Shown here in pieces: positions 1-55,388 of a stretch of 55,388 bases of DNA. The position numbers and the translations under genes are program-made. The notes under the pieces are model-generated. The model was not told the origin of the DNA, did not search any database, and saw only the letters and a list, made by a program, of their open reading frames with translations. The stretch comes from an uncultured Bacteroidota bacterium (GTDB lineage Bacteria > Bacteroidota > Bacteroidia > Flavobacteriales > Flavobacteriaceae), in NCBI GenBank assembly GCA_902584445.1, contig CACHZY010000011.1, forward strand, positions 1-55,388, given 5' to 3'. Numbering within the stretch: the first letter of the stretch is position 1; every line of letters starts with the position of its first letter.

Positions 1-744
1 AAAATTTTTCCCAATAAATTGATTTTTTATTTTTTCAGCTTTTACTTGTTTAGCGTATTCGATTATACCTCCTTCCAATTGGAAAACATTCTTAAACCCT
101 TTATGTTTGAAATAAGCGCTTGCTTTTTCACATCGAATCCCTCCAGTGCAATACATCAAAAGCTTTTTATCTTTCTTTTGTTCAGCAAGAATTTGATCAA
201 TATGGGGTAATGATTCACGAAAGGTGTCTACATCTGGAGTTAAGGCACCCTTAAAATGTCCAATTTCACTCTCATAATGATTTCTCATATCTAGACAAAG
301 TGTATCCTCTTCTGCTAACAATTCATTAAACCGTTTAGCATTTACATGAGTCCCTTTTTGAGTAACGTCAAAGGAAGAGTCGTCTAGGCCGTCTGCTACT
401 ATTTTATCTTTTATTTTAATAGTGAGTTTTAAAAAAGACTCATCATTTTGTTCTACAGCAATATTTAATCGGACTCCTTTTAAAAAGGTAATTTCATCTA
501 GAAAAGTTCTAAACTTTTTAAATTTAAAGGCAGGTAAAGAAAGCTGGGCGTTTATACCTTCTTGGGCTATATAAATTCTCCCCAAAACACCCATAGAGTT
601 CCAGTGTAAAAATAAGTAATCTCTAAAAAGCTTTGGATTAAGGATTTTATTGTACTTATAGAAAGATAGTGTTAAGCGTTCAGTATTTTCAGCTTCAATT
701 AAAAGTCTTCTTTCCTCAGCGCTAATTTTGTTATAAAGTTCCAA
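1..744 (-). CDS. trhO: tRNA uridine(34) hydroxylase TrhO (rhodanese-like), 3' end cut by window edge
   Basis: Rhodanese-family enzyme that, in its family (YceA/TrhO), uses O2 to make 5-hydroxyuridine at tRNA position 34. Translation of the minus strand gives 248 codons running off the left edge. It shows the family hallmarks: FYKY near the N-terminus, EGINAQLS, VADGLDD, DMRNHYE and the active-site loop YCTGGIRCEKAS with the catalytic Cys, then EGGIIEYA and FIGKNF at the edge. The C-terminal Cys-rich part is outside the window. No ATG is in frame upstream of ELYNKISAEE, and stop codons lie just before it, so the start is probably the TTG at 744. A TAAATTTG -7 box lies 25 bp upstream. Identity is firm; the start is inferred. 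Confidence 0.9.
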   Translation of the reverse strand, partial: MELYNKISAEERRLLIEAENTERLTLSFYKYNKILNPKLFRDYLFLHWNSMGVLGRIYIAQEGINAQLSLPAFKFKKFRTFLDEITFLKGVRLNIAVEQNDESFLKLTIKIKDKIVADGLDDSSFDVTQKGTHVNAKRFNELLAEEDTLCLDMRNHYESEIGHFKGALTPDVDTFRESLPHIDQILAEQKKDKKLLMYCTGGIRCEKASAYFKHKGFKNVFQLEGGIIEYAKQVKAEKIKNQFIGKNF

Positions 745-769
745 GCTGTAACCCTTTTAGTATTAATAA

Positions 770-777
770 CAAATTTA
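770..777 (-). promoter_or_regulatory. Bacteroidetes -7 box for trhO
   Basis: TAAATTTG on the minus strand fits the Bacteroidetes sigma-A -7 consensus TAnnTTTG. It lies 25 bp before the inferred TTG start of trhO. I see no clear TTG at the -33 position. Confidence 0.5.
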
Positions 778-1016
778 TAAAATTAATATTGATAAAAGAC
801 TCTATATTACTATGGTAAATCTTATCTGAAGTATTCCATTTATTTTAAATTCAGGCATACCAAGGAAATAAATATTTTAAATCCCAAAAGTAAATGTGGC
901 TCAAAATAAAAATATCGTAAATATCTATTAGTTGATATAATATTGTTAATAATCCTTTTCTAACTCTATTGTTGACAATAATTAGAAATAGTAAATTCGC
1001 TAAAAAACAGAGTATT

Positions 1017-2021
1017 ATGTCTGAAGCAAATGAAGCAAAAAAGAAAGCACTACAATTAACCCTTGATAAATTAGACAAAACCTACGGCAGGGGTGCAGTA
1101 ATGAAATTGGGAGATGAGGCAGTCGAAGAAATAGAAGCTATTTCCTCAGGTTCTATTGGTTTGGATCTTGCCCTTGGTGTAGGAGGTTATCCTCGTGGCA
1201 GAGTAATCGAAATATATGGACCAGAGTCTTCAGGTAAAACTACTTTAACACTTCATGCTATTGCAGAATGCCAAAAAAAGGGAGGAATAGCTGCCTTCAT
1301 AGATGCGGAACACGCGTTCGATCGCTTTTATGCTGAAAAACTAGGTGTAGATCTGAGTGAATTGATTATCTCTCAACCTGACCACGGGGAGCAAGCGCTC
1401 GAAATTGCGGATAATCTAATCCGATCAGGTGCTATTGACATGGTAGTAGTCGATTCTGTAGCCGCTCTAACTCCCAAAAGTGAGATCGAAGGAGAAATGG
1501 GGGACTCAAAAATGGGGCTTCATGCGCGACTAATGTCTCAAGCCCTTAGAAAACTAACTGCTTCAATAAGTAAAACCAATTGCACCGTCTTTTTTATTAA
1601 TCAGTTAAGAGAAAAAATCGGAGTAATGTTTGGGAATCCTGAGACAACTACTGGTGGAAATGCCCTTAAATTTTACTCCTCAGTTCGTTTAGATATTCGC
1701 CGATCTACTCAAATCAAAAATGGGGATGCAGAAGTCCTTGGGAATAAAACTCGAGTTAAGGTCGTCAAAAATAAAGTAGCGCCACCTTTTCGGACTACTG
1801 AATTTGATATCATGTACGGAGAAGGAATTTCAAAAGTAGGTGAAATAATTGACCTCGGTGTTAACTACGAAATTATTAAAAAAAGTGGCTCTTGGTTTAG
1901 TTACGGTGATACCAAATTGGGGCAAGGCCGCGATGCAGTTAAAACTCTTTTTGAGGACAATCCAGAGTTGATGGAAGAACTGGAAACAAAAATTATGGAT
2001 ACAGTTAAAGCAGTAGAATAA
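1017..2021 (+). CDS. recA: Recombinase RecA
   Basis: DNA recombination and repair ATPase that forms filaments on single-stranded DNA and drives LexA-type cleavage where a repressor exists. It has 334 residues from the ATG at 1017 ([14 protein letters not shown]), a normal RecA length. Walker [10 protein letters not shown] is at about residues 68-76, followed by IDAEHAFD, the Walker B strand [12 protein letters not shown], and the L2 region [22 protein letters not shown]. An in-frame ATG 48 bp upstream (969) would add a non-conserved peptide and was rejected. The 272-bp spacer before it contains the trhO promoter; I could not find a clean -7 box for recA itself. pabB follows after 26 bp on the same strand. 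Confidence 0.97.
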
Positions 2022-2047
2022 TCTTTTAATTTTTTTGAAATTAGTCC

Positions 2048-3019
2048 TTGGAAATAAATCGTTTTAAAGCAGAAATGTCGGCCTTGGCCGAAAACCAAAA
2101 ACCCTTTTTTTTTCTTATAGATTTTGAACAAGAGGATCCAATAGTCTGCCCTATTGATAAGGCTGAAGAGCTAGGGTTTTATTTTCAAATTAAAAAATTC
2201 AAAAATTTTAAGCCCAAATTTCTGGATCGTAAACCTATGACATTATCAATTGATCCAGTTCCCAGGTCTCTTTATAGTAAAGCTTATAAAAAAGTCGTTA
2301 AGGAGATTTTCCAAGGTAATACTTTTTTACTAAATCTGACTTTCCCTTCCAAAATTAAAACTCCCTTAAGCCTAGAGCATATATTTCATTTAGCAAAAGC
2401 TCCTTACAAGCTGCATTACAAAGACCAATTTGTTGTTTACTCCCCCGAATGCTTTATTAAAATAATAAATGGATATATATATTCCTATCCTATGAAAGGG
2501 ACTATTAACGGAAGTTTACATGATGCTCAAAAAACTCTTACTAACAACACTAAAGAAATCAACGAACATAATACCATAGTAGATTTAATCCGAAACGATT
2601 TATCTAAAGTTGCAAAAGAAGTTAAAGTAACACGTTTTAGATACATTGATAAAATTAAAACCCAAAAAAATGAAATTTTCCATACAAGTTCAGAAATCAG
2701 GGGAAAGCTCTTTAAGGAATGGAAAAAACAACTGCCTGAAATACTTTTAAATATGCTCCCCGCTGGATCCATATGTGGTGCTCCTAAAGAAAAAACCGTA
2801 AGTATTATTCGTGAAGTAGAACAAGAAAAACGGGGTTACTACACTGGTATTTTTGGATTTTTTGATGGAGAAAATCTTGACAGCGCGGTAAATATCCGAT
2901 ACCTAGAAAAACATCAAGGCGAAATTCGCTATCGCAGTGGCGGAGGTATCACTTCTCTAAGTGACTTAGAATCAGAGTATAATGAGCTAATCGAAAAAAT
3001 ATATGTACCCGTTATTTGA
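2048..3019 (+). CDS. pabB: Aminodeoxychorismate synthase component I (PabB)
   Basis: Chorismate-binding enzyme that, with a glutaminase partner, makes 4-amino-4-deoxychorismate for folate synthesis. The protein has 323 residues, short for the family because the N-terminal half is reduced, as is usual in flavobacteria. Chorismate-binding signatures are clear: QGNTFLLNLTFP, PMKGTI, EHNTIVDLIRNDLSKVA, HTSSEIRGKL, MLPAGSICGAPKEKT, GYYTGIFGFFDG, and the terminal IRYRSGGGI. The start is probably the TTG at 2048; the alternative ATG at 2075 would remove nine residues. It overlaps pabC by 17 bp. No pabA-type glutaminase is in the window. Confidence 0.92.
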   Translation: MEINRFKAEMSALAENQKPFFFLIDFEQEDPIVCPIDKAEELGFYFQIKKFKNFKPKFLDRKPMTLSIDPVPRSLYSKAYKKVVKEIFQGNTFLLNLTFPSKIKTPLSLEHIFHLAKAPYKLHYKDQFVVYSPECFIKIINGYIYSYPMKGTINGSLHDAQKTLTNNTKEINEHNTIVDLIRNDLSKVAKEVKVTRFRYIDKIKTQKNEIFHTSSEIRGKLFKEWKKQLPEILLNMLPAGSICGAPKEKTVSIIREVEQEKRGYYTGIFGFFDGENLDSAVNIRYLEKHQGEIRYRSGGGITSLSDLESEYNELIEKIYVPVI

Positions 3020-3599
3020 ATCTCTTTGCATCCAAAATGGTAAAATTCTGAATTCCAAATGGCACGAGAAGCGTTTCCGTAATGCTTATCTTAAATATTT
3101 TGGTAAATCGGCTTACTTTAATTTACTAGATGAGATAAATATCCCAAAAGAATTTAAAAAAGGAAATGTTAAGCTAAGAGTCCTTTATGGAGAAACTGGA
3201 CGAGAGATTCAATTTGAGATCTATAAACTTCGAAAAATTAATACCATAAGGTTGGTTCATGTCTCAAGTTTAAAGTACCCCTTAAAATTAACAGAGAGAG
3301 AGAAATTAAATTCCCTTTTTGAGCAAAGAGGAGCTTGTGATGATGTTATTATAGTTAGGGATGGCCAGATCACAGACAGTTCTTATGCCAATTTGATTTT
3401 TTTCGACGGAAGAGAATGGATTACTCCAAAATACCCACTTTTAGAGGGTACCTGTAGAGCTAGGCTATTAGCTAATAGAAAAATTAAAATGGCTACTCTA
3501 GGTATTCAAGAGCTCAAAGCTTTCAAAGGATTAAAACTAATCAACGCTATGCGAGACATCGATCAAGAATTAATCCCAATGGATAGAATTCTTCATTAA
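3003..3599 (+). CDS. pabC: Aminotransferase class IV, probable aminodeoxychorismate lyase (PabC)
   Basis: PLP-dependent fold-type IV enzyme. Next to pabB its expected role is conversion of aminodeoxychorismate to 4-aminobenzoate plus pyruvate. It has 198 residues, somewhat short for the family. Visible features are HEKRF near residue 21, the ITDSSYANLIFFDG stretch that matches the class IV signature (T-x-x-x-x-N), and TPKYPLLEGTCRA preceding the phosphate-binding segment. It overlaps the end of pabB by 17 bp, implying coupled translation. It ends tail-to-tail with plsC, sharing 4 bp. A branched-chain or D-amino-acid aminotransferase is the alternative, but the neighbour makes PabC more likely. 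Confidence 0.85.
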   Translation: MYPLFESLCIQNGKILNSKWHEKRFRNAYLKYFGKSAYFNLLDEINIPKEFKKGNVKLRVLYGETGREIQFEIYKLRKINTIRLVHVSSLKYPLKLTEREKLNSLFEQRGACDDVIIVRDGQITDSSYANLIFFDGREWITPKYPLLEGTCRARLLANRKIKMATLGIQELKAFKGLKLINAMRDIDQELIPMDRILH

Positions 3600-4393
3600 T
3601 CAATATTTTTGATTTTTTTCCAAACTCCTATTGCCTCAACGGCCTTTTGCTCAGGGTCCTCATCAAGTGCTCTGAAAATAAGATCAAAAGTTTTTTGCTG
3701 AAGTATTGGGATATCTTTTTCAGTTAGTCCCTTGGCGCTAATCTTTGGGTAAATATCAACTCTTAATTTTCCAGGATAGCCATGTGTGGTATACCATGGG
3801 AATTTCCTTTTACAATCCAAAAAAACAATTGGGCAAATATCTAGCTGATGCTCTATAGCAAGCTTAAATGCCCCTTGCTTAAAAGTATTGAGCAATATAG
3901 TTTCATCGATATATTCTTTTTCAGGAAAAATACAAACGCTATAGCCTTTATCCAAAACTTTTCTCGCACGACTATAAACTCCAAAACGACTTTTAGAACT
4001 ACTTCTATCAACCATTATAGCCGCTCGCTTGTACAAGTATCCAAAAAATGGAATTTTAACCAATTCTTTTTTTCCTACAAAAACAAAAGGTCGATTAGCT
4101 ATCATAAACATTAGCATAACATCAATATAACTTGAATGATTTGCTACGAATACATAACTCTGTTTATTGTCAAGTTCTGACATATTATTGACTTTAACCC
4201 TAAAACCCATCCCTAATAAAACAATGCGGGACCAAATATGACGTGCTGTCCAAAAAAAAGGACGATATCCGTTTGGAAATATTAGAAATAAAGTCAAAAA
4301 AGGAAACATTATAATTACAGGAATACCTGCTAAAAAATAAAACCAAATTCTCCAGAAAATGATCAAAACCCTTGCCATTTCATAAAAATACAT
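3596..4393 (-). CDS. plsC: 1-acyl-sn-glycerol-3-phosphate acyltransferase (PlsC family)
   Basis: Membrane acyltransferase that converts lysophosphatidate to phosphatidate in phospholipid synthesis. It has 265 residues with one or two hydrophobic N-terminal segments (IIFWRIWFYFLAGIPVIIMF). The catalytic NHSSYID (HX4D) is at about residues 95-101, followed by the FFGYLYKRAAIMVDRSS block. The usual FPEGTRS block appears as FPEKEYID, so the Glu is kept but the following Gly is replaced. ICPIVFLDCKRKFPW corresponds to block IV. The start may instead be the ATG at 4378 (MARVLIIFWRIW). Convergent with pabC, divergent from trpS. Confidence 0.88.
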   Translation of the reverse strand: MYFYEMARVLIIFWRIWFYFLAGIPVIIMFPFLTLFLIFPNGYRPFFWTARHIWSRIVLLGMGFRVKVNNMSELDNKQSYVFVANHSSYIDVMLMFMIANRPFVFVGKKELVKIPFFGYLYKRAAIMVDRSSSKSRFGVYSRARKVLDKGYSVCIFPEKEYIDETILLNTFKQGAFKLAIEHQLDICPIVFLDCKRKFPWYTTHGYPGKLRVDIYPKISAKGLTEKDIPILQQKTFDLIFRALDEDPEQKAVEAIGVWKKIKNID

Positions 4394-4430
4394 TTTCTAT
4401 GAATGGATAAAGAATCCAAATCCTGCAAAC

Positions 4431-4461
4431 TTTGTACGAACCGCTAAAAAAAATATCTTTG
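4431..4461 (+). promoter_or_regulatory. Promoter of trpS (TTTG - 19 bp - TATCTTTG)
   Basis: A TTTG at 4431-4434 and TATCTTTG at 4454-4461, separated by 19 bp, match both elements of the Bacteroidetes consensus (TTTG, 17-23 bp, TAnnTTTG). The trpS ATG is 19 bp after the -7 box. This is one of the two best two-element promoters in the window. Confidence 0.75.
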
Positions 4462-4480
4462 TAAGTAATCAATCTCAAAA

Positions 4481-5449
4481 ATGGCAAGAATATTAACAGG
4501 TGTTCAGTCTACTGGAATTCCACACTTAGGAAATCTACTGGGTGCAATATTGCCTGCAATAAAAATGTCTAAAGATCAGACAAATGAATCGTTTTTTTTT
4601 ATTGCTGACTTGCACTCGATAACTCAAGTCAAAAATGGTAATGAGTTATCAGAGAATACATTTGCTACAGCCGCAACTTGGCTTGCTTGCGGGCTAAATC
4701 CTGAGAAAACAATATTCTTCCGTCAAAGTGCTGTAAGTCAGGTAACTGAGTTAGCTTGGTTTCTTAGTTGTTTTTTCCCTTACCAAAGACTTACGCTAGC
4801 CCATTCTTTTAAGGATAAATCAGGCCATTTAGGAGATGTAAATGCTGGTCTATTTTCATATCCCATGCTTATGGCTTCGGATATTTTGATATACGACGCG
4901 GAATTGATCCCCGTTGGGAAAGATCAATTACAACATTTAGAGATAACTAGAGATGTTGCATCACGCTTTAACAATCAATTGGGACAAACATTTGTTTTGC
5001 CAAAAGCTAAGATTCATGAAAATACTCAATACATAATTGGCACTGATGGAAATAAAATGAGCAAGTCCAAGAATAATTCCATAAATATTTTTCTTCCTGA
5101 AAAAAAACTGCGCAGTCAGATAATGAGTATTATTACAGATAGTAAATCGGTTTATGAGCCAAAGAATCCAGAACAATGTAATTTATTTAAAATATACAGC
5201 GTATTGGGCGATCAAAATCAAGTAGATGCACTTCACGAAAAATATATAAATGGAGGTAGTGGATATGGGGATACTAAACAAGCCTTGTTTGAATTAATCT
5301 TAGAGAAATTTAAAGTTGAAAGAGAAAAATTCAATTATTACTACGAACACCCCGAAGAAGTAGAGGTTGCTTTGGCAAAAGGAGCAATCAAAGCTAGTAA
5401 AATTGCCGATGAAGTTCTGCTTAGAGTCAGACGAAAATTAGGTTTCTGA
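4481..5449 (+). CDS. trpS: Tryptophanyl-tRNA synthetase
   Basis: Class Ic aminoacyl-tRNA synthetase charging tRNA-Trp. It has 322 residues from MARILTGVQSTG, a normal length. The HIGH equivalent is PHLGN (residues ~14-18); the KMSKS loop is intact in GNKMSKSKNNS at about residue 191. Other family segments are FFIADLHSIT, YPMLMASDILIY and VGKDQLQHLEITRDVA. It is a single-gene unit: a two-element promoter lies upstream and a hairpin with a T tract follows at 5460-5510. Confidence 0.97.
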   Translation: MARILTGVQSTGIPHLGNLLGAILPAIKMSKDQTNESFFFIADLHSITQVKNGNELSENTFATAATWLACGLNPEKTIFFRQSAVSQVTELAWFLSCFFPYQRLTLAHSFKDKSGHLGDVNAGLFSYPMLMASDILIYDAELIPVGKDQLQHLEITRDVASRFNNQLGQTFVLPKAKIHENTQYIIGTDGNKMSKSKNNSINIFLPEKKLRSQIMSIITDSKSVYEPKNPEQCNLFKIYSVLGDQNQVDALHEKYINGGSGYGDTKQALFELILEKFKVEREKFNYYYEHPEEVEVALAKGAIKASKIADEVLLRVRRKLGF

Positions 5450-5459
5450 TCTAATCATT

Positions 5460-5510
5460 GAGAAAAGGTTTACTATTAAAATAGACATAATTTTCTCTAG
5501 TAATTTTTTT
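5460..5510 (+). terminator. Candidate intrinsic terminator after trpS
   Basis: An inverted repeat GAGAAAA (5460-5466) / TTTTCTC (5491-5497) encloses a smaller CTATT/AATAG stem and is followed by TAATTTTTTT. The stem is AT-rich with an unpaired internal loop, so it is weak, but its place after trpS and before the next promoter fits. Confidence 0.4.
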
Positions 5511-5562
5511 ATAAAAGATATTTAAATGTCTGTAATTGAGTTATCATATAATCTTATGGTTA

Positions 5563-5590
5563 TTGTGAGGTCAGATTTTTATTATCTTTG
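5563..5590 (+). promoter_or_regulatory. Two-element promoter of the HU/SPOR gene, placing the start at or next to the ATG
   Basis: TTG at 5563-5565, 17 bp, then TATCTTTG at 5583-5590. Only 4 bp separate the -7 box from the ATG at 5595, so transcription should begin at about the A of the ATG, giving a leaderless or nearly leaderless mRNA. Confidence 0.7.
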
Positions 5591-5594
5591 ATAT

Positions 5595-6566
5595 ATGTTA
5601 ACTCAACAATATATTAAGGAATTACTATACCAGCACGAGTGTGTTACAGTTCCTAATTTTGGGGCTTTTCTTACCCGTTCAATGAATATTTTGATAGATA
5701 CTGATAGTGGATTATTCCTTCCTCCCAGAAAAGAAGTTAGTTTTAACAGTTTGTTGAGTAATAATGATGGAGTATTGGCTCACTATATTGCCCAAAAAGA
5801 AAAGGTATCTTTTGAACAAGCTCTAAGAAGAATTGAAAAAGAAGTAATTAGTTGGAGGCAAAGGCTAAATACACAGCAGTTGTCTTTCCCTGGAATAGGA
5901 GAAATAAGACTAAATAAACAGAAAAAAATCATTTTCTATCCAGATGGTAAAATTAATTTTGACCTCAGTGCTTTTGGACTGAGTAGCTTTTACAGAAAGC
6001 CTATAAAAAACTCGAATAATAAAGAATTTAACACCCCACAAAACATGGAAAAAGAAAACAAAGAAAACTTAATGTTTACCCCAGGAGAGAAAGAAGAAAA
6101 ACGTAAGCCTTTCCTAAAATATGCTGCAATTGGACTCATTGGAATCGCCTTAGCTGGTTCCTTGTATTACTTTGGAAACCAATATATAGCTAATGAAAAA
6201 ATTAAGTCAATGGAGCTGGCCCAAAAGAAGATAAAAAGTAATGTTCAAAAAGCAACTTTTGATTTGGGATCAGTATCCAAAATGAATCTCTCTTTTGATT
6301 CCGAGCCCGAAGCGATTAAAAATGCCCCACTCGATAAAACCTACTTCAGTGTCGTAGCGGGTTCTTTTAGATCAATTGAGAACGCAGAAAGATTATTAAA
6401 AAAACTCATAGTTGATGGTTTTGAGGCTGCCTTTACAGAAGTAAATCCGGAAGGCTTGTATCGCGTAGCTTATGGGAGATTTGTTTCTAAACGCGAGGCA
6501 CTAAATCTTCACAATTACATAAGGTATGCGCTTAAAGAAGACGCTTGGTTCTTGGTTGAAAAGTAG
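5595..6566 (+). CDS. HU-CCDC81-like and SPOR domain membrane protein
   Basis: Bacteroidetes-specific architecture. An N-terminal HU-like module covers residues ~1-125 (MLTQQYIKELLYQHECVTVP, NFGAFLTR, FPGIGEIRL). A charged linker follows, then one transmembrane helix (~176-193, YAAIGLIGIALAGSLYYF). A C-terminal SPOR domain runs from ~248 to 323 (YFSVVAGSFRSIENAERLLKKL, AYGRFVSKREAL). SPOR domains bind denuded septal peptidoglycan, so the C-terminus should be periplasmic and the HU-like module cytoplasmic. That suggests a septum-linked role; whether the HU part binds DNA is unknown. The ATG is directly preceded by the -7 box. Convergent with the envC-like gene, 2 bp apart. Confidence 0.88.
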   Translation: MLTQQYIKELLYQHECVTVPNFGAFLTRSMNILIDTDSGLFLPPRKEVSFNSLLSNNDGVLAHYIAQKEKVSFEQALRRIEKEVISWRQRLNTQQLSFPGIGEIRLNKQKKIIFYPDGKINFDLSAFGLSSFYRKPIKNSNNKEFNTPQNMEKENKENLMFTPGEKEEKRKPFLKYAAIGLIGIALAGSLYYFGNQYIANEKIKSMELAQKKIKSNVQKATFDLGSVSKMNLSFDSEPEAIKNAPLDKTYFSVVAGSFRSIENAERLLKKLIVDGFEAAFTEVNPEGLYRVAYGRFVSKREALNLHNYIRYALKEDAWFLVEK

Positions 6567-6568
6567 TT

Positions 6569-7789
6569 CTACATTTTATAAATCCAATTCTTTGGGTTTT
6601 GTGCTTTTAATTCATTAAATACACTGAATTGTAAAGTGGTTTTCCCGGTCTGTGGGTTGGTAAATATTTCTCCTATTGGCTGTTTTGCTTTAACCTTTTC
6701 CCCTTTTTTAACATACACCTTTGAGATGTTTTTATATGTGGTTATAAAATTACCGTGTTTAATCAATACTGTGGGGTTGTTTCCCTTAAAACTTAAGACA
6801 GTCATTACCTCTCCATCAAATACCGATCGAGCAAGACTATTTAAGCTAGTGGCTATTGTTACCCCATTGCTCTTGATCATTGTGGTTTTTACTACTGGGT
6901 GAGGCTGAGTTCCAAATCGTTGAATTACTATCCCTTTTTCAACAGGCCAAGGAAGTTTACCTTTGTTGGCAATAAAGTTTTGGGCCAAAAGCTTTGCCTC
7001 TGGTGTTAAGGCAAATACATTTTTAGATTTTTTTCCTGCTGCTTTGTTTGAAGCGGCAATTGCTTCCCTTATCAAGCGCTCGATTTCTCTATCGATAGCA
7101 ACTGCTTTTCGTTGTTTTTCTTTGATGTTCGCCGAAAGGGAACGCGACTTGAATTTGAGACTTCGGATGAGACGCTGCTGAGATTTTCGCTCGTCCATCA
7201 AGATCTGTTGCGCTTTTTTGTTCTCTGCAACTAAACCCTGCTTCTTGGTCTTTTGCTCAAGCAAAGTGTTGTTTAATATCTGAAGCGTTTGGGTCTTATT
7301 GGCAATCAGCTCTCCCTGTTTTTTTCTGAAATTAGCATATTGTTTTATGTACTGAATCCTTTTGTAAGCCTGAAGGAAATCTGTCGAGGAAAACAAAAAC
7401 ATCAATCGATTCAAGGAAGATTTACTTTTATATGACTTGATTATCATATCAGCATAATCTTTCTTTAAAGCCTCTAGTTCAACCCTTAATTCGGTAATAT
7501 CTCTTTGGTTAACGTTAATTTGACGGGTCAATAAATTTGCTTGTTGATTATTGACCTTCACGAGTTGACTCCTAACAGAAATTTTTAAGTCCAGATCCTC
7601 GACTTGTGAAAGAACTGTCTTTTCCTTTCGATTGTTGTTGAATAGTAAAGTATTTATTTGCTTTATTTCCTGTTGAAGTCTTTTTTTTTGGGCCTCAAGA
7701 GCTTTCTGGCGGGAAGAATTAGACTGAGCTGTTCCAGCCGAAATCATCAAAAGGCAACAAAAAGTCCAAAACCACTTATTGCTATACAT
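6569..7789 (-). CDS. EnvC-like murein hydrolase activator with degenerate LytM (M23) domain
   Basis: Secreted protein of 406 residues. It has a signal peptide (residues ~1-23, ending ISAGTAQS), a long coiled coil (~25-250, rich in KKRLQQEIKQ, QVNLLTRQ-type heptads), and a C-terminal LytM/M23 fold (~285-406). Metal-binding residues of active M23 enzymes are missing: the HxxxD-type segment reads NGVTIATS and the terminal HxH strand reads TLQFSVFN. As in EnvC, it should therefore activate an amidase rather than cut peptidoglycan. Its ATG overlaps the stop of the DUF4292 gene by 1 bp, so the two are translationally coupled. Confidence 0.88.
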   Translation of the reverse strand: MYSNKWFWTFCCLLMISAGTAQSNSSRQKALEAQKKRLQQEIKQINTLLFNNNRKEKTVLSQVEDLDLKISVRSQLVKVNNQQANLLTRQINVNQRDITELRVELEALKKDYADMIIKSYKSKSSLNRLMFLFSSTDFLQAYKRIQYIKQYANFRKKQGELIANKTQTLQILNNTLLEQKTKKQGLVAENKKAQQILMDERKSQQRLIRSLKFKSRSLSANIKEKQRKAVAIDREIERLIREAIAASNKAAGKKSKNVFALTPEAKLLAQNFIANKGKLPWPVEKGIVIQRFGTQPHPVVKTTMIKSNGVTIATSLNSLARSVFDGEVMTVLSFKGNNPTVLIKHGNFITTYKNISKVYVKKGEKVKAKQPIGEIFTNPQTGKTTLQFSVFNELKAQNPKNWIYKM

Positions 7790-8580
7790 TACAAGTCGAT
7801 TGGTTTGTAGCCATCTGGTATTTTAAAAGGTAAACTTAACTGATCAGGGAAGTCGACTCGTGTATACTCAAGGGTTATCCTTTTTAGATCACGGCCATCA
7901 AAGAGAGAAATTTCGATTTCTCGGGGAAGAAATTCTCCCTCCAATCGTTGGTAATTGATATATTTGATCGTCAGGGATTGCATAGTTTCTGAAACTAAAA
8001 ATCTTTGTTCTCTTAAACTAAAATCGCTGGGATCGTAGAAAAAAGTAGGTCTTAATTGCATTTTACTAGATTTAGGAGTCAAGATATAGTATTTGGGGTG
8101 AGATATGGTTTCCCATCTTCCACGATTTAAGTCTGCAAGGGGCAGACCAATCAATAGATTTTGGATGTCCTCAAAGTCAAAATTAGTATTGAATTGGTTG
8201 TTAATAAAACTAATATCTCCTTCAAAAAAGGTTTTTTGAAATTTTTCGAAGAAAGATACTTTTATAGGAGTAATTAATATTTTGGCGATAGGCACCAACA
8301 TATTCGCGCTAATCCATATAGCTTTGTCTTTCTCCATTCTGATGTTAACTATCACTTGTTGGCTCCTTTTGCCATCATCATAGGTTGTTTTCACCCGAGA
8401 TCTAAATTTTTTAAAGTCAACCCTGTTTTTAGAAATAGCTTTTGTCAAATCCTTAACTGGAAGATATTTTATGGGATTTTTGCTGGGAAATACTGCTGGG
8501 GATTTGCATGCAGTGATAAAAATGATAAAGAGAATAAACCCAATTTTTTTATCTGCAAAGTTGCTATCTTTTCCTAACAT
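7789..8580 (-). CDS. DUF4292 lipoprotein
   Basis: Lipoprotein of 263 residues. The N-terminal hydrophobic segment IGFILFIIFITAC ends in a lipobox Cys (residue ~25), then a beta-rich body follows with FKKFRSRVKTTYDDGKRSQQ, FFEGDISFINNQFNTNFDFEDIQNLLIG and EISLFDGRDLKRITLEY, resembling LolA/LolB-like shells. I recognise it as the flavobacterial DUF4292 family; its function is not established. Placed directly upstream of and coupled to the EnvC-like gene, it may act in envelope lipid or peptidoglycan handling. Only 1 bp separates it from the nucleotidyltransferase upstream. Confidence 0.8.
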   Translation of the reverse strand: MLGKDSNFADKKIGFILFIIFITACKSPAVFPSKNPIKYLPVKDLTKAISKNRVDFKKFRSRVKTTYDDGKRSQQVIVNIRMEKDKAIWISANMLVPIAKILITPIKVSFFEKFQKTFFEGDISFINNQFNTNFDFEDIQNLLIGLPLADLNRGRWETISHPKYYILTPKSSKMQLRPTFFYDPSDFSLREQRFLVSETMQSLTIKYINYQRLEGEFLPREIEISLFDGRDLKRITLEYTRVDFPDQLSLPFKIPDGYKPIDL

Positions 8581-8581
8581 T

Positions 8582-9598
8582 TTAAGTCAATTCAGAATAG
8601 TCTCCAATACTTATAAAGGTGTGATTACCATCATACTTGACGTGATTACCAATCATGGAGCCAAATAATTTTGCATTTTTAATTGCTGTATTTTTTTGGA
8701 TCAGGCAATCAGAGATGGTCGAGTTTTCTACTAAAGATCCTTCGCCAATTGAAACATTTGGACCAACTATTGAGTTTTTCAGGACAACTCCCTTACCTAT
8801 ATAACAGGGAGGGATAATCTCACTATTTTCTTTTTTAATGTTATCTGCGATCAATTTATTCCCCTCCTCAGTTAAAATACCTAACATTTTTTTATTGGTC
8901 TCCAGCGTAATTTTTGGATTTCCACAGTCCATCCATTCTTTTACCTTTCCAGGAGTAAAAATAGCTCCTTTCTTCATCATTGAGAGAATTCCTTCATTAA
9001 GTAAAAACTCCTCTCCGTGTGAACGGGCTTTCTTCATGCTGTCTGTTAATTCGGATTTAATCAACGCTGCATCCCGAAAATAATAAATACCAATCACAGC
9101 AAGGTCTGAAACAAATTCCTGAGGTTTTTCGACTAAGGAATTAATCTTATCATTTTCATTAAGCTGTACAACCCCATAAGCCTTTGGATTGGATACTTTT
9201 TTTACCCAAATCATCCCATCTGACTCAGGATCAAGAGAAAGATCAGTACGAATTAAGGTATCCGCATAAGCAACGATGATAGGCCCAGTTAGAGAATCCG
9301 AAGCACACATGACAGCGTGACCGGTTCCTAATGGTTCCAACTGTCTATAAATTTTAGCTTTAGCTCCTAGCTCATTTGCCACCTCGGTCAATTCTTCCTC
9401 AATGGCCTTTCCAAAAAAGGCGGGGTCACCTAATACATAAGCAACCTCCTCGATTGGTTTAGCTACAACCCTAGCGATTTCATTTACCAATTGAGCTACA
9501 ATAGGAGATCCTGCAACCGGTAACATTGGCTTTGGAACGGATAGACTATGCGGTCTTAATCTTGAGCCTCTGCCGGCCATGGGAACAATAATTTTCAA
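8582..9598 (-). CDS. Sugar-phosphate nucleotidyltransferase (RmlA-like) with left-handed beta-helix tail
   Basis: Makes an NDP-sugar from NTP and sugar 1-phosphate; the exact sugar is not readable from sequence. It has 338 residues. The nucleotide-binding signature is PMAGRGSRLRPHSLSVPKPM at residues ~6-25, followed by QLEPLGTGHAVMCA, VAYADTLI, EKPQEF and WMDCGNP. The tail (~245-330) carries hexapeptide-like repeats (IVGPNVSIGEGSLVENSTIS). The reading frame starts at a TTG (9598, KIIVPMAGRG), since no ATG is available before the conserved N-terminus. It sits between dut and the DUF4292/envC pair on the same strand, likely one operon serving envelope precursors. Confidence 0.85.
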   Translation of the reverse strand: MKIIVPMAGRGSRLRPHSLSVPKPMLPVAGSPIVAQLVNEIARVVAKPIEEVAYVLGDPAFFGKAIEEELTEVANELGAKAKIYRQLEPLGTGHAVMCASDSLTGPIIVAYADTLIRTDLSLDPESDGMIWVKKVSNPKAYGVVQLNENDKINSLVEKPQEFVSDLAVIGIYYFRDAALIKSELTDSMKKARSHGEEFLLNEGILSMMKKGAIFTPGKVKEWMDCGNPKITLETNKKMLGILTEEGNKLIADNIKKENSEIIPPCYIGKGVVLKNSIVGPNVSIGEGSLVENSTISDCLIQKNTAIKNAKLFGSMIGNHVKYDGNHTFISIGDYSELT

Positions 9599-9634
9599 TA
9601 TTTAATTTTTTTAATTAAAACAATTACTTTAATA

Positions 9635-10072
9635 TTATTTTTTTCCTGTACTTCCAAAACCTCCTGCGCCTCTTTCTGAATCAGGGAGAAATTCAACGGG
9701 TTCCCATTTGACTTGACTGTATTGTGCCACAACCAGTTGAGCAATTCGATCTTCTGGCAATATGGTAAAGGGGTCTTGAGAAAGATTGACTAATATTACG
9801 CCAATATCTCCGCGATAATCAGCATCAATAGTACCTGGGGAGTTGAGCACGGTGACGCCGTATTTAGCAGCAAGTCCACTTCTGGGTCGAACTTGTGCCT
9901 CATATCCCTGGGGTAGGGCAATGGATAATCCAGTAGGGATGATTTTTCTATCTAAAGGCTGGAGGATAATGGACGAAAATATGTTGGCTCGTAGGTCCAT
10001 TCCCGCCGATAAAGCTGTTGCGTGATCAGGCAGATTCGCTTTACCAGTATAAATAACAGGAATTTTAATCAT
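9635..10072 (-). CDS. dut: dUTP diphosphatase
   Basis: Trimeric dUTPase that hydrolyses dUTP to dUMP and pyrophosphate, keeping uracil out of DNA and supplying thymidylate synthesis. It has 145 residues, normal length. All five motifs are present: AGMDLRA (~24-30), PRSGLA (~63-68), [13 protein letters not shown] (~80-92), RIAQLVV (~106-112), and [10 protein letters not shown] at the C-terminus. It is likely first in an operon with the nucleotidyltransferase, DUF4292 and envC-like genes. A TATTTTTG -7 box lies 14 bp upstream. Confidence 0.96.
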
Positions 10073-10086
10073 ATTAAGTATTTGAT

Positions 10087-10094
10087 CAAAAATA
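10087..10094 (-). promoter_or_regulatory. -7 box for dut
   Basis: TATTTTTG on the minus strand, 14 bp upstream of the dut ATG, matches TAnnTTTG. No clear -33 TTG at the right spacing. Confidence 0.55.
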
Positions 10095-10143
10095 CAAAAA
10101 GCATAGTGAAATTAAATATTAAATAAAACTGAAGAGGTTTATT

Positions 10144-11007
10144 TTATCCATTTAAAGCCTCTGCTCCCCCTACTATTTCAAGAATCTCATTGGTGATAGC
10201 AGCCTGGCGGGCTTTATTATAAGTGAGTTTGAGTTGATCTCTAAGCTCTGTGGCATTGTCAGTGGCCTTATGCATGGCAGTCATACGTGCGCCATGTTCA
10301 CTTGCGAGGGAATCTAGCAAAGCCTTAAATAATTGTATTTTAAGGGACTTAGGTAAAAGCTCTTTGACAATGGCGGATTGTGATGGTTCATAAAGGTAAT
10401 CTCCCCTTTTTTTTTCGCTAGAAATTTCTTCTGAGACAATAGGAAGGAATTGTTCAACAGTGATCAACTGTGTAGCGGCATTTTTGAATCGGTTATAAAC
10501 CAAAAGTACCTTATCATATATTCCTTTCTCAAACTCCTCCATTACTTCGACAGCAACTAAAGCAGTATCCTCAAAATTAAGGTCATCAAAAAGGCTGTCG
10601 TTTCGACTTTTCATCGTTTGAGTTTTAGATAAAATATCTCCTCCTTTTTTTCCAATTCCCAATACATCGACTTTTTTTGCTTTAAAATCTTCTCTGCCAA
10701 GTCTGAGAGTTTCTTTGATTATATTAGCATTGAAACCACCACACAATCCCCTATTAGAGGTAATTGCAATTACCAAAATATTTTTCTCTGGCCTGACAGT
10801 GGTGTAGGAGTTTTCTCCAACGCCACCCATGTTAGCGCTAAGATTTTGGATTAATTCAGTCAACTTAGTTGCATAAGGTCGCATAGCTGTAATCCTGTCC
10901 TGTGCTTTTTTCAGTTTCGCTGCAGAGACCATTTTCATAGCACTTGTAATTTGCATAGTCGAAGAGACCGAAGCAATACGATTTCGTATTTCTTTTAAAT
11001 TAGCCAT
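10144..11007 (-). CDS. atpG: ATP synthase F1 gamma subunit
   Basis: Central rotor stalk of the F1Fo ATP synthase. It has 287 residues. The N-terminal helix MANLKEIRNRIASVSSTMQITSAMKMVSAAKLKKA and the C-terminal helix ending in TYNKARQAAITNEILEIVGGAEAL are the conserved coiled-coil pair; ITSNRGLCGGFNANI is the family signature. Last gene of the atp operon, 3 bp after atpA. atpD and atpC are not in the window, as is usual in flavobacteria where they form a separate unit. Confidence 0.97.
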   Translation of the reverse strand: MANLKEIRNRIASVSSTMQITSAMKMVSAAKLKKAQDRITAMRPYATKLTELIQNLSANMGGVGENSYTTVRPEKNILVIAITSNRGLCGGFNANIIKETLRLGREDFKAKKVDVLGIGKKGGDILSKTQTMKSRNDSLFDDLNFEDTALVAVEVMEEFEKGIYDKVLLVYNRFKNAATQLITVEQFLPIVSEEISSEKKRGDYLYEPSQSAIVKELLPKSLKIQLFKALLDSLASEHGARMTAMHKATDNATELRDQLKLTYNKARQAAITNEILEIVGGAEALNG

Positions 11008-11010
11008 TCT

Positions 11011-12588
11011 TTATTCAAATGCTTTAGAAGTTTCTTCAGCCACATTATTTAATGTATCTAGCACTTCGTCACTAATCTTACCTGCTTTTAGTTCGGACAA
11101 TACTTTTTTATTATTCTTTTTGAGATTAGATAAAAAAGCAGTTTCAAACGCTTTGACCTTGTGAACAGGAACATTTCTCAGGAGATTTTTTGATCCTGCG
11201 TAAATGATTGCGACTTGATCTTCAACAGTAAAGGGGTCGTTTTGGGCTTGTTTTAAAATCTCTACATTTCTACGTCCCTTTTCGATTACATTTAGGGTCG
11301 CTGCATCAAGATCAGAACCGAATTTTGCAAATGCTTCCAATTCCCGAAACTGAGCCTGGTCAAGTTTTAAAGTTCCCGCAACCTTTTTCATGGATTTAAT
11401 CTGAGCCGATCCACCAACACGAGATACAGAAATCCCTACGTTAATCGCAGGGCGGACACCAGAGTTGAAGAGGTCAGACTCTAAGAAAATTTGGCCATCG
11501 GTAATTGAAATTACGTTAGTTGGAATGTAAGCAGAAACATCTCCAGCTTGTGTTTCAATAATGGGTAATGCGGTAAGAGAGCCCCCTCCTTTTACTCTAT
11601 CTTTTAAGGATTCTGGCAGGTCATTCATTTCTTTGGCAATTTCATCATCAGCAATCACTTTAGCAGCACGTTCCAATAACCTAGAGTGGAGATAGAATAC
11701 GTCTCCAGGGTATGCTTCACGACCTGGTGGACGACGAAGCAAAAGGGATACCTCTCGATAAGCAACCGCTTGTTTTGACAAGTCATCGTATATTATTAAA
11801 GCAGGGCGGCCTGTATCTCTAAAATACTCACCAATAGCTGCTCCTGCAAATGGAGCATACACTTGCATAGGTGCTGGGTCAGAAGCATTTGCAGCTACGA
11901 TAGTGGTATAATCTAATGCACCTTTATCTTCGAGAGTTTTCGCAATACCAGCGACAGTAGAAGCTTTTTGACCTATTGCAACATAAATACAGTACACAGG
12001 TTGTCCTGCATCAAAAAACTCCTTTTGATTTAGGATGGTGTCAATACAAACGGTAGTTTTACCCGTTTGACGATCGCCAATAACCAGCTCTCGTTGACCT
12101 CGGCCTACAGGAATCATCGCATCAATGGATTTGATTCCCGTTTGGAGCGGTTCGTTAACTGGTTGTCTGAAGATTACTCCAGGGGCTTTTCTTTCCAATG
12201 GCATTTGATAAGTTTCCCCCTTTAGTGGTCCTTTACCATCAATGGGTGTTCCTAGTGTATCAACAACACGACCAACTATTTCTTCCCCAACATTGATAGA
12301 AGCAATTTTTTTTGTTCTCTTGACAGTATTACCTTCTTTGATTTCCTTTGAAGGTCCCAACAATACTACTCCAACGTTATCTTCCTCAAGATTAAGTACC
12401 ATCCCATCCATTCCGTTTTCAAAGGTTACCAATTCCCCGTATTCTGCGTGAGTAAGACCATAGACTCTTGCTATCCCGTCCCCTACTTCAAGTACGGTGC
12501 CGACCTCGTCCAGGGCGGCAGTGGCTTCAAATCCTGCCAATTGACTTTTTAATATTGCTGAAACTTCAGCGGGTTTAACTTCTGCCAT
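11011..12588 (-). CDS. atpA: ATP synthase F1 alpha subunit
   Basis: Non-catalytic nucleotide-binding subunit of F1. It has 525 residues. The P-loop [10 protein letters not shown] is at ~171-180, followed by [20 protein letters not shown] and the signature [17 protein letters not shown] around 380-396. Encoded 22 bp after atpH and 3 bp before atpG in the atp operon, all transcribed leftwards. Confidence 0.98.
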
Positions 12589-12610
12589 TTTATTTTTTTT
12601 AACTGTTTTT

Positions 12611-13147
12611 TTAGGATGTAATCAATTCTCTCTTTAAAGTTTCCATGCGCTCAGCAATGCTCGCATTGAACTGTAAATCACCTACTCTAAGTATGAATCC
12701 TCCCTTGATTTTGGAGTCAATAATATTTTTTAACTCAATTTTAAGAGGGGATAATTCTGCTGCTTTCTGAAGTACTTTCTTTTCCAAAGCTTCATTCAAA
12801 GGTACTGCAGTAGTAACCGTCGCAATTACTTTGCCCTTGTATTTGTCATACAATTCAAGATATTTTTGTGCAACAACATCCAATATTCCTTCTCTATTGT
12901 TTTTTGAAAGTAAGTCAAAGAGCCTTTCAGTAGGAATGCTGCTTTTGTCAAAAACTTCTTTGATAATCAGCCGTTTTTGTTTGGTTGGTAAAACAGGGTT
13001 GTTCAACATGTCATCTAGGTCTTTACTGCTTTGCATTACTGTAAGGATGTTCTGCATTTCATCAAATACGTTTTTTTCTTCTTGCCCCTCAATGGAAAAG
13101 TCTAAAAGGGCCTTGGCATATCTCAACGCAGCTCTTCCTGATTTCAT
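12611..13147 (-). CDS. atpH: ATP synthase F1 delta subunit
   Basis: Peripheral-stalk subunit that joins F1 to the b dimer (OSCP homologue). It has 178 residues, usual length. N-terminal helix bundle [16 protein letters not shown] is followed by [19 protein letters not shown]; the C-terminal domain has [22 protein letters not shown], the conserved family end. It overlaps atpF by 4 bp (ATGA type), so translation is coupled. Confidence 0.95.
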
Positions 13148-13641
13148 AAAGAACTATCCTTAAGTAACTTATCGACTAACTGAGCTTGCTTGTCCTTGTT
13201 CGCCAATTCAGTGTCAATTACTTTTTCAGCAATTTCCAAAGAAATTTGAGCAACTTGGTTTTTTAATTCATTAACAGCAGCACGTTTTTCATTTTGAATA
13301 GCTTCTTGCGCTTGGGAAATAATTTTATTTGCCTCAGTCTTAGCGTCAGTCTTAGCCTGAGCAAGAATTTCGGCTCCAGTATTCCTAGCATCCTTTAATA
13401 ATGCTTCTCGTTCTGCTCTTGCTTCCTTTAAAACTTTTTGATTACTCTCTTGAATGGCCGCCATTTCATTACGGGCTTTATCAGCTTCGCTCATGGCGTC
13501 TTTTATAGAAGATTCTCGCTCATTGACAGTATCTAAAATCGGTTTCCAAGCAAATTTCTTTAACAGCAACACCAAAAAAATAAATATTAGTAGCTGCCAA
13601 AAGAATAGGCCAAAAGAAAACTCATTAATTAATTTCTCCAT
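13144..13641 (-). CDS. atpF: ATP synthase Fo b subunit
   Basis: Peripheral stalk of the ATP synthase: one N-terminal membrane helix (~9-27, SFGLFFWQLLIFIFLVLLL) followed by a long charged helical stalk up to residue 165. The KKFAWKPILDTVNERESSIKDAM segment right after the membrane helix is typical of b subunits. It overlaps atpH by 4 bp. The spacer to atpE carries a strong hairpin (13660-13695). Confidence 0.95.
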   Translation of the reverse strand: MEKLINEFSFGLFFWQLLIFIFLVLLLKKFAWKPILDTVNERESSIKDAMSEADKARNEMAAIQESNQKVLKEARAEREALLKDARNTGAEILAQAKTDAKTEANKIISQAQEAIQNEKRAAVNELKNQVAQISLEIAEKVIDTELANKDKQAQLVDKLLKDSSL

Positions 13642-13659
13642 TTTAAAAAAGTTTTAAAT

Positions 13660-13695
13660 AAAAGCAATCCTAAATCAAATTAGGATAGAGCTTTT
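13660..13695 (-). terminator. Intercistronic hairpin directly after atpE (partial terminator or mRNA stabiliser)
   Basis: Two nested inverted repeats: outer AAAAGC (13660-13665)/GCTTTT (13690-13695) and inner ATCCTAA (13667-13673)/TTAGGAT (1380-86 of 13.6 kb, i.e. 13680-13686) with a 6-nt loop. Read on the minus strand, it starts 1 nt after the atpE stop and is followed by a T-rich stretch. It sits inside the operon, so it is probably a partial terminator or an RNA-processing/stability element rather than the operon end. Confidence 0.65.
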
Positions 13696-13696
13696 T

Positions 13697-13894
<198 letters not shown>

Positions 13895-13919
13895 CTATTT
13901 ATTTAAATTATACATTAAT

Positions 13920-15014
13920 TTAGTGATGATTATGATCATCGTGTTCTTCAACTGCAAAGCCAAAATACAAGGCAGACAAAACTGTAAAGATGTATGCTTG
14001 TAAAAGGGCAACTAAAATTTCAATTATAGAAATTGAAAATGCCAATGCAAACGAAAGGCTTGAACCTAACCAATTTCTAAAAATAAACATCAACGAAATA
14101 AGGCTCATCAGTACGATGTGCCCTGCTGATATGTTGGCATAAAGGCGTATCATTAAAGAAAAAGGCTTAATGATTACACCTAAAAGCTCGATAGGGGCTA
14201 AAATGATTTTCATAGGAATTGGAACACCTGGCATCCAAAATATGTGTTTCCAATATGTTTTTTTACCACTTAAATTAGTAATGATAAATGTTATTAGAGC
14301 TAAAGCAAAGGTAATGGCGATATTTCCGGTTACGTTAATTCCCAAAGGAGTCAAACCCAAAAGATTGAGAAACCATATGAAAAAGAACAAAGTCAATAAA
14401 TAACTCATAAACCTTTTGTGATGCTTTTCACCAATATTTGGTATAGCAATTTCATCACGAATATACAGTACTAGGGGTTCAAAAAAACGGCCCAATCCCT
14501 TAGCGATCATTCCATTTTTCTTATACGAATCTGCCAATCCTTTAAATAATAAAAACATGATTAACGCTGTGAACAATATAGATACTACGTTTTTGGTTAT
14601 AGAAAAGTCTAAGGGCTTATAGTTAATTGGATGATTTTTTTCATCAAAATTAATTGTACCCTTAGCATCAGTCTGGTATACTTTACCGTGATAAAGTTTA
14701 TAATAATTGTCCCCTGATTGGACAACAGTTTTCCCATGATTAAGTTTAGTTGAGGAAAATATTTTTATTCCATTATCCCAAAGAATAACGGGCAAAGGCA
14801 TTCCAATATAGACCTTCTTACCACTTATTTTGTCGGTGTAGGACATCAAATTAAAATCGTGGGAGTCTTCCAGGTGATGCAATATATATGACTTAATTTC
14901 AGATTTTAAATCACTGCCATTATTATCCTTCGATGTTTTTGGGTCCTTAGCACTTAAGGCAGTCAATCCCAAGAGCAAATAAATTAGGAAATTTTTGTAA
15001 AAAATTTTTGGCAT
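13920..15014 (-). CDS. atpB: ATP synthase Fo a subunit with long N-terminal extension
   Basis: Stator channel subunit that exchanges protons with the c ring. It has 364 residues from the ATG at 15014 (MPKIFYKNF), much longer than the E. coli protein. A signal-like segment (~4-20) and a roughly 120-residue polar region precede the five or so membrane helices; this extension is typical for Bacteroidetes. The essential Arg lies in PFSLMIRLYANISAGH, and LLGLTPLGINVTGNIAITF is the conserved helix region. The C-terminus is His/Asp-rich (EEHDDHNHH). An upstream in-frame TTG at 15026 was rejected. A TACATTTG box lies 34 bp upstream. Confidence 0.95.
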   Translation of the reverse strand: MPKIFYKNFLIYLLLGLTALSAKDPKTSKDNNGSDLKSEIKSYILHHLEDSHDFNLMSYTDKISGKKVYIGMPLPVILWDNGIKIFSSTKLNHGKTVVQSGDNYYKLYHGKVYQTDAKGTINFDEKNHPINYKPLDFSITKNVVSILFTALIMFLLFKGLADSYKKNGMIAKGLGRFFEPLVLYIRDEIAIPNIGEKHHKRFMSYLLTLFFFIWFLNLLGLTPLGINVTGNIAITFALALITFIITNLSGKKTYWKHIFWMPGVPIPMKIILAPIELLGVIIKPFSLMIRLYANISAGHIVLMSLISLMFIFRNWLGSSLSFALAFSISIIEILVALLQAYIFTVLSALYFGFAVEEHDDHNHH

Positions 15015-15048
15015 AAAAATCACCAAACTATTAGTTTTAATTAAGGAG

Positions 15049-15056
15049 CAAATGTA
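15049..15056 (-). promoter_or_regulatory. -7 box upstream of atpB (internal operon promoter)
   Basis: TACATTTG on the minus strand in the 80-bp gap between the small membrane protein gene and atpB. It matches TAnnTTTG and could drive atpB-E-F-H-A-G independently of porW. Confidence 0.5.
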
Positions 15057-15094
15057 AGTCTTTTAATGAAATAAAAATATAAATGAATTTGATT

Positions 15095-15481
15095 TTATGA
15101 GTTAGTATTTAAAATTTTTATAATCTGGTGAATTTCTATTGTTAAGCAAAGGCTGTATGGCAAGAAAAATGTAAAAAGTTCAGCTTTCTGAATGGCCCCA
15201 TCTAGATTATACAAAGGGTAAATCATAATAAAAAAAGCTAAAAATTTTAATCCACTCGTTATAAAAAATAACCACCCTAAAAAAGCGTCTTTAGTCTTTG
15301 AGTTCATTAGTAACACTGCAAAGAAAATTAGGGTTATGAAATAATTAAACAAATAAGAGGGCAAGATGAAGTGATCAAATAAGTGCTTTCCAAGCAACCA
15401 AAGAATAAGTAAATGAACTAGCAATAGTCCAGAGACAAAAAAAGTTAAGCGGAGGGTAAAGTTCAAGAAAGGTCCAATCAA
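15095..15481 (-). CDS. Small four-helix membrane protein of the atp locus (possibly DUF6168)
   Basis: 128 residues, nearly all hydrophobic, with about four predicted membrane helices (~8-30, 40-60, 68-90, 102-120). I recall a flavobacterial family, DUF6168, in the same place between atpZ and atpB, but I cannot confirm the match. Its position suggests an assembly or ion-related helper of the ATP synthase, by analogy with AtpI; this is inference. It starts at TTG (15481), 4 bp after atpZ; no ATG exists before the first helix. Confidence 0.65.
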   Translation of the reverse strand: MIGPFLNFTLRLTFFVSGLLLVHLLILWLLGKHLFDHFILPSYLFNYFITLIFFAVLLMNSKTKDAFLGWLFFITSGLKFLAFFIMIYPLYNLDGAIQKAELFTFFLPYSLCLTIEIHQIIKILNTNS

Positions 15482-15485
15482 CGGG

Positions 15486-15686
15486 TTATAAGTTTTTACT
15501 TTGTTTTTGAATCAAAAGCAAAACTACTACCAGGCCAAATATAGAAGTAATCAAGACAGGAACATTTGAATTAATCTCCAATTTTCTATTTATCCAATGG
15601 CCAAATTGGATCATTAAATACATTACAGAGCCAATTTGAAAGGCCAGCCCCGAAAAGATCAGCCAATTTCTAGGCTGTTTTTTCAC
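15486..15686 (-). CDS. atpZ: AtpZ/AtpI family protein
   Basis: 66-residue protein with two membrane helices (~9-28 and 43-59) separated by the polar GHWINRKLEINSNVP segment, the arrangement of AtpZ/AtpI proteins that help c-ring assembly or Mg/Ca handling for the ATP synthase. It overlaps the end of the bactofilin gene by 17 bp and precedes the atp genes, supporting the assignment. Confidence 0.8.
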   Translation of the reverse strand: MKKQPRNWLIFSGLAFQIGSVMYLMIQFGHWINRKLEINSNVPVLITSIFGLVVVLLLIQKQSKNL

Positions 15687-16068
15687 GAGTCTCTTCTATC
15701 CCGGAAACAAGTTGTATTTCAGCCTTTTTCCCATCTTTATTCATTGAACAAGACGCGTTGAAGGTTGCGCCAGATTCTACAATAAGTTTTCCAGTAATAA
15801 CTTCCCCCTCGATATTGCTGGTAGATCTTAGATTTAGGGTCTCGGAGACAAAAAGATTACCTTTTATTTTACCCTCAACATCAGCTTTATTACAACTTAT
15901 GCCGCCTTTGACCAAACCTTCTTTCCCAATTACAATTTTGCCATTGGTTTTGATATTTCCATCTAGGGTTCCATCAATTCTAAAATCTCCCTCAGAAATA
16001 ATATCTCCTTTAATATTGGTCGAGTTTTCTATACGGCTATACTGTCCGTTTATATCATTTTGTTTCAT
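15670..16068 (-). CDS. Bactofilin (polymer-forming cytoskeletal protein)
   Basis: 132 residues with the right-handed beta-helix repeat of bactofilins: NIKGDIISEGDFRIDGTLDG, NIKTNGKIVIGKEGLVKG, ADVEGKIKGNLFVSETLNLR and EGEVITGKLIVESGATFNASCSM. Bactofilins assemble nucleotide-free filaments at the membrane and organise envelope-modifying proteins. The gene overlaps porW upstream by 14 bp and atpZ downstream by 17 bp, so it belongs to the same transcript. Confidence 0.92.
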   Translation of the reverse strand: MKQNDINGQYSRIENSTNIKGDIISEGDFRIDGTLDGNIKTNGKIVIGKEGLVKGGISCNKADVEGKIKGNLFVSETLNLRSTSNIEGEVITGKLIVESGATFNASCSMNKDGKKAEIQLVSGIEETREKTA

Positions 16069-18541
16069 AGAATCTTAATTTTTTATCCCTAATCATTTTC
16101 TTATAATCGGATGACAAAACTACAAAATTATTTTTTTTGTAAGCCTCCTGTTCTTCATCATTGATTTTCTTCCTCCATTCATTAAGCTTTCTAATATTTC
16201 TTATTCCATGAAGAACGAGGAAGATTTGAGTGTCATCGAAACGATCTTCAGTTAAAAACCAATTTGTAATGTAAGAATCATCCAAAGATTTTTGAAGCTT
16301 GGTTTTGGTATTTTTTAATTCAATAGAGTCTTGAATTCTATACTTAAAAATCCACTTATAATTAATATAAGTTTTGTTTTGCTCGTCAATGGTATTTGTC
16401 TTTTTAATTTGATTAATTATTTCTTCAGCCAATTGTGCCTCAGGGGTTCCAGAATATTTCATTTTAATAATAGAAAGTTCTTTTTCCCATTGGTCAATCC
16501 CTTGAAGCCTTCCTTTAGTGTTGGCCAAAAGTAATTCAAATTTTGACTGATATTCTGTCCCGCTTAAAAAAACAGATAATGCTAACGCCTTTTTCTTTAG
16601 TAAGTCAAAATCTCCAGATTGAAAGAGCTTTAATAAACTAGTGTACATCATTTCTGGTGTATTTAGGGTGGACCGATCAAAGTCCAATGGATTAGCAAGT
16701 ACTTTTCCATAGGCTGTATCAGTAAATTCTGATAAGATCCTATCCAAGTATTTTTTTGCTTTTTGAGGTAAAATCTTTTCATTAATTTTGTAAAGGTGGT
16801 ATAATGCAGGTGCGGAAATGTTGGGTGGTGGATCTAGGCCAAGTAAGTGGTTAAGTCGATTTTCGGCAAGTTTATTGTCCTTAAAGCTTTCTTTGTAAAT
16901 CATTCCTAACTGAAGGTAGGCGTTTTGATTGGTTACTTTTATACTGTCGATAGTTTCAATAGAATTAGGTAGAGAATTAATATAGCTTTCTGGTCTTTCT
17001 ACAAAAAAGCTTTCTTTTTGAATGGTTTCTTCTTTATCCAGAGCACCTTGATTTTCTTCAATTACTGGATCGATTGCTGCTGCTAATGCCCAATTGTCAG
17101 AGTTGGGGCGATTCCCCCAGGTTGAAAGAAATTGTTGTTTCCCTAGAATTAAAAGCTTAGGGTTATAAAAATAGAATTGGCTCGCTTTTTCAGCTTTGGA
17201 TAGGAAAGAGAAAACCCCTTTATCCTTTTCAACTACTTTAGCCAATGCTTTGGCTTTTTTCTCTTTAAGAAAGTCTTCGAAATATTTTAACTGATCAACT
17301 TTGTCCATGGATAATAGTCTCAAAATACTATCAGTTTTTCTAATAATTGTCTCGTATTTGATTACTCCATTAAGGTTGTCACGTTCTCTTTGGATTGCTC
17401 TTCTTGACAAAGTTTCCTCTGGAATTATTGGTAACAAACTGTCAAGGTAAGACCCAGTTAAAACATATTTTCCATTAGCAAAGTTAAAGTCGGCCATATC
17501 CCTGTAATTTGCTGCTTTTGTGGGCAAATCTATGTTTTCTGATCTTAAAGATTTTGTGAGGTAATGAGCCCCCAGGCTATCATTTTTTAGCCAAAAGTAA
17601 TATAGACCTAAGGAACGATTTATTAAATGATCAAATAATTCATTTTCATAATTCTTATCTAATTTTTTTAGCGATTCAAGTGGATCAATACTATCGCGAA
17701 TTTTTCTAATCTTTAATTGTTTTATCTTAGCATTAATCCAATATTTTCTTGGAATTTTTCGATTAAGCCCTACTACTTGCTCATAAGCCCACATTGCAGA
17801 ATCAGGCTGATTGAGACTTTCAAACAACTGGCCAGTTAAGAAGTAATAGCGTCCCTTATCCTCGTTGTTTTTAGCAGTCAATGCTGCCCGCTTTATAAAA
17901 AAACTTGCGGAATCTAGCTGTTGAGTGTTAAGAAAGGCTTGAGATATAGTAGCGTTAGCCATGCTGTGAAACCTACTATTAGGGGTTATTGTGAGGGCTA
18001 ATCCCCTGAGGTTTTTTATTGCAAGCTCATCATTTTTTAACCGAATATTAGTTTTTTCCCGCCAAATTCTTCCTTCTACATAAGTATTTTTATCTGCATA
18101 GTTTTCCAGTAAAAAATTAAAGGCTTCCATGGCTGGAAAAAACCTCCGATCAAAATATCGTGCCTTTCCCAATAGAAGATAAGCTTCGTCAATTTTAGTA
18201 TTCCGTTGAATTCCATTGATATTCATAGAGTGCTTTTGAATGGCTTTTACCGCTTTTTCTTCAGCTCGAGCGAAACCAGGAACCACGCTCGTCTGTGTCA
18301 TTTTTTCCCCATTAATAGCGATTGGCTCTACATCTAAAAACTCAAAAAAGTTGTCATCATGGGCTTGCTCTAAAATAGCTTTTCCAACCTCAAATGCCTC
18401 TTTTCCATTAAAAAGAACATTGTACTTAGTGTTAAGTGTATGGAAGCCACGATTTAGTATTTTATTTTTCTGAGTGGAGCAAGCAGAAGCTAAGACCAAG
18501 GCCGTAACAGTTAAAATGAAAAAATGGATGTCTTTTTTCAA
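16055..18541 (-). CDS. porW: Type IX secretion/gliding lipoprotein PorW (SprE)
   Basis: 828-residue TPR lipoprotein. The signal ends in LVLASAC (lipobox Cys at ~21). The N-terminal half carries TPR-like repeats with the family stretches KAVKAIQKHSMNINGIQRN, DEAYLLLGKARYFDRRFFPA, AFNFLLENYADKN and GRIWREKTNIRLKND, which I recognise from SprE of Flavobacterium johnsoniae. PorW/SprE is needed for T9SS function and gliding and is thought to connect the outer-membrane translocon with the trans-periplasmic motor. The gene starts at TTG (18541): a stop lies four codons upstream and the signal peptide needs this start. It heads the bactofilin-atpZ-atp gene run. Confidence 0.88.
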   Translation of the reverse strand: MKKDIHFFILTVTALVLASACSTQKNKILNRGFHTLNTKYNVLFNGKEAFEVGKAILEQAHDDNFFEFLDVEPIAINGEKMTQTSVVPGFARAEEKAVKAIQKHSMNINGIQRNTKIDEAYLLLGKARYFDRRFFPAMEAFNFLLENYADKNTYVEGRIWREKTNIRLKNDELAIKNLRGLALTITPNSRFHSMANATISQAFLNTQQLDSASFFIKRAALTAKNNEDKGRYYFLTGQLFESLNQPDSAMWAYEQVVGLNRKIPRKYWINAKIKQLKIRKIRDSIDPLESLKKLDKNYENELFDHLINRSLGLYYFWLKNDSLGAHYLTKSLRSENIDLPTKAANYRDMADFNFANGKYVLTGSYLDSLLPIIPEETLSRRAIQRERDNLNGVIKYETIIRKTDSILRLLSMDKVDQLKYFEDFLKEKKAKALAKVVEKDKGVFSFLSKAEKASQFYFYNPKLLILGKQQFLSTWGNRPNSDNWALAAAIDPVIEENQGALDKEETIQKESFFVERPESYINSLPNSIETIDSIKVTNQNAYLQLGMIYKESFKDNKLAENRLNHLLGLDPPPNISAPALYHLYKINEKILPQKAKKYLDRILSEFTDTAYGKVLANPLDFDRSTLNTPEMMYTSLLKLFQSGDFDLLKKKALALSVFLSGTEYQSKFELLLANTKGRLQGIDQWEKELSIIKMKYSGTPEAQLAEEIINQIKKTNTIDEQNKTYINYKWIFKYRIQDSIELKNTKTKLQKSLDDSYITNWFLTEDRFDDTQIFLVLHGIRNIRKLNEWRKKINDEEQEAYKKNNFVVLSSDYKKMIRDKKLRFYETK

Positions 18542-18649
18542 CTTTGAAAGTTTAACATTAATAACTGAAATTCCAGGAAATTATTATAAAAACCAGATTA
18601 ATTAAAGAAAATGTCCGGATAAGATTTAAAATTTTAGAGTTTTTTAAAA

Positions 18650-18657
18650 TAACTTTG
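18650..18657 (+). promoter_or_regulatory. -7 box for the FNR-type reductase gene
   Basis: TAACTTTG matches TAnnTTTG and ends 18 bp before the ATG at 18676. It also shows that an upstream in-frame TTG at 18655 lies inside the promoter and cannot be the start. Confidence 0.6.
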
Positions 18658-18675
18658 CTACATATTAAAAATTAT

Positions 18676-19713
18676 ATGTCACAAATGTACCCTCTTATAA
18701 TTTCAAAAGTTGAAAGAGACACTCCAAATGCTGTTTTGATTTCTCTTAATGTCCCTAAACAAATGAAAAAACGATTTGAATTTGAAGCAGGGCAATACCT
18801 TACTTTAGAGACAAATATTGGCAAAAGTAAAGTACGTCGATCTTATTCAATATGCAGCGCACCAAGTGATGGACTTCAGGTAGGAATAAAAGAAGTGCCA
18901 AACGGTCTTTTTTCTTCACATGCAAATCGAGTAATTGAAGTTGGGGAGACAATTATGGTTGCCCCTCCAGAAGGAAGATTTAAGTACATTAAATCAGAAA
19001 AAGGACAGCAGATAGTTGCTTTTGCTGCAGGAAGTGGAATCACTCCAATTATATCAATTATTAAGACTGCTCTAAATGACAATGAAGATACAAGTGTTTA
19101 TTTGGTCTATGGTAACAAGACTCCAGAAGATACTTTATTCTATGAGGAGCTAAAAGCCCTAAAAAAGCAATTCTCCTTAAGGCTTAAAATTAAATGGGTC
19201 TTTAGTAGGGCTAATATTGAGAAAAGTCTTTTTGGAAGAATTGAGAGGGATGTCGTTAATAACACTTTGAATCAACTAGAGGGTGACACAGATAAATTTT
19301 ACCTTTGTGGACCAGAAGAAATGATCCATACAGTATCAAAAACACTAGAGGAAAAAGGTATAAGTTCGTCGAAAATTCTTTATGAATTGTTTAACGCATC
19401 GAAAGAAGTTTCGGTGGAAGCATCGCCATCAAAGTCAGCAACTTTGGAAATTATTTACGATGATATCAATTATAAACTCGATGTTCAAGAAGGCAAGAGT
19501 ATTCTAGATACTGCGCTCGATAACATGCTCGATGTCCCCTATTCCTGTCAAGGAGGTGTCTGCTCTAGCTGCATTGCAAGAGTCAAATCAGGTAAAGCAG
19601 TAATGCAGGCTAATCAAATTCTAACTGAAAATGAGGTTGAGGAAGGCTTAATATTGACCTGTCAAGCCCATCCAGTAAGTGCCCAAATTCTTGTAGATTA
19701 TGACGATGTCTAG
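18676..19713 (+). CDS. FNR-type oxidoreductase with C-terminal 2Fe-2S ferredoxin domain (PaaE-like)
   Basis: Electron-transfer flavoprotein of 345 residues. The FAD domain (~5-105) shows GQYLTLE and RRSYSICSAP. The NAD(P) domain (~110-240) shows AAGSGITPIISIIKTAL, VYGNKTPEDTLFYEEL and YLCGPEEMI. The plant-type ferredoxin domain (~260-345) has cluster Cys in PYSCQGGVCSSC and LTCQAHP. This is the architecture of PaaE/PaaK, the reductase of phenylacetyl-CoA epoxidase, but no paaABCD genes are nearby, so it may serve another oxygenase or desaturase. Start chosen at ATG 18676 because of the -7 box. Convergent with the GT9 gene, 2 bp apart. Confidence 0.85.
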   Translation: MSQMYPLIISKVERDTPNAVLISLNVPKQMKKRFEFEAGQYLTLETNIGKSKVRRSYSICSAPSDGLQVGIKEVPNGLFSSHANRVIEVGETIMVAPPEGRFKYIKSEKGQQIVAFAAGSGITPIISIIKTALNDNEDTSVYLVYGNKTPEDTLFYEELKALKKQFSLRLKIKWVFSRANIEKSLFGRIERDVVNNTLNQLEGDTDKFYLCGPEEMIHTVSKTLEEKGISSSKILYELFNASKEVSVEASPSKSATLEIIYDDINYKLDVQEGKSILDTALDNMLDVPYSCQGGVCSSCIARVKSGKAVMQANQILTENEVEEGLILTCQAHPVSAQILVDYDDV

Positions 19714-19715
19714 GT

Positions 19716-20747
19716 CTATTTTTGAACTAATTCTAATGCCTTTTCAATTACTTCTTTTGGTCTGATGGACCTAAATGCATTTTCATATCCAGAGGGAATA
19801 ACATTACCATAAACCGAGGTAGGCACCAAGGGATATTTTTTTCTATCAAGTGTGAGTGATTGTTCAATAGGCTGATTAAAGGGAGCAAATCCGCTAAATG
19901 GATGTGTTAACCCCCATAGAGAAAGGACCGGAGTTCCTGCATTAGCAGCCAAGTGACCATTAGCAGAATCCATCGATATCATGAGGTCGAGATAGGGCAT
20001 AAGTTGGATTTGATCTCGTAATGAGGTATTCACTGACGTATTGACGACATTACTATAGGCCTTTTCCCAAACCTCTAGTTTTTTAATCTCATTTTGTCCA
20101 GCTCCAAATAAAAATATTTGGTAATCTTTCTGTAAATAAGCAATAACTTGTTGCATTAAATCTAAAGGGTATGTTTTTCCAGAATAAGAGGCAAATGGTG
20201 CTATGCCAATCCATTTTTTATCAGTCTCATTAGAAAGATTTGTAAAGTTTTCAGGAATAGGATTTTTGTCAGGAAACTCATGGTCTTCAATATTAATTGA
20301 AAACCCAAGTTTCCTGAAAACATCTGCATAGCGAAATATAGTAGGTGTGAGAGGTTGAAATTTTTTGTTTTTTTCTCGTGTTAATTGGTGCTTTTCTATT
20401 CTGCCCTTATTAATTTGTTTGACCCTAAAAAATGTTGTTGTAAAAAGAAATGATAATAAATAGGTTCTTAGGACTCCATGGAGGTCAGCAACTCCAGAGA
20501 AAGGGATTTTTTTAAGTTCTTTAAAAAGAGTCAAAATCCCCTTAAGTCCCTTGTGCCTATCTCCAATATCTAGCGGGTAAAAATTGAAGTTTTCAAACTC
20601 AGAAAAAAGAGGCTCAAAATAAGGTCTACTTACAAAAGTGATTTTTAAGTTAGGTTGAGATTTATATAGACATCTAATAACGGGTACAGTCATTGCTACA
20701 TCTCCCAGTGCAGAAAAACGCAACACCAATAAATGAGGATTTTTCAT
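19716..20747 (-). CDS. Glycosyltransferase family 9 (heptosyltransferase-like)
   Basis: GT-B transferase of 343 residues, related to ADP-heptose:LPS heptosyltransferases. N-terminal LRFSALGDVAMTVPVIRCL, ADLHGVLRTYLLSF in the middle, then IGIAPFASYSGKTYP, FGAGQNEIKK and the acceptor-side SMDSANGHLAANAGTPVLSLWG. It probably adds a sugar to the LPS core; the exact sugar cannot be told. It follows the DUF4254 gene by 6 bp, a pairing common in flavobacteria. Confidence 0.88.
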   Translation of the reverse strand: MKNPHLLVLRFSALGDVAMTVPVIRCLYKSQPNLKITFVSRPYFEPLFSEFENFNFYPLDIGDRHKGLKGILTLFKELKKIPFSGVADLHGVLRTYLLSFLFTTTFFRVKQINKGRIEKHQLTREKNKKFQPLTPTIFRYADVFRKLGFSINIEDHEFPDKNPIPENFTNLSNETDKKWIGIAPFASYSGKTYPLDLMQQVIAYLQKDYQIFLFGAGQNEIKKLEVWEKAYSNVVNTSVNTSLRDQIQLMPYLDLMISMDSANGHLAANAGTPVLSLWGLTHPFSGFAPFNQPIEQSLTLDRKKYPLVPTSVYGNVIPSGYENAFRSIRPKEVIEKALELVQK

Positions 20748-20753
20748 ACATAT

Positions 20754-21371
20754 TTATGATTTATCCTTATACAAAACAGGGTTAGTTTCCTCGTCATTAT
20801 ACATTTTCATCTGCTTGTAAACCTTCATGAACTTATATCCCGTGTTAAGATCCTTTAATAATTGGTCAATGGCAATACTTAGGTCAATTCTCTGAATTAA
20901 TAAAACTTGTAGTTTGTTATTACAGCTTTGCCTATGTGAATTACTTGCCTCTGACCTGTTAGCTTCCTCTTCCATATGATAAATCTTCAACTCCAATATG
21001 GACAATCGATCGATTGCCCAGGCTGGGCTCTCTGAGTTAACAGTGGCTGATTTAAAAAGTTGAACATCTTTATATAAATCTAAGAAATACCCGTCTATGT
21101 ATTCGACTGTATCAGTCCTATCTTGATTGGAGGCATCAATTTTCCTTTTGAGATTCATCCCTTCAACTGGGTCAATATTAGGATCTCTTATTAAGTCTTC
21201 ATAATGCCATTGAACAGTATCTATCCAGTTTTTTCTGTACAAAAGGTGATCAATTGAATTTGACGGAAAAGGGTTTTCAAAGGATTGATCAACTTTGTCT
21301 ATCAAATGATATTTGTCAATACTTTTTTTAAAGATTTTTATTGCTTTACTGCTAAAAGAATGATGACTCAT
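20754..21371 (-). CDS. DUF4254 protein
   Basis: 205-residue soluble, helical protein without signal or membrane segment. Conserved-looking stretches are WHYEDLIRDPNIDP, DASNQDRTDTVEYID and the C-terminal RIDLSIAIDQLLKDL. I recognise it as DUF4254, found next to family 9 glycosyltransferases; its function is unknown. The 6-bp gap to the GT9 gene implies a joint role in LPS core synthesis, by context only. Confidence 0.75.
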   Translation of the reverse strand: MSHHSFSSKAIKIFKKSIDKYHLIDKVDQSFENPFPSNSIDHLLYRKNWIDTVQWHYEDLIRDPNIDPVEGMNLKRKIDASNQDRTDTVEYIDGYFLDLYKDVQLFKSATVNSESPAWAIDRLSILELKIYHMEEEANRSEASNSHRQSCNNKLQVLLIQRIDLSIAIDQLLKDLNTGYKFMKVYKQMKMYNDEETNPVLYKDKS

Positions 21372-21449
21372 TTCTTAAATTTGATTAAATTAAAGTGCTA
21401 ATATACGATTTGAGGTTAAACAAATTTATTGCAAAATGATCTGCTGTAT

Positions 21450-22376
21450 TTATAGAATTTCGAAATCAACAAGTTTAAAAATTACCATAAAAATTGCTGC
21501 TAAAAAAATTACACTGTTTTTTAATCTGTCAGATTTCATATTTTCAATAAAAACTCCGAAAAAAAAAGCCGCCGGAACAAAGCCTAAAAGCCACCTTTCA
21601 TGGTCAAGATTTAACCCTAAAAAGCCTATAAAAAAACTTAAATATAACCAGATTGTCATAAATAGAAAAGCTGAAGACTTCTCATTACCTTTTGGCCGAA
21701 TAAAAATTGTAACATAAATTGAAACTGACAATATTACAAACCAAATCCAGTCTCCATTAGTTAGATCTGAATACCCCAAAGGTTGAATGTTAAGTGTATT
21801 ATTAGCGAGTCCAAATAGATCATAAGGCACTATTGTGGGTAGTGAATAAAAAATAAAGGGTATTAATAAAATAGGGAAAAGAAAAGCAATTAAACTTTTA
21901 ATGTTATACAATTTTTGTTTAAAAACAACTATAATGGGAAATACATAAAAAATTAAAAGAGCTATATTAAATAAAACAATAATAGAAATAAAAATAGACA
22001 AGTCAAATAAATACTTATTCTTTGACTTACTGAAAAGAGCTTTAACAAATATGTGTTCGGAATAAACTAAAATTAGTCCGATAACTATTTTAGAGAATGC
22101 TAATCCTGGTCCGTTTGGGAAAAAAAGAAAAACAAGTGGAAAGGTTAATAAATGAACCCCAGATAGCTTAGAGCTTGATTTTTTAGATTGTAAAAAACTA
22201 ACAAAAAAAGTAAAAAAGGCAAAAATGATCCATAAAATAAGAATTTCAAAAATGTTATTTATGTTCCAATCTTTGTGATGTTTACAATAGTTAATTAGAA
22301 AAATTACTGCTAGAGAAAAAGTAAAAGAATACATGTATGCCTTTAATCCAACTTTATTAAAAGTTTCTACTATCAT
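21450..22376 (-). CDS. DUF6427-type integral membrane protein
   Basis: 308 residues with about eight to ten hydrophobic helices and few charged loops. It resembles the flavobacterial DUF6427 family, which is often encoded next to the small DUF6341 protein, as here (divergent, 43 bp apart). Function unknown; a polyprenyl- or glycan-related membrane enzyme would be speculation. It is followed after 78 bp by DUF4254 and GT9 on the same strand and may share their transcript. Confidence 0.65.
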   Translation of the reverse strand: MIVETFNKVGLKAYMYSFTFSLAVIFLINYCKHHKDWNINNIFEILILWIIFAFFTFFVSFLQSKKSSSKLSGVHLLTFPLVFLFFPNGPGLAFSKIVIGLILVYSEHIFVKALFSKSKNKYLFDLSIFISIIVLFNIALLIFYVFPIIVVFKQKLYNIKSLIAFLFPILLIPFIFYSLPTIVPYDLFGLANNTLNIQPLGYSDLTNGDWIWFVILSVSIYVTIFIRPKGNEKSSAFLFMTIWLYLSFFIGFLGLNLDHERWLLGFVPAAFFFGVFIENMKSDRLKNSVIFLAAIFMVIFKLVDFEIL

Positions 22377-22389
22377 CTCCAGTTTTTAT

Positions 22390-22397
22390 TATTTTTG
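22390..22397 (+). promoter_or_regulatory. -7 box for the DUF6341 gene
   Basis: TATTTTTG, 22 bp before the ATG at 22420, matches TAnnTTTG. No clear -33 TTG. Confidence 0.5.
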
Positions 22398-22419
22398 CAA
22401 TATAAATAATAGATAACTA

Positions 22420-22647
22420 ATGAAGGATTTTTTTGAGTCAATCGCAAGTTTATTTGAAGAGGTGCTTTTTTTCCCTTTTAAGCTACTAACTCATGTTGAA
22501 CTTTTTAATTGGTGGGTATCTAATGGTATTTCTTTCATTTTTTTATTAGTTGGTTTAATAGCAGGTATATACTGGATCAATCAATTACGAAAGTTTGATA
22601 AAAGCGGTGAGGAAAAAAAGAATTCCTCTGCTCATTCATTTTTATAG
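22420..22647 (+). CDS. Small DUF6341-type membrane protein
   Basis: 75 residues: an amphipathic N-terminus (MKDFFESIASLFEEVLFFPF), one membrane helix (~36-52, GISFIFLLVGLIAGIYW) and a charged tail ending AHSFL. The tail and the LFEEVLF motif match what I remember of the flavobacterial DUF6341 family. Function unknown. Its stop overlaps the convergent purD gene by 6 bp. Confidence 0.75.
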   Translation: MKDFFESIASLFEEVLFFPFKLLTHVELFNWWVSNGISFIFLLVGLIAGIYWINQLRKFDKSGEEKKNSSAHSFL

Positions 22648-23922
22648 GTCAAAACCTATATCTTTTCTAAAATTAATTCCTTCAAAATTAATTTTTTCAA
22701 TCTGACCATAAGATTGTTTAAGGGCGGATTCGTATCCTTCTCCATATGAGGTAACTGCCAGAACCCTCCCACCATCTGTAACTATTTTTCCCTCCTTTAC
22801 AGTGGTTCCTGCATGGAAAACAATACTCCCCTTTACTTTTTCTAGTCCAGTTATTTTTTTACCCTTTTGATAATCCTCAGGATAACCACCTGAGACGGCA
22901 ACAACTGTTGTCGCAGAAAGATCATCAATTTCAATTTCAATTTGTGATAATCGCCCTTCTGCTGTCGCTAATAAAAGTTCTACAAAATCATTTTTTATCC
23001 GAGGTAAAACAACCTGCGTTTCAGGATCTCCCATTCTAACATTATATTCAATGACATAGGGTTCTTCTTCAACTTTTATCAAGCCAATAAAGAGAAAACC
23101 TAAGTAGGGTATATTGTCTTCGAGTAATCCTTTAATGGTCGGCTTTACAATTCTGTCTTGTATTTTTTGGTTGAATTGATCATCCATAAATGGTACTGGG
23201 GATATGGCTCCCATTCCGCCGGTATTGAGTCCTTTATCACCCTCACCGATACGCTTGTAATCTTTGGCCATTGGGAACGTTAAATGAGCCGCCCCATCAG
23301 TTAAAACAAAACAGGAGAGTTCAATTCCAGTTAAAAACTCTTCAATAACAACTTTTGAAGAAGCGACTCCAAATTTTTGATCCAAGAGCATTTTGGCAAG
23401 CTCAGTCTTAGCCTGTTTTAAATCATCAATTATTAGTACGCCTTTCCCTGCAGCTAATCCATCGGCCTTAAGCACGTATGGAGATTTCATTTGATCCAAA
23501 AAAGCATAGCCTTGATCAATATTCTCGACGGTAAAGCTTCCATATTGGGCGGTAGGAATTTCATGTCTTTGCATAAACATCTTTGCAAACTCCTTACTTC
23601 CCTCAAGTCTTGCCCCCATTTTTTTTGGGCCAATGACTGGAATGTCCTCTAGTGCCGGATCTGAAAGGAAAAAATCATGAAGCCCATTTACAAGTGGGTC
23701 CTCTGGACCTACGACTACTAGTTTAATTTGATTTAATATTACAGCCTTCTTAATTGCTCCAAAATCATTAACCACAATATCAAGGTTTATTGCCAAATCT
23801 TCGGTTCCTCCATTTCCAGGTGCAATAAACAACTGATTTGTCAATTGGCTTTTTGCCAATTTCCAACAAAAGGCATGCTCTCGTCCACCATTCCCCAAAA
23901 CAAGTATGTTGATTTTATCCAT
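22642..23922 (-). CDS. purD: Phosphoribosylamine-glycine ligase (GAR synthetase)
   Basis: ATP-grasp enzyme of de novo purine synthesis joining 5-phosphoribosylamine and glycine. It has 426 residues. N-terminal VLGNGGREHAFCWKLAKS, then PEDPLVNGL, SKEFAKMFMQRHEIPTA, LKADGLAAGKGV, and the PurD signature RMGDPETQVVLPRI at about residues 297-310. The ATG at 23922 follows a near-consensus TATCTTTA box at 23929-23936. Located 28 bp after the GT2 gene on the same strand, so it may be co-transcribed with it or have its own promoter. Confidence 0.97.
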   Translation of the reverse strand: MDKINILVLGNGGREHAFCWKLAKSQLTNQLFIAPGNGGTEDLAINLDIVVNDFGAIKKAVILNQIKLVVVGPEDPLVNGLHDFFLSDPALEDIPVIGPKKMGARLEGSKEFAKMFMQRHEIPTAQYGSFTVENIDQGYAFLDQMKSPYVLKADGLAAGKGVLIIDDLKQAKTELAKMLLDQKFGVASSKVVIEEFLTGIELSCFVLTDGAAHLTFPMAKDYKRIGEGDKGLNTGGMGAISPVPFMDDQFNQKIQDRIVKPTIKGLLEDNIPYLGFLFIGLIKVEEEPYVIEYNVRMGDPETQVVLPRIKNDFVELLLATAEGRLSQIEIEIDDLSATTVVAVSGGYPEDYQKGKKITGLEKVKGSIVFHAGTTVKEGKIVTDGGRVLAVTSYGEGYESALKQSYGQIEKINFEGINFRKDIGFDL

Positions 23923-23949
23923 CGATTGTAAAGATAAAATAAGTGTTGG

Positions 23950-24804
23950 TTATTTAAATTTTATCCACCTTAAAATCCCCCTCCACCGGTAACTTCTAAG
24001 ATATTTTCCTTGCGCTTTATCAACAATGAAAGGTGTCTTGTTTTTTTTAGCGATTGAATATCCTTTGAGGTAGCTACAAATCACCCTAAAACTTTGAGTA
24101 ACCAGCCCTCGTTTCAGTCCAGCGATCAACGTTAATAACCACCCTAACCTCATACGGTAAGTGGCTTCACCTTGCAATAGGGCAGCATCTGGACTATAAT
24201 TGAGCCCAGTGGGCTTGAGGTGTTTTACTTTAAGTGATTCATCGACAAAAACTTCCCATTTATAATATTGTGCAAGTATTTCGTCTATGGTATCCCATCC
24301 AATAGACCTTTTCAATTTACCTATCTGCAAAAAACAGTCCTTTCTGTACGCCTTTAAAGCGCCTCTTATGTGGTCATTTAGGTTTAAATTCTCCAGTGCC
24401 CAATCCTTTTGTTTTTTTACATAGCAAACACCTGCCACCATTCCCAAGCGTGGGTTATTTTCAAAGTTCACCTTTAAATTTAATAAATAGTCTGGCTCAA
24501 AAACTATGTCAGCATCAAACTTACATATTACATCATATTTGTCGTCAAGAGTATTATAACCCACATAAAAGGCATTAATAATTTTTGATCCAGGAAGATG
24601 GACGTTAGAGGATTTATTTTCTACTTTATAGATCCAGTCAAAGCGTTTGGTAAAATCTTTTATAATTTGCCTAGTATTGTCGGATGAATTATCATTTACA
24701 ACCACTAGCTTTTTAGGTTTTAACTTTTGGTTTACAATGGATTGTAGAGTTTGAGCTATATTTTTTTCCTCATTGTGGGCTGGTATGACAATATAAAAGT
24801 TCAA
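23950..24804 (-). CDS. Glycosyltransferase family 2
   Basis: Inverting GT-A transferase of 284 residues without membrane helices. N-terminal FYIVIPAHNEEKNIAQTLQS, then VVVNDNSSDNTRQII (nucleotide site) and the metal-binding CKFDADIVFEPDYL. RGALKAYRKDCF and GWDTIDEI follow. The acceptor cannot be told. The reading frame begins at a TTG (24804) that overlaps the methyltransferase stop by 4 bp, and no ATG precedes the conserved N-terminus. Part of the M23-GH3-methyltransferase-GT2 run. Confidence 0.88.
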   Translation of the reverse strand: MNFYIVIPAHNEEKNIAQTLQSIVNQKLKPKKLVVVNDNSSDNTRQIIKDFTKRFDWIYKVENKSSNVHLPGSKIINAFYVGYNTLDDKYDVICKFDADIVFEPDYLLNLKVNFENNPRLGMVAGVCYVKKQKDWALENLNLNDHIRGALKAYRKDCFLQIGKLKRSIGWDTIDEILAQYYKWEVFVDESLKVKHLKPTGLNYSPDAALLQGEATYRMRLGWLLTLIAGLKRGLVTQSFRVICSYLKGYSIAKKNKTPFIVDKAQGKYLRSYRWRGILRWIKFK

Positions 24805-25334
24805 TTTTCTTGTTTGTTTTTTTCAGCGAATACAATGTAATACCGAGTTGTAAAATATCTCAAAAGTGTTCTAATTCCAAAGCTTGAATTGGGATTAGTC
24901 CATTTTTCACGAGCAATAATTTTCCATCCTGTTTTTTCTAAAAGCCAATCGAGTTGCCAATCTTCAAATTCATGATAATGTCTATCCCAGAGGTCTTTTT
25001 TACTTCGATAAGCTGGAGAAAACCACAACCGCAAAGGGACACTCACAACTAGCTTTTCGGCTTTAATACTTTTTAATACTTGATAGGGAGAAAGCAAGTG
25101 TTCTAATATTTCAAATGCAGTTACGACTTCCGCTTTAGAATCAGTTATTGAGGATTGGTCTTCATCTAAATCTTCTCCATTAGTATTTTTGACTTTATAC
25201 CCTTGTTGCTGCATAAGTTGTGAGAGAGGATTGTGAATCCCTAAGTCCAATATTCTTGAACCTCCTTGTATGTGCTGTTTCAAAAAGCTCAATGTTTTAT
25301 TATAGCGTTTTTCGTGAGAAATATTTTGGTACAT
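24801..25334 (-). CDS. Class I SAM-dependent methyltransferase (small)
   Basis: 177 residues with a Rossmann methyltransferase core. Motif I is the diverged RILDLGIHNPLS (~32-43), followed by the acidic strand NTNGEDLDED, then VTAFEILEHLLSPYQVLKS (motif IV/post, typical of Methyltransf_11/23) and LVVSVPLRLW. The substrate is unknown. It overlaps the GT2 gene by 4 bp and lies 3 bp after the GH3 gene, so all are co-translated. A role in glycan or lipid modification is inferred from neighbours only. Confidence 0.8.
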   Translation of the reverse strand: MYQNISHEKRYNKTLSFLKQHIQGGSRILDLGIHNPLSQLMQQQGYKVKNTNGEDLDEDQSSITDSKAEVVTAFEILEHLLSPYQVLKSIKAEKLVVSVPLRLWFSPAYRSKKDLWDRHYHEFEDWQLDWLLEKTGWKIIAREKWTNPNSSFGIRTLLRYFTTRYYIVFAEKNKQEN

Positions 25335-25337
25335 AGA

Positions 25338-26822
25338 TTATTTTATTTGTAGTTCATCCGCTATTTTCCTGTCGTTTGATAATCTAGGAATCTTGTTTTG
25401 ACCTCCCAGTTTTCCAATGCTTTTCATGTAGCTTTGAAAAGCTGATGGAGCAACTTCAGTAATAACTAGAGAGCGCAGCACCTTTCCGCGGATTAGATCT
25501 TCGTAATAAGCATTTTGCTTTTGCATTTTTTTATCTAATAAAGCTGCAAACTGGTCAATCTCATCAGGAAAATCTTCAAACTCAATAAGCCACTCATGGA
25601 AGGGTAATCCGTCTTTAGGATCAATTTGCGGGGCAACAGTAAACTCTTTTACCCGAGTAGCAGTAGATCTGCAGACTTCTTCCATTGCTGTTTCGACCTC
25701 CTTGCCAATTACGTGTTCACCAAAAGCAGATATGTAATGCTTAATTCTTCCAGTGACAACTATTCGAAAGGGCGACAAAGAAACAAACTTTACGGTGTCC
25801 CCAATATTGTAGCCCCATAACCCAGCAGTCGTTGATAAAATCAGGACATAATTTATCTCCAACTCAACTTGAGCTAAAGTATATCGTTTGGGATTCTTCT
25901 CCCTAAAATTATCAGCTTTGATAAATTCATAAAAAATTCCGTTGTCTACTAGAAGTAACAAACCTCTTTCCCCTGGGACGTCCTGATAGGCAAAAAATCC
26001 CTCTGAAGCGGGAAACAACTCAATTGAATCTACCGTTCTTCCAATTAATTTTTCAAACAATGGTCGATAAGGCTCATAGTTTACCCCACCATATACAAAT
26101 AAGGAAAAATTTTTAAACATCTCTCCTACGGAAAGGTTGGATCTTTCGATTAGCTTTTCAAAATACATTTGAACCCAAGATGGAATTCCTGCAATTAAGG
26201 ACATATTCTCGGAAAAAGTTTCTTCCACAATCGCATCCACCTTTTTTTCCCAATCCTCAATACAATTGGTTTCCCATGAAGGCATTCTACTTTTTTGTAA
26301 GTATTTGGGAACATAATGAGCTACTATTCCAGATAAACGTCCGTAATTAATCCCTTTGGTTTTTTCTAAAATGGGGCTTCCTTGAAGAAAAATTTGTTTT
26401 CCCTTAACAAAATCGGCATTACCCGTTTTGTATATATAATTTAATAGTGCATCTCGAGCTGCTCTTATATGAGTTGGCATTGAAGCTTTGCTAAGGGGAA
26501 TGTATTTGACTCCAGAGGTAGTTCCGCTCGTTTTTGCATAGTATAATGGCTTCCCAGGCCATAACACAGAAGCTTTACCCGATAACATCTTTTCAACATA
26601 GGGGCGTAAGCCTTCATAATCCCTTACTGGTACTTCAGCTTGAAAATCAGCGTAATCTTTAATTTTATGAAAGTTATGGTCTTTTCCAAAATCAGTGTCA
26701 GTAGCCTTTTTTATAAGGTTGTAAAATGTCTTCTTTTGGTAATCTAATGGATTATCAATCCACTTTTGATTTTTGTGGTGGATTATCTTTGCAAACAGTT
26801 TTGCTGCTAATAACTTGATCAT
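25338..26822 (-). CDS. GH3-family adenylate-forming enzyme
   Basis: 494 residues, similar to plant GH3 acyl-acid amido synthetases, which adenylate a carboxylate and join it to an amino acid. Visible: the ATP-binding YYAKTSGTTSGVKYIPLS (~104-121), VYGGVNYEPYRP, LFPASEGFFAYQD, and NYVLILSTTAGLWGYNIGDTVKF followed by VTGRIKHYISAFGEHV. These are the conserved positions of the fold. The bacterial substrate is unknown. It overlaps the M23 gene upstream by 4 bp and precedes the methyltransferase by 3 bp, tying it to an envelope gene set. Confidence 0.88.
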   Translation of the reverse strand: MIKLLAAKLFAKIIHHKNQKWIDNPLDYQKKTFYNLIKKATDTDFGKDHNFHKIKDYADFQAEVPVRDYEGLRPYVEKMLSGKASVLWPGKPLYYAKTSGTTSGVKYIPLSKASMPTHIRAARDALLNYIYKTGNADFVKGKQIFLQGSPILEKTKGINYGRLSGIVAHYVPKYLQKSRMPSWETNCIEDWEKKVDAIVEETFSENMSLIAGIPSWVQMYFEKLIERSNLSVGEMFKNFSLFVYGGVNYEPYRPLFEKLIGRTVDSIELFPASEGFFAYQDVPGERGLLLLVDNGIFYEFIKADNFREKNPKRYTLAQVELEINYVLILSTTAGLWGYNIGDTVKFVSLSPFRIVVTGRIKHYISAFGEHVIGKEVETAMEEVCRSTATRVKEFTVAPQIDPKDGLPFHEWLIEFEDFPDEIDQFAALLDKKMQKQNAYYEDLIRGKVLRSLVITEVAPSAFQSYMKSIGKLGGQNKIPRLSNDRKIADELQIK

Positions 26823-27694
26823 AATCCTTCAGAAAAATCAATAAAATTCGTTGGATCTACTGGATAGCCATCAATCCATAATTCAAAGTGAAGATGATAT
26901 CCCGTGGAGAGTTCTCCAGTATCACCAGCATAGGCGATAACTTCACCTGGTGCCACTAAGTCTCCCTGAGATTTTTCGATTGAGGAATTATGCTTATAGA
27001 CCGAAAGTAGTCCATAATCGTGTTTTATAACGATAACATATCCTGTATCTGAAGTCCAATCAGCAAGAATAACTGTTCCTGTAGTGACGGCCTTAATTGG
27101 GACGCCTTTTGCTAAGGCAATATCAACAGCAAAATGCTTGATTTCATTGTTAAACGGTTGAGAGATGATACCTGAAGCTGGCGAAAAAAGCATGAACTTG
27201 ACATTTCCTTCAGGGTTAGGCAGAACATTGTATTTATCTTCCTGGATAACTTCCAATCGCAATAAAGAATCGGCTTTTAAAAGACTGTTCTCGGGGTTCA
27301 AAATTTCTCGATTGTTATTATTCAGATCCTTGAATGATTGCTCATCTAGATTAATTTCTCCCGTAAGCGCACTTTTCATTGCCCTTATGAATTGGTGTTG
27401 TTTTTGAAATTCAGAAGAAAGGGAGTCAAGTAAAAAGCTATTCCTTATTGCTTCTTTTCTCAGTTTAGTTGAGGTATATCCTGGGATAAATTCTTTAAGC
27501 GGAGTGTATGCTACTAAAAAAATTGACCCAATAAAAATAAAAGCAATCAGGAGGATTGATGTCAATATGATATTCAATCTCGATAATCTTAAAGAAAACT
27601 CTTCATTGAAGGTTTTTTCGTTGATGACAACCATCCGATACCGATTCAAAAGGTTTTGAATCCATAGGCGTTTTTTGTTTTTTTTATCAGCCAT
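26819..27694 (-). CDS. M23 family metallopeptidase (LytM domain), membrane-anchored
   Basis: 291 residues from the ATG at 27694 (MADKKNKKRLW). A cytoplasmic basic N-terminus is followed by one membrane helix (~44-66, LNIILTSILLIAFIFIGSIF), a helical stalk, and a C-terminal M23 domain (~175-285). The zinc motifs are intact: KHFAVDIAL (HxxxD) and the terminal GYHLHFELW (HxH), so it should be an active peptidoglycan endopeptidase, unlike the EnvC-like protein. An in-frame TTG at 27703 lies inside the -7 box and is not the start. First gene of the M23-GH3-methyltransferase-GT2 run. Confidence 0.92.
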   Translation of the reverse strand: MADKKNKKRLWIQNLLNRYRMVVINEKTFNEEFSLRLSRLNIILTSILLIAFIFIGSIFLVAYTPLKEFIPGYTSTKLRKEAIRNSFLLDSLSSEFQKQHQFIRAMKSALTGEINLDEQSFKDLNNNNREILNPENSLLKADSLLRLEVIQEDKYNVLPNPEGNVKFMLFSPASGIISQPFNNEIKHFAVDIALAKGVPIKAVTTGTVILADWTSDTGYVIVIKHDYGLLSVYKHNSSIEKSQGDLVAPGEVIAYAGDTGELSTGYHLHFELWIDGYPVDPTNFIDFSEGL

Positions 27695-27700
27695 CGCAGA

Positions 27701-27708
27701 CAAAGATA
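27701..27708 (-). promoter_or_regulatory. -7 box of the M23 operon, 6 bp from the ATG
   Basis: TATCTTTG on the minus strand ends 6 bp before the M23 ATG at 27694. Transcription should begin within about 0-2 nt of the start codon, a nearly leaderless message. Confidence 0.6.
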
Positions 27709-27773
27709 GCTATAACACTTAAAAATTATTTATTAGCCTGTGAAAGAAATTTAGATTTCATTTAAATATTAAT

Positions 27774-27781
27774 TACATTTG
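27774..27781 (+). promoter_or_regulatory. -7 box for tatA
   Basis: TACATTTG matches TAnnTTTG and lies 16 bp before the tatA ATG. The divergent M23 promoter is about 70 bp away. Confidence 0.6.
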
Positions 27782-27797
27782 AATAAAAATACGTCTA

Positions 27798-27989
27798 ATG
27801 TTCTCAACAATATTATTTCTAGGCATGATCGGTGCGCCACAAATTATTCTTATCGTTGTGGTGGTTCTTTTACTCTTTGGTGGAAGAAAAATCCCTGAGT
27901 TAATGAAAGGGTTGGGTAGCGGAATAAAGGAATTTAAAAATGCTTCAAAGGAAGATGAAGAACCTGAATCCAAATCAGATAAAGAGTAA
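27798..27989 (+). CDS. tatA: Sec-independent translocase subunit TatA/E
   Basis: 63-residue pore-forming component of the twin-arginine translocon. One N-terminal membrane helix (~12-27, [16 protein letters not shown]), the hinge [23 protein letters not shown] forming the amphipathic helix, and an acidic Lys/Glu-rich tail. Single-gene unit with its own -7 box, ending 9 bp before the stop of the convergent DUF4837 gene. tatC is not in the window. Confidence 0.93.
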
Positions 27990-27998
27990 ATTTTTCCC

Positions 27999-28964
27999 TT
28001 ATTCAAACTCCATGCTGCTAATAATCGTGTTTAATTCAAACATGTAATCTCTTTTACTAGCTGAGGGTGCAAATGTAAACCCCTCGATAACAATCCATCT
28101 TTTTTTTAGGGTATCTCTTACCATATAATTGATGAATGGGCCAGCCATAAAATCGTTAGCGACTTCCCAAGTTCCCTTAGTTAAATACGTTAATTTCCCA
28201 TTTATCTGGGTCTTGTAATAATAGGGTCGATAAGCACGCTCAGTAATCATATAGGAACCCGGCAGTCTTCCCGGGATATAAGCTTTTCCTATGGAATCCC
28301 TTATAACCGGTATTCTTTTTTTAATATTTTCCTTCAAAGCATGTATAGGGAGGGTATAAGCAATTATATTCATATGCCCCTTTTGAATTGGCTTTTGAAT
28401 CCAAGTAAAGTCTAGGGTGTCTTTAAAAGTTTTATAAGCCGAAGGATAGGTCATTGAAATCTGGAATCTATCAAAGAATTCCTTGTCTTTACTCGGTGAC
28501 TTTCCAATCCTTCTGCGTTTTTCAGTTTGCTCAATTTCGGTGATTGATGCTTTTAGAAGTGTAATATTCTCCTCTAAGTAAAATGCTTGTACATCCTCGT
28601 CAACTCCACTCACTTTAGCCACAAGTTGGGGTTTTGCCATCATGTTTTCAGATAGTTGAAATCCTCCAATAGGGTCTTTTACAAACCAGATGATATTTCT
28701 GCTATTCTTTGCAAAGCCCGTAAAGACTTTTTCGGGAATAAATTTAAGTGAAAACTGAGGCTCATCAATTGGTAAGCCTTCGTAAGGCGCTAACAATAAA
28801 TCTCTTACTTTGTCTCCCAAAAAACCATTCCAACTTTTTTCAGGCATTACAATAGACAAATGATTGATTTTTCCACTAGAATCTGGAAGGTAGCGGGTTT
28901 TGGGTTGTTTTTCTTTACACGCGATAAGCATAAGAAGAAACCCTAATAAAGCCATTTTTTTCAT
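27999..28964 (-). CDS. DUF4837 lipoprotein
   Basis: 321 residues. The N-terminal MALLGFLLMLIAC is a lipoprotein signal with lipobox Cys at ~16. The body contains GKINHLSIVMPEKSWNGFLGDKVRDLL, KNIIWFVKDP-like strands, two related halves, and a C-terminal VIEGFTFAPSASKRDYMFELNTII. I recognise it as DUF4837, a Bacteroidetes lipoprotein family of unknown function. It lies 9 bp after pgk on the same strand. Confidence 0.75.
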   Translation of the reverse strand: MKKMALLGFLLMLIACKEKQPKTRYLPDSSGKINHLSIVMPEKSWNGFLGDKVRDLLLAPYEGLPIDEPQFSLKFIPEKVFTGFAKNSRNIIWFVKDPIGGFQLSENMMAKPQLVAKVSGVDEDVQAFYLEENITLLKASITEIEQTEKRRRIGKSPSKDKEFFDRFQISMTYPSAYKTFKDTLDFTWIQKPIQKGHMNIIAYTLPIHALKENIKKRIPVIRDSIGKAYIPGRLPGSYMITERAYRPYYYKTQINGKLTYLTKGTWEVANDFMAGPFINYMVRDTLKKRWIVIEGFTFAPSASKRDYMFELNTIISSMEFE

Positions 28965-28973
28965 AAATGTGGC

Positions 28974-30161
28974 CTATGTAAGAAGCGCTGCTATGCCAGG
29001 AAGAATTTTCCCTTCAAGACTTTCCAACATGGCGCCTCCTCCAGTGGAAATATAGCTCATTTTAGGCTCTAATCTAAACTGTTTCACGGCAGCCACTGAG
29101 TCTCCTCCACCCACAAGCGAAAAGGCTCCATTCTGAGTGCTCTTAGCAATCTGCTCTCCTAATGTCATGGTTCCCGTTGCAAAGTTTTCGAATTCAAAAA
29201 CACCAAGTGGACCGTTCCACAAAATTGTTTTAGATTTCATTACAACTTGTTCAAAAGCCTTCAAAGTCTCAGGACCAGCATCAAGTCCCTGCCAGTCTTC
29301 AGGGATTTCCGAAACCATACAGACTTTTTTATTTGCTTTATTCGAAAAGTCATCCGCGATAATAACATCTGTAGGTAAATGAATTTTTACATTTTTTGAT
29401 TTAGCTTTTTCTAATAATTCCAGAGCAAAATCAAAATATTCATCCTCACAAATGGATTGTCCTATATTTCCTCCCATTGCCTTGACGAAAGTATAAACCA
29501 TTCCTCCCCCGATAATTAAGTGATCAATTTTATCTAATACATTTTCGATGATAGTAATTTTTGAGGAAACTTTAGCCCCGCCTAATATTGCCAAAACAGG
29601 TTTTTCGCCAGTCTCCATTACTTTTTGAACTGCTTTGACCTCTTTTTCTAATAACTTACCAAAATATTTATCCTCATCGAAAAACTGTGCGATAATAGTT
29701 GTGGAAGCATGAGCGCGGTGAGCTGTTCCGAAAGCGTCATTGACATAAAAATCTCCTAGTTTAGATAATTCAAGGGCAAAATTAAAATTTCCAGCTGTCT
29801 CCTCAGGATAGAAGCGAAGATTTTCCATTAGAATTACTTCTCCTGGCTTGAGTTGCGCAGTTGCTAACTCCGCTTTCGGGCCTACGCAATCATCACAAAA
29901 TAAAATCGGTATGCCCAATATCTCCGATACTTTATTAACTATATGATATAATGAAAAAGCCGCGTCTTTTCCTTTGGGCCTACCTAAGTGAGAGATTAGC
30001 ACACAACTACCACCATGGTTTAAAATATAATCAATTGATTCTTTAGCCGCTAAAATTCTTGTGCTATCAGTTACCTGCAGGTTGTCATCTAATGGCACAT
30101 TAAAATCAACTCTTATTACAGCTTTACGGTTAGAAAAATCATTATTATCAAGTGTGTGCAT
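28974..30161 (-). CDS. pgk: Phosphoglycerate kinase
   Basis: Glycolytic/gluconeogenic enzyme making ATP from 1,3-bisphosphoglycerate. It has 395 residues, full length. N-terminal AVIRVDFNVPLD (substrate signature), then SHLGRPKG, ENLRFYPEE, NDAFGTAHRAHAST, ILGGAKVSSKI, and the C-terminal nucleotide loop FSLVGGGDSVAAV. A TATTTTTG box lies 13 bp upstream of the ATG. It may be co-transcribed with the DUF4837 lipoprotein. Confidence 0.98.
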   Translation of the reverse strand: MHTLDNNDFSNRKAVIRVDFNVPLDDNLQVTDSTRILAAKESIDYILNHGGSCVLISHLGRPKGKDAAFSLYHIVNKVSEILGIPILFCDDCVGPKAELATAQLKPGEVILMENLRFYPEETAGNFNFALELSKLGDFYVNDAFGTAHRAHASTTIIAQFFDEDKYFGKLLEKEVKAVQKVMETGEKPVLAILGGAKVSSKITIIENVLDKIDHLIIGGGMVYTFVKAMGGNIGQSICEDEYFDFALELLEKAKSKNVKIHLPTDVIIADDFSNKANKKVCMVSEIPEDWQGLDAGPETLKAFEQVVMKSKTILWNGPLGVFEFENFATGTMTLGEQIAKSTQNGAFSLVGGGDSVAAVKQFRLEPKMSYISTGGGAMLESLEGKILPGIAALLT

Positions 30162-30174
30162 CAGTAAATTTTTT

Positions 30175-30182
30175 CAAAAATA
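30175..30182 (-). promoter_or_regulatory. -7 box for pgk
   Basis: TATTTTTG on the minus strand, 13 bp before the pgk ATG, matches TAnnTTTG. Confidence 0.55.
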
Positions 30183-30300
30183 ACTTTTTTTTACCATTAC
30201 GAAGGGTATTTTTTTGGGCATTAAGCACATTGCTTTGGCGGAGAAAGTGTAATCCAAAAGGATTCATTATTTTTAGAATCATAAAAAATTTAACTGCCGC

Positions 30301-31446
30301 ATGTACTACAACGAAATCGTTGGACAAGAGAAGCTAAAATCAAAGCTGCGAAAGATGATTTCTGAAGATCAATCCCCTCATTGTCAACTATTTATAGACT
30401 CCCAAGGTTATGGAGGTCTACCGTTAGCTTTGTTTTGTGCGCTAGAGTTGATTTATGGATTTGATTTCTTAAATAACGAAGAGAAAAAAGGTGTTTCATC
30501 ACAAAAATTACTCTATAATCCAGACCTACATTTTATTTACCCAGTGATTAATAAATCTTCTTCAGGGGCTAAAACTAAATCAGAGGATTATAGTGAAAAT
30601 TGGTTTGTGTTTCTTAGTAATAACCCGTACGGAGGATTTCAGGACTGGATAAATCAACTTGAAGCTGGAAATAAACAGGGGATTATTGGTGTTGAGGAGG
30701 TCTCAAAAATCCACAATAAAATGCATCTTAAAGCTCATGGTGGTGGAAAGAAAGTAATGGTAATTTTTGGTGTAGAAAAAATTTCAGAGTCAGCCTCCAA
30801 TAAACTTTTAAAATTGCTTGAGGAACCTCCACAAAACTGTTATTTCTTTTTAGTTGGGGAACAACTTGAAGTAATTTTACCGACTTTGGTTTCGCGGTGT
30901 CAAATGATTAAATTAAATCCCCTTTTAGATAAAGCAATTGAAAATAAATTAATAGCAATCGGAGCAGGTGAAAAAGCAAAAGAGCTCATAAGCGCGGGAA
31001 GGGGGAGCTGGAGAAAGGTTTTGTCATTAATTACGACTTCTAAGCAATCAATTGTCTTCGAAAAGCTTTGGATTGAGGGCTTGAGAGCTGCTTTTCGTGC
31101 CAAATCCAACAAGGCGATTATATTGGATTTAATGGAGTGGTCAGATCGCGTAAACCAGTTAAGCCGTGAGGAACAAAAGTCTTTTTTACAGTATGCTCTG
31201 GAGTTTATTCGTCAAACAATGCTACTCTCTTATGGAGCTGAATCTCTATTTGATCTTTCTCTAAATACAGATTTTGATGTTGAGAAATTTTCACCTTTTG
31301 TACACAGTGGAAATGTTCTTGAATTGGTAAGGCTTTTGGAAGATAGTTGTTATCACATTGAGCGCAATGCTAATCCTAAAATATTATTTACCAACTTTAT
31401 TCTTGAGATGACGCGGTTATTAACCACTAAACAGCCTGTTTCTTAA
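30301..31446 (+). CDS. holB: DNA polymerase III subunit delta'
   Basis: Clamp-loader subunit (AAA+ fold) of the replicative polymerase. It has 381 residues. N-terminal [20 protein letters not shown], then [42 protein letters not shown] (sensor/Walker B region typical of delta') and [13 protein letters not shown] canonical Walker A is absent, which is normal for delta'. The 139-bp gap to pgk holds the pgk promoter and two short overlapping inverted repeats. The 3' end overlaps the convergent methyltransferase gene by 20 bp. Confidence 0.9.
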
Positions 31447-32293
31447 ACACAAAAGAAATAGTCGAATGCTTATTTGAGAATAGGGATCGAAGTGTAAAAT
31501 AACTTCCTTTTAGCGCTCCTATAAAAAAAGCAAGATTATTACCTTTATATTTTTCAGATAGAAAAGAAATGTAAAAAACATCAAGCCAAAGGGGGCTTTT
31601 TTTTAATAGTTTAAATCCAGCACTGAAAAACATTTTTTCCAAACCCTCTGGTGTAAAATGCCAAAGATGTCGAGGAACGTCTAACGCGGCCCAATTGTTT
31701 TTATAATGCAACCTATCGTGACTAGAAAAGTTAGGAACTGCTACAATTAAAACTCCTTTGCTAGTCAATAAATCATGGATCTTTGCTATAACTTCCTCAG
31801 GTTGAGGTAAATGCTCAAGGACATGCCATAAAGAAATGATATCAAAGGCTTTATTTGGAAGAGATTCTAATGAATTAAAAACTTTAAGTTTTTTTTTGGC
31901 ACATATTTCTAAAGCAGTAGTGTTTTTTTCAATTCCAAATACATTAAAGTTTTTTTTCTTCATGAAAGACAAGAAACTTCCAGCCCCACATCCAATATCT
32001 AACAACTTGTCCAAGGGTTTTACAAATGGTTTAAGTTGTTTGAATTTATAACGCAGCATTATTTTTCTAGCAAAGCCATAGAGAATATTGATTATAGATT
32101 TATTCTCTGTTTGATGAGAAATATACTTGTCAGATTGGTAGTAGCGGTTCAAATCTTTTACCTTTCCTAAATCAGTCCATGCTATCTTTTTTTGTTTGTC
32201 CCAATAAAGATTGAAGTATTCTTCTGACGCCAAATGATCTTTTACAGTATACAAGAAAGGATTTTTTATATTTTTCATAATATGGTTCCACAT
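31427..32293 (-). CDS. Class I SAM-dependent methyltransferase
   Basis: 288 residues. A variable N-terminal part (~1-95) precedes a Methyltransf_11/23-type core: motif [16 protein letters not shown] (~102-116), FGIEKN acidic strand, [19 protein letters not shown] and [32 protein letters not shown] follows. This family often modifies cell-surface glycan precursors or quinones; the substrate here is unknown. The start is ATG 32293 or ATG 32278 ([10 protein letters not shown]); the first would place a degenerate parS at the start codon. It lies 6 bp after mnmG. Confidence 0.82.
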
Positions 32294-32299
32294 GGAACA
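32284..32299. promoter_or_regulatory. Degenerate parS-like site between mnmG and the methyltransferase gene
   Basis: The 16-mer GGTTCCACATGGAACA differs from the parS form TGTTCCACGTGGAACA at two positions: the outer T and the central CG, which is CA. The inverted repeat GTTCCA/TGGAAC is perfect. It occupies exactly the space between the mnmG stop (32300) and the methyltransferase start (32293 or 32278). Confidence 0.5.
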
Positions 32300-34168
32300 T
32301 CACCTGCCCAGCTTAACTAAAAGGACACTAATGTCGCTAGGATTAATGCCGCTAATTCTTGAAGCCTGAGAGAGGTTTGCTGGTTTTATTTTATTTAATT
32401 TCTCTTTAGCTTCCTTAGATAAAGAAGCTAAAATGTCATAATCAAAACCTTCCGGAATCTTAATGTAATCAAGTCGATTAAGCTTTTCCGCATTTGCTGT
32501 TTCTTTTTGAATATATCCAGCGTATTTAATCTGTATTTCGGCCTGTTCTAAAATTTCACTGTTGAGCCTATGCTTTTCCAGATAAGAAGAAACCGCCTCA
32601 ATTGACATCATTTCGTATCGGGTAATATTTGGACGGGAAAATATTTTGCTTAGCTTATCTGACTGTTTAACCTTAGCGGAGTTTTTACTAATCAGTAGTG
32701 GATTGACCTCATTTACATCAAAACTTTGTGTCTTAAAAAAAGAAACTAATTCTTGTGTTTGGGCTGACTTTAACTCAACTGCTCTCATTCGTCCTTCACT
32801 CGCCAAGCCGAGATCAAAAGAAATTGGAGTAAGTCTTAAGTCTGCATTATCCTGCCTCAAAAGGGTTCGGTATTCCGCTCTTGAAGTAAACATACGGTAT
32901 GGCTCATCAGTTCCCTTCGTAATAAGATCGTCTATTAATACGCCAATATAGGCTTCATTCCTTTTTAAAATAAAAGGGGGCTTTTGGTTGAGCTTTAGGT
33001 GAGCATTAATTCCGGCCATAAGCCCCTGTGAAGCTGCCTCCTCATAGCCGGTAGTTCCATTTATTTGACCGGCGAAGAAAAGGCCATTGACCAGTTTAGT
33101 CTCAAGGCTATTTTTAAGCTGAGTGGGGGGGAAATAATCATATTCGATCGCATAACCAGGACGAAAGAATTTAACGTTTTCAAATCCCTTAACAGAACGT
33201 AAAGCCTTGTACTGAATATCCTCTGGTAGTGAAGTTGAAAAACCGTTAACGTATACCTCTACAGTATTCCATCCCTCTGGTTCAACAAATATTTGATGTC
33301 TTGATTTATCTGCAAATCGATTAATCTTATCCTCAATAGATGGACAATACCTTGGTCCTGTGCTTTGAATACTACCATTAAACATCGGTGAGCGATCAAA
33401 ACCTAAGCGCAGTAGATCATGAACGTCTGGACTAGTGTAAGTAATATGACAACTACGTTGTTCGGTTAAAAAAGATGTGTCTGTAAAACTAAACTTTGAT
33501 GGGTCAACGTCACCTGGCTGCTCTTCCATCAATTCATAATTAAGCGACCTTCCGTCTACACGTGGCGGTGTACCTGTTTTCATTCGACCTGATTCAAACC
33601 CAAGGTTTTCAAGTTTATTCGTGAGACCTGTTGCGGCTTTTTCACCAGCTCTGCCTCCGCCATAATTCTTCTCTCCAATATGGATTAAGCCATTTAGAAA
33701 TGTTCCGTTGGTAAGCACAACTGTTTTGGAATATATAGGAATCCCCAATGAAGTAACTAGCCCCTTAATTACTCCACCCTGTACGATTAAGTCTTGAATC
33801 ATATCCTGGTAAAAATCCAAATTAGGAGTTTGTTCGAGAGCATCGCGCCATTCTTTAGCAAACAACATTCTATCAGACTGAACCCTGGGACTCCACATTG
33901 CAGGTCCCTTAGATCGATTTAGCATTTTAAATTGAATGGCACTCTTGTCAGACACAATACCGCTATATCCGCCAATCGCATCAATCTCTCTTACTATCTG
34001 TCCTTTTGCAATTCCGCCCATAGCTGGGTTGCATGACATCTGGCCAATCGTTTGGAGATTCATCGTTATCAACAAGGTTTTTGAGCCTAGATTTGCAGCA
34101 GCGGCTGCAGCCTCAGCCCCAGCATGACCTCCTCCAACGACGACAACATCATATTCTCCCTCAAACAT
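32300..34168 (-). CDS. mnmG: tRNA uridine-5-carboxymethylaminomethyl modification enzyme MnmG (GidA)
   Basis: FAD- and folate-dependent enzyme that, with MnmE, makes the cmnm5U34 wobble modification. It has 622 residues. N-terminal VVVVGGGHAGAEAAAAAANLG (FAD site), then CNPAMGGIAKGQIVREIDA, TGTPPRVDGRSL, RPGYAIEYDYFPP, LFFAGQINGTTGYEEAA and the C-terminal MnmE-binding helices. It lies 3 bp after ybeY. parS-like sites sit directly upstream (34176-34191) and downstream (32284-32299). In many bacteria mnmG is near oriC, but mnmE, rsmG, parA and parB are not in this window. Confidence 0.98.
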   Translation of the reverse strand: MFEGEYDVVVVGGGHAGAEAAAAAANLGSKTLLITMNLQTIGQMSCNPAMGGIAKGQIVREIDAIGGYSGIVSDKSAIQFKMLNRSKGPAMWSPRVQSDRMLFAKEWRDALEQTPNLDFYQDMIQDLIVQGGVIKGLVTSLGIPIYSKTVVLTNGTFLNGLIHIGEKNYGGGRAGEKAATGLTNKLENLGFESGRMKTGTPPRVDGRSLNYELMEEQPGDVDPSKFSFTDTSFLTEQRSCHITYTSPDVHDLLRLGFDRSPMFNGSIQSTGPRYCPSIEDKINRFADKSRHQIFVEPEGWNTVEVYVNGFSTSLPEDIQYKALRSVKGFENVKFFRPGYAIEYDYFPPTQLKNSLETKLVNGLFFAGQINGTTGYEEAASQGLMAGINAHLKLNQKPPFILKRNEAYIGVLIDDLITKGTDEPYRMFTSRAEYRTLLRQDNADLRLTPISFDLGLASEGRMRAVELKSAQTQELVSFFKTQSFDVNEVNPLLISKNSAKVKQSDKLSKIFSRPNITRYEMMSIEAVSSYLEKHRLNSEILEQAEIQIKYAGYIQKETANAEKLNRLDYIKIPEGFDYDILASLSKEAKEKLNKIKPANLSQASRISGINPSDISVLLVKLGR

Positions 34169-34171
34169 ATT

Positions 34172-34588
34172 TTATTGTTTCACGTGGAACATTGCAATGC
34201 ATTCTTCTTCTTTAAGTCGCATAAATAATTTTTCGTCTGGACTTTTATCAGGATGACCAAAACAATGTAAAAGTGCATGCGAAAGAAGCCTAAGTGTCTC
34301 TTTTTCAACGCTTTGATTGTTTATTTTTGCATTTTGCTCAAGTGCATCATGTGAAATAAAGGCTTCCGCTGAAATTTCATTGTCTACAGAATAATCGAAG
34401 GTCAAAATATCAGTATCGTTGTCGTGATTTAGGTATTTTTGGTTCAATTCATAGAGCTTTCGGGCGTCAACAAAGTTATAATGAAGTTTTTGAATGATGA
34501 ATCCTTCTTTATTAGCTACCTTAACAAGCCATTCAGATAATTGTTTATTATCTAGGGTCAGAAAATCATTATGAAAGAATTGTATCAT
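34172..34588 (-). CDS. ybeY: Endoribonuclease YbeY (rRNA maturation factor)
   Basis: Zn-dependent endoribonuclease for 16S rRNA 3' maturation and ribosome quality control. It has 138 residues from the ATG at 34588 (MIQFFHNDF). LNQKYLNHDNDTDILTFDY and the metal motif HALLHCFGHPDKSPDE (H-x3-H-x5-H) are clear. An in-frame TTG at 34609 lies in the -7 box and is rejected. The last codons (MFHVKQ) are encoded by the parS site, so the DNA element shapes the C-terminus. Confidence 0.94.
   Translation of the reverse strand: MIQFFHNDFLTLDNKQLSEWLVKVANKEGFIIQKLHYNFVDARKLYELNQKYLNHDNDTDILTFDYSVDNEISAEAFISHDALEQNAKINNQSVEKETLRLLSHALLHCFGHPDKSPDEKLFMRLKEEECIAMFHVKQ
34176..34191. promoter_or_regulatory. 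parS-type ParB-binding site
   Basis: TGTTTCACGTGGAACA; its reverse complement TGTTCCACGTGAAACA is, as I recall it, identical to the parS in Bacillus subtilis spo0J and fits the pan-bacterial consensus TGTTnCACGTGAAACA. It overlaps the last codons of ybeY just before mnmG. ParB loads here for chromosome segregation. Confidence 0.85.
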
Positions 34589-34595
34589 TTTTTTG

Positions 34596-34603
34596 CAAAT
34601 ATA
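34596..34603 (-). promoter_or_regulatory. -7 box for ybeY-mnmG
   Basis: TATATTTG on the minus strand, 7 bp before the ybeY ATG, matches TAnnTTTG. A TTTG lies upstream but at only 14 bp spacing. The leader is very short. Confidence 0.55.
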
Positions 34604-34648
34604 AAACAAAGAAAAAACAAATAATTTCTTTAAGGCTACTCATGATAT

Positions 34649-34656
34649 TATCTTTG
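34649..34656 (+). promoter_or_regulatory. -7 box for gltX
   Basis: TATCTTTG, 14 bp before the gltX ATG, matches TAnnTTTG. It lies about 46 bp from the divergent ybeY box. Confidence 0.6.
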
Positions 34657-34670
34657 GTAAAAATTTATTT

Positions 34671-36158
34671 ATGAGCATACGCGTTAGATTTGCACCGAGC
34701 CCAACAGGGGCGCTTCACATTGGAGGATTAAGGACGGCACTATTCAACTATCTCTATGCCAAAAAACACAATGGTGAATTTATTTTAAGAATTGAAGATA
34801 CAGATCAGAGCCGAAGGGTTGATGGCGCAGAAGATTATATCACAACATCGCTTAAGTGGCTTGGTATTGAACAAGATGAGGGGCCTAAAAAAATGGGACG
34901 TTTTGGCCCATATAGACAAAGCGAAAGAAAAGAACTTTATACGCGAGAGATTATAAAACTTATTCAAGCAGGAAAGGCTTATTACGCTTTTGACTCAGAT
35001 GAGAAATTAGCTGAACTGAGAAAAGAATACGAAAAAAAAGGGCAATCATTTAAGTATTGCTCACTAAACAGAAATAATTTATTAAACTCCCTAAGCCTAA
35101 GTGAAAAGGAAACGAAAAAAAGAATAAAAGAGGAGAGCTATGTTATACGTCTTAAGGTGGAGTCAGGATTTACCGTAACTGTAGAGGACAAAATAAGGGG
35201 TAAGATCAAGGTTAATAGCGACGAAATTGATGATAAGATTTTGATTAAAGCAGACGGAATGCCAACATATCATTTTGCCAATGTTGTCGATGATCACCAC
35301 ATGAAAATTTCTCACGTGATTCGCGGAGAGGAATGGTTGCCATCCTTGCCCTTACACCAGCTAATATATTATGCTTTCGATTGGGCTGTGCCCCAGTTCA
35401 TGCACTTACCGTTAATCTTAAAACCAGAGGGTAAGGGAAAGCTTTCAAAAAGAGATGGGGATCAACTGGGTTTTCCAGTATATCCCTTGGAGTGGAATAG
35501 CAATATTGGATTTAAAGAAAGGGGCTTTTTACCAGAAGCACTTTTAAATTATATTTCACTATTGGGATGGAACCCCGGAACAGAAAAAGAAATTTTTGAA
35601 TTAGAAGAATTGATCCTATTGTTTGACATAGGAAAAATACAAAAAGGAGGAGCCCGATTCGATTTTAATAAAGCGCGATGGATTAATCATAAATTTATAG
35701 AACGCTCAGAATCAAAATCGGTTTTAGGGCGTTTTCCTGCGTTTTTTAGCACCATGTCGACAGTTGGGTCAGAAAAAGGTAAACTTGCCATCTATGAGCT
35801 TCTAAAAGAGCGGTTATTTTTATTAGAAGACTTCAAGTCTGAAGCTAACCTTTTATTTAATGATCCCACAAAATACGATGAAAAAGCAATTAAAAAAATT
35901 GAAAACAGCAAACCTGAAGAAGCACTCAATTTTTTGATTGAGTTAATCGAAAAAAATATCCCCGCTGCAAATTGGAAACAAGAATTACAAACTTGGAACG
36001 AAAAAGCCGATATTCCATTTGGGGTAATTATGCAAAGTTTAAGACTTGCAATTGTTGGGAGTTTAAGTGGCCCTGACATTTTTAGTGTTTGTGGCTTGCT
36101 CGAAAAAGAAGTAACTTTAAGAAGACTCAAAAAATTAATAATTTATTTAAATAATTAG
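34671..36158 (+). CDS. gltX: Glutamyl-tRNA synthetase
   Basis: Class Ib synthetase charging tRNA-Glu. It has 495 residues. HIGH motif in RFAPSPTGALHIGGLRTALFN (HIGG at ~17-20), FILRIEDTDQSR, and the KMSKS equivalent GKGKLSKRDGD at ~261-271. Since glnS is also present in the window, this enzyme is expected to be specific for tRNA-Glu. It is followed after 3 bp by the SPFH gene on the same strand. Confidence 0.97.
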   Translation: MSIRVRFAPSPTGALHIGGLRTALFNYLYAKKHNGEFILRIEDTDQSRRVDGAEDYITTSLKWLGIEQDEGPKKMGRFGPYRQSERKELYTREIIKLIQAGKAYYAFDSDEKLAELRKEYEKKGQSFKYCSLNRNNLLNSLSLSEKETKKRIKEESYVIRLKVESGFTVTVEDKIRGKIKVNSDEIDDKILIKADGMPTYHFANVVDDHHMKISHVIRGEEWLPSLPLHQLIYYAFDWAVPQFMHLPLILKPEGKGKLSKRDGDQLGFPVYPLEWNSNIGFKERGFLPEALLNYISLLGWNPGTEKEIFELEELILLFDIGKIQKGGARFDFNKARWINHKFIERSESKSVLGRFPAFFSTMSTVGSEKGKLAIYELLKERLFLLEDFKSEANLLFNDPTKYDEKAIKKIENSKPEEALNFLIELIEKNIPAANWKQELQTWNEKADIPFGVIMQSLRLAIVGSLSGPDIFSVCGLLEKEVTLRRLKKLIIYLNN

Positions 36159-36161
36159 CCT

Positions 36162-37106
36162 ATGGACCTTTCTACCTATATTATTGTTTTTTCAATTATC
36201 CTTTTAATTCTCTCAGGAGTCTTTGTGGTCAAACAACAAACTGCTGCTGTAATTGAACGCTTTGGTAAATTTCTTGCCATACGAAAACCTGGTCTTCATA
36301 TTAAAATTCCACTTATTGATAAAATAGCAGGAAGAGTAAGCATGAGAATTTTACAACTAGACGTGATCGTCGAAACAAAAACTAAAGATGATGTTTTTGT
36401 CAAACTTAAAGTTTCTGTCCAATACAAAATACTTCCTGAAAAAGTTTATGATGCATTTTACAAACTTGACTTTCCCCAAGACCAAATAACGTCTTATGTG
36501 TTCGATGTAGTAAGAGCAGTTGTCCCAAAAATGAGATTAGATGACGTGTTTGAAAAAAAGGACGAAATCGCTAACGCTGTAAAAGGAGAGTTAAATGACG
36601 CTATGGTTAATTATGGATATGATATTATTAAAGCTCTAGTAACAGACATTGACCCCGATGCAGAAGTAAAAACGGCCATGAATCGAATTAACGCTGCGGA
36701 GAGGGAAAAGATTGCAGCCCAATATGACGGTGACGCTGCCAGAATCTTAATCGTTGAGAAAGCCAAAGCGGAGGCTGAAAGTAAACGTCTTCAAGGTCAG
36801 GGAATCGCAGATCAGAGAAGAGAAATTGCAAGAGGATTGGAAGAATCTGTAGACGTACTTAATAATGTTGGTATTAATTCACAAGAGGCATCGGCGCTGA
36901 TTGTTGTGACCCAGCATTACGATACACTCCAGTCAATAGGAGAAGAAACTAACAGTAATCTTATTTTGCTGCCTAATTCACCCCAAGCTGGAAGTGATAT
37001 GCTAAACAACATGGTGGCTTCTTTTTCAGCCAGTAACCAGATTGGTGAGGCCATGAAAAAAGAAAATAAAAAAAGAATTGATGATAAAAAGGTTGATAAA
37101 TCCTAA
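36162..37106 (+). CDS. SPFH/stomatin-like (slipin) membrane protein
   Basis: 314 residues. One N-terminal membrane helix (~4-24), an SPFH/band 7 domain (~25-190; QQTAAVIERFGKFLAIRKPGLHIKIPLIDKIAGRV, MRILQLDVIVETKTKDDVFV), then a charged coiled coil (~185-235, REKIAAQYDGDAARILIVEKAKAEAESKRLQ). SPFH proteins oligomerise at membranes and organise microdomains or protease complexes. No NfeD-type partner is adjacent. It is 3 bp after gltX and abuts the convergent glnS stop with no gap. Confidence 0.9.
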   Translation: MDLSTYIIVFSIILLILSGVFVVKQQTAAVIERFGKFLAIRKPGLHIKIPLIDKIAGRVSMRILQLDVIVETKTKDDVFVKLKVSVQYKILPEKVYDAFYKLDFPQDQITSYVFDVVRAVVPKMRLDDVFEKKDEIANAVKGELNDAMVNYGYDIIKALVTDIDPDAEVKTAMNRINAAEREKIAAQYDGDAARILIVEKAKAEAESKRLQGQGIADQRREIARGLEESVDVLNNVGINSQEASALIVVTQHYDTLQSIGEETNSNLILLPNSPQAGSDMLNNMVASFSASNQIGEAMKKENKKRIDDKKVDKS

Positions 37107-38774
37107 TTAAGTCTTTTGCCAAGTATCACGAAGGCCAACTGTTTTGTTAAAAACGAGTTGGCCTTCATCGTTTTTACTATCAAGGATGAAATATCCTATG
37201 CGCTGAAATTGAAACTTTGACCCTAAAGGAGAGTTGAGTACATAAGGCTCAATATATCCATTAGTTATCTCCAAAGATTGTTGATTAACATGCTCGCCAA
37301 GGTCTTCATCTTTGTTTTTGTCGGGCTCAGGAATTGAAAATAAACGGTCATATAAGTTAATTTGAATCGGCAGCGAATCTAAACGGGTAACCCAGTGTAA
37401 AGTCCCCTTGACTTTTCTTTGACTCTCTTTAGAGCCTGATCCACTTTTGCTCAAAGGATCATAGGTGCATATGATTTCCTCTATGTCTCCATCAGAGTTT
37501 TTTATGACCTCTTCACCTTTTATTATGTAAGCATTCTTTAAGCGAACTTCTTTTCCTAAGGATAATCTAAAAAACTTACGGTTGGCTTCTTCACGAAAAT
37601 CCTCCTGTTCAATATAGAGATCTCCTGAAAAGGGAATTTCTCGCTGCCCAGCCTTTTCATCCTCAGGGTTATTATTAGCTGTGACCATTTCGGTTTGTCC
37701 CGCTGGGTAGTTTTTAATAGTCAACTTAACCGGCTTGGTGACCGCCATAACACGCGGGGCAATTTTATTAAGGTGGTCTCTAACGGAGAACTCTAACAAA
37801 GATGCGTCAATGATATTATCTCTTTTAGCTACACCAGCAGCTTTAACAAAGTTTTGAAGAGATTCCGGAGTATACCCTCTTTTTCTTAGTCCGCTGATAG
37901 TTGGTAATCTTGGATCGTCCCAACCATTAACATGACCTTGGTCTACAAGTTTTTTAAGTTTTCTTTTGCTGGTAACAGTATAAGAAAGGTTTAATCTTGC
38001 AAACTCACGCTGTTTGGGGCGAATATTTTTAAGCGGTGACAACGCATCAAGAAACCAATCATAAAGGTCACGGTGAGGTTTAAATTCTAATGAACAAAGT
38101 GAATGAGATATGCTTTCTATGTAATCTGATTCGCCGTGTGTCCAATCATACATTGGGTAAATACTCCACTTAGTACCAGTCCTGTGATGAGGTTTATTAA
38201 GAATCCTATAAATTACTGGATCCCTCAATAACATGTTGGCAGAAGCCATATCAATTTTTGCCCTAAGTACATGAGAACCCTCATCGAAAACTCCTCCTTT
38301 CATTTGTTGAAAAAGCAGTTTGTTTTCCTCAATTGTTCGACCTCGATAAGGACTATTTTCTCCTGCTTGGGTAGGGGTTCCTTTTTGTGATGCTATTTGC
38401 TCGGAATTTTGGGAATCAACATAAGCTAAGTCCCTTTCTATCAACAATATGGCCCAGTCGTATAATTGTTGAAAATAGTCGGATGCGTAACATTCTTTAT
38501 CCCAAAGAAATCCCAACCAACTAATGTCTTTTTTGATTGCCTCAACAAATTGAGATTCTTCCTTTGCCGGGTTAGTATCATCAAACCTTAGATTAACCGG
38601 AGCGTTGTAGCGGTACCCCAGATTAAAGTTTAAGCAAATGGCCTTTATATGGCCAATATGTAAATATCCGTTAGGCTCCGGTGGAAAACGAAAACGCAAG
38701 TGTTTTGGAGATAAACCAGATTTTAAGTCTTCTTCTATAATATGCTCAATAAAGTTTAGTGGTCGCTCGGCCAT
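37107..38774 (-). CDS. glnS: Glutaminyl-tRNA synthetase
   Basis: Class Ib synthetase charging tRNA-Gln directly. It has 555 residues from ATG 38774 (MAERPLNFIEHII). FPPEPNGYLHIGHIKAI holds the HIGH motif; LRFDDTNPAKE follows; the KMSKS-type loop is VTSKRKLKKLV. Two anticodon-binding beta-barrels follow, ending at YFILDSKNDEGQLVFNKTVGLRD. A TTG at 38789 is part of the -7 box and not the start. Confidence 0.97.
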   Translation of the reverse strand: MAERPLNFIEHIIEEDLKSGLSPKHLRFRFPPEPNGYLHIGHIKAICLNFNLGYRYNAPVNLRFDDTNPAKEESQFVEAIKKDISWLGFLWDKECYASDYFQQLYDWAILLIERDLAYVDSQNSEQIASQKGTPTQAGENSPYRGRTIEENKLLFQQMKGGVFDEGSHVLRAKIDMASANMLLRDPVIYRILNKPHHRTGTKWSIYPMYDWTHGESDYIESISHSLCSLEFKPHRDLYDWFLDALSPLKNIRPKQREFARLNLSYTVTSKRKLKKLVDQGHVNGWDDPRLPTISGLRKRGYTPESLQNFVKAAGVAKRDNIIDASLLEFSVRDHLNKIAPRVMAVTKPVKLTIKNYPAGQTEMVTANNNPEDEKAGQREIPFSGDLYIEQEDFREEANRKFFRLSLGKEVRLKNAYIIKGEEVIKNSDGDIEEIICTYDPLSKSGSGSKESQRKVKGTLHWVTRLDSLPIQINLYDRLFSIPEPDKNKDEDLGEHVNQQSLEITNGYIEPYVLNSPLGSKFQFQRIGYFILDSKNDEGQLVFNKTVGLRDTWQKT

Positions 38775-38786
38775 AAAAAATTTTAT

Positions 38787-38794
38787 CAAATATA
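38787..38794 (-). promoter_or_regulatory. -7 box for glnS
   Basis: TATATTTG on the minus strand, 12 bp before the glnS ATG. It lies about 40 bp from the divergent folB box (38834-38841). Confidence 0.6.
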
Positions 38795-38833
38795 TTAAAA
38801 GCAGAATTGTAAGAATATAATTATAGGGTATTA

Positions 38834-38841
38834 TATATTTG
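38834..38841 (+). promoter_or_regulatory. -7 box for folB
   Basis: TATATTTG, 13 bp before the folB ATG; a TTG at 38807-38809 lies 24 bp upstream, one base beyond the usual spacing. Confidence 0.55.
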
Positions 38842-38854
38842 CCAAAAACATTAG

Positions 38855-39211
38855 ATGGATGAAATTGTTTTAGAGAATATAAGTATTTATGCCTTTCATG
38901 GGTGCATGAAAGAGGAAGCTAGAATTGGAAGTGATTACATTATAAACCTAAATGTAAAAGCAGATCTACAAGATGCTTCCATTTCTGACCAACTCGAGGA
39001 TACTATAAATTATGTTGATTTGCTCAAGATCGTGAATGAAGAAATGGCAATAAGCTCGAAGCTTCTTGAACATGTAGCAGAGCGAATAGTATCTAGGATT
39101 CTTCGTACAATGAAAATGGTAAACAATGTTCAGGTAAAGGTTGCAAAACAAAACCCTCCAATTAATGGGAACATCTCTTCAGTAACTATCATAAGAAAAG
39201 GAAGTCGATAG
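38855..39211 (+). CDS. folB: Dihydroneopterin aldolase
   Basis: Folate-pathway enzyme converting 7,8-dihydroneopterin to 6-hydroxymethyl-dihydropterin and glycolaldehyde. It has 118 residues, normal size. ISIYAFHGCMKEEARIGSDYIINLNVKAD, DTINYVDLLKIV, LLEHVAERI (catalytic Glu region) and VKVAKQNPPINGNI are all characteristic. Short stand-alone gene, followed by tRNA-Cys after 41 bp. Confidence 0.95.
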   Translation: MDEIVLENISIYAFHGCMKEEARIGSDYIINLNVKADLQDASISDQLEDTINYVDLLKIVNEEMAISSKLLEHVAERIVSRILRTMKMVNNVQVKVAKQNPPINGNISSVTIIRKGSR

Positions 39212-39238
39212 TTTAAAAAATATAGATTAAAATTTTAT

Positions 39239-39246
39239 TACTTTTG
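39239..39246 (+). promoter_or_regulatory. -7 box for tRNA-Cys
   Basis: TACTTTTG matches TAnnTTTG and ends 6 bp before the first base of the tRNA, so transcription should start at or next to the mature 5' end. Confidence 0.55.
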
Positions 39247-39252
39247 AGGCAT

Positions 39253-39323
39253 GGCATCGTGGCCGAGTGGCTAGGCAGAGCTCTGCAAAAGCTTGTACAG
39301 CGGTTCGAATCCGCTCGATGCCT
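39253..39323 (+). tRNA. tRNA-Cys (GCA)
   Basis: 71-nt cloverleaf read by hand. Acceptor GGCATCG pairs with CGATGCC at the 3' end; the anticodon stem GAGCT/AGCTT (one G-U) holds the loop CTGCAAA with anticodon GCA at 39285-39287; the T arm is AGCGG-TTCGAAT-CCGCT. The discriminator base is T (U73), as expected for tRNA-Cys. CCA is not encoded. Confidence 0.96.
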
Positions 39324-39347
39324 CTTGATGTTTCCTAGTTTAGTTGA

Positions 39348-40058
39348 TCATTTCATTTCAAAAATTTGCCCCCCAATTGTTTTTTTGGTTACTATTTTAT
39401 TTGGATTACCATAGATTCTTATAATTCCTCCTGCAGTAACTTTAGCTTCTATCAGTTTAGATGCGTTTACATATGATAGGCCTCCAGCTGTAACACTAGC
39501 TTTTGTTTGTTCGGATAGAAGTGTTTCTGCCTCACAAGCCCCTCCGCTATTAACAACGGTTTGGTGATTAGTGACTTTGCCTGATAAAAAGAGTTGACCC
39601 CCGGTACTCACTAATGAAGAAATTTTCTCTCCTTGAAAAACTAGGCTCATACTAGATCCTTCTTGTACTTTGAGCGAAATACTAGTCTGGTTATAGGTCT
39701 TGTCAGAACTTAAATCGCTCCCTTGATAGAGGGATATTTCGTCTAGAATGGCCTTATGATATAATTCAACATAAGTAAAAGTTGGGTTAAGAATATGTTC
39801 TAATGAATGACGAATTTTAAGTGTCTTTCTCTTTATTTTTGTTACCACACTTACATTATCTTCTCCACTTATAACAAGCTTATTTTGATCGGAGGGTATA
39901 AGCTTAACTTCAATACCGGAATATACTTTAATATTTATAAAGTCATCAACTAAAACCTCTCTCACATGAGTGGCCTCATTTATTTGGTTTTCTTCTTGAG
40001 CGTTAATAAAATAAGGTAAGATGAGAAAAAAACAAAAAATATACTTAACTCGAATCAT
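39348..40058 (-). CDS. DUF2807 (GIN-type head domain) secreted protein
   Basis: 236 residues with a signal peptide (~1-20, ending YFINAQ). The rest is a repetitive beta-helix-like domain: DDFINIKVYSGIEVKLIP, KLVISGEDNVSVVTKI, LSYVNASKLIEAKVTAGG and the C-terminal KKTIGGQIFEMK. This matches DUF2807 auto-transporter-adhesin-head/GIN proteins of Bacteroidetes, function unknown. It is 32 bp after rnr on the same strand. Confidence 0.82.
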   Translation of the reverse strand: MIRVKYIFCFFLILPYFINAQEENQINEATHVREVLVDDFINIKVYSGIEVKLIPSDQNKLVISGEDNVSVVTKIKRKTLKIRHSLEHILNPTFTYVELYHKAILDEISLYQGSDLSSDKTYNQTSISLKVQEGSSMSLVFQGEKISSLVSTGGQLFLSGKVTNHQTVVNSGGACEAETLLSEQTKASVTAGGLSYVNASKLIEAKVTAGGIIRIYGNPNKIVTKKTIGGQIFEMK

Positions 40059-40090
40059 AGTTTATATTTATTTAATCCTAAATTAATTAA

Positions 40091-42262
40091 TTATTCTAAT
40101 GTTTCTGACAAAATAAAATCTAATTGTCTTTTTAATAAATCTGTCTTTTTTACAATTATTTTTACAAGGCTTCCTAATTGATAACACTTTTTAGTTTTCT
40201 CCCCAATTAAGCTGTGTGACTGCTCATTATATAAAAAATAATCTCCTTTTATTTCACTTATTTTAATAAACCCCTCACACTTGTTTTCTAAAATTTCCAC
40301 ATAGATTCCTCTGTCTGTTACTCCAGATATAACCCCTTCAAAACATTGGTCAATTTTATCTTCCATGAATTTGACTTGCATGTATTTTATTGAATCTCTT
40401 TCCGCTTTAGTTGCTAATTGTTCTCTACTAGATGAGTGTATGCAGGCCTCTTCTAAAGCTTCTTTATTAATATTATTATGGCCGTTAATGTAAGATTCTA
40501 GCAAACGGTGTACTAGAATATCTGGATATCTTCTAATTGGTGAAGTAAAATGTGTGTAATGCTCAAAGGCTAACCCATAATGTCCTATATTATCTGTAGT
40601 ATAAACTGCTTTACTCATAGCACGAATTGTGAGGGTATCTATTAATTGTTGTTCGCTTTTACCATGAGATTCTTGCAGTAGTATGTTAAGGGACTTATTT
40701 ATTTCATTGGAATTTAAGTCTAGTTGATATCCTAAATTTTTGGCAACGTTTTGGAGATTAGTTAGTTTATCCTCGTCTGGCAAATCATGAACTCTATACA
40801 CAAAAGGTTTTTTTTGTTTAAATTTTCCAATAAACTCCGCTACCCTTCTATTTGCAAGTAACATTAGTTCCTCTACGAGTTTATTAGCATCCTTTGATGT
40901 CTTGAAATAAATACTACTTGGATTATCATGTTTATCTAAATCAAATTTCACCTCGACTCTATCGAATGATAAAGCCCCTTTTTTCATTCTTTTTTCCCTT
41001 AGGAACTTTGCATAGGAATTAAGTTTTAATAGGGCAGAACATATTTCTTCAGATACGCTGTACGATTGACCGCTTAAAGATACATCAGCAGTAACCCTTT
41101 TATCTTCTGAATCTAAAATGGATTGAACCTCTTCATAAGAAAAGCGATGGTCTGAATAAATAAGTGTTTTACCAAACCATTCTTCCTCTATCACCATTTT
41201 GTCATCTAAAACAAATACCGCTGAAAATGTAAATTTTTCCTCTTTTGGCCTCAAAGAACACACACCATTTGATAAGAATTCAGGTAACATCGGTACAACC
41301 CTATCTACAAGATAGACTGATGTTGCTCTCTCATAAGCTTCTTCATCCAAGATAGAGTTTGGTTTAACATAATGAGATACATCCGCTATATGAATCCCTA
41401 TTTCTGTCTTATTTCCTGCTAGAGGAGCATAAGATATTGCATCATCAAAGTCTTTGGCAGTGACAGGGTCAATTGTAAATGTTGTTTTTTTTCTAAAGTC
41501 TCTTCTGGCTGAAATCTGATTTTTTTCAATTTTTGTACTAATTCTTTGTGTATAATTTATAACATCAAGAGGAAAAGCCTCAGGAAAATTATAATCATGC
41601 ATTATCGCATGCATTTCTGTATTGAGTTCTCCTGGCTGCCCAAGTGATTTTATAATTCTTCCAAAAGGAGAAGATGCTTTTCTTGGCCATTCTTTAAAAT
41701 CAACAATTACTTTATCTCCATCTTTAAAGTCTTTTAATTCCTCTGACTCAATAAAGAAGTCAGTATGTATCTTATTTCCTCGGGTATTAACAAAACCAAA
41801 GTCTTTTTTACGATCCAGAATACCTATGAAATTTTGATTTTTTCTTTCTATAATTTCTACTATTTCCGCTTCATTTCTTCCACTTTTTTTTCTTTTGAAT
41901 TGGTAAACAAAAACTAAATCACCATTAAACGCCCTACCAAGATTTTTACGTGCTACAAAAATATCGTCTTCACCTTCTGGCATTAAAAGATATCCATTTC
42001 CAGATGAGTTAACTTCAATTATACCCTCTTTGTAATTCTTTTTATCTATTAGTAAATTAAATTTTCCATGCGCATTTTGCTTTAAAATCTTTTGAGAGCA
42101 AAGTTTTCCTAAAGATTTTATAATTGCGTTTCTAATTTTAGTGTCTTTTACATCTAATCTTGCAGCAATTTGTTTGTGATTAAATGATTGGTTGGGATTG
42201 TTTTTAAAGATAGATAGTATTTTTCCTTGAAGGTTTCTGTCTTTCTTTTTCTTTTTTGACAT
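40091..42262 (-). CDS. rnr: Ribonuclease R
   Basis: Processive 3'-5' exoribonuclease of the RNB/RNase II family, degrading structured RNA. It has 723 residues from ATG 42262 (MSKKKKKDRN). An N-terminal winged-helix region (~15-70) and cold-shock domains precede the RNB domain with FTIDPVTAKDFDDAISY (metal-binding Asp) and HIADVSHYVKP; HYTHFTSPIRRYPDILVHR follows; an S1 domain (~635-710) ends the protein. The upstream TTG at 42265 was rejected. Divergent from rpiB across the long AT-rich spacer. Confidence 0.97.
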   Translation of the reverse strand: MSKKKKKDRNLQGKILSIFKNNPNQSFNHKQIAARLDVKDTKIRNAIIKSLGKLCSQKILKQNAHGKFNLLIDKKNYKEGIIEVNSSGNGYLLMPEGEDDIFVARKNLGRAFNGDLVFVYQFKRKKSGRNEAEIVEIIERKNQNFIGILDRKKDFGFVNTRGNKIHTDFFIESEELKDFKDGDKVIVDFKEWPRKASSPFGRIIKSLGQPGELNTEMHAIMHDYNFPEAFPLDVINYTQRISTKIEKNQISARRDFRKKTTFTIDPVTAKDFDDAISYAPLAGNKTEIGIHIADVSHYVKPNSILDEEAYERATSVYLVDRVVPMLPEFLSNGVCSLRPKEEKFTFSAVFVLDDKMVIEEEWFGKTLIYSDHRFSYEEVQSILDSEDKRVTADVSLSGQSYSVSEEICSALLKLNSYAKFLREKRMKKGALSFDRVEVKFDLDKHDNPSSIYFKTSKDANKLVEELMLLANRRVAEFIGKFKQKKPFVYRVHDLPDEDKLTNLQNVAKNLGYQLDLNSNEINKSLNILLQESHGKSEQQLIDTLTIRAMSKAVYTTDNIGHYGLAFEHYTHFTSPIRRYPDILVHRLLESYINGHNNINKEALEEACIHSSSREQLATKAERDSIKYMQVKFMEDKIDQCFEGVISGVTDRGIYVEILENKCEGFIKISEIKGDYFLYNEQSHSLIGEKTKKCYQLGSLVKIIVKKTDLLKRQLDFILSETLE

Positions 42263-42757
42263 CAATAATTTATCTACTGCAAATTTATACTTTCTTTTTT
42301 TTCCAAAACATTATCTTATTAAAAGCATTAACAGATTAATTATTGTTTTTTTAATTTTTTTTAAAAACATAATGGCTATTATATAATGTTAATAGTGGGA
42401 TAATTTTATTGAATATTTAATCTACTTATTTAAAGAAGAATGTTGTTAACGTTTTATAAGCTAAATGCATAATATTAAAATACTGTATTACATATATTTA
42501 TATAAATAATAAACAGTTGTTGAAATATCAATACAGTTAATAATTTAATTAAAAAGATAAAGAATTTATTGTCTATAAAACTGGTTTATGTGCTAATAAG
42601 TTGAGTAATTAAAGTAATAAAATAAATAGGTTGACAATATTATTTGTATACATGAAAATTTTTTAAGTTTTTGCAAAATCAATTAATAAATCTTATTAAC
42701 AAATAATTAAACTACTGGATAACAATTAAACTTAAAGTATTTAAATTTAAAAAAAAA
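42263..42757. other. Long AT-rich non-coding spacer (only gap over 300 bp); weak oriC candidate
   Basis: 495 bp between divergent rnr and rpiB with no credible ORF. By hand count of the full lines 42301-42720 it is about 17% G+C, far below flanking genes. It holds the rnr promoter at the left end and two loose DnaA-box-like 9-mers, TTATTAACA (42693-42701) and ACTGGATAA (42714-42722; complement TTATCCAGT). No tandem repeat, tRNA or clear hairpin was seen. Confidence 0.5.
42280..42287 (-). promoter_or_regulatory. Promoter -7 box for rnr
   Basis: TAAATTTG on the minus strand, 17 bp before the rnr ATG; a TTTTG ends 16 bp upstream of it, close to the -33 spacing. Confidence 0.6.
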
Positions 42758-43189
42758 ATGAAAATATCTATAGGGAACGATCACGCAGGCACAAAATTAA
42801 AAGAGGCTGTTAAATTTTATTTGGAAAAAAATGGTCATGAGGTGAAAAATCACGGCACTGATTTAAATCAAAGCGTGGATTATCCAGAGTTTGTTCATCC
42901 AGTGGCAAATGATGTAAAAAAAGGAAAAGCAGATTTAGGAATAGTAATTTGTGGAAGCGGAAATGGAGCCGCGATGACAGCTAATAAACACCAAAAAATA
43001 AGAGCAGCTCTATGTTGGACAGAAGAAATTACAAAGTTATCCAGAAGTCATAACGATGCTAATATTATGAGTGTTCCAGCCAGATTTGTAAGCCCAAAAG
43101 ATGCTCTAGGAATGGTAGATATTTTTATTTCAACCCCTTTTGAAGGAGGAAGGCATAAAAACAGAATAGATAAAATACCCTGTCAATAG
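42758..43189 (+). CDS. rpiB: Ribose-5-phosphate isomerase B
   Basis: Pentose phosphate enzyme of the RpiB/LacAB family interconverting ribose 5-phosphate and ribulose 5-phosphate. It has 143 residues. ISIGNDHAGTKLKEAVKFYL, VDYPEFVHPVA, LGIVICGSGNGAAMTANKH (catalytic Cys in ICGSG), and SRSHNDANIMSVPARF are the family signatures. Convergent with rnpA; a hairpin lies between. Confidence 0.96.
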   Translation: MKISIGNDHAGTKLKEAVKFYLEKNGHEVKNHGTDLNQSVDYPEFVHPVANDVKKGKADLGIVICGSGNGAAMTANKHQKIRAALCWTEEITKLSRSHNDANIMSVPARFVSPKDALGMVDIFISTPFEGGRHKNRIDKIPCQ

Positions 43190-43199
43190 CAAATAAGAG

Positions 43200-43222
43200 A
43201 AATTGCTTACTGATAGCAATTT
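43200..43222. terminator. Bidirectional terminator-like hairpin between rpiB and rnpA
   Basis: A perfect 8-bp stem AAATTGCT (43200-43207) / AGCAATTT (43215-43222) with the 7-nt loop TACTGAT. It lies 11 bp after the rpiB stop and touches the rnpA stop codon, so it could end transcription from both sides. T-rich bases follow on the plus strand. Confidence 0.55.
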
Positions 43223-43580
43223 AATTATTTAATACGAACCTTTTAATTAGCTGCTCAAGGTTTTTTGATATTGATGACGAAGTTAGGTTCTTCTTTTCTT
43301 TGTATAAAATCATGTAGTAACCAGAGATTAGCTTTTTTTTGATTGGTAATTGATTAAGAATAATAGATGCGCGTATTTTTCTTTTTATACAGTTTCTATT
43401 AACTGCTAAAGAAACTTCTTTTTTTGAAACAGCCACGTTTATATAGATATTGCCATCATTTTTTTCGCTTTTTAAGTAGTGCATTGCAAGGGATCCAAAC
43501 TGAATTCGCTCACCTTTTTTAAAAACCCGATCAATGAGAATTTTATTTTTAAGTTTTCTTATTTCAAGAAATTCTGACAA
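43221..43580 (-). CDS. rnpA: Ribonuclease P protein component
   Basis: Protein subunit of RNase P, which trims tRNA 5' ends. It has 119 residues. KLKNKILIDRVFKKGERIQFGSLAM at the start and VAVSKKEVSLAVNRNCIKRKIRA (the RNR-type signature) identify it. The frame begins at TTG (43580), 2 bp after the M1 peptidase stop; no ATG precedes the conserved part. rpmH is not adjacent. Confidence 0.93.
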   Translation of the reverse strand: MSEFLEIRKLKNKILIDRVFKKGERIQFGSLAMHYLKSEKNDGNIYINVAVSKKEVSLAVNRNCIKRKIRASIILNQLPIKKKLISGYYMILYKEKKNLTSSSISKNLEQLIKRFVLNN

Positions 43581-43582
43581 TT

Positions 43583-45397
43583 CTAATTATTTAGATAATT
43601 ATTTTCTCTATTAACATCAGCCATGTAAAAGCTAGGATCAATTAATACTTCCTTTATATCTTTTTTATTTTTATTTATTATAATTTGATATTCGGGATAG
43701 GCCCACGCCCAATCTTCAAGTACAACCCAGTCAAAGGGATATGGATTTTCTTTTTCACCACGCATTAGTGGAATAGGTATGTAATACATAGAGGAGCTAT
43801 CATCTTTAAACCGCACCAAGACATCCAATGGCATTGGCATAGAGCCAATCCTCTTAAGGGTAATTATGGTTTTTTGTTTTTTTTCTTCAATTGATTTAAT
43901 AGCGTAATCAATCGAGTTTGTTGTTTGAGTCCAATCTGTTAAATACCATTTTAATTGAATACCTGAAACTCGCTCAGCAACTCTTCTAAAATCATTTGGA
44001 ACCGGGTGTTTGAATTTAAACTCTTTAAAATATTCTTTTAATGTTTTTTTTAGTTTCTCTTCCCCAATAATGTATCCTAGCTGAGCAAGAAAAACAGCTC
44101 CTTTACTATAAGCGGAAATCTCATATGCCATATTATAATTATATCTATTAGCATTTGTTTGTTGGGGTTGTTCTTTGCCTGATTGTACAAGAAAAAAGTA
44201 ATTTCCGTATGATGAAACAAAGGGAAACTCTACTTTCTTATTTAAAATTTTGTTTACCGCTAATGTAGATATGTATGTTGTAAATCCTTCATCCATCCAC
44301 TCGTGTTTCATTTCATTTGTTGCCAGAACATGTTGAAACCATGAATGTGCCAATTCATGGGCCGTGACACCCACTAGACTTTCGTAACTTCTTTCACCGG
44401 TTATTAAAGTCATCATTGCATATTCCATTCCCCCGTCTCCTCCTTGTGCGACAGTATATTGTTCATAGGGATATTCTCCAATGGCCTCATTGTAAAATTC
44501 CATTAACTCTGCAGTTTTGGACTGCAATTTTTTCCATTTATAATTATATTCAGGGTTGTCAATGTAGAAAAAATGAATATCAACATTATTTGGTCCAACG
44601 AAAGTATCATGAATATATTTAGGATCGGCTGACCATGTAAAATCATGAACATTAGGTGCATAAAAATGCCAGGAAAGTTTTTTCTTTTTAGGCTTACCCC
44701 TTTTTTCTGAGTATCCGTGCCCTATCTCGTTTGCGTTTTGTAAATATCCGCTTGCAGCTAGAACATATTTTTTATTTAAGGTAATTTGAACATCAAAGTT
44801 TCCCCAAACACCATGGAACTCTCTGCCTAAGTATGGCTCAGCATTCCAACCATCATAGTCATACTCTGCCATTTTAGGATACCATTGTGCCATCGAAAGA
44901 GCAACCCCCTCGGGTGAATTTTTACCCGCTCGTCTTATAAGACCTGGAACTTTTCCCTCAAATTTAAGGGAAAGAGTAGTGCTATTACCAGGTTTTAAAG
45001 GCTCTTTTAGAGTAACTTCAAGAATTGTTCCGGAGAGCTTTGATTTAACATTTTTTTCATTTTGCATCAGATCATACACTTTCAAATACCCTTGCTGCTT
45101 GTAATCAATTGTGTCAATGTCAATATCAAAACGTGTATTTTTATCACTTCCATTTTTAATTCTAGCAGCCATCTCACTCCCTGGCTTGAAAGCATTAAAA
45201 TATAAATGATAAAAAACCTTATTGAGTACATCAGGGGAGTTATTTGTGTATATTAACTGCTGTTCGCCGATGTATGTAAAATTATCTACATTCATATCTA
45301 CAATCATTTTGTAATCAACGGATTGTTGCCAGTAATTCTGTGAAAAGCAATACGCTGACAGCATCAAAAGAAACGCTTGGGAGAGTTTAGAGATCAT
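43583..45397 (-). CDS. M1 family metallopeptidase (aminopeptidase N-like), secreted
   Basis: 604 residues from ATG 45397 (MISKLSQAFLLMLSAYCFSQ), giving a clean signal peptide; longer in-frame starts reach into the S8 gene. The N-terminal beta domain (~20-270) includes YYTNNS-like and LKFEGKVPG strands. The zinc motif is TAHELAHSWFQH (HExxH) followed by HEWMDEGFTTY, and GGMEYAMMTLI is the substrate-binding GxMEN equivalent. It should trim peptides in the periplasm. The ATG overlaps the S8 stop by 11 bp. Confidence 0.93.
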   Translation of the reverse strand: MISKLSQAFLLMLSAYCFSQNYWQQSVDYKMIVDMNVDNFTYIGEQQLIYTNNSPDVLNKVFYHLYFNAFKPGSEMAARIKNGSDKNTRFDIDIDTIDYKQQGYLKVYDLMQNEKNVKSKLSGTILEVTLKEPLKPGNSTTLSLKFEGKVPGLIRRAGKNSPEGVALSMAQWYPKMAEYDYDGWNAEPYLGREFHGVWGNFDVQITLNKKYVLAASGYLQNANEIGHGYSEKRGKPKKKKLSWHFYAPNVHDFTWSADPKYIHDTFVGPNNVDIHFFYIDNPEYNYKWKKLQSKTAELMEFYNEAIGEYPYEQYTVAQGGDGGMEYAMMTLITGERSYESLVGVTAHELAHSWFQHVLATNEMKHEWMDEGFTTYISTLAVNKILNKKVEFPFVSSYGNYFFLVQSGKEQPQQTNANRYNYNMAYEISAYSKGAVFLAQLGYIIGEEKLKKTLKEYFKEFKFKHPVPNDFRRVAERVSGIQLKWYLTDWTQTTNSIDYAIKSIEEKKQKTIITLKRIGSMPMPLDVLVRFKDDSSSMYYIPIPLMRGEKENPYPFDWVVLEDWAWAYPEYQIIINKNKKDIKEVLIDPSFYMADVNRENNYLNN

Positions 45398-46982
45398 TTT
45401 TATTTTTATTAGATGCATAGATAAGGGCATTATATAAATTAATTAACTTTCCTGACCTGGAGACTATTTCAGGTTTTGATAACTTCTCTGTTCCTGGTAG
45501 TTTAATTCTATCAAACAATGACATACCAGAATTCATTAAAACTCTTTTTACTTCAGCAGCTGAAAGCCTAGGAAAATAGGACCTTATGACGGCTGCAACA
45601 CCAGAAGCATTAGGAGCAGCCATTGAAGTTCCGCTATTATAATCAAAATTTTTGTTAGGTATTGTAGACCATATTTTATCCCCGGGTGCAAACAAGTCTA
45701 CATTGACCATTCCGTAATTAGAGAAAACAGATATTTGCTCTTGATTATATCTAGAAGAAGAAGAACCAACTGTTAAAAAATTAGAAACAATTTCCTTCCC
45801 TCCGTCTTCGTCAGTAATAAATGTTTTTTTCATTTCTGGGTCAATATTGGCGCTACTATTACCTGCAGCATTGACAATTAAAACGTCATTTTTTTCAGCG
45901 TGACGTAAAGCATCCCACACCCAGTCCTTGTGTGGTGAATAACCTTTACCAAAACTTGTATTTATTACGCAAGCACCATTATCAACGGCATATCGTATAG
46001 CTAGAGCAATATCCTTATCATATTCATCTCCATCCGGTACAGCTCTTAAAACCATAATTTTAAGATTATTATAGATTCCTTTTGATCCGCTATTATCATT
46101 TCGATTTGAAGCAATTATTCCCGAAACGTGAGTCCCATGGTCAGCACCACTTAAAAAAGGACCAATTACATTATTGTCCCCATACCCTACATCATTTAGG
46201 TCATCCGGATTATCTCCAACAATAGTTCTTGGATTAAAATCAAGACTATAATGCTTATCTATTGATATCAGTGCGGTCTTTTTATATTTTTCAAGCTTTA
46301 AAATAGACAAACCCATGTTTTGAAATGAACGCTGAAACAATAAAGCGTCTATTAATTTAAAACTCTTAGGAGAAAAATTTTCTACATCTTTAAGGCTGTA
46401 GTTTTCTTTACCTAGCGTATTCTTGATTATGCTGTCTGAGGAAATCGCTTTGCTCATGAATTCATTAATTCTAGACAACTCTTCAGTTTTTTCCTGAATA
46501 TTTTTTTGTCTTTGTTCTTCAAATTTTTTGTATAAATCAGACAAAGGTTCTTCTCTTTTTTGAAGCCGGACATACTCCATGTTTTCTTGCTCACAATTAC
46601 CTAAGAAATTCCAACCATTAATATCATCAATAAAACCGTTTTCGTCGTCGTCTATACCATTGTTAGGTATTTCGTCTTCATTAACCCATATATTATCTTT
46701 TAGCTCAGGGTGGTTGATATCAACACCAGAATCAATCACAGCCACTATTACCGAGGATCCTTTTTTACCTTTAATAAGTTCTTCGTAAGCCCTTTCAACA
46801 CTCATTCCTGGAATACTGTCTTTTATTAAATCTAATAAGTGCCAATGTTTTTTTTCTAGATCAGATAATTGAGCTTTCTTATTTTCAAAATAAATTGGAC
46901 TGCTCAAAGGATCGGCATTAAATTTTAATGTGCCGCATGAGGAAATAAAGGTTATTAGAACCAGGGGGTATATTTTTTTCAT
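45387..46982 (-). CDS. S8 (subtilisin-like) serine peptidase lipoprotein
   Basis: 531 residues. Signal with lipobox ISSC (Cys ~16). Catalytic triad: Asp84 in VIDSGVDINHPEL, His282 in DHGTHVSG, Ser453 in GTSMAAP. About 200 residues separate Asp and His, against about 30 in subtilisin; the insert includes an acidic WNFLGN-type stretch and a charged helical segment (~135-180). No T9SS C-terminal domain is visible. It overlaps the MBL gene upstream by 4 bp and M1 downstream by 11 bp. Confidence 0.92.
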   Translation of the reverse strand: MKKIYPLVLITFISSCGTLKFNADPLSSPIYFENKKAQLSDLEKKHWHLLDLIKDSIPGMSVERAYEELIKGKKGSSVIVAVIDSGVDINHPELKDNIWVNEDEIPNNGIDDDENGFIDDINGWNFLGNCEQENMEYVRLQKREEPLSDLYKKFEEQRQKNIQEKTEELSRINEFMSKAISSDSIIKNTLGKENYSLKDVENFSPKSFKLIDALLFQRSFQNMGLSILKLEKYKKTALISIDKHYSLDFNPRTIVGDNPDDLNDVGYGDNNVIGPFLSGADHGTHVSGIIASNRNDNSGSKGIYNNLKIMVLRAVPDGDEYDKDIALAIRYAVDNGACVINTSFGKGYSPHKDWVWDALRHAEKNDVLIVNAAGNSSANIDPEMKKTFITDEDGGKEIVSNFLTVGSSSSRYNQEQISVFSNYGMVNVDLFAPGDKIWSTIPNKNFDYNSGTSMAAPNASGVAAVIRSYFPRLSAAEVKRVLMNSGMSLFDRIKLPGTEKLSKPEIVSRSGKLINLYNALIYASNKNKNDL

Positions 46983-47833
46983 TCGAAAAAGCTTTTCAAG
47001 GTATGATTTTCATTCATTCTAATACCCTTGTCTGTTTGGCGAAGATCGATAAGCTCATGAAAAGGATCATGCTCCATAAAAAGTAAGAATTGTTTTTCAT
47101 ATGCCAGCTTTAAGAAACGACTTTTTTCTTCTAATGAGATTAAGGGCCTAGTATCATAGCCCATAACATACGCTAGGGGTAGATGTCCAACAGTTGGAAT
47201 TAAGTCACCTGTAAAAACAATTATTTTTTTCTTATAACGAATCATTGGCAACATCTGTTTTTCAGTATGGCCATTGACTATGACTATATCAAAACCCAGA
47301 GGGGAGTTTTCCAAAATAAAGTCGTCACCTTTTAATAAATTGAGTTGACCATTTTCTTTTATTGGTAAAATGTTTTCAGACAAAAACGAAGCTTTTTCTC
47401 TGGGATTAGGGCTGGTTGCCCATTTCCAATGTTTTTGGTGGGACCAATAGGCAGCATTTTTAAATGTAGGGACAAGGCTTCCTTTTCGGGTTTTTAAAAC
47501 TGCTCCCCCACAGTGGTCAAAGTGCAGGTGTGTTAAAAAGACATCTGTTATTTCGTCCGGGTGAAACCCTTTTTCTTTTAATGACTTTTCCAAACTGAAG
47601 TCTCCCCATCGATTGTAGTAATCAAAAAACTTTTCACTTTGTTTATTTCCCATTCCTGTATCTATTAATATTAACCTGTTTCCGTTTTCAATTAAAAGAG
47701 AACGGCTAGATACTTTTACAAGATTATTTTTATCAGCTGGATTAGTTTTTTGCCAAATTACTTTTGGAACTACACCAAACATAGCCCCTCCATCGAGTTT
47801 GAAGTTTCCACATTCTATGGGGTGTAAGACCAT
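46979..47833 (-). CDS. MBL-fold metallo-hydrolase
   Basis: 284-residue metallo-beta-lactamase-fold hydrolase. Metal ligands in THLHFDHCGG (HxHxDH, ~101-110), NGHTEKQ (His ~183) and FTGDLIP (Asp ~208) are intact. The WGDFSLEKSLKEKGFHPDEITDVFLTH pattern resembles lactonase-like/AiiA-type members, but the substrate is not determinable. No signal peptide. Encoded 3 bp after the SMP-30 gene and coupled to S8. Confidence 0.88.
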   Translation of the reverse strand: MVLHPIECGNFKLDGGAMFGVVPKVIWQKTNPADKNNLVKVSSRSLLIENGNRLILIDTGMGNKQSEKFFDYYNRWGDFSLEKSLKEKGFHPDEITDVFLTHLHFDHCGGAVLKTRKGSLVPTFKNAAYWSHQKHWKWATSPNPREKASFLSENILPIKENGQLNLLKGDDFILENSPLGFDIVIVNGHTEKQMLPMIRYKKKIIVFTGDLIPTVGHLPLAYVMGYDTRPLISLEEKSRFLKLAYEKQFLLFMEHDPFHELIDLRQTDKGIRMNENHTLKSFFE

Positions 47834-47836
47834 AAA

Positions 47837-48820
47837 CTAAAGCCTAATTCTTGTTAAATACATGTGTGAAGTCATGTATAAATACTTAAAGCTGGAGTCG
47901 AAAGCACAATTAGCAGAGCTTTTTTCTGTTCTAATAGTTCCTAAGTGAGTTCCATCAGGTTTAATGACAAGGACTCCGCCTGGACCTGTTGTAAAGATTG
48001 TTCCAGAGGGGTGAATTTTTAATCCATCAAAGCTTCCATTATCTTTTTTAGCCAGCTCATTCCCATCGAAAAAAACTCTACCGTTAGTTACACCCTTAGA
48101 AGTAATATCGTAAGCCATTATTTTCATGTCCTTTCGATCTGAAATGTTTACGTAGAGTGTTTTTTGGTCATTTGATATTGCAATACCATTTGGGATGCTT
48201 AGGTCATCTATTATAAGAGATAAGATTCCAGAATTGGAAAGCTTATAAACCCCATTGTAGGGTAACTCTTTTAATTCATCATTATTGAAACCCTTTAATC
48301 CGTAGGGTGGGTCTGTAAAGTATAAATCGCCATTCTTAGCATAAACTAAGTCATTTGGGCTACTAAATAAATTTCCTTCATATCGATTAACTATGGTTTC
48401 AAATGTTTTTTCGTCCCAGCTCTTAAGCTTGGCGATTCTTCTGTCTCCGTGCATTGCGAGTACCAATTCATTTTTTGAGTTTAACGTTAGTCCGTTTGAG
48501 CCTGCTTTTTTGTTTGCGGGAACTATTCCAGTAAAGCCACTAGGATCTAGGAATACACTCAAGCCATTTTTATCATCCCAGCGATATGCTTTATTATTTC
48601 GGACATCAGAAAACAGAACCGCATTTAGTTGATCAACCCAAACGGGTCCTTCAGACCAGCCAAATCCGCGTGCTAAAATTTCAACCTCTGACCCCTTGGG
48701 AACGTAGATGTCCATTTCGGGGCTAATTCGCTCTACGGATCCAATGGTTTCTTTTTTTTCTTGTGCGGTAAGAGTTGTAATTACTCCAAATAGCAAAATT
48801 TTTAAAATTTTAGTTTTCAT
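47837..48820 (-). CDS. SMP-30/gluconolactonase/LRE family protein, secreted
   Basis: 327-residue six-bladed beta-propeller. A signal peptide (~1-19, ending TTLTA) precedes SEGPVWVDQLNAVLFSDVRNNKAYRWD, AGSNGLTLNSKNELVLAMHGDRRI, SPNDLVYAKNGDLYFTDPPYG and IPNGIAISNDQKTLYVN. The metal-binding Glu, Asn and Asp positions of lactonases are present in these segments. Likely hydrolyses a sugar lactone in the periplasm; exact substrate unknown. It starts the SMP-30/MBL/S8/M1/rnpA gene run; a -7 box lies 20 bp upstream. Confidence 0.9.
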   Translation of the reverse strand: MKTKILKILLFGVITTLTAQEKKETIGSVERISPEMDIYVPKGSEVEILARGFGWSEGPVWVDQLNAVLFSDVRNNKAYRWDDKNGLSVFLDPSGFTGIVPANKKAGSNGLTLNSKNELVLAMHGDRRIAKLKSWDEKTFETIVNRYEGNLFSSPNDLVYAKNGDLYFTDPPYGLKGFNNDELKELPYNGVYKLSNSGILSLIIDDLSIPNGIAISNDQKTLYVNISDRKDMKIMAYDITSKGVTNGRVFFDGNELAKKDNGSFDGLKIHPSGTIFTTGPGGVLVIKPDGTHLGTIRTEKSSANCAFDSSFKYLYMTSHMYLTRIRL

Positions 48821-48840
48821 TTTATTTTTTTAAAGTTTTA

Positions 48841-48848
48841 CAAATTTA
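48841..48848 (-). promoter_or_regulatory. -7 box for the SMP-30 gene
   Basis: TAAATTTG on the minus strand, 20 bp before the SMP-30 ATG, matches TAnnTTTG. It lies in the 56-bp gap after SulP. Confidence 0.55.
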
Positions 48849-48876
48849 TAGTAAGGGCGGGAATAAAAGAGAACTT

Positions 48877-51096
48877 TTAACTTTTTTTGGTATCAAGCAA
48901 CTTAATAAATTCCCCAGCAAAAGCCAGGAGGTGCTTAATTTCTTGTATGCTAGCAAGCCTTTCTTTTCCTCTAATAAGTATGCTGTCTCCTTTTGATTCT
49001 ATATAATACAAAGGGTGGCTTTCAAAAAAGAAAATTAAATCGTTAGTAAAAAAGGATCGAATCGCTTTTTTGTCCTCTCCACTTAAGAAGAATCGTTTTG
49101 AGAAGTCAGGATGCTTTTTGAAATCGATGTCCTGAAGTCCTGATAGTCCGTAAAGAGAAGACATTAAATTTTCCTTGTCGAGAATAAAAATGGGCATCTG
49201 ATAAGGAGCCTTAATTTGTAAAAATGTTGATTTTAAATCCTCCTTTGCAATAAAGGCACCTTCGCTATATGATAAATCAAAGAGCAATGAATTTTTATTT
49301 TCACTTACTAGAGAATTATAACTATAGTTAATTAACTTTCTTCTGAAATAAATAAAATGCTCTAAATCTCCGTAACTAGAAACTGGATCAGGGAGGTAAT
49401 TCCAGTTCAATACACTTGAAAGCTCATTAAGTAACTTTTGCCGATTAGTTAGAGAAATATTAAAGTTCAAAAATGATTTTTCAGGTAAGCTTTTTCTTAT
49501 AGCGAAGGGGTGTTCTGTCCCCGCTTCATGAATATCGAGCCCAATGATTTCAAAAACCCCCCCATTTCTCGAAAACCCTTGACTGTAGTCATTCATCCCT
49601 TCCATCACAGTATGATCTACAAATTCGCATAAAGAAAAATCTACAATCGCGTGTTCAGTTGGCGGGATTTCATCTAGTTTTGCTTTAAGTTTAAAAAAGT
49701 TTAAGAAGCTACAGAAGCTTTTTACACTTACATAGTAATTACCAGAACCTTCTTCGAGATACATTAGCACATTTGGTTTTAGCCAATTTTGAGTAAAAAG
49801 GAAACTACTCTTATTTAGAAAAACATGCACTATCAGTGTTGCAATAATGCCTAAAAGGATACCAGTAGTCAAGCTTGTAATTAATGTAGCGACCAGAGTA
49901 GTGATAAATATGATTGCCTGTTCTTTACCAACCTTATATATTTTTAATAGGTTTTCTGGAGCTGCTAACCTATATCCTGTGTAGACTAAAATAGCGGCGA
50001 GTGCTGGCAAAGGAATTAATTGTATTTGCTTCGAAAACAGTAGAATGAACACTAATAAAAATGCTGCATGGAAGAAATTAGCAGACCGATTATTTGCTCC
50101 ATTATTTACATTAACAGAACTTCTTGCAATTACCGTAACTACATTTAGTCCTCCAAAAAATCCACTCACGCCTGTTGCAATTCCAAGGGCACGAAGATCT
50201 TTGTTAATGTTAGAACGCCTTTTTAAAGGGTCTAATTTGTCAACTGCTTTAATACTAAGTAAAGACTCAATTACGGCCACTAACGTAATAGACATTGTGT
50301 GACCCATGAATTCAGAGGTGAACATTTTACCAAAATTTGGACTTGGAAAAGAGCCAATCAGGTTGTCAGGAAGTGTAATCATGAGGGCAGGATTTAACAC
50401 TTGAGAATTATTCTGAATGATATCAAAATAATATATAACTGTGATAGAGCCTATTACAACCCACATTGGAGCAGGAATAAGATGAAAAAGCGGGTTTCTA
50501 ATTCTAGAATAAAGAAAAAGAAAAACGAGACTTACAACACCAATTGCGCTCGCTAACAAAAACTCAAACGAAGGGTTAAGAAATATATTTTTAATAGACT
50601 CTGGAATCAGCGCTAACTGCCTTAGGGTATTCCCTTTGACCTGTGTAAATCCAAGCATTACATGAAATTGCTTAGCTAAAATTCCAACCCCAATGGCAGC
50701 AAGCATACCCTGTAGCGCAGAAGAAGGAAAAAATTCGCTGAGACCACCTAATCTAAAAAGACCGAAGAGAAATAGTAAGACTCCAGAAATAATAATAGCT
50801 GCTAAAGTAAAAAGGTAGCCTTGATACAAGTCTCCATTACCAAGGCCTACAATAGCCGATAATATGACAATTACCAAACCGTTTCCTGGTCCAGTAATTG
50901 TAAGGTGAGATCCCCCCATAATAGAAACAACTATCCCTCCCGCAATTGCGGCTATGATACCGGCAATAGGGGGAGCCTCAGAGGCAAGTGCTAAACCTAG
51001 ACCTAAAGGAAGGGCAATAAGAGAGACAACAAAACCCGAAAAAACATTTTTCGGTAAGTCTATCATAAATCGTCTAGCTGAATTCACCTTATTCAC
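48877..51096 (-). CDS. SulP family anion transporter with STAS-like region and extra C-terminal domain
   Basis: 739 residues. The membrane part (~15-430, over ten helices) contains SLIALPLGLGLALASEAPPIAG, MGGSHLTITGPGNG and the SulP region SLLSIKAVDKLDPLKRRSNINKDLRALG. A STAS-like domain (~450-525; AIVDFSLCEFVDHTVMEGM) follows. Another ~170 residues (570-739) form a domain I cannot name, with YGLSGLQDIDFKKHPDFSKRF and FLSGEDKKAIRSFF. SulP members carry sulfate or bicarbonate; which is not readable here. The start is GTG 51096, overlapping the Usp stop by 8 bp; ATG 51066 (MIDLPKNVF) is the alternative. Confidence 0.9.
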   Translation of the reverse strand: MNKVNSARRFMIDLPKNVFSGFVVSLIALPLGLGLALASEAPPIAGIIAAIAGGIVVSIMGGSHLTITGPGNGLVIVILSAIVGLGNGDLYQGYLFTLAAIIISGVLLFLFGLFRLGGLSEFFPSSALQGMLAAIGVGILAKQFHVMLGFTQVKGNTLRQLALIPESIKNIFLNPSFEFLLASAIGVVSLVFLFLYSRIRNPLFHLIPAPMWVVIGSITVIYYFDIIQNNSQVLNPALMITLPDNLIGSFPSPNFGKMFTSEFMGHTMSITLVAVIESLLSIKAVDKLDPLKRRSNINKDLRALGIATGVSGFFGGLNVVTVIARSSVNVNNGANNRSANFFHAAFLLVFILLFSKQIQLIPLPALAAILVYTGYRLAAPENLLKIYKVGKEQAIIFITTLVATLITSLTTGILLGIIATLIVHVFLNKSSFLFTQNWLKPNVLMYLEEGSGNYYVSVKSFCSFLNFFKLKAKLDEIPPTEHAIVDFSLCEFVDHTVMEGMNDYSQGFSRNGGVFEIIGLDIHEAGTEHPFAIRKSLPEKSFLNFNISLTNRQKLLNELSSVLNWNYLPDPVSSYGDLEHFIYFRRKLINYSYNSLVSENKNSLLFDLSYSEGAFIAKEDLKSTFLQIKAPYQMPIFILDKENLMSSLYGLSGLQDIDFKKHPDFSKRFFLSGEDKKAIRSFFTNDLIFFFESHPLYYIESKGDSILIRGKERLASIQEIKHLLAFAGEFIKLLDTKKS

Positions 51097-51952
51097 TTTT
51101 TTTATTGTTTACAATTAATACATCAGTTGGCAACTCAGCAAGAATATGCTCAATATCATGAGTAAAAAGCCTATCGAAAAACCCTAGGTTTTCTTCAGCA
51201 TTCATAACCAGAAGGTCGGCTCGTACCACTTTAGCATAGTGACCAATCGAGTATCCTCTTTTGCCAAAGATGCTTTGGGTTGTCCAATTAATTTTCTCCG
51301 TAAGCTTTAAGGGCAAATTTTTAACAAAATCTGAGACACGTGTTTGCTCCCGTCTACTTAGTTTTTCTTTTTTCAGCATTGCTCGCCGTAAACTTCTGTC
51401 ATCATCCACACTAACAGCAACTTTTGATCTACTAATCTCTTCAACCAGTGATATTTTTTTTGCTCCAAGTGCATTTGCAACGATAAATGATGCTTCAATT
51501 GTTGTTTTTGTTTGAGGGCTTTCAAAACCATTGACAACAATATGCTGACAAGGATGCCTTTCCACTGAAGGATTGATTAATAATAAAACAGAGCAATTTG
51601 ATCTTCTTGTTATTTTCCTGGCGATCGAACCCATGTAAAATTTTACTACATTTTCTCTTTTTAACGCCCCCAAAATAATTAATTCAGCTTTAAAGGCTTC
51701 ACTGGCTTTAAGCAAAACTGATACAGGATTTCCTATTTCCCAACGTACAGATATTTTTTTTGGTTGGACCGGGCATGATTTTACTAATTCCATAAATCGA
51801 GAGACTTTTTCAGGGGTCTTTGCTCCAACGTGAAAAAACATAAGTTCTCCATTAAAAAATGAGGCCATTCGTAATGCCTCAAATACATTAGCCTTTAGGT
51901 TTGGAGAAAAGGCAAAACCCACAAGTATTTTTTTAAATTTTAACACCCTCAA
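51089..51952 (-). CDS. Tandem universal stress protein (UspA-type)
   Basis: 287 residues with two Usp domains (~5-137 and ~140-285). Domain 1 ends with LIILGALKRENVVKFYMGSIARKITRRSNCSVLLL, matching the G-x-MGS-x9-CSVLL ATP/phosphate-binding pattern. Domain 2 is diverged and ends LPTDVLIVNN. Usp proteins sense or bind nucleotides under stress. Start is TTG (51952) or GTG (51946, MLKFKKILVGF); no ATG is available. Its stop overlaps the SulP start by 8 bp, so it is probably made together with the transporter. Confidence 0.88.
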   Translation of the reverse strand: MRVLKFKKILVGFAFSPNLKANVFEALRMASFFNGELMFFHVGAKTPEKVSRFMELVKSCPVQPKKISVRWEIGNPVSVLLKASEAFKAELIILGALKRENVVKFYMGSIARKITRRSNCSVLLLINPSVERHPCQHIVVNGFESPQTKTTIEASFIVANALGAKKISLVEEISRSKVAVSVDDDRSLRRAMLKKEKLSRREQTRVSDFVKNLPLKLTEKINWTTQSIFGKRGYSIGHYAKVVRADLLVMNAEENLGFFDRLFTHDIEHILAELPTDVLIVNNKKSE

Positions 51953-52040
51953 GAAATTAGACTTATGTTAAGATAACTATAGAAAAATTTCAAAACAAAT
52001 TTTTTAAAATGAAACAATTGCAAGGACCCAAAGAGAAATT

Positions 52041-52057
52041 TAAAAAGAGGAACTCTT
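52041..52057 (-). terminator. Candidate terminator after the sulfatase gene
   Basis: On the minus strand, AAGAG-TTC-CTCTT forms a short 5-bp hairpin directly followed by a T run (52046-52042), 5 bp after the sulfatase stop. Short but correctly placed before the separate Usp-SulP unit. Confidence 0.4.
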
Positions 52058-52062
52058 AAGAC

Positions 52063-53535
52063 TTATATACCACCGTTCCTTTTACCAAATGCTGCCATTT
52101 TGCTTTTAGGCCGCCGCCTTCTCTCTAAGTACAATGGTAAATCTTTCCATAGGTAAATATTTGCCTGAAGCTCATTTAATTTATTATCTATTAATAGCTT
52201 CAAATCCTTCTTATCAGGGTGATTTTTGAATAGATCCTCTTGTTGTGAAAAGTCATTTTTAATGTTGTACAGTTCATAATCTTTAATCTTCATTGAAGAA
52301 ATATATTCCAAATCTCCTTGAGCAAACGAGTGAGTTCTTGGCAAAGTATCGTTATCTAAACCTAAAACCATGTAATCTCCAATCCTAACAGCAATTTCAG
52401 GAACAGTTCGATAAAAAAACCAAAAAAGAGGGTTCTTTCGCTTAAAGAACTTTCCCTTTAACAATGGTAAGATACTGGTTCCATCTAAATTTTCCGGAGA
52501 GTCTATTTCCAATAGCTCGCATAACGTTGGAACAATATCTACAAAACCTGCTGGTGTTTCGATAATTTTATTTTCATTGGCTATTCCATTCCACCGAACA
52601 ATTCCTGGTACGTGAATTCCACCATCATATAAGCTGCTTTTGCCAGCTCTTAACCCACCATTTGATCTAACTCGATAGGAACCATTGTCCGAACTAAAGA
52701 TTATCATGGTATTTTCCATGAGGTTATTTTTCGTCAAATAGTTTAAAATTTTACCTATTGCGAGATCAAGATTATCGATGTTTGCTAAATATTCTGCATC
52801 CTTTTTTGGCAGATCGGAATATTTATCAACCAGCTCTTTAGGAGAAGCAACAACTGAATGAGGCTCATGAAAAGCAAAATATGCAAAAAATGGCTCTTTT
52901 TCATTTCTTCTGCTAAGCCAGTCGATTCCTTCTTTTGCAACTATTTGGCAAGCATAACCCTCTATTACACCAACAGGTTTACCATTTCGCACGAAATTGT
53001 TCGGATTAAGATGGGAGGGACGAGCATTCATTTCTGTTCCAAAAGAATAATCAAATCCTTGTTGGCCTGGCTGAGGATGATTTAATTTGGGGTCATGAGG
53101 TAAGGCCCCCAAATGCCATTTTCCAAAATGGGCCGTCTGATACCCTTTGGTTTTTAGTAATTCAGCAATGGTTGATTCTTCATCCGGTAGGTGCATAGGG
53201 TGGTTTGCGGGCCTATAGCTATACATACCTGTTTTTTCAGGTGCTTTTCCGGTTAGAAGTCCCACCCTTGAGGGAGAGCAGTTTGGAGCCGCAGAATAAA
53301 AGTTATTAAAAAAAACCCCCTCGGCAGCTAAGCGATTTAAATTTGGAGTTTCCGTAGAATTACCAATAAAATTTACATCTCCATACCCCATGTCATCAGC
53401 GAGTAAGAAAATAATATTAGGCACGGGTTTCACAACCTTAGGAAAAGAGCAACCAAATAAAAATAATAATGAGCAAAACAAGTATAATTTTAATCTATAC
53501 ATCGTGAAACTAATTTTAGTTATAAACTTAATCAT
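52063..53535 (-). CDS. Type I sulfatase, lipoprotein
   Basis: 490 residues of the alkaline phosphatase fold. Signal with lipobox FLFGC (Cys29). [15 protein letters not shown] carries the metal Asp pair; the formylglycine site is Cys86 in [12 protein letters not shown] (C-x-P-x-R, Cys type), so a maturase elsewhere is required. GKWHLG (~145), FSSDNGS (~280) and DGGIHVPG follow. A role in algal sulfated polysaccharide or host glycan desulfation is inferred from marine flavobacterial biology. The start overlaps lepA by 8 bp; ATG 53502 (MYRLKLYLF) would give a shorter signal. Confidence 0.92.
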
Positions 53536-55324
53536 TTAGTTTTAGAACCGCCATAAATGCCTGTTGTGGAATCTCCACGTTACCTACTTGACGCATTTTC
53601 TTTTTCCCTTTTTTCTGTTTTTCTAAAAGCTTTCTTTTACGCGTGATATCACCTCCATAGCATTTAGCCGTAACATCTTTCCTAAGCGCCTTAATTGTCT
53701 CGCGAGAAATAATTTTTGCTCCTATGGCAGCTTGAATGGGAATATCAAATTGCTGTCTTGGGATGAGTTGTCTTAATTTTTCGCACATTTTCTTGCCTAT
53801 AGTATACGCATTATCAGTATGGATAAGGGCAGAAAGTGCGTCAACTGGATCAGAGTTGAGCAAAATATCAACCTTAACTAACTTGGATGGTCGCATCCCG
53901 ATTGGGGAGTAATCAAAAGAGGCGTAACCTTTTGAAACTGTCTTTAAACGATCGTAAAAATCAAATACAATCTCAGCAAGCGGCATATCAAAATTAAGCT
54001 CTACTCTCTCAGTGGTCAAATAAGTTTGATTAGTGATCACGCCTCTTTTTTCTATGCAAAGGGACATTACGTTACCTACAAAATCAGATTTAGTTATAAC
54101 CGAGGCCTTGATATATGGCTCTTCAACTCGATCTAAAACCGAAAGGTCTGGTAAGTCAGTTGGATTATTTACCAAAATGATTTCTTTGGGTGTTTTTTTC
54201 GTGAAAGCGTGATATGAAACGTTTGGGACGGTTGTAATTACTGTCATATTGAATTCACGCTCTAATCTTTCTTGTATTATTTCTAAATGCAGCATTCCAA
54301 GGAATCCACAACGAAAACCAAATCCAAGAGCAGCAGAGCTTTCTGGTATAAAAACTAATGAAGCATCATTTAGTTGAAGCTTTTCCATACTGGACCGAAG
54401 TTCTTCGTAATCTTCGGTATCTACAGGATATATCCCCGCAAAAACCATAGGTTTTACTTCTTCAAAACCCGCAATAGCTTTTTGGGTTGGGCTATCTGCG
54501 CCTGTGATTGTATCACCTACTTTTACCTCTTTAGCCTCTTTAATTCCCGTAATCAAATAACCCACATCTCCAGCAGAGATTATTTTTTTTGGTTCTTGAT
54601 TAAGTTTTAGAGTCCCAATTTCATCAGCGAAATATGTTTTTCCAGTGGCCATGAATTGAATTTTTTGCCCTTTACTGATTTCTCCATTTATGATTCTAAA
54701 AAAAGTCTCTACACCCCTAAAAGGGTTATAAACAGAGTCAAAAATTAAAGCCTGTAACTGACCGTCTTTTTTCCCTTTCGGTGGAGGAATACGTTCAATT
54801 ATACTGGAGATAATACTATCAATTCCAAAACCTGTTTTTGCAGATGCAGGGATTATTTCCTCTGAATTGCAGCCCAAAAGATCAACAATATCATCAGTAA
54901 CCTCTTCTGGGTTTGCAGAGGGCAAATCTATTTTATTAAGAACAGGGATTATTTCTAAATCGTTTTCCAAAGCCAAGTAAAGATTGGAAATGGTTTGGGC
55001 TTGAATACTTTGTGCAGCATCTACCACAAGCAGAGCACCTTCACAAGCAGCGATGGATCGAGAAACTTCATATGAGAAATCAACATGGCCTGGTGTGTCA
55101 ATTAGATTAAATATATATTTTTCACCTTTGTATTCGCATTCCATTTGGATTGCATGCGATTTAATAGTGATACCTCTTTCTCGCTCTAGATCCATATTGT
55201 CAAGTAATTGATCTTGTTTTTCCCTGGAGGTCACAGCGCCAGTACGATCTAGAAGTCTGTCGGCAAGAGTACTTTTACCATGATCAATATGTGCAATTAT
55301 GCAAAAATTTCTAATATATTCCAT
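53528..55324 (-). CDS. lepA: Elongation factor 4 (LepA)
   Basis: Ribosomal GTPase of translation quality control (back-translocation/assembly). It has 598 residues from ATG 55324 ([12 protein letters not shown]), the usual length. [16 protein letters not shown] (G1), [10 protein letters not shown] (switch I), [12 protein letters not shown] (G3), [10 protein letters not shown] (G4), then [18 protein letters not shown] and [25 protein letters not shown] in the LepA-specific C-terminus. A GTG at 55330 was rejected in favour of the conserved start. Stop overlaps the sulfatase start by 8 bp. Confidence 0.98.
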
Positions 55325-55347
55325 GCTCACATTTACCTAAACTTGGT

Positions 55348-55355
55348 CAAAGATA
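55348..55355 (-). promoter_or_regulatory. -7 box for lepA
   Basis: TATCTTTG on the minus strand, 23 bp before the lepA ATG, matches TAnnTTTG. No clear -33 TTG. Confidence 0.55.
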
Positions 55356-55388
55356 CTTATTTTGAGACCGTACTTTTTTGTTTAGTTT

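What the first reader, a model, noticed from the sequence alone, without database searches (positions are those of the whole stretch)
34176..34191. parS site in the last codons of ybeY, directly before mnmG
The sequence shows TGTTTCACGTGGAACA, whose reverse complement TGTTCCACGTGAAACA is a canonical bacterial parS. It is embedded in coding DNA, where it spells the ybeY C-terminal residues FHVKQ. ParB/Spo0J sites normally cluster near the replication origin, so this marks the window as origin-proximal (inference) and shows a segregation element that a gene-only annotation would miss.
Basis: partly seen in the sequence, partly recalled or inferred. Interest (0 to 1): 0.75.

Follow-up and report, generated by a model that had tools for sequence, protein, structure and literature searches.

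The report
Origin-marking parS site beside mnmG
A short palindrome hidden in the last codons of one gene is very probably the docking site (parS) for the protein that pulls newly copied chromosomes apart, and most relatives examined keep such sites beside the same gene, near where replication seems to start.

Summary
In detail: TGTTTCACGTGGAACA lies at 34176-34191 and is the only exact TGTTNCACGTGNAACA in the 1.70 Mb draft. It spells FHVK near the YbeY end, but selection acts on the DNA: the 16-mer is identical in 19 of 19 genus genomes with this junction assembled, and in other families sites lie outside ybeY.

Sites with at most 2 mismatches lie near mnmG in 166 of 184 pooled loci. In seven single-contig relatives 14 of 15 sites with at most 1 mismatch lie within 2.5 kb of mnmG, and mnmG is at or near the GC-skew minimum in 4 of 4 chromosomes sampled. 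The genome encodes ParA and a ParB with parS-type residues. Four of six Saprospirales searched lack the mnmG link but have clustered sites beside ybeY or thrC.

Verdict: a chromosomal parS, a known kind; binding untested. Phylum-wide anchoring, recurrent CpG-transition cores and no ScpA found (0 of 12) are the interesting parts.

The parts
34176..34191 (.). parS site 1, exact consensus TGTTTCACGTGGAACA, overlapping the last codons of ybeY (FHVK plus parts of M and Q)
   Evidence: identical in 19 of 19 genus genomes with this junction assembled
32284..32299 (.). parS site 2, degenerate (GGTTCCACATGGAACA on the + strand: one outer base and one CpG core transition differ), starting one base past the mnmG stop codon
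   Evidence: most genus relatives have nGTTCCACGTGGAACA at the same place
32300..34168 (-). mnmG (gidA), the gene bracketed by the two sites
   Evidence: TIGR00136 841 bits; PF01134
34172..34609 (-). ybeY (rRNA maturation RNase); its 3' end carries site 1. The listed TTG start is that of the longest ORF; the in-frame ATG at 34588 looks likelier by eye
   Evidence: TIGR00043 70.8 bits; PF02130; sequence

Best explanation
The 16-mer is a chromosomal parS centromere site close to oriC. ParB, made from the parA-parB operon on another contig of this genome, binds it as a dimer, is loaded as a CTP-dependent sliding clamp that spreads over the mnmG region, and the complex is moved by ParA so that sister origins separate early. 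With a weaker partner site just past mnmG it forms the centromere of this chromosome. Shown here: the sequence, its conservation as DNA, the second site, the link to mnmG and, in relatives, to the GC-skew minimum, and the presence of ParA and of a ParB with parS-type residues. Inferred from the ParABS family: binding, clamp sliding, ParA transport. Loading of Smc-ScpAB is probably absent, because no ScpA was found.
For: Exact consensus, single in the draft. 19 of 19 genus genomes with the junction assembled keep the 16-mer while the flanks vary; the codons TTC CAC GTG AAA have probability 0.0058 given FHVK and window codon usage. 36 of 40 genomes (the window's own plus 39 relatives) hold a site with at most 1 mismatch, and each of the 36 has at least one beside mnmG; of the other four, G020 has no mnmG match in its assembly, G039 (0.3 Mb) has mnmG but no detectable ParB, and G029 and G035 have 2-mismatch sites beside mnmG. 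In total 81 forward matches against 9 of the reversed control in those 40 genomes. Wider sample: 64 of 69 loci with at most 2 mismatches within about 1.5 kb of mnmG, control 0 of 69; 69 of 80 named loci within 300 bases, control 1 of 80. Cumulative skew minimum against mnmG: 872 against 876 kb in G067 and 1456 against 1436-1438 kb in G026; G037 a broad minimum over samples at 426-852 kb, lowest at 710, against 749 kb; G035 between samples at 480 and 530 kb against 542 kb. ParB has PF02195, PF17762 and PF23552, and R173 and G201 by alignment with solved ParB and Noc chains.
Against: No binding data. The genome is a 69%-complete draft in 70 contigs; origin position was measured only in relatives, from 20-kb samples. 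G016 and G024 have sites but no ParB was detected in these incomplete assemblies. 11 of 80 named loci and 5 of 69 sampled loci lack a site near mnmG. Four sites with at most 1 mismatch lie inside mnmG in the pooled set. Reversed-pattern matches occur: 5 in the seven single-contig genomes against 15 forward, places not listed. The ParB also scores best with the Noc model, below its cut-off. The window has one TTWTMCACA in 55 kb and no DnaA-box cluster.
Confidence: 0.93

Rival explanations
1. It is only coding sequence: YbeY needs FHVK near its C-terminus and the DNA match is a by-product.
For: FHVK is invariant in the genus rows.
Against: All 19 genus genomes with the junction use the same four codons; that choice has probability 0.0058 given FHVK and window codon usage (the genomes are related, so draws are not independent). 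In other families sites lie outside ybeY or only downstream of mnmG. A second site lies past the mnmG stop.
Confidence: 0.02
2. It acts in RNA, as a hairpin or terminator at the borders of mnmG.
For: The 16-mer is nearly self-complementary and lies at gene borders. Positions 5 and 12 are not independent (Fisher p 0.002 upstream, 0.0003 downstream), which shared ancestry or symmetry of the protein site could also cause.
Against: On the mnmG-sense strand the non-pairing combination C/A (70 sites) is commoner than the pairing T/G (48), beside 119 C/G and 86 T/A; the window's site 1 has C/A (a set with a few duplicate loci). No Rfam match there at gathering thresholds.
Confidence: 0.02
3. It is the site of another CACGTG-reading regulator that controls mnmG.
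For: Two sites bracket one gene about 1.9 kb apart in many taxa.
Against: Seven of 11 genomes without a site at mnmG have two or more sites close together elsewhere, beside ybeY or thrC in four Saprospirales. The consensus is that published for ParB, and the complete 0.3 Mb relative without detectable ParB has mnmG but no site.
Confidence: 0.02
4. It is a Noc binding site (NBS) rather than parS.
For: The ParB of this genome scores 234 bits with the Noc model TIGR04285, above TIGR00180 (165) though below the Noc cut-off of 315.
Against: The protein has R at 173 and G at 201, the parS type; the Noc chains have Q and R. The site has the parS bases at the two differing positions; the NBS letters are recalled.
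Confidence: 0.01

Closest known systems
Chromosomal parS of the ParABS system (consensus TGTTTCACGTGAAACA; Livny et al. 2007, seen only as cited in PMC10197239 and PMC7333895)
   Same: Sequence, clustering near the GC-skew minimum in relatives, ParA and ParB in the genome, ParB with parS-type residues.
   Different: One exact site plus one degenerate partner, bracketing mnmG; parAB on another contig, and 0.80, 1.18 and 0.17 Mb from mnmG in G037, G026 and G035; no ScpA found.
Ancestral origin gene cluster (gidA, gidB, parA, parB, yidC, rnpA, rpmH, dnaA, dnaN; passages of PMC2099444)
   Same: mnmG is gidA, listed there as an origin gene; here it lies with parS at or near the skew minimum of relatives.
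   Different: parAB is not in the neighbourhood; the neighbours are ybeY, a glutamyl-tRNA synthetase gene, a polymerase III delta' subunit-like gene and pgk.
parS clusters at the origin of gut bacteria including two Bacteroidetes (PMC10197239, passages and section 20)
   Same: Same phylum, parS clusters at the origin, no known condensin found.
   Different: The passages that I saw do not name mnmG; I did not search that paper for it.

Membership tests
chromosomal parS (ParABS) | 16-bp palindrome TGTTNCACGTGNAACA | tested here: met
   0 mismatches at 34176-34191
chromosomal parS (ParABS) | cognate ParB in the same genome | tested here: met
   TIGR00180 166 bits on contig C1; PF02195, PF17762, PF23552
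chromosomal parS (ParABS) | ParB carries parS-specificity residues R173 and G201 | tested here: met
   read by eye from alignments to solved ParB and Noc chains; criterion from passages of PMC7383237
chromosomal parS (ParABS) | ParA partner encoded | tested here: met
   ORF overlapping parB by 8 bases, PF13614 225 bits
chromosomal parS (ParABS) | lies near the replication origin | tested here: inconclusive
   met in four single-contig relatives by sampled GC skew; not measurable in the draft genome of the window
chromosomal parS (ParABS) | bound by ParB in vivo or in vitro | not testable with these tools
   needs ChIP-seq or EMSA
chromosomal parS (ParABS) | needed for origin segregation | not testable with these tools
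   needs mutants and microscopy
Smc-ScpAB loading site | Smc-ScpAB encoded | tested here: not met
   ScpA PF02616 in 0 of 12 genomes, control rings in 9 of 14; SMC TIGR02168 over cut-off in 0 of 12, with weak sub-cut-off matches in 11 of 12, control over cut-off in 10 of 14; ScpB and MksBEF not tested
Noc binding site (NBS) | protein with Q and R at positions 173 and 201 | tested here: not met
   R and G at these places

The most novel reading that the evidence does not exclude
In Bacteroidota and the other lineages of the same phylum sampled, parS sites at the borders of mnmG are an ancient, place-anchored centromere, a relic of the ancestral origin cluster that remained after parAB moved away. 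It works without Smc-ScpAB, so ParB at these sites either segregates origins with ParA alone or loads a still unknown chromosome-folding complex. The CpG transitions CACATG and CATGTG in the core form a working, perhaps weaker, class of parS.
Probability: 0.4. Interest if true: 0.65.

Novelty: new member of a known kind. Interest (0 to 1): 0.45.

Why it matters
parS beside mnmG is a simple marker for the origin region in fragmented Bacteroidota genomes, where according to a passage of PMC10197239 dnaA does not always mark the origin. It is a clear case of a centromere element kept inside coding DNA, and it points to a phylum in which ParB-parS function could be studied apart from Smc-ScpAB.

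Tried and rejected
DnaA boxes: the window holds one TTWTMCACA, so oriC was not located in it. Clusters of 3 or more in 300 bases occur in 5 of 80 named loci (Runella, Fibrivirga, Dyadobacter, Lunatimonas downstream of mnmG; Chitinophaga upstream); the motif is recalled and no shuffled control was run. GC skew inside the window shows no clean switch. RNA hairpin, other regulator, Noc site and pure coding constraint were rejected as set out under rivals. Two-mismatch matches elsewhere in the draft were not followed, except C11:32284.

Literature: searches listed no title or abstract start that names a parS-mnmG link in Bacteroidota; most listed papers were not opened. Livny et al. 2007 is not held and may report such positions. 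Of PMC10197239 I saw passages and section 20; of PMC2099444, PMC7333895 and PMC7383237 passages only.

Full report
OBSERVATION. The window carries TGTTTCACGTGGAACA at 34176-34191, the only exact match to TGTTNCACGTGNAACA in the 1,696,268-base draft, where base composition predicts 0.006. On the minus strand it overlaps the last codons of ybeY; three bases separate the ybeY stop (ending at 34172) from the mnmG start (34168).

SECOND SITE. At 32284-32299, one base past the mnmG stop codon, lies GGTTCCACATGGAACA with 2 mismatches. Alone it would pass as chance (4 matches within 3 mismatches against 1.83 expected). Most genus relatives have nGTTCCACGTGGAACA at this place, about 1890 bases from the first site; G016 and G006 differ by one base more or at a free position. 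So mnmG is bracketed by two sites, and the window's copy has one further core change.

CONSERVATION AS DNA. The genus has 22 genomes here, the window's included. In G006 and G014 the contig ends inside mnmG and in G020 no mnmG was found; in the other 19 the 16-mer is identical while the flanking bases vary. The codons used for FHVK have a joint probability of 0.0058 under window codon usage; the genomes are related, so this is not an independent draw per genome. In other families sites lie outside ybeY or only on the other side of mnmG.

BREADTH. Of 40 genomes (own plus 39 relatives), 36 have a site with at most 1 mismatch, 81 matches in all against 9 for the reversed pattern. Each of the 36 has at least one site beside mnmG. 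The other four: G020 has no mnmG match in its assembly; G039 (0.3 Mb) has mnmG but no detectable ParB; G029 and G035 have 2-mismatch sites beside mnmG. Among 80 named loci, the best by MnmG similarity of a capped scan, 69 have a site with at most 2 mismatches within 300 bases of mnmG: 49 of 50 that I grouped as Flavobacteriales from their titles, 20 of 23 others, 0 of 7 Saprospirales; reversed pattern 1 of 80. From a phylum-wide draw of 118 genomes including the own one, 117 had MnmG; I examined 70 of the 117 loci (30 given by the search, 40 chosen one per genus, three genera left out for space). Without the own locus, 64 of 69 have a site with at most 2 mismatches and 59 of 69 with at most 1 within about 1.5 kb of or inside mnmG; reversed control 0 of 69. 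Pooled (sets overlap; one duplicate and L075 left out), 184 loci give 166 with a site with at most 2 mismatches: 174 exact, 123 with one and 47 with two mismatches near mnmG, against 0, 0 and 1 for the control; inside mnmG 2 exact and 2 one-mismatch sites occur.

ORIGIN. Scans of seven single-contig relatives give 15 sites with at most 1 mismatch; 14 lie within 2.5 kb of mnmG, the exception being G037:1502291. G035 has none at that level. The reversed pattern gives 5 matches in the same seven genomes, places not listed (mnmG places). Sampled GC skew puts the cumulative minimum at 872 kb against mnmG at 876 kb in G067 and at 1456 kb against 1436-1438 kb in G026 (fine stretches inside coarse minima). 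In G037 the minimum is broad, samples at 426 to 852 kb being nearly equal and 710 kb the lowest, against 749 kb. In G035 it lies between samples at 480 and 530 kb, against 542 kb. The draft of the window cannot be tested this way.

PARTNERS. Contig C1 holds parA, parB, a small unassigned gene, dapB and a signal peptidase gene in a row. TIGR00180 ParB was found in 37 of 40 genomes, own included; G016, G024 and G039 were negative. Alignment with solved ParB and Noc chains shows R and G at the positions of R173 and G201, the parS-specific type by passages of PMC7383237; the Noc model TIGR04285 nevertheless scores higher than TIGR00180, below its cut-off. ParB lies 0.80, 1.18 and 0.17 Mb from mnmG in G037, G026 and G035. 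That parAB moved away from an ancestral origin cluster is inference.

NATURAL EXPERIMENT. I searched 11 genomes without a site at mnmG: 9 have a site with at most 1 mismatch, 7 of them two or more sites close together; the single G129 site has a CACTTG-type core and may be chance. Of six Saprospirales among them, four have clustered sites and two (G159, G161) none. In one of the four, two exact sites follow ybeY; in the other three, two or three sites lie at the end of a threonine synthase gene, one of them inside it. In all four the same gene, weakly like M1 peptidases, follows (67-75% identical). Three of the sites in G160 have the CACATG or CATGTG core. The likeliest reading is that the sites kept their chromosomal place when mnmG left (inference), so they do not serve mnmG.

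SITE VARIATION. Of 123 single-mismatch sites, 104 differ at position 1 or 16, 5 at positions 2, 3 or 15, and 14 in the central ACGT, 12 of these being CpG transitions. Runs of such sites occur in Kordia and a Flavobacterium and in a Saprospiraceae genome. The core change in the window's second site is therefore of a recurring and probably tolerated kind.

MECHANISM. By passages of the review PMC7333895, ParB nucleates on parS, spreads, interacts with ParA to move the origin region, and recruits Smc; the CTP-dependent sliding clamp is from recall and from abstract starts in the listing. Here ScpA was found in 0 of 12 genomes and SMC over its cut-off in 0 of 12, with weak matches in 11, in line with PMC10197239 section 20, which found no known condensin in two Bacteroidetes. 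ScpB and MksBEF were not tested.

VERDICT. A chromosomal parS by every sequence test available, origin proximity being inferred from relatives and binding untested; a new member of a known kind. The window most likely belongs to Flavobacteriaceae: the genome G063, labelled same family, holds the sequence of a named Flavobacterium record (L220 lies within L084).

Noticed in passing
window 32276-32293: The methyltransferase ORF start at 32293 (ATG) lies inside the degenerate parS and owes its ATG to the core change; the in-frame ATG at 32278 is the likelier start.
   Followed up: partly
L105, L082, L118, L331: Two to four parS-like sites in a row with CACATG or CATGTG cores in several lineages, suggesting that ParB tolerates CpG transitions.
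   Followed up: partly
L330-L333: In four Saprospirales genomes parS sites lie beside ybeY or thrC, followed by the same gene weakly like M1 peptidases, instead of mnmG.
   Followed up: yes
L130, L135, L141, L150, L136: Clusters of DnaA-box-like motifs within 5 kb of mnmG, possible oriC.
   Followed up: partly
G000 and 11 relatives: ScpA found in 0 of 12 genomes searched, so ParB probably does not load Smc-ScpAB here.
   Followed up: partly
L082, L151: Flavobacterium and Terrimonas loci with many parS-like sites spread over about 1 kb upstream of mnmG.
   Followed up: no
L075 (G002:C95): A second, diverged ybeY-mnmG copy with its own parS in one draft genome, possibly contamination.
   Followed up: no
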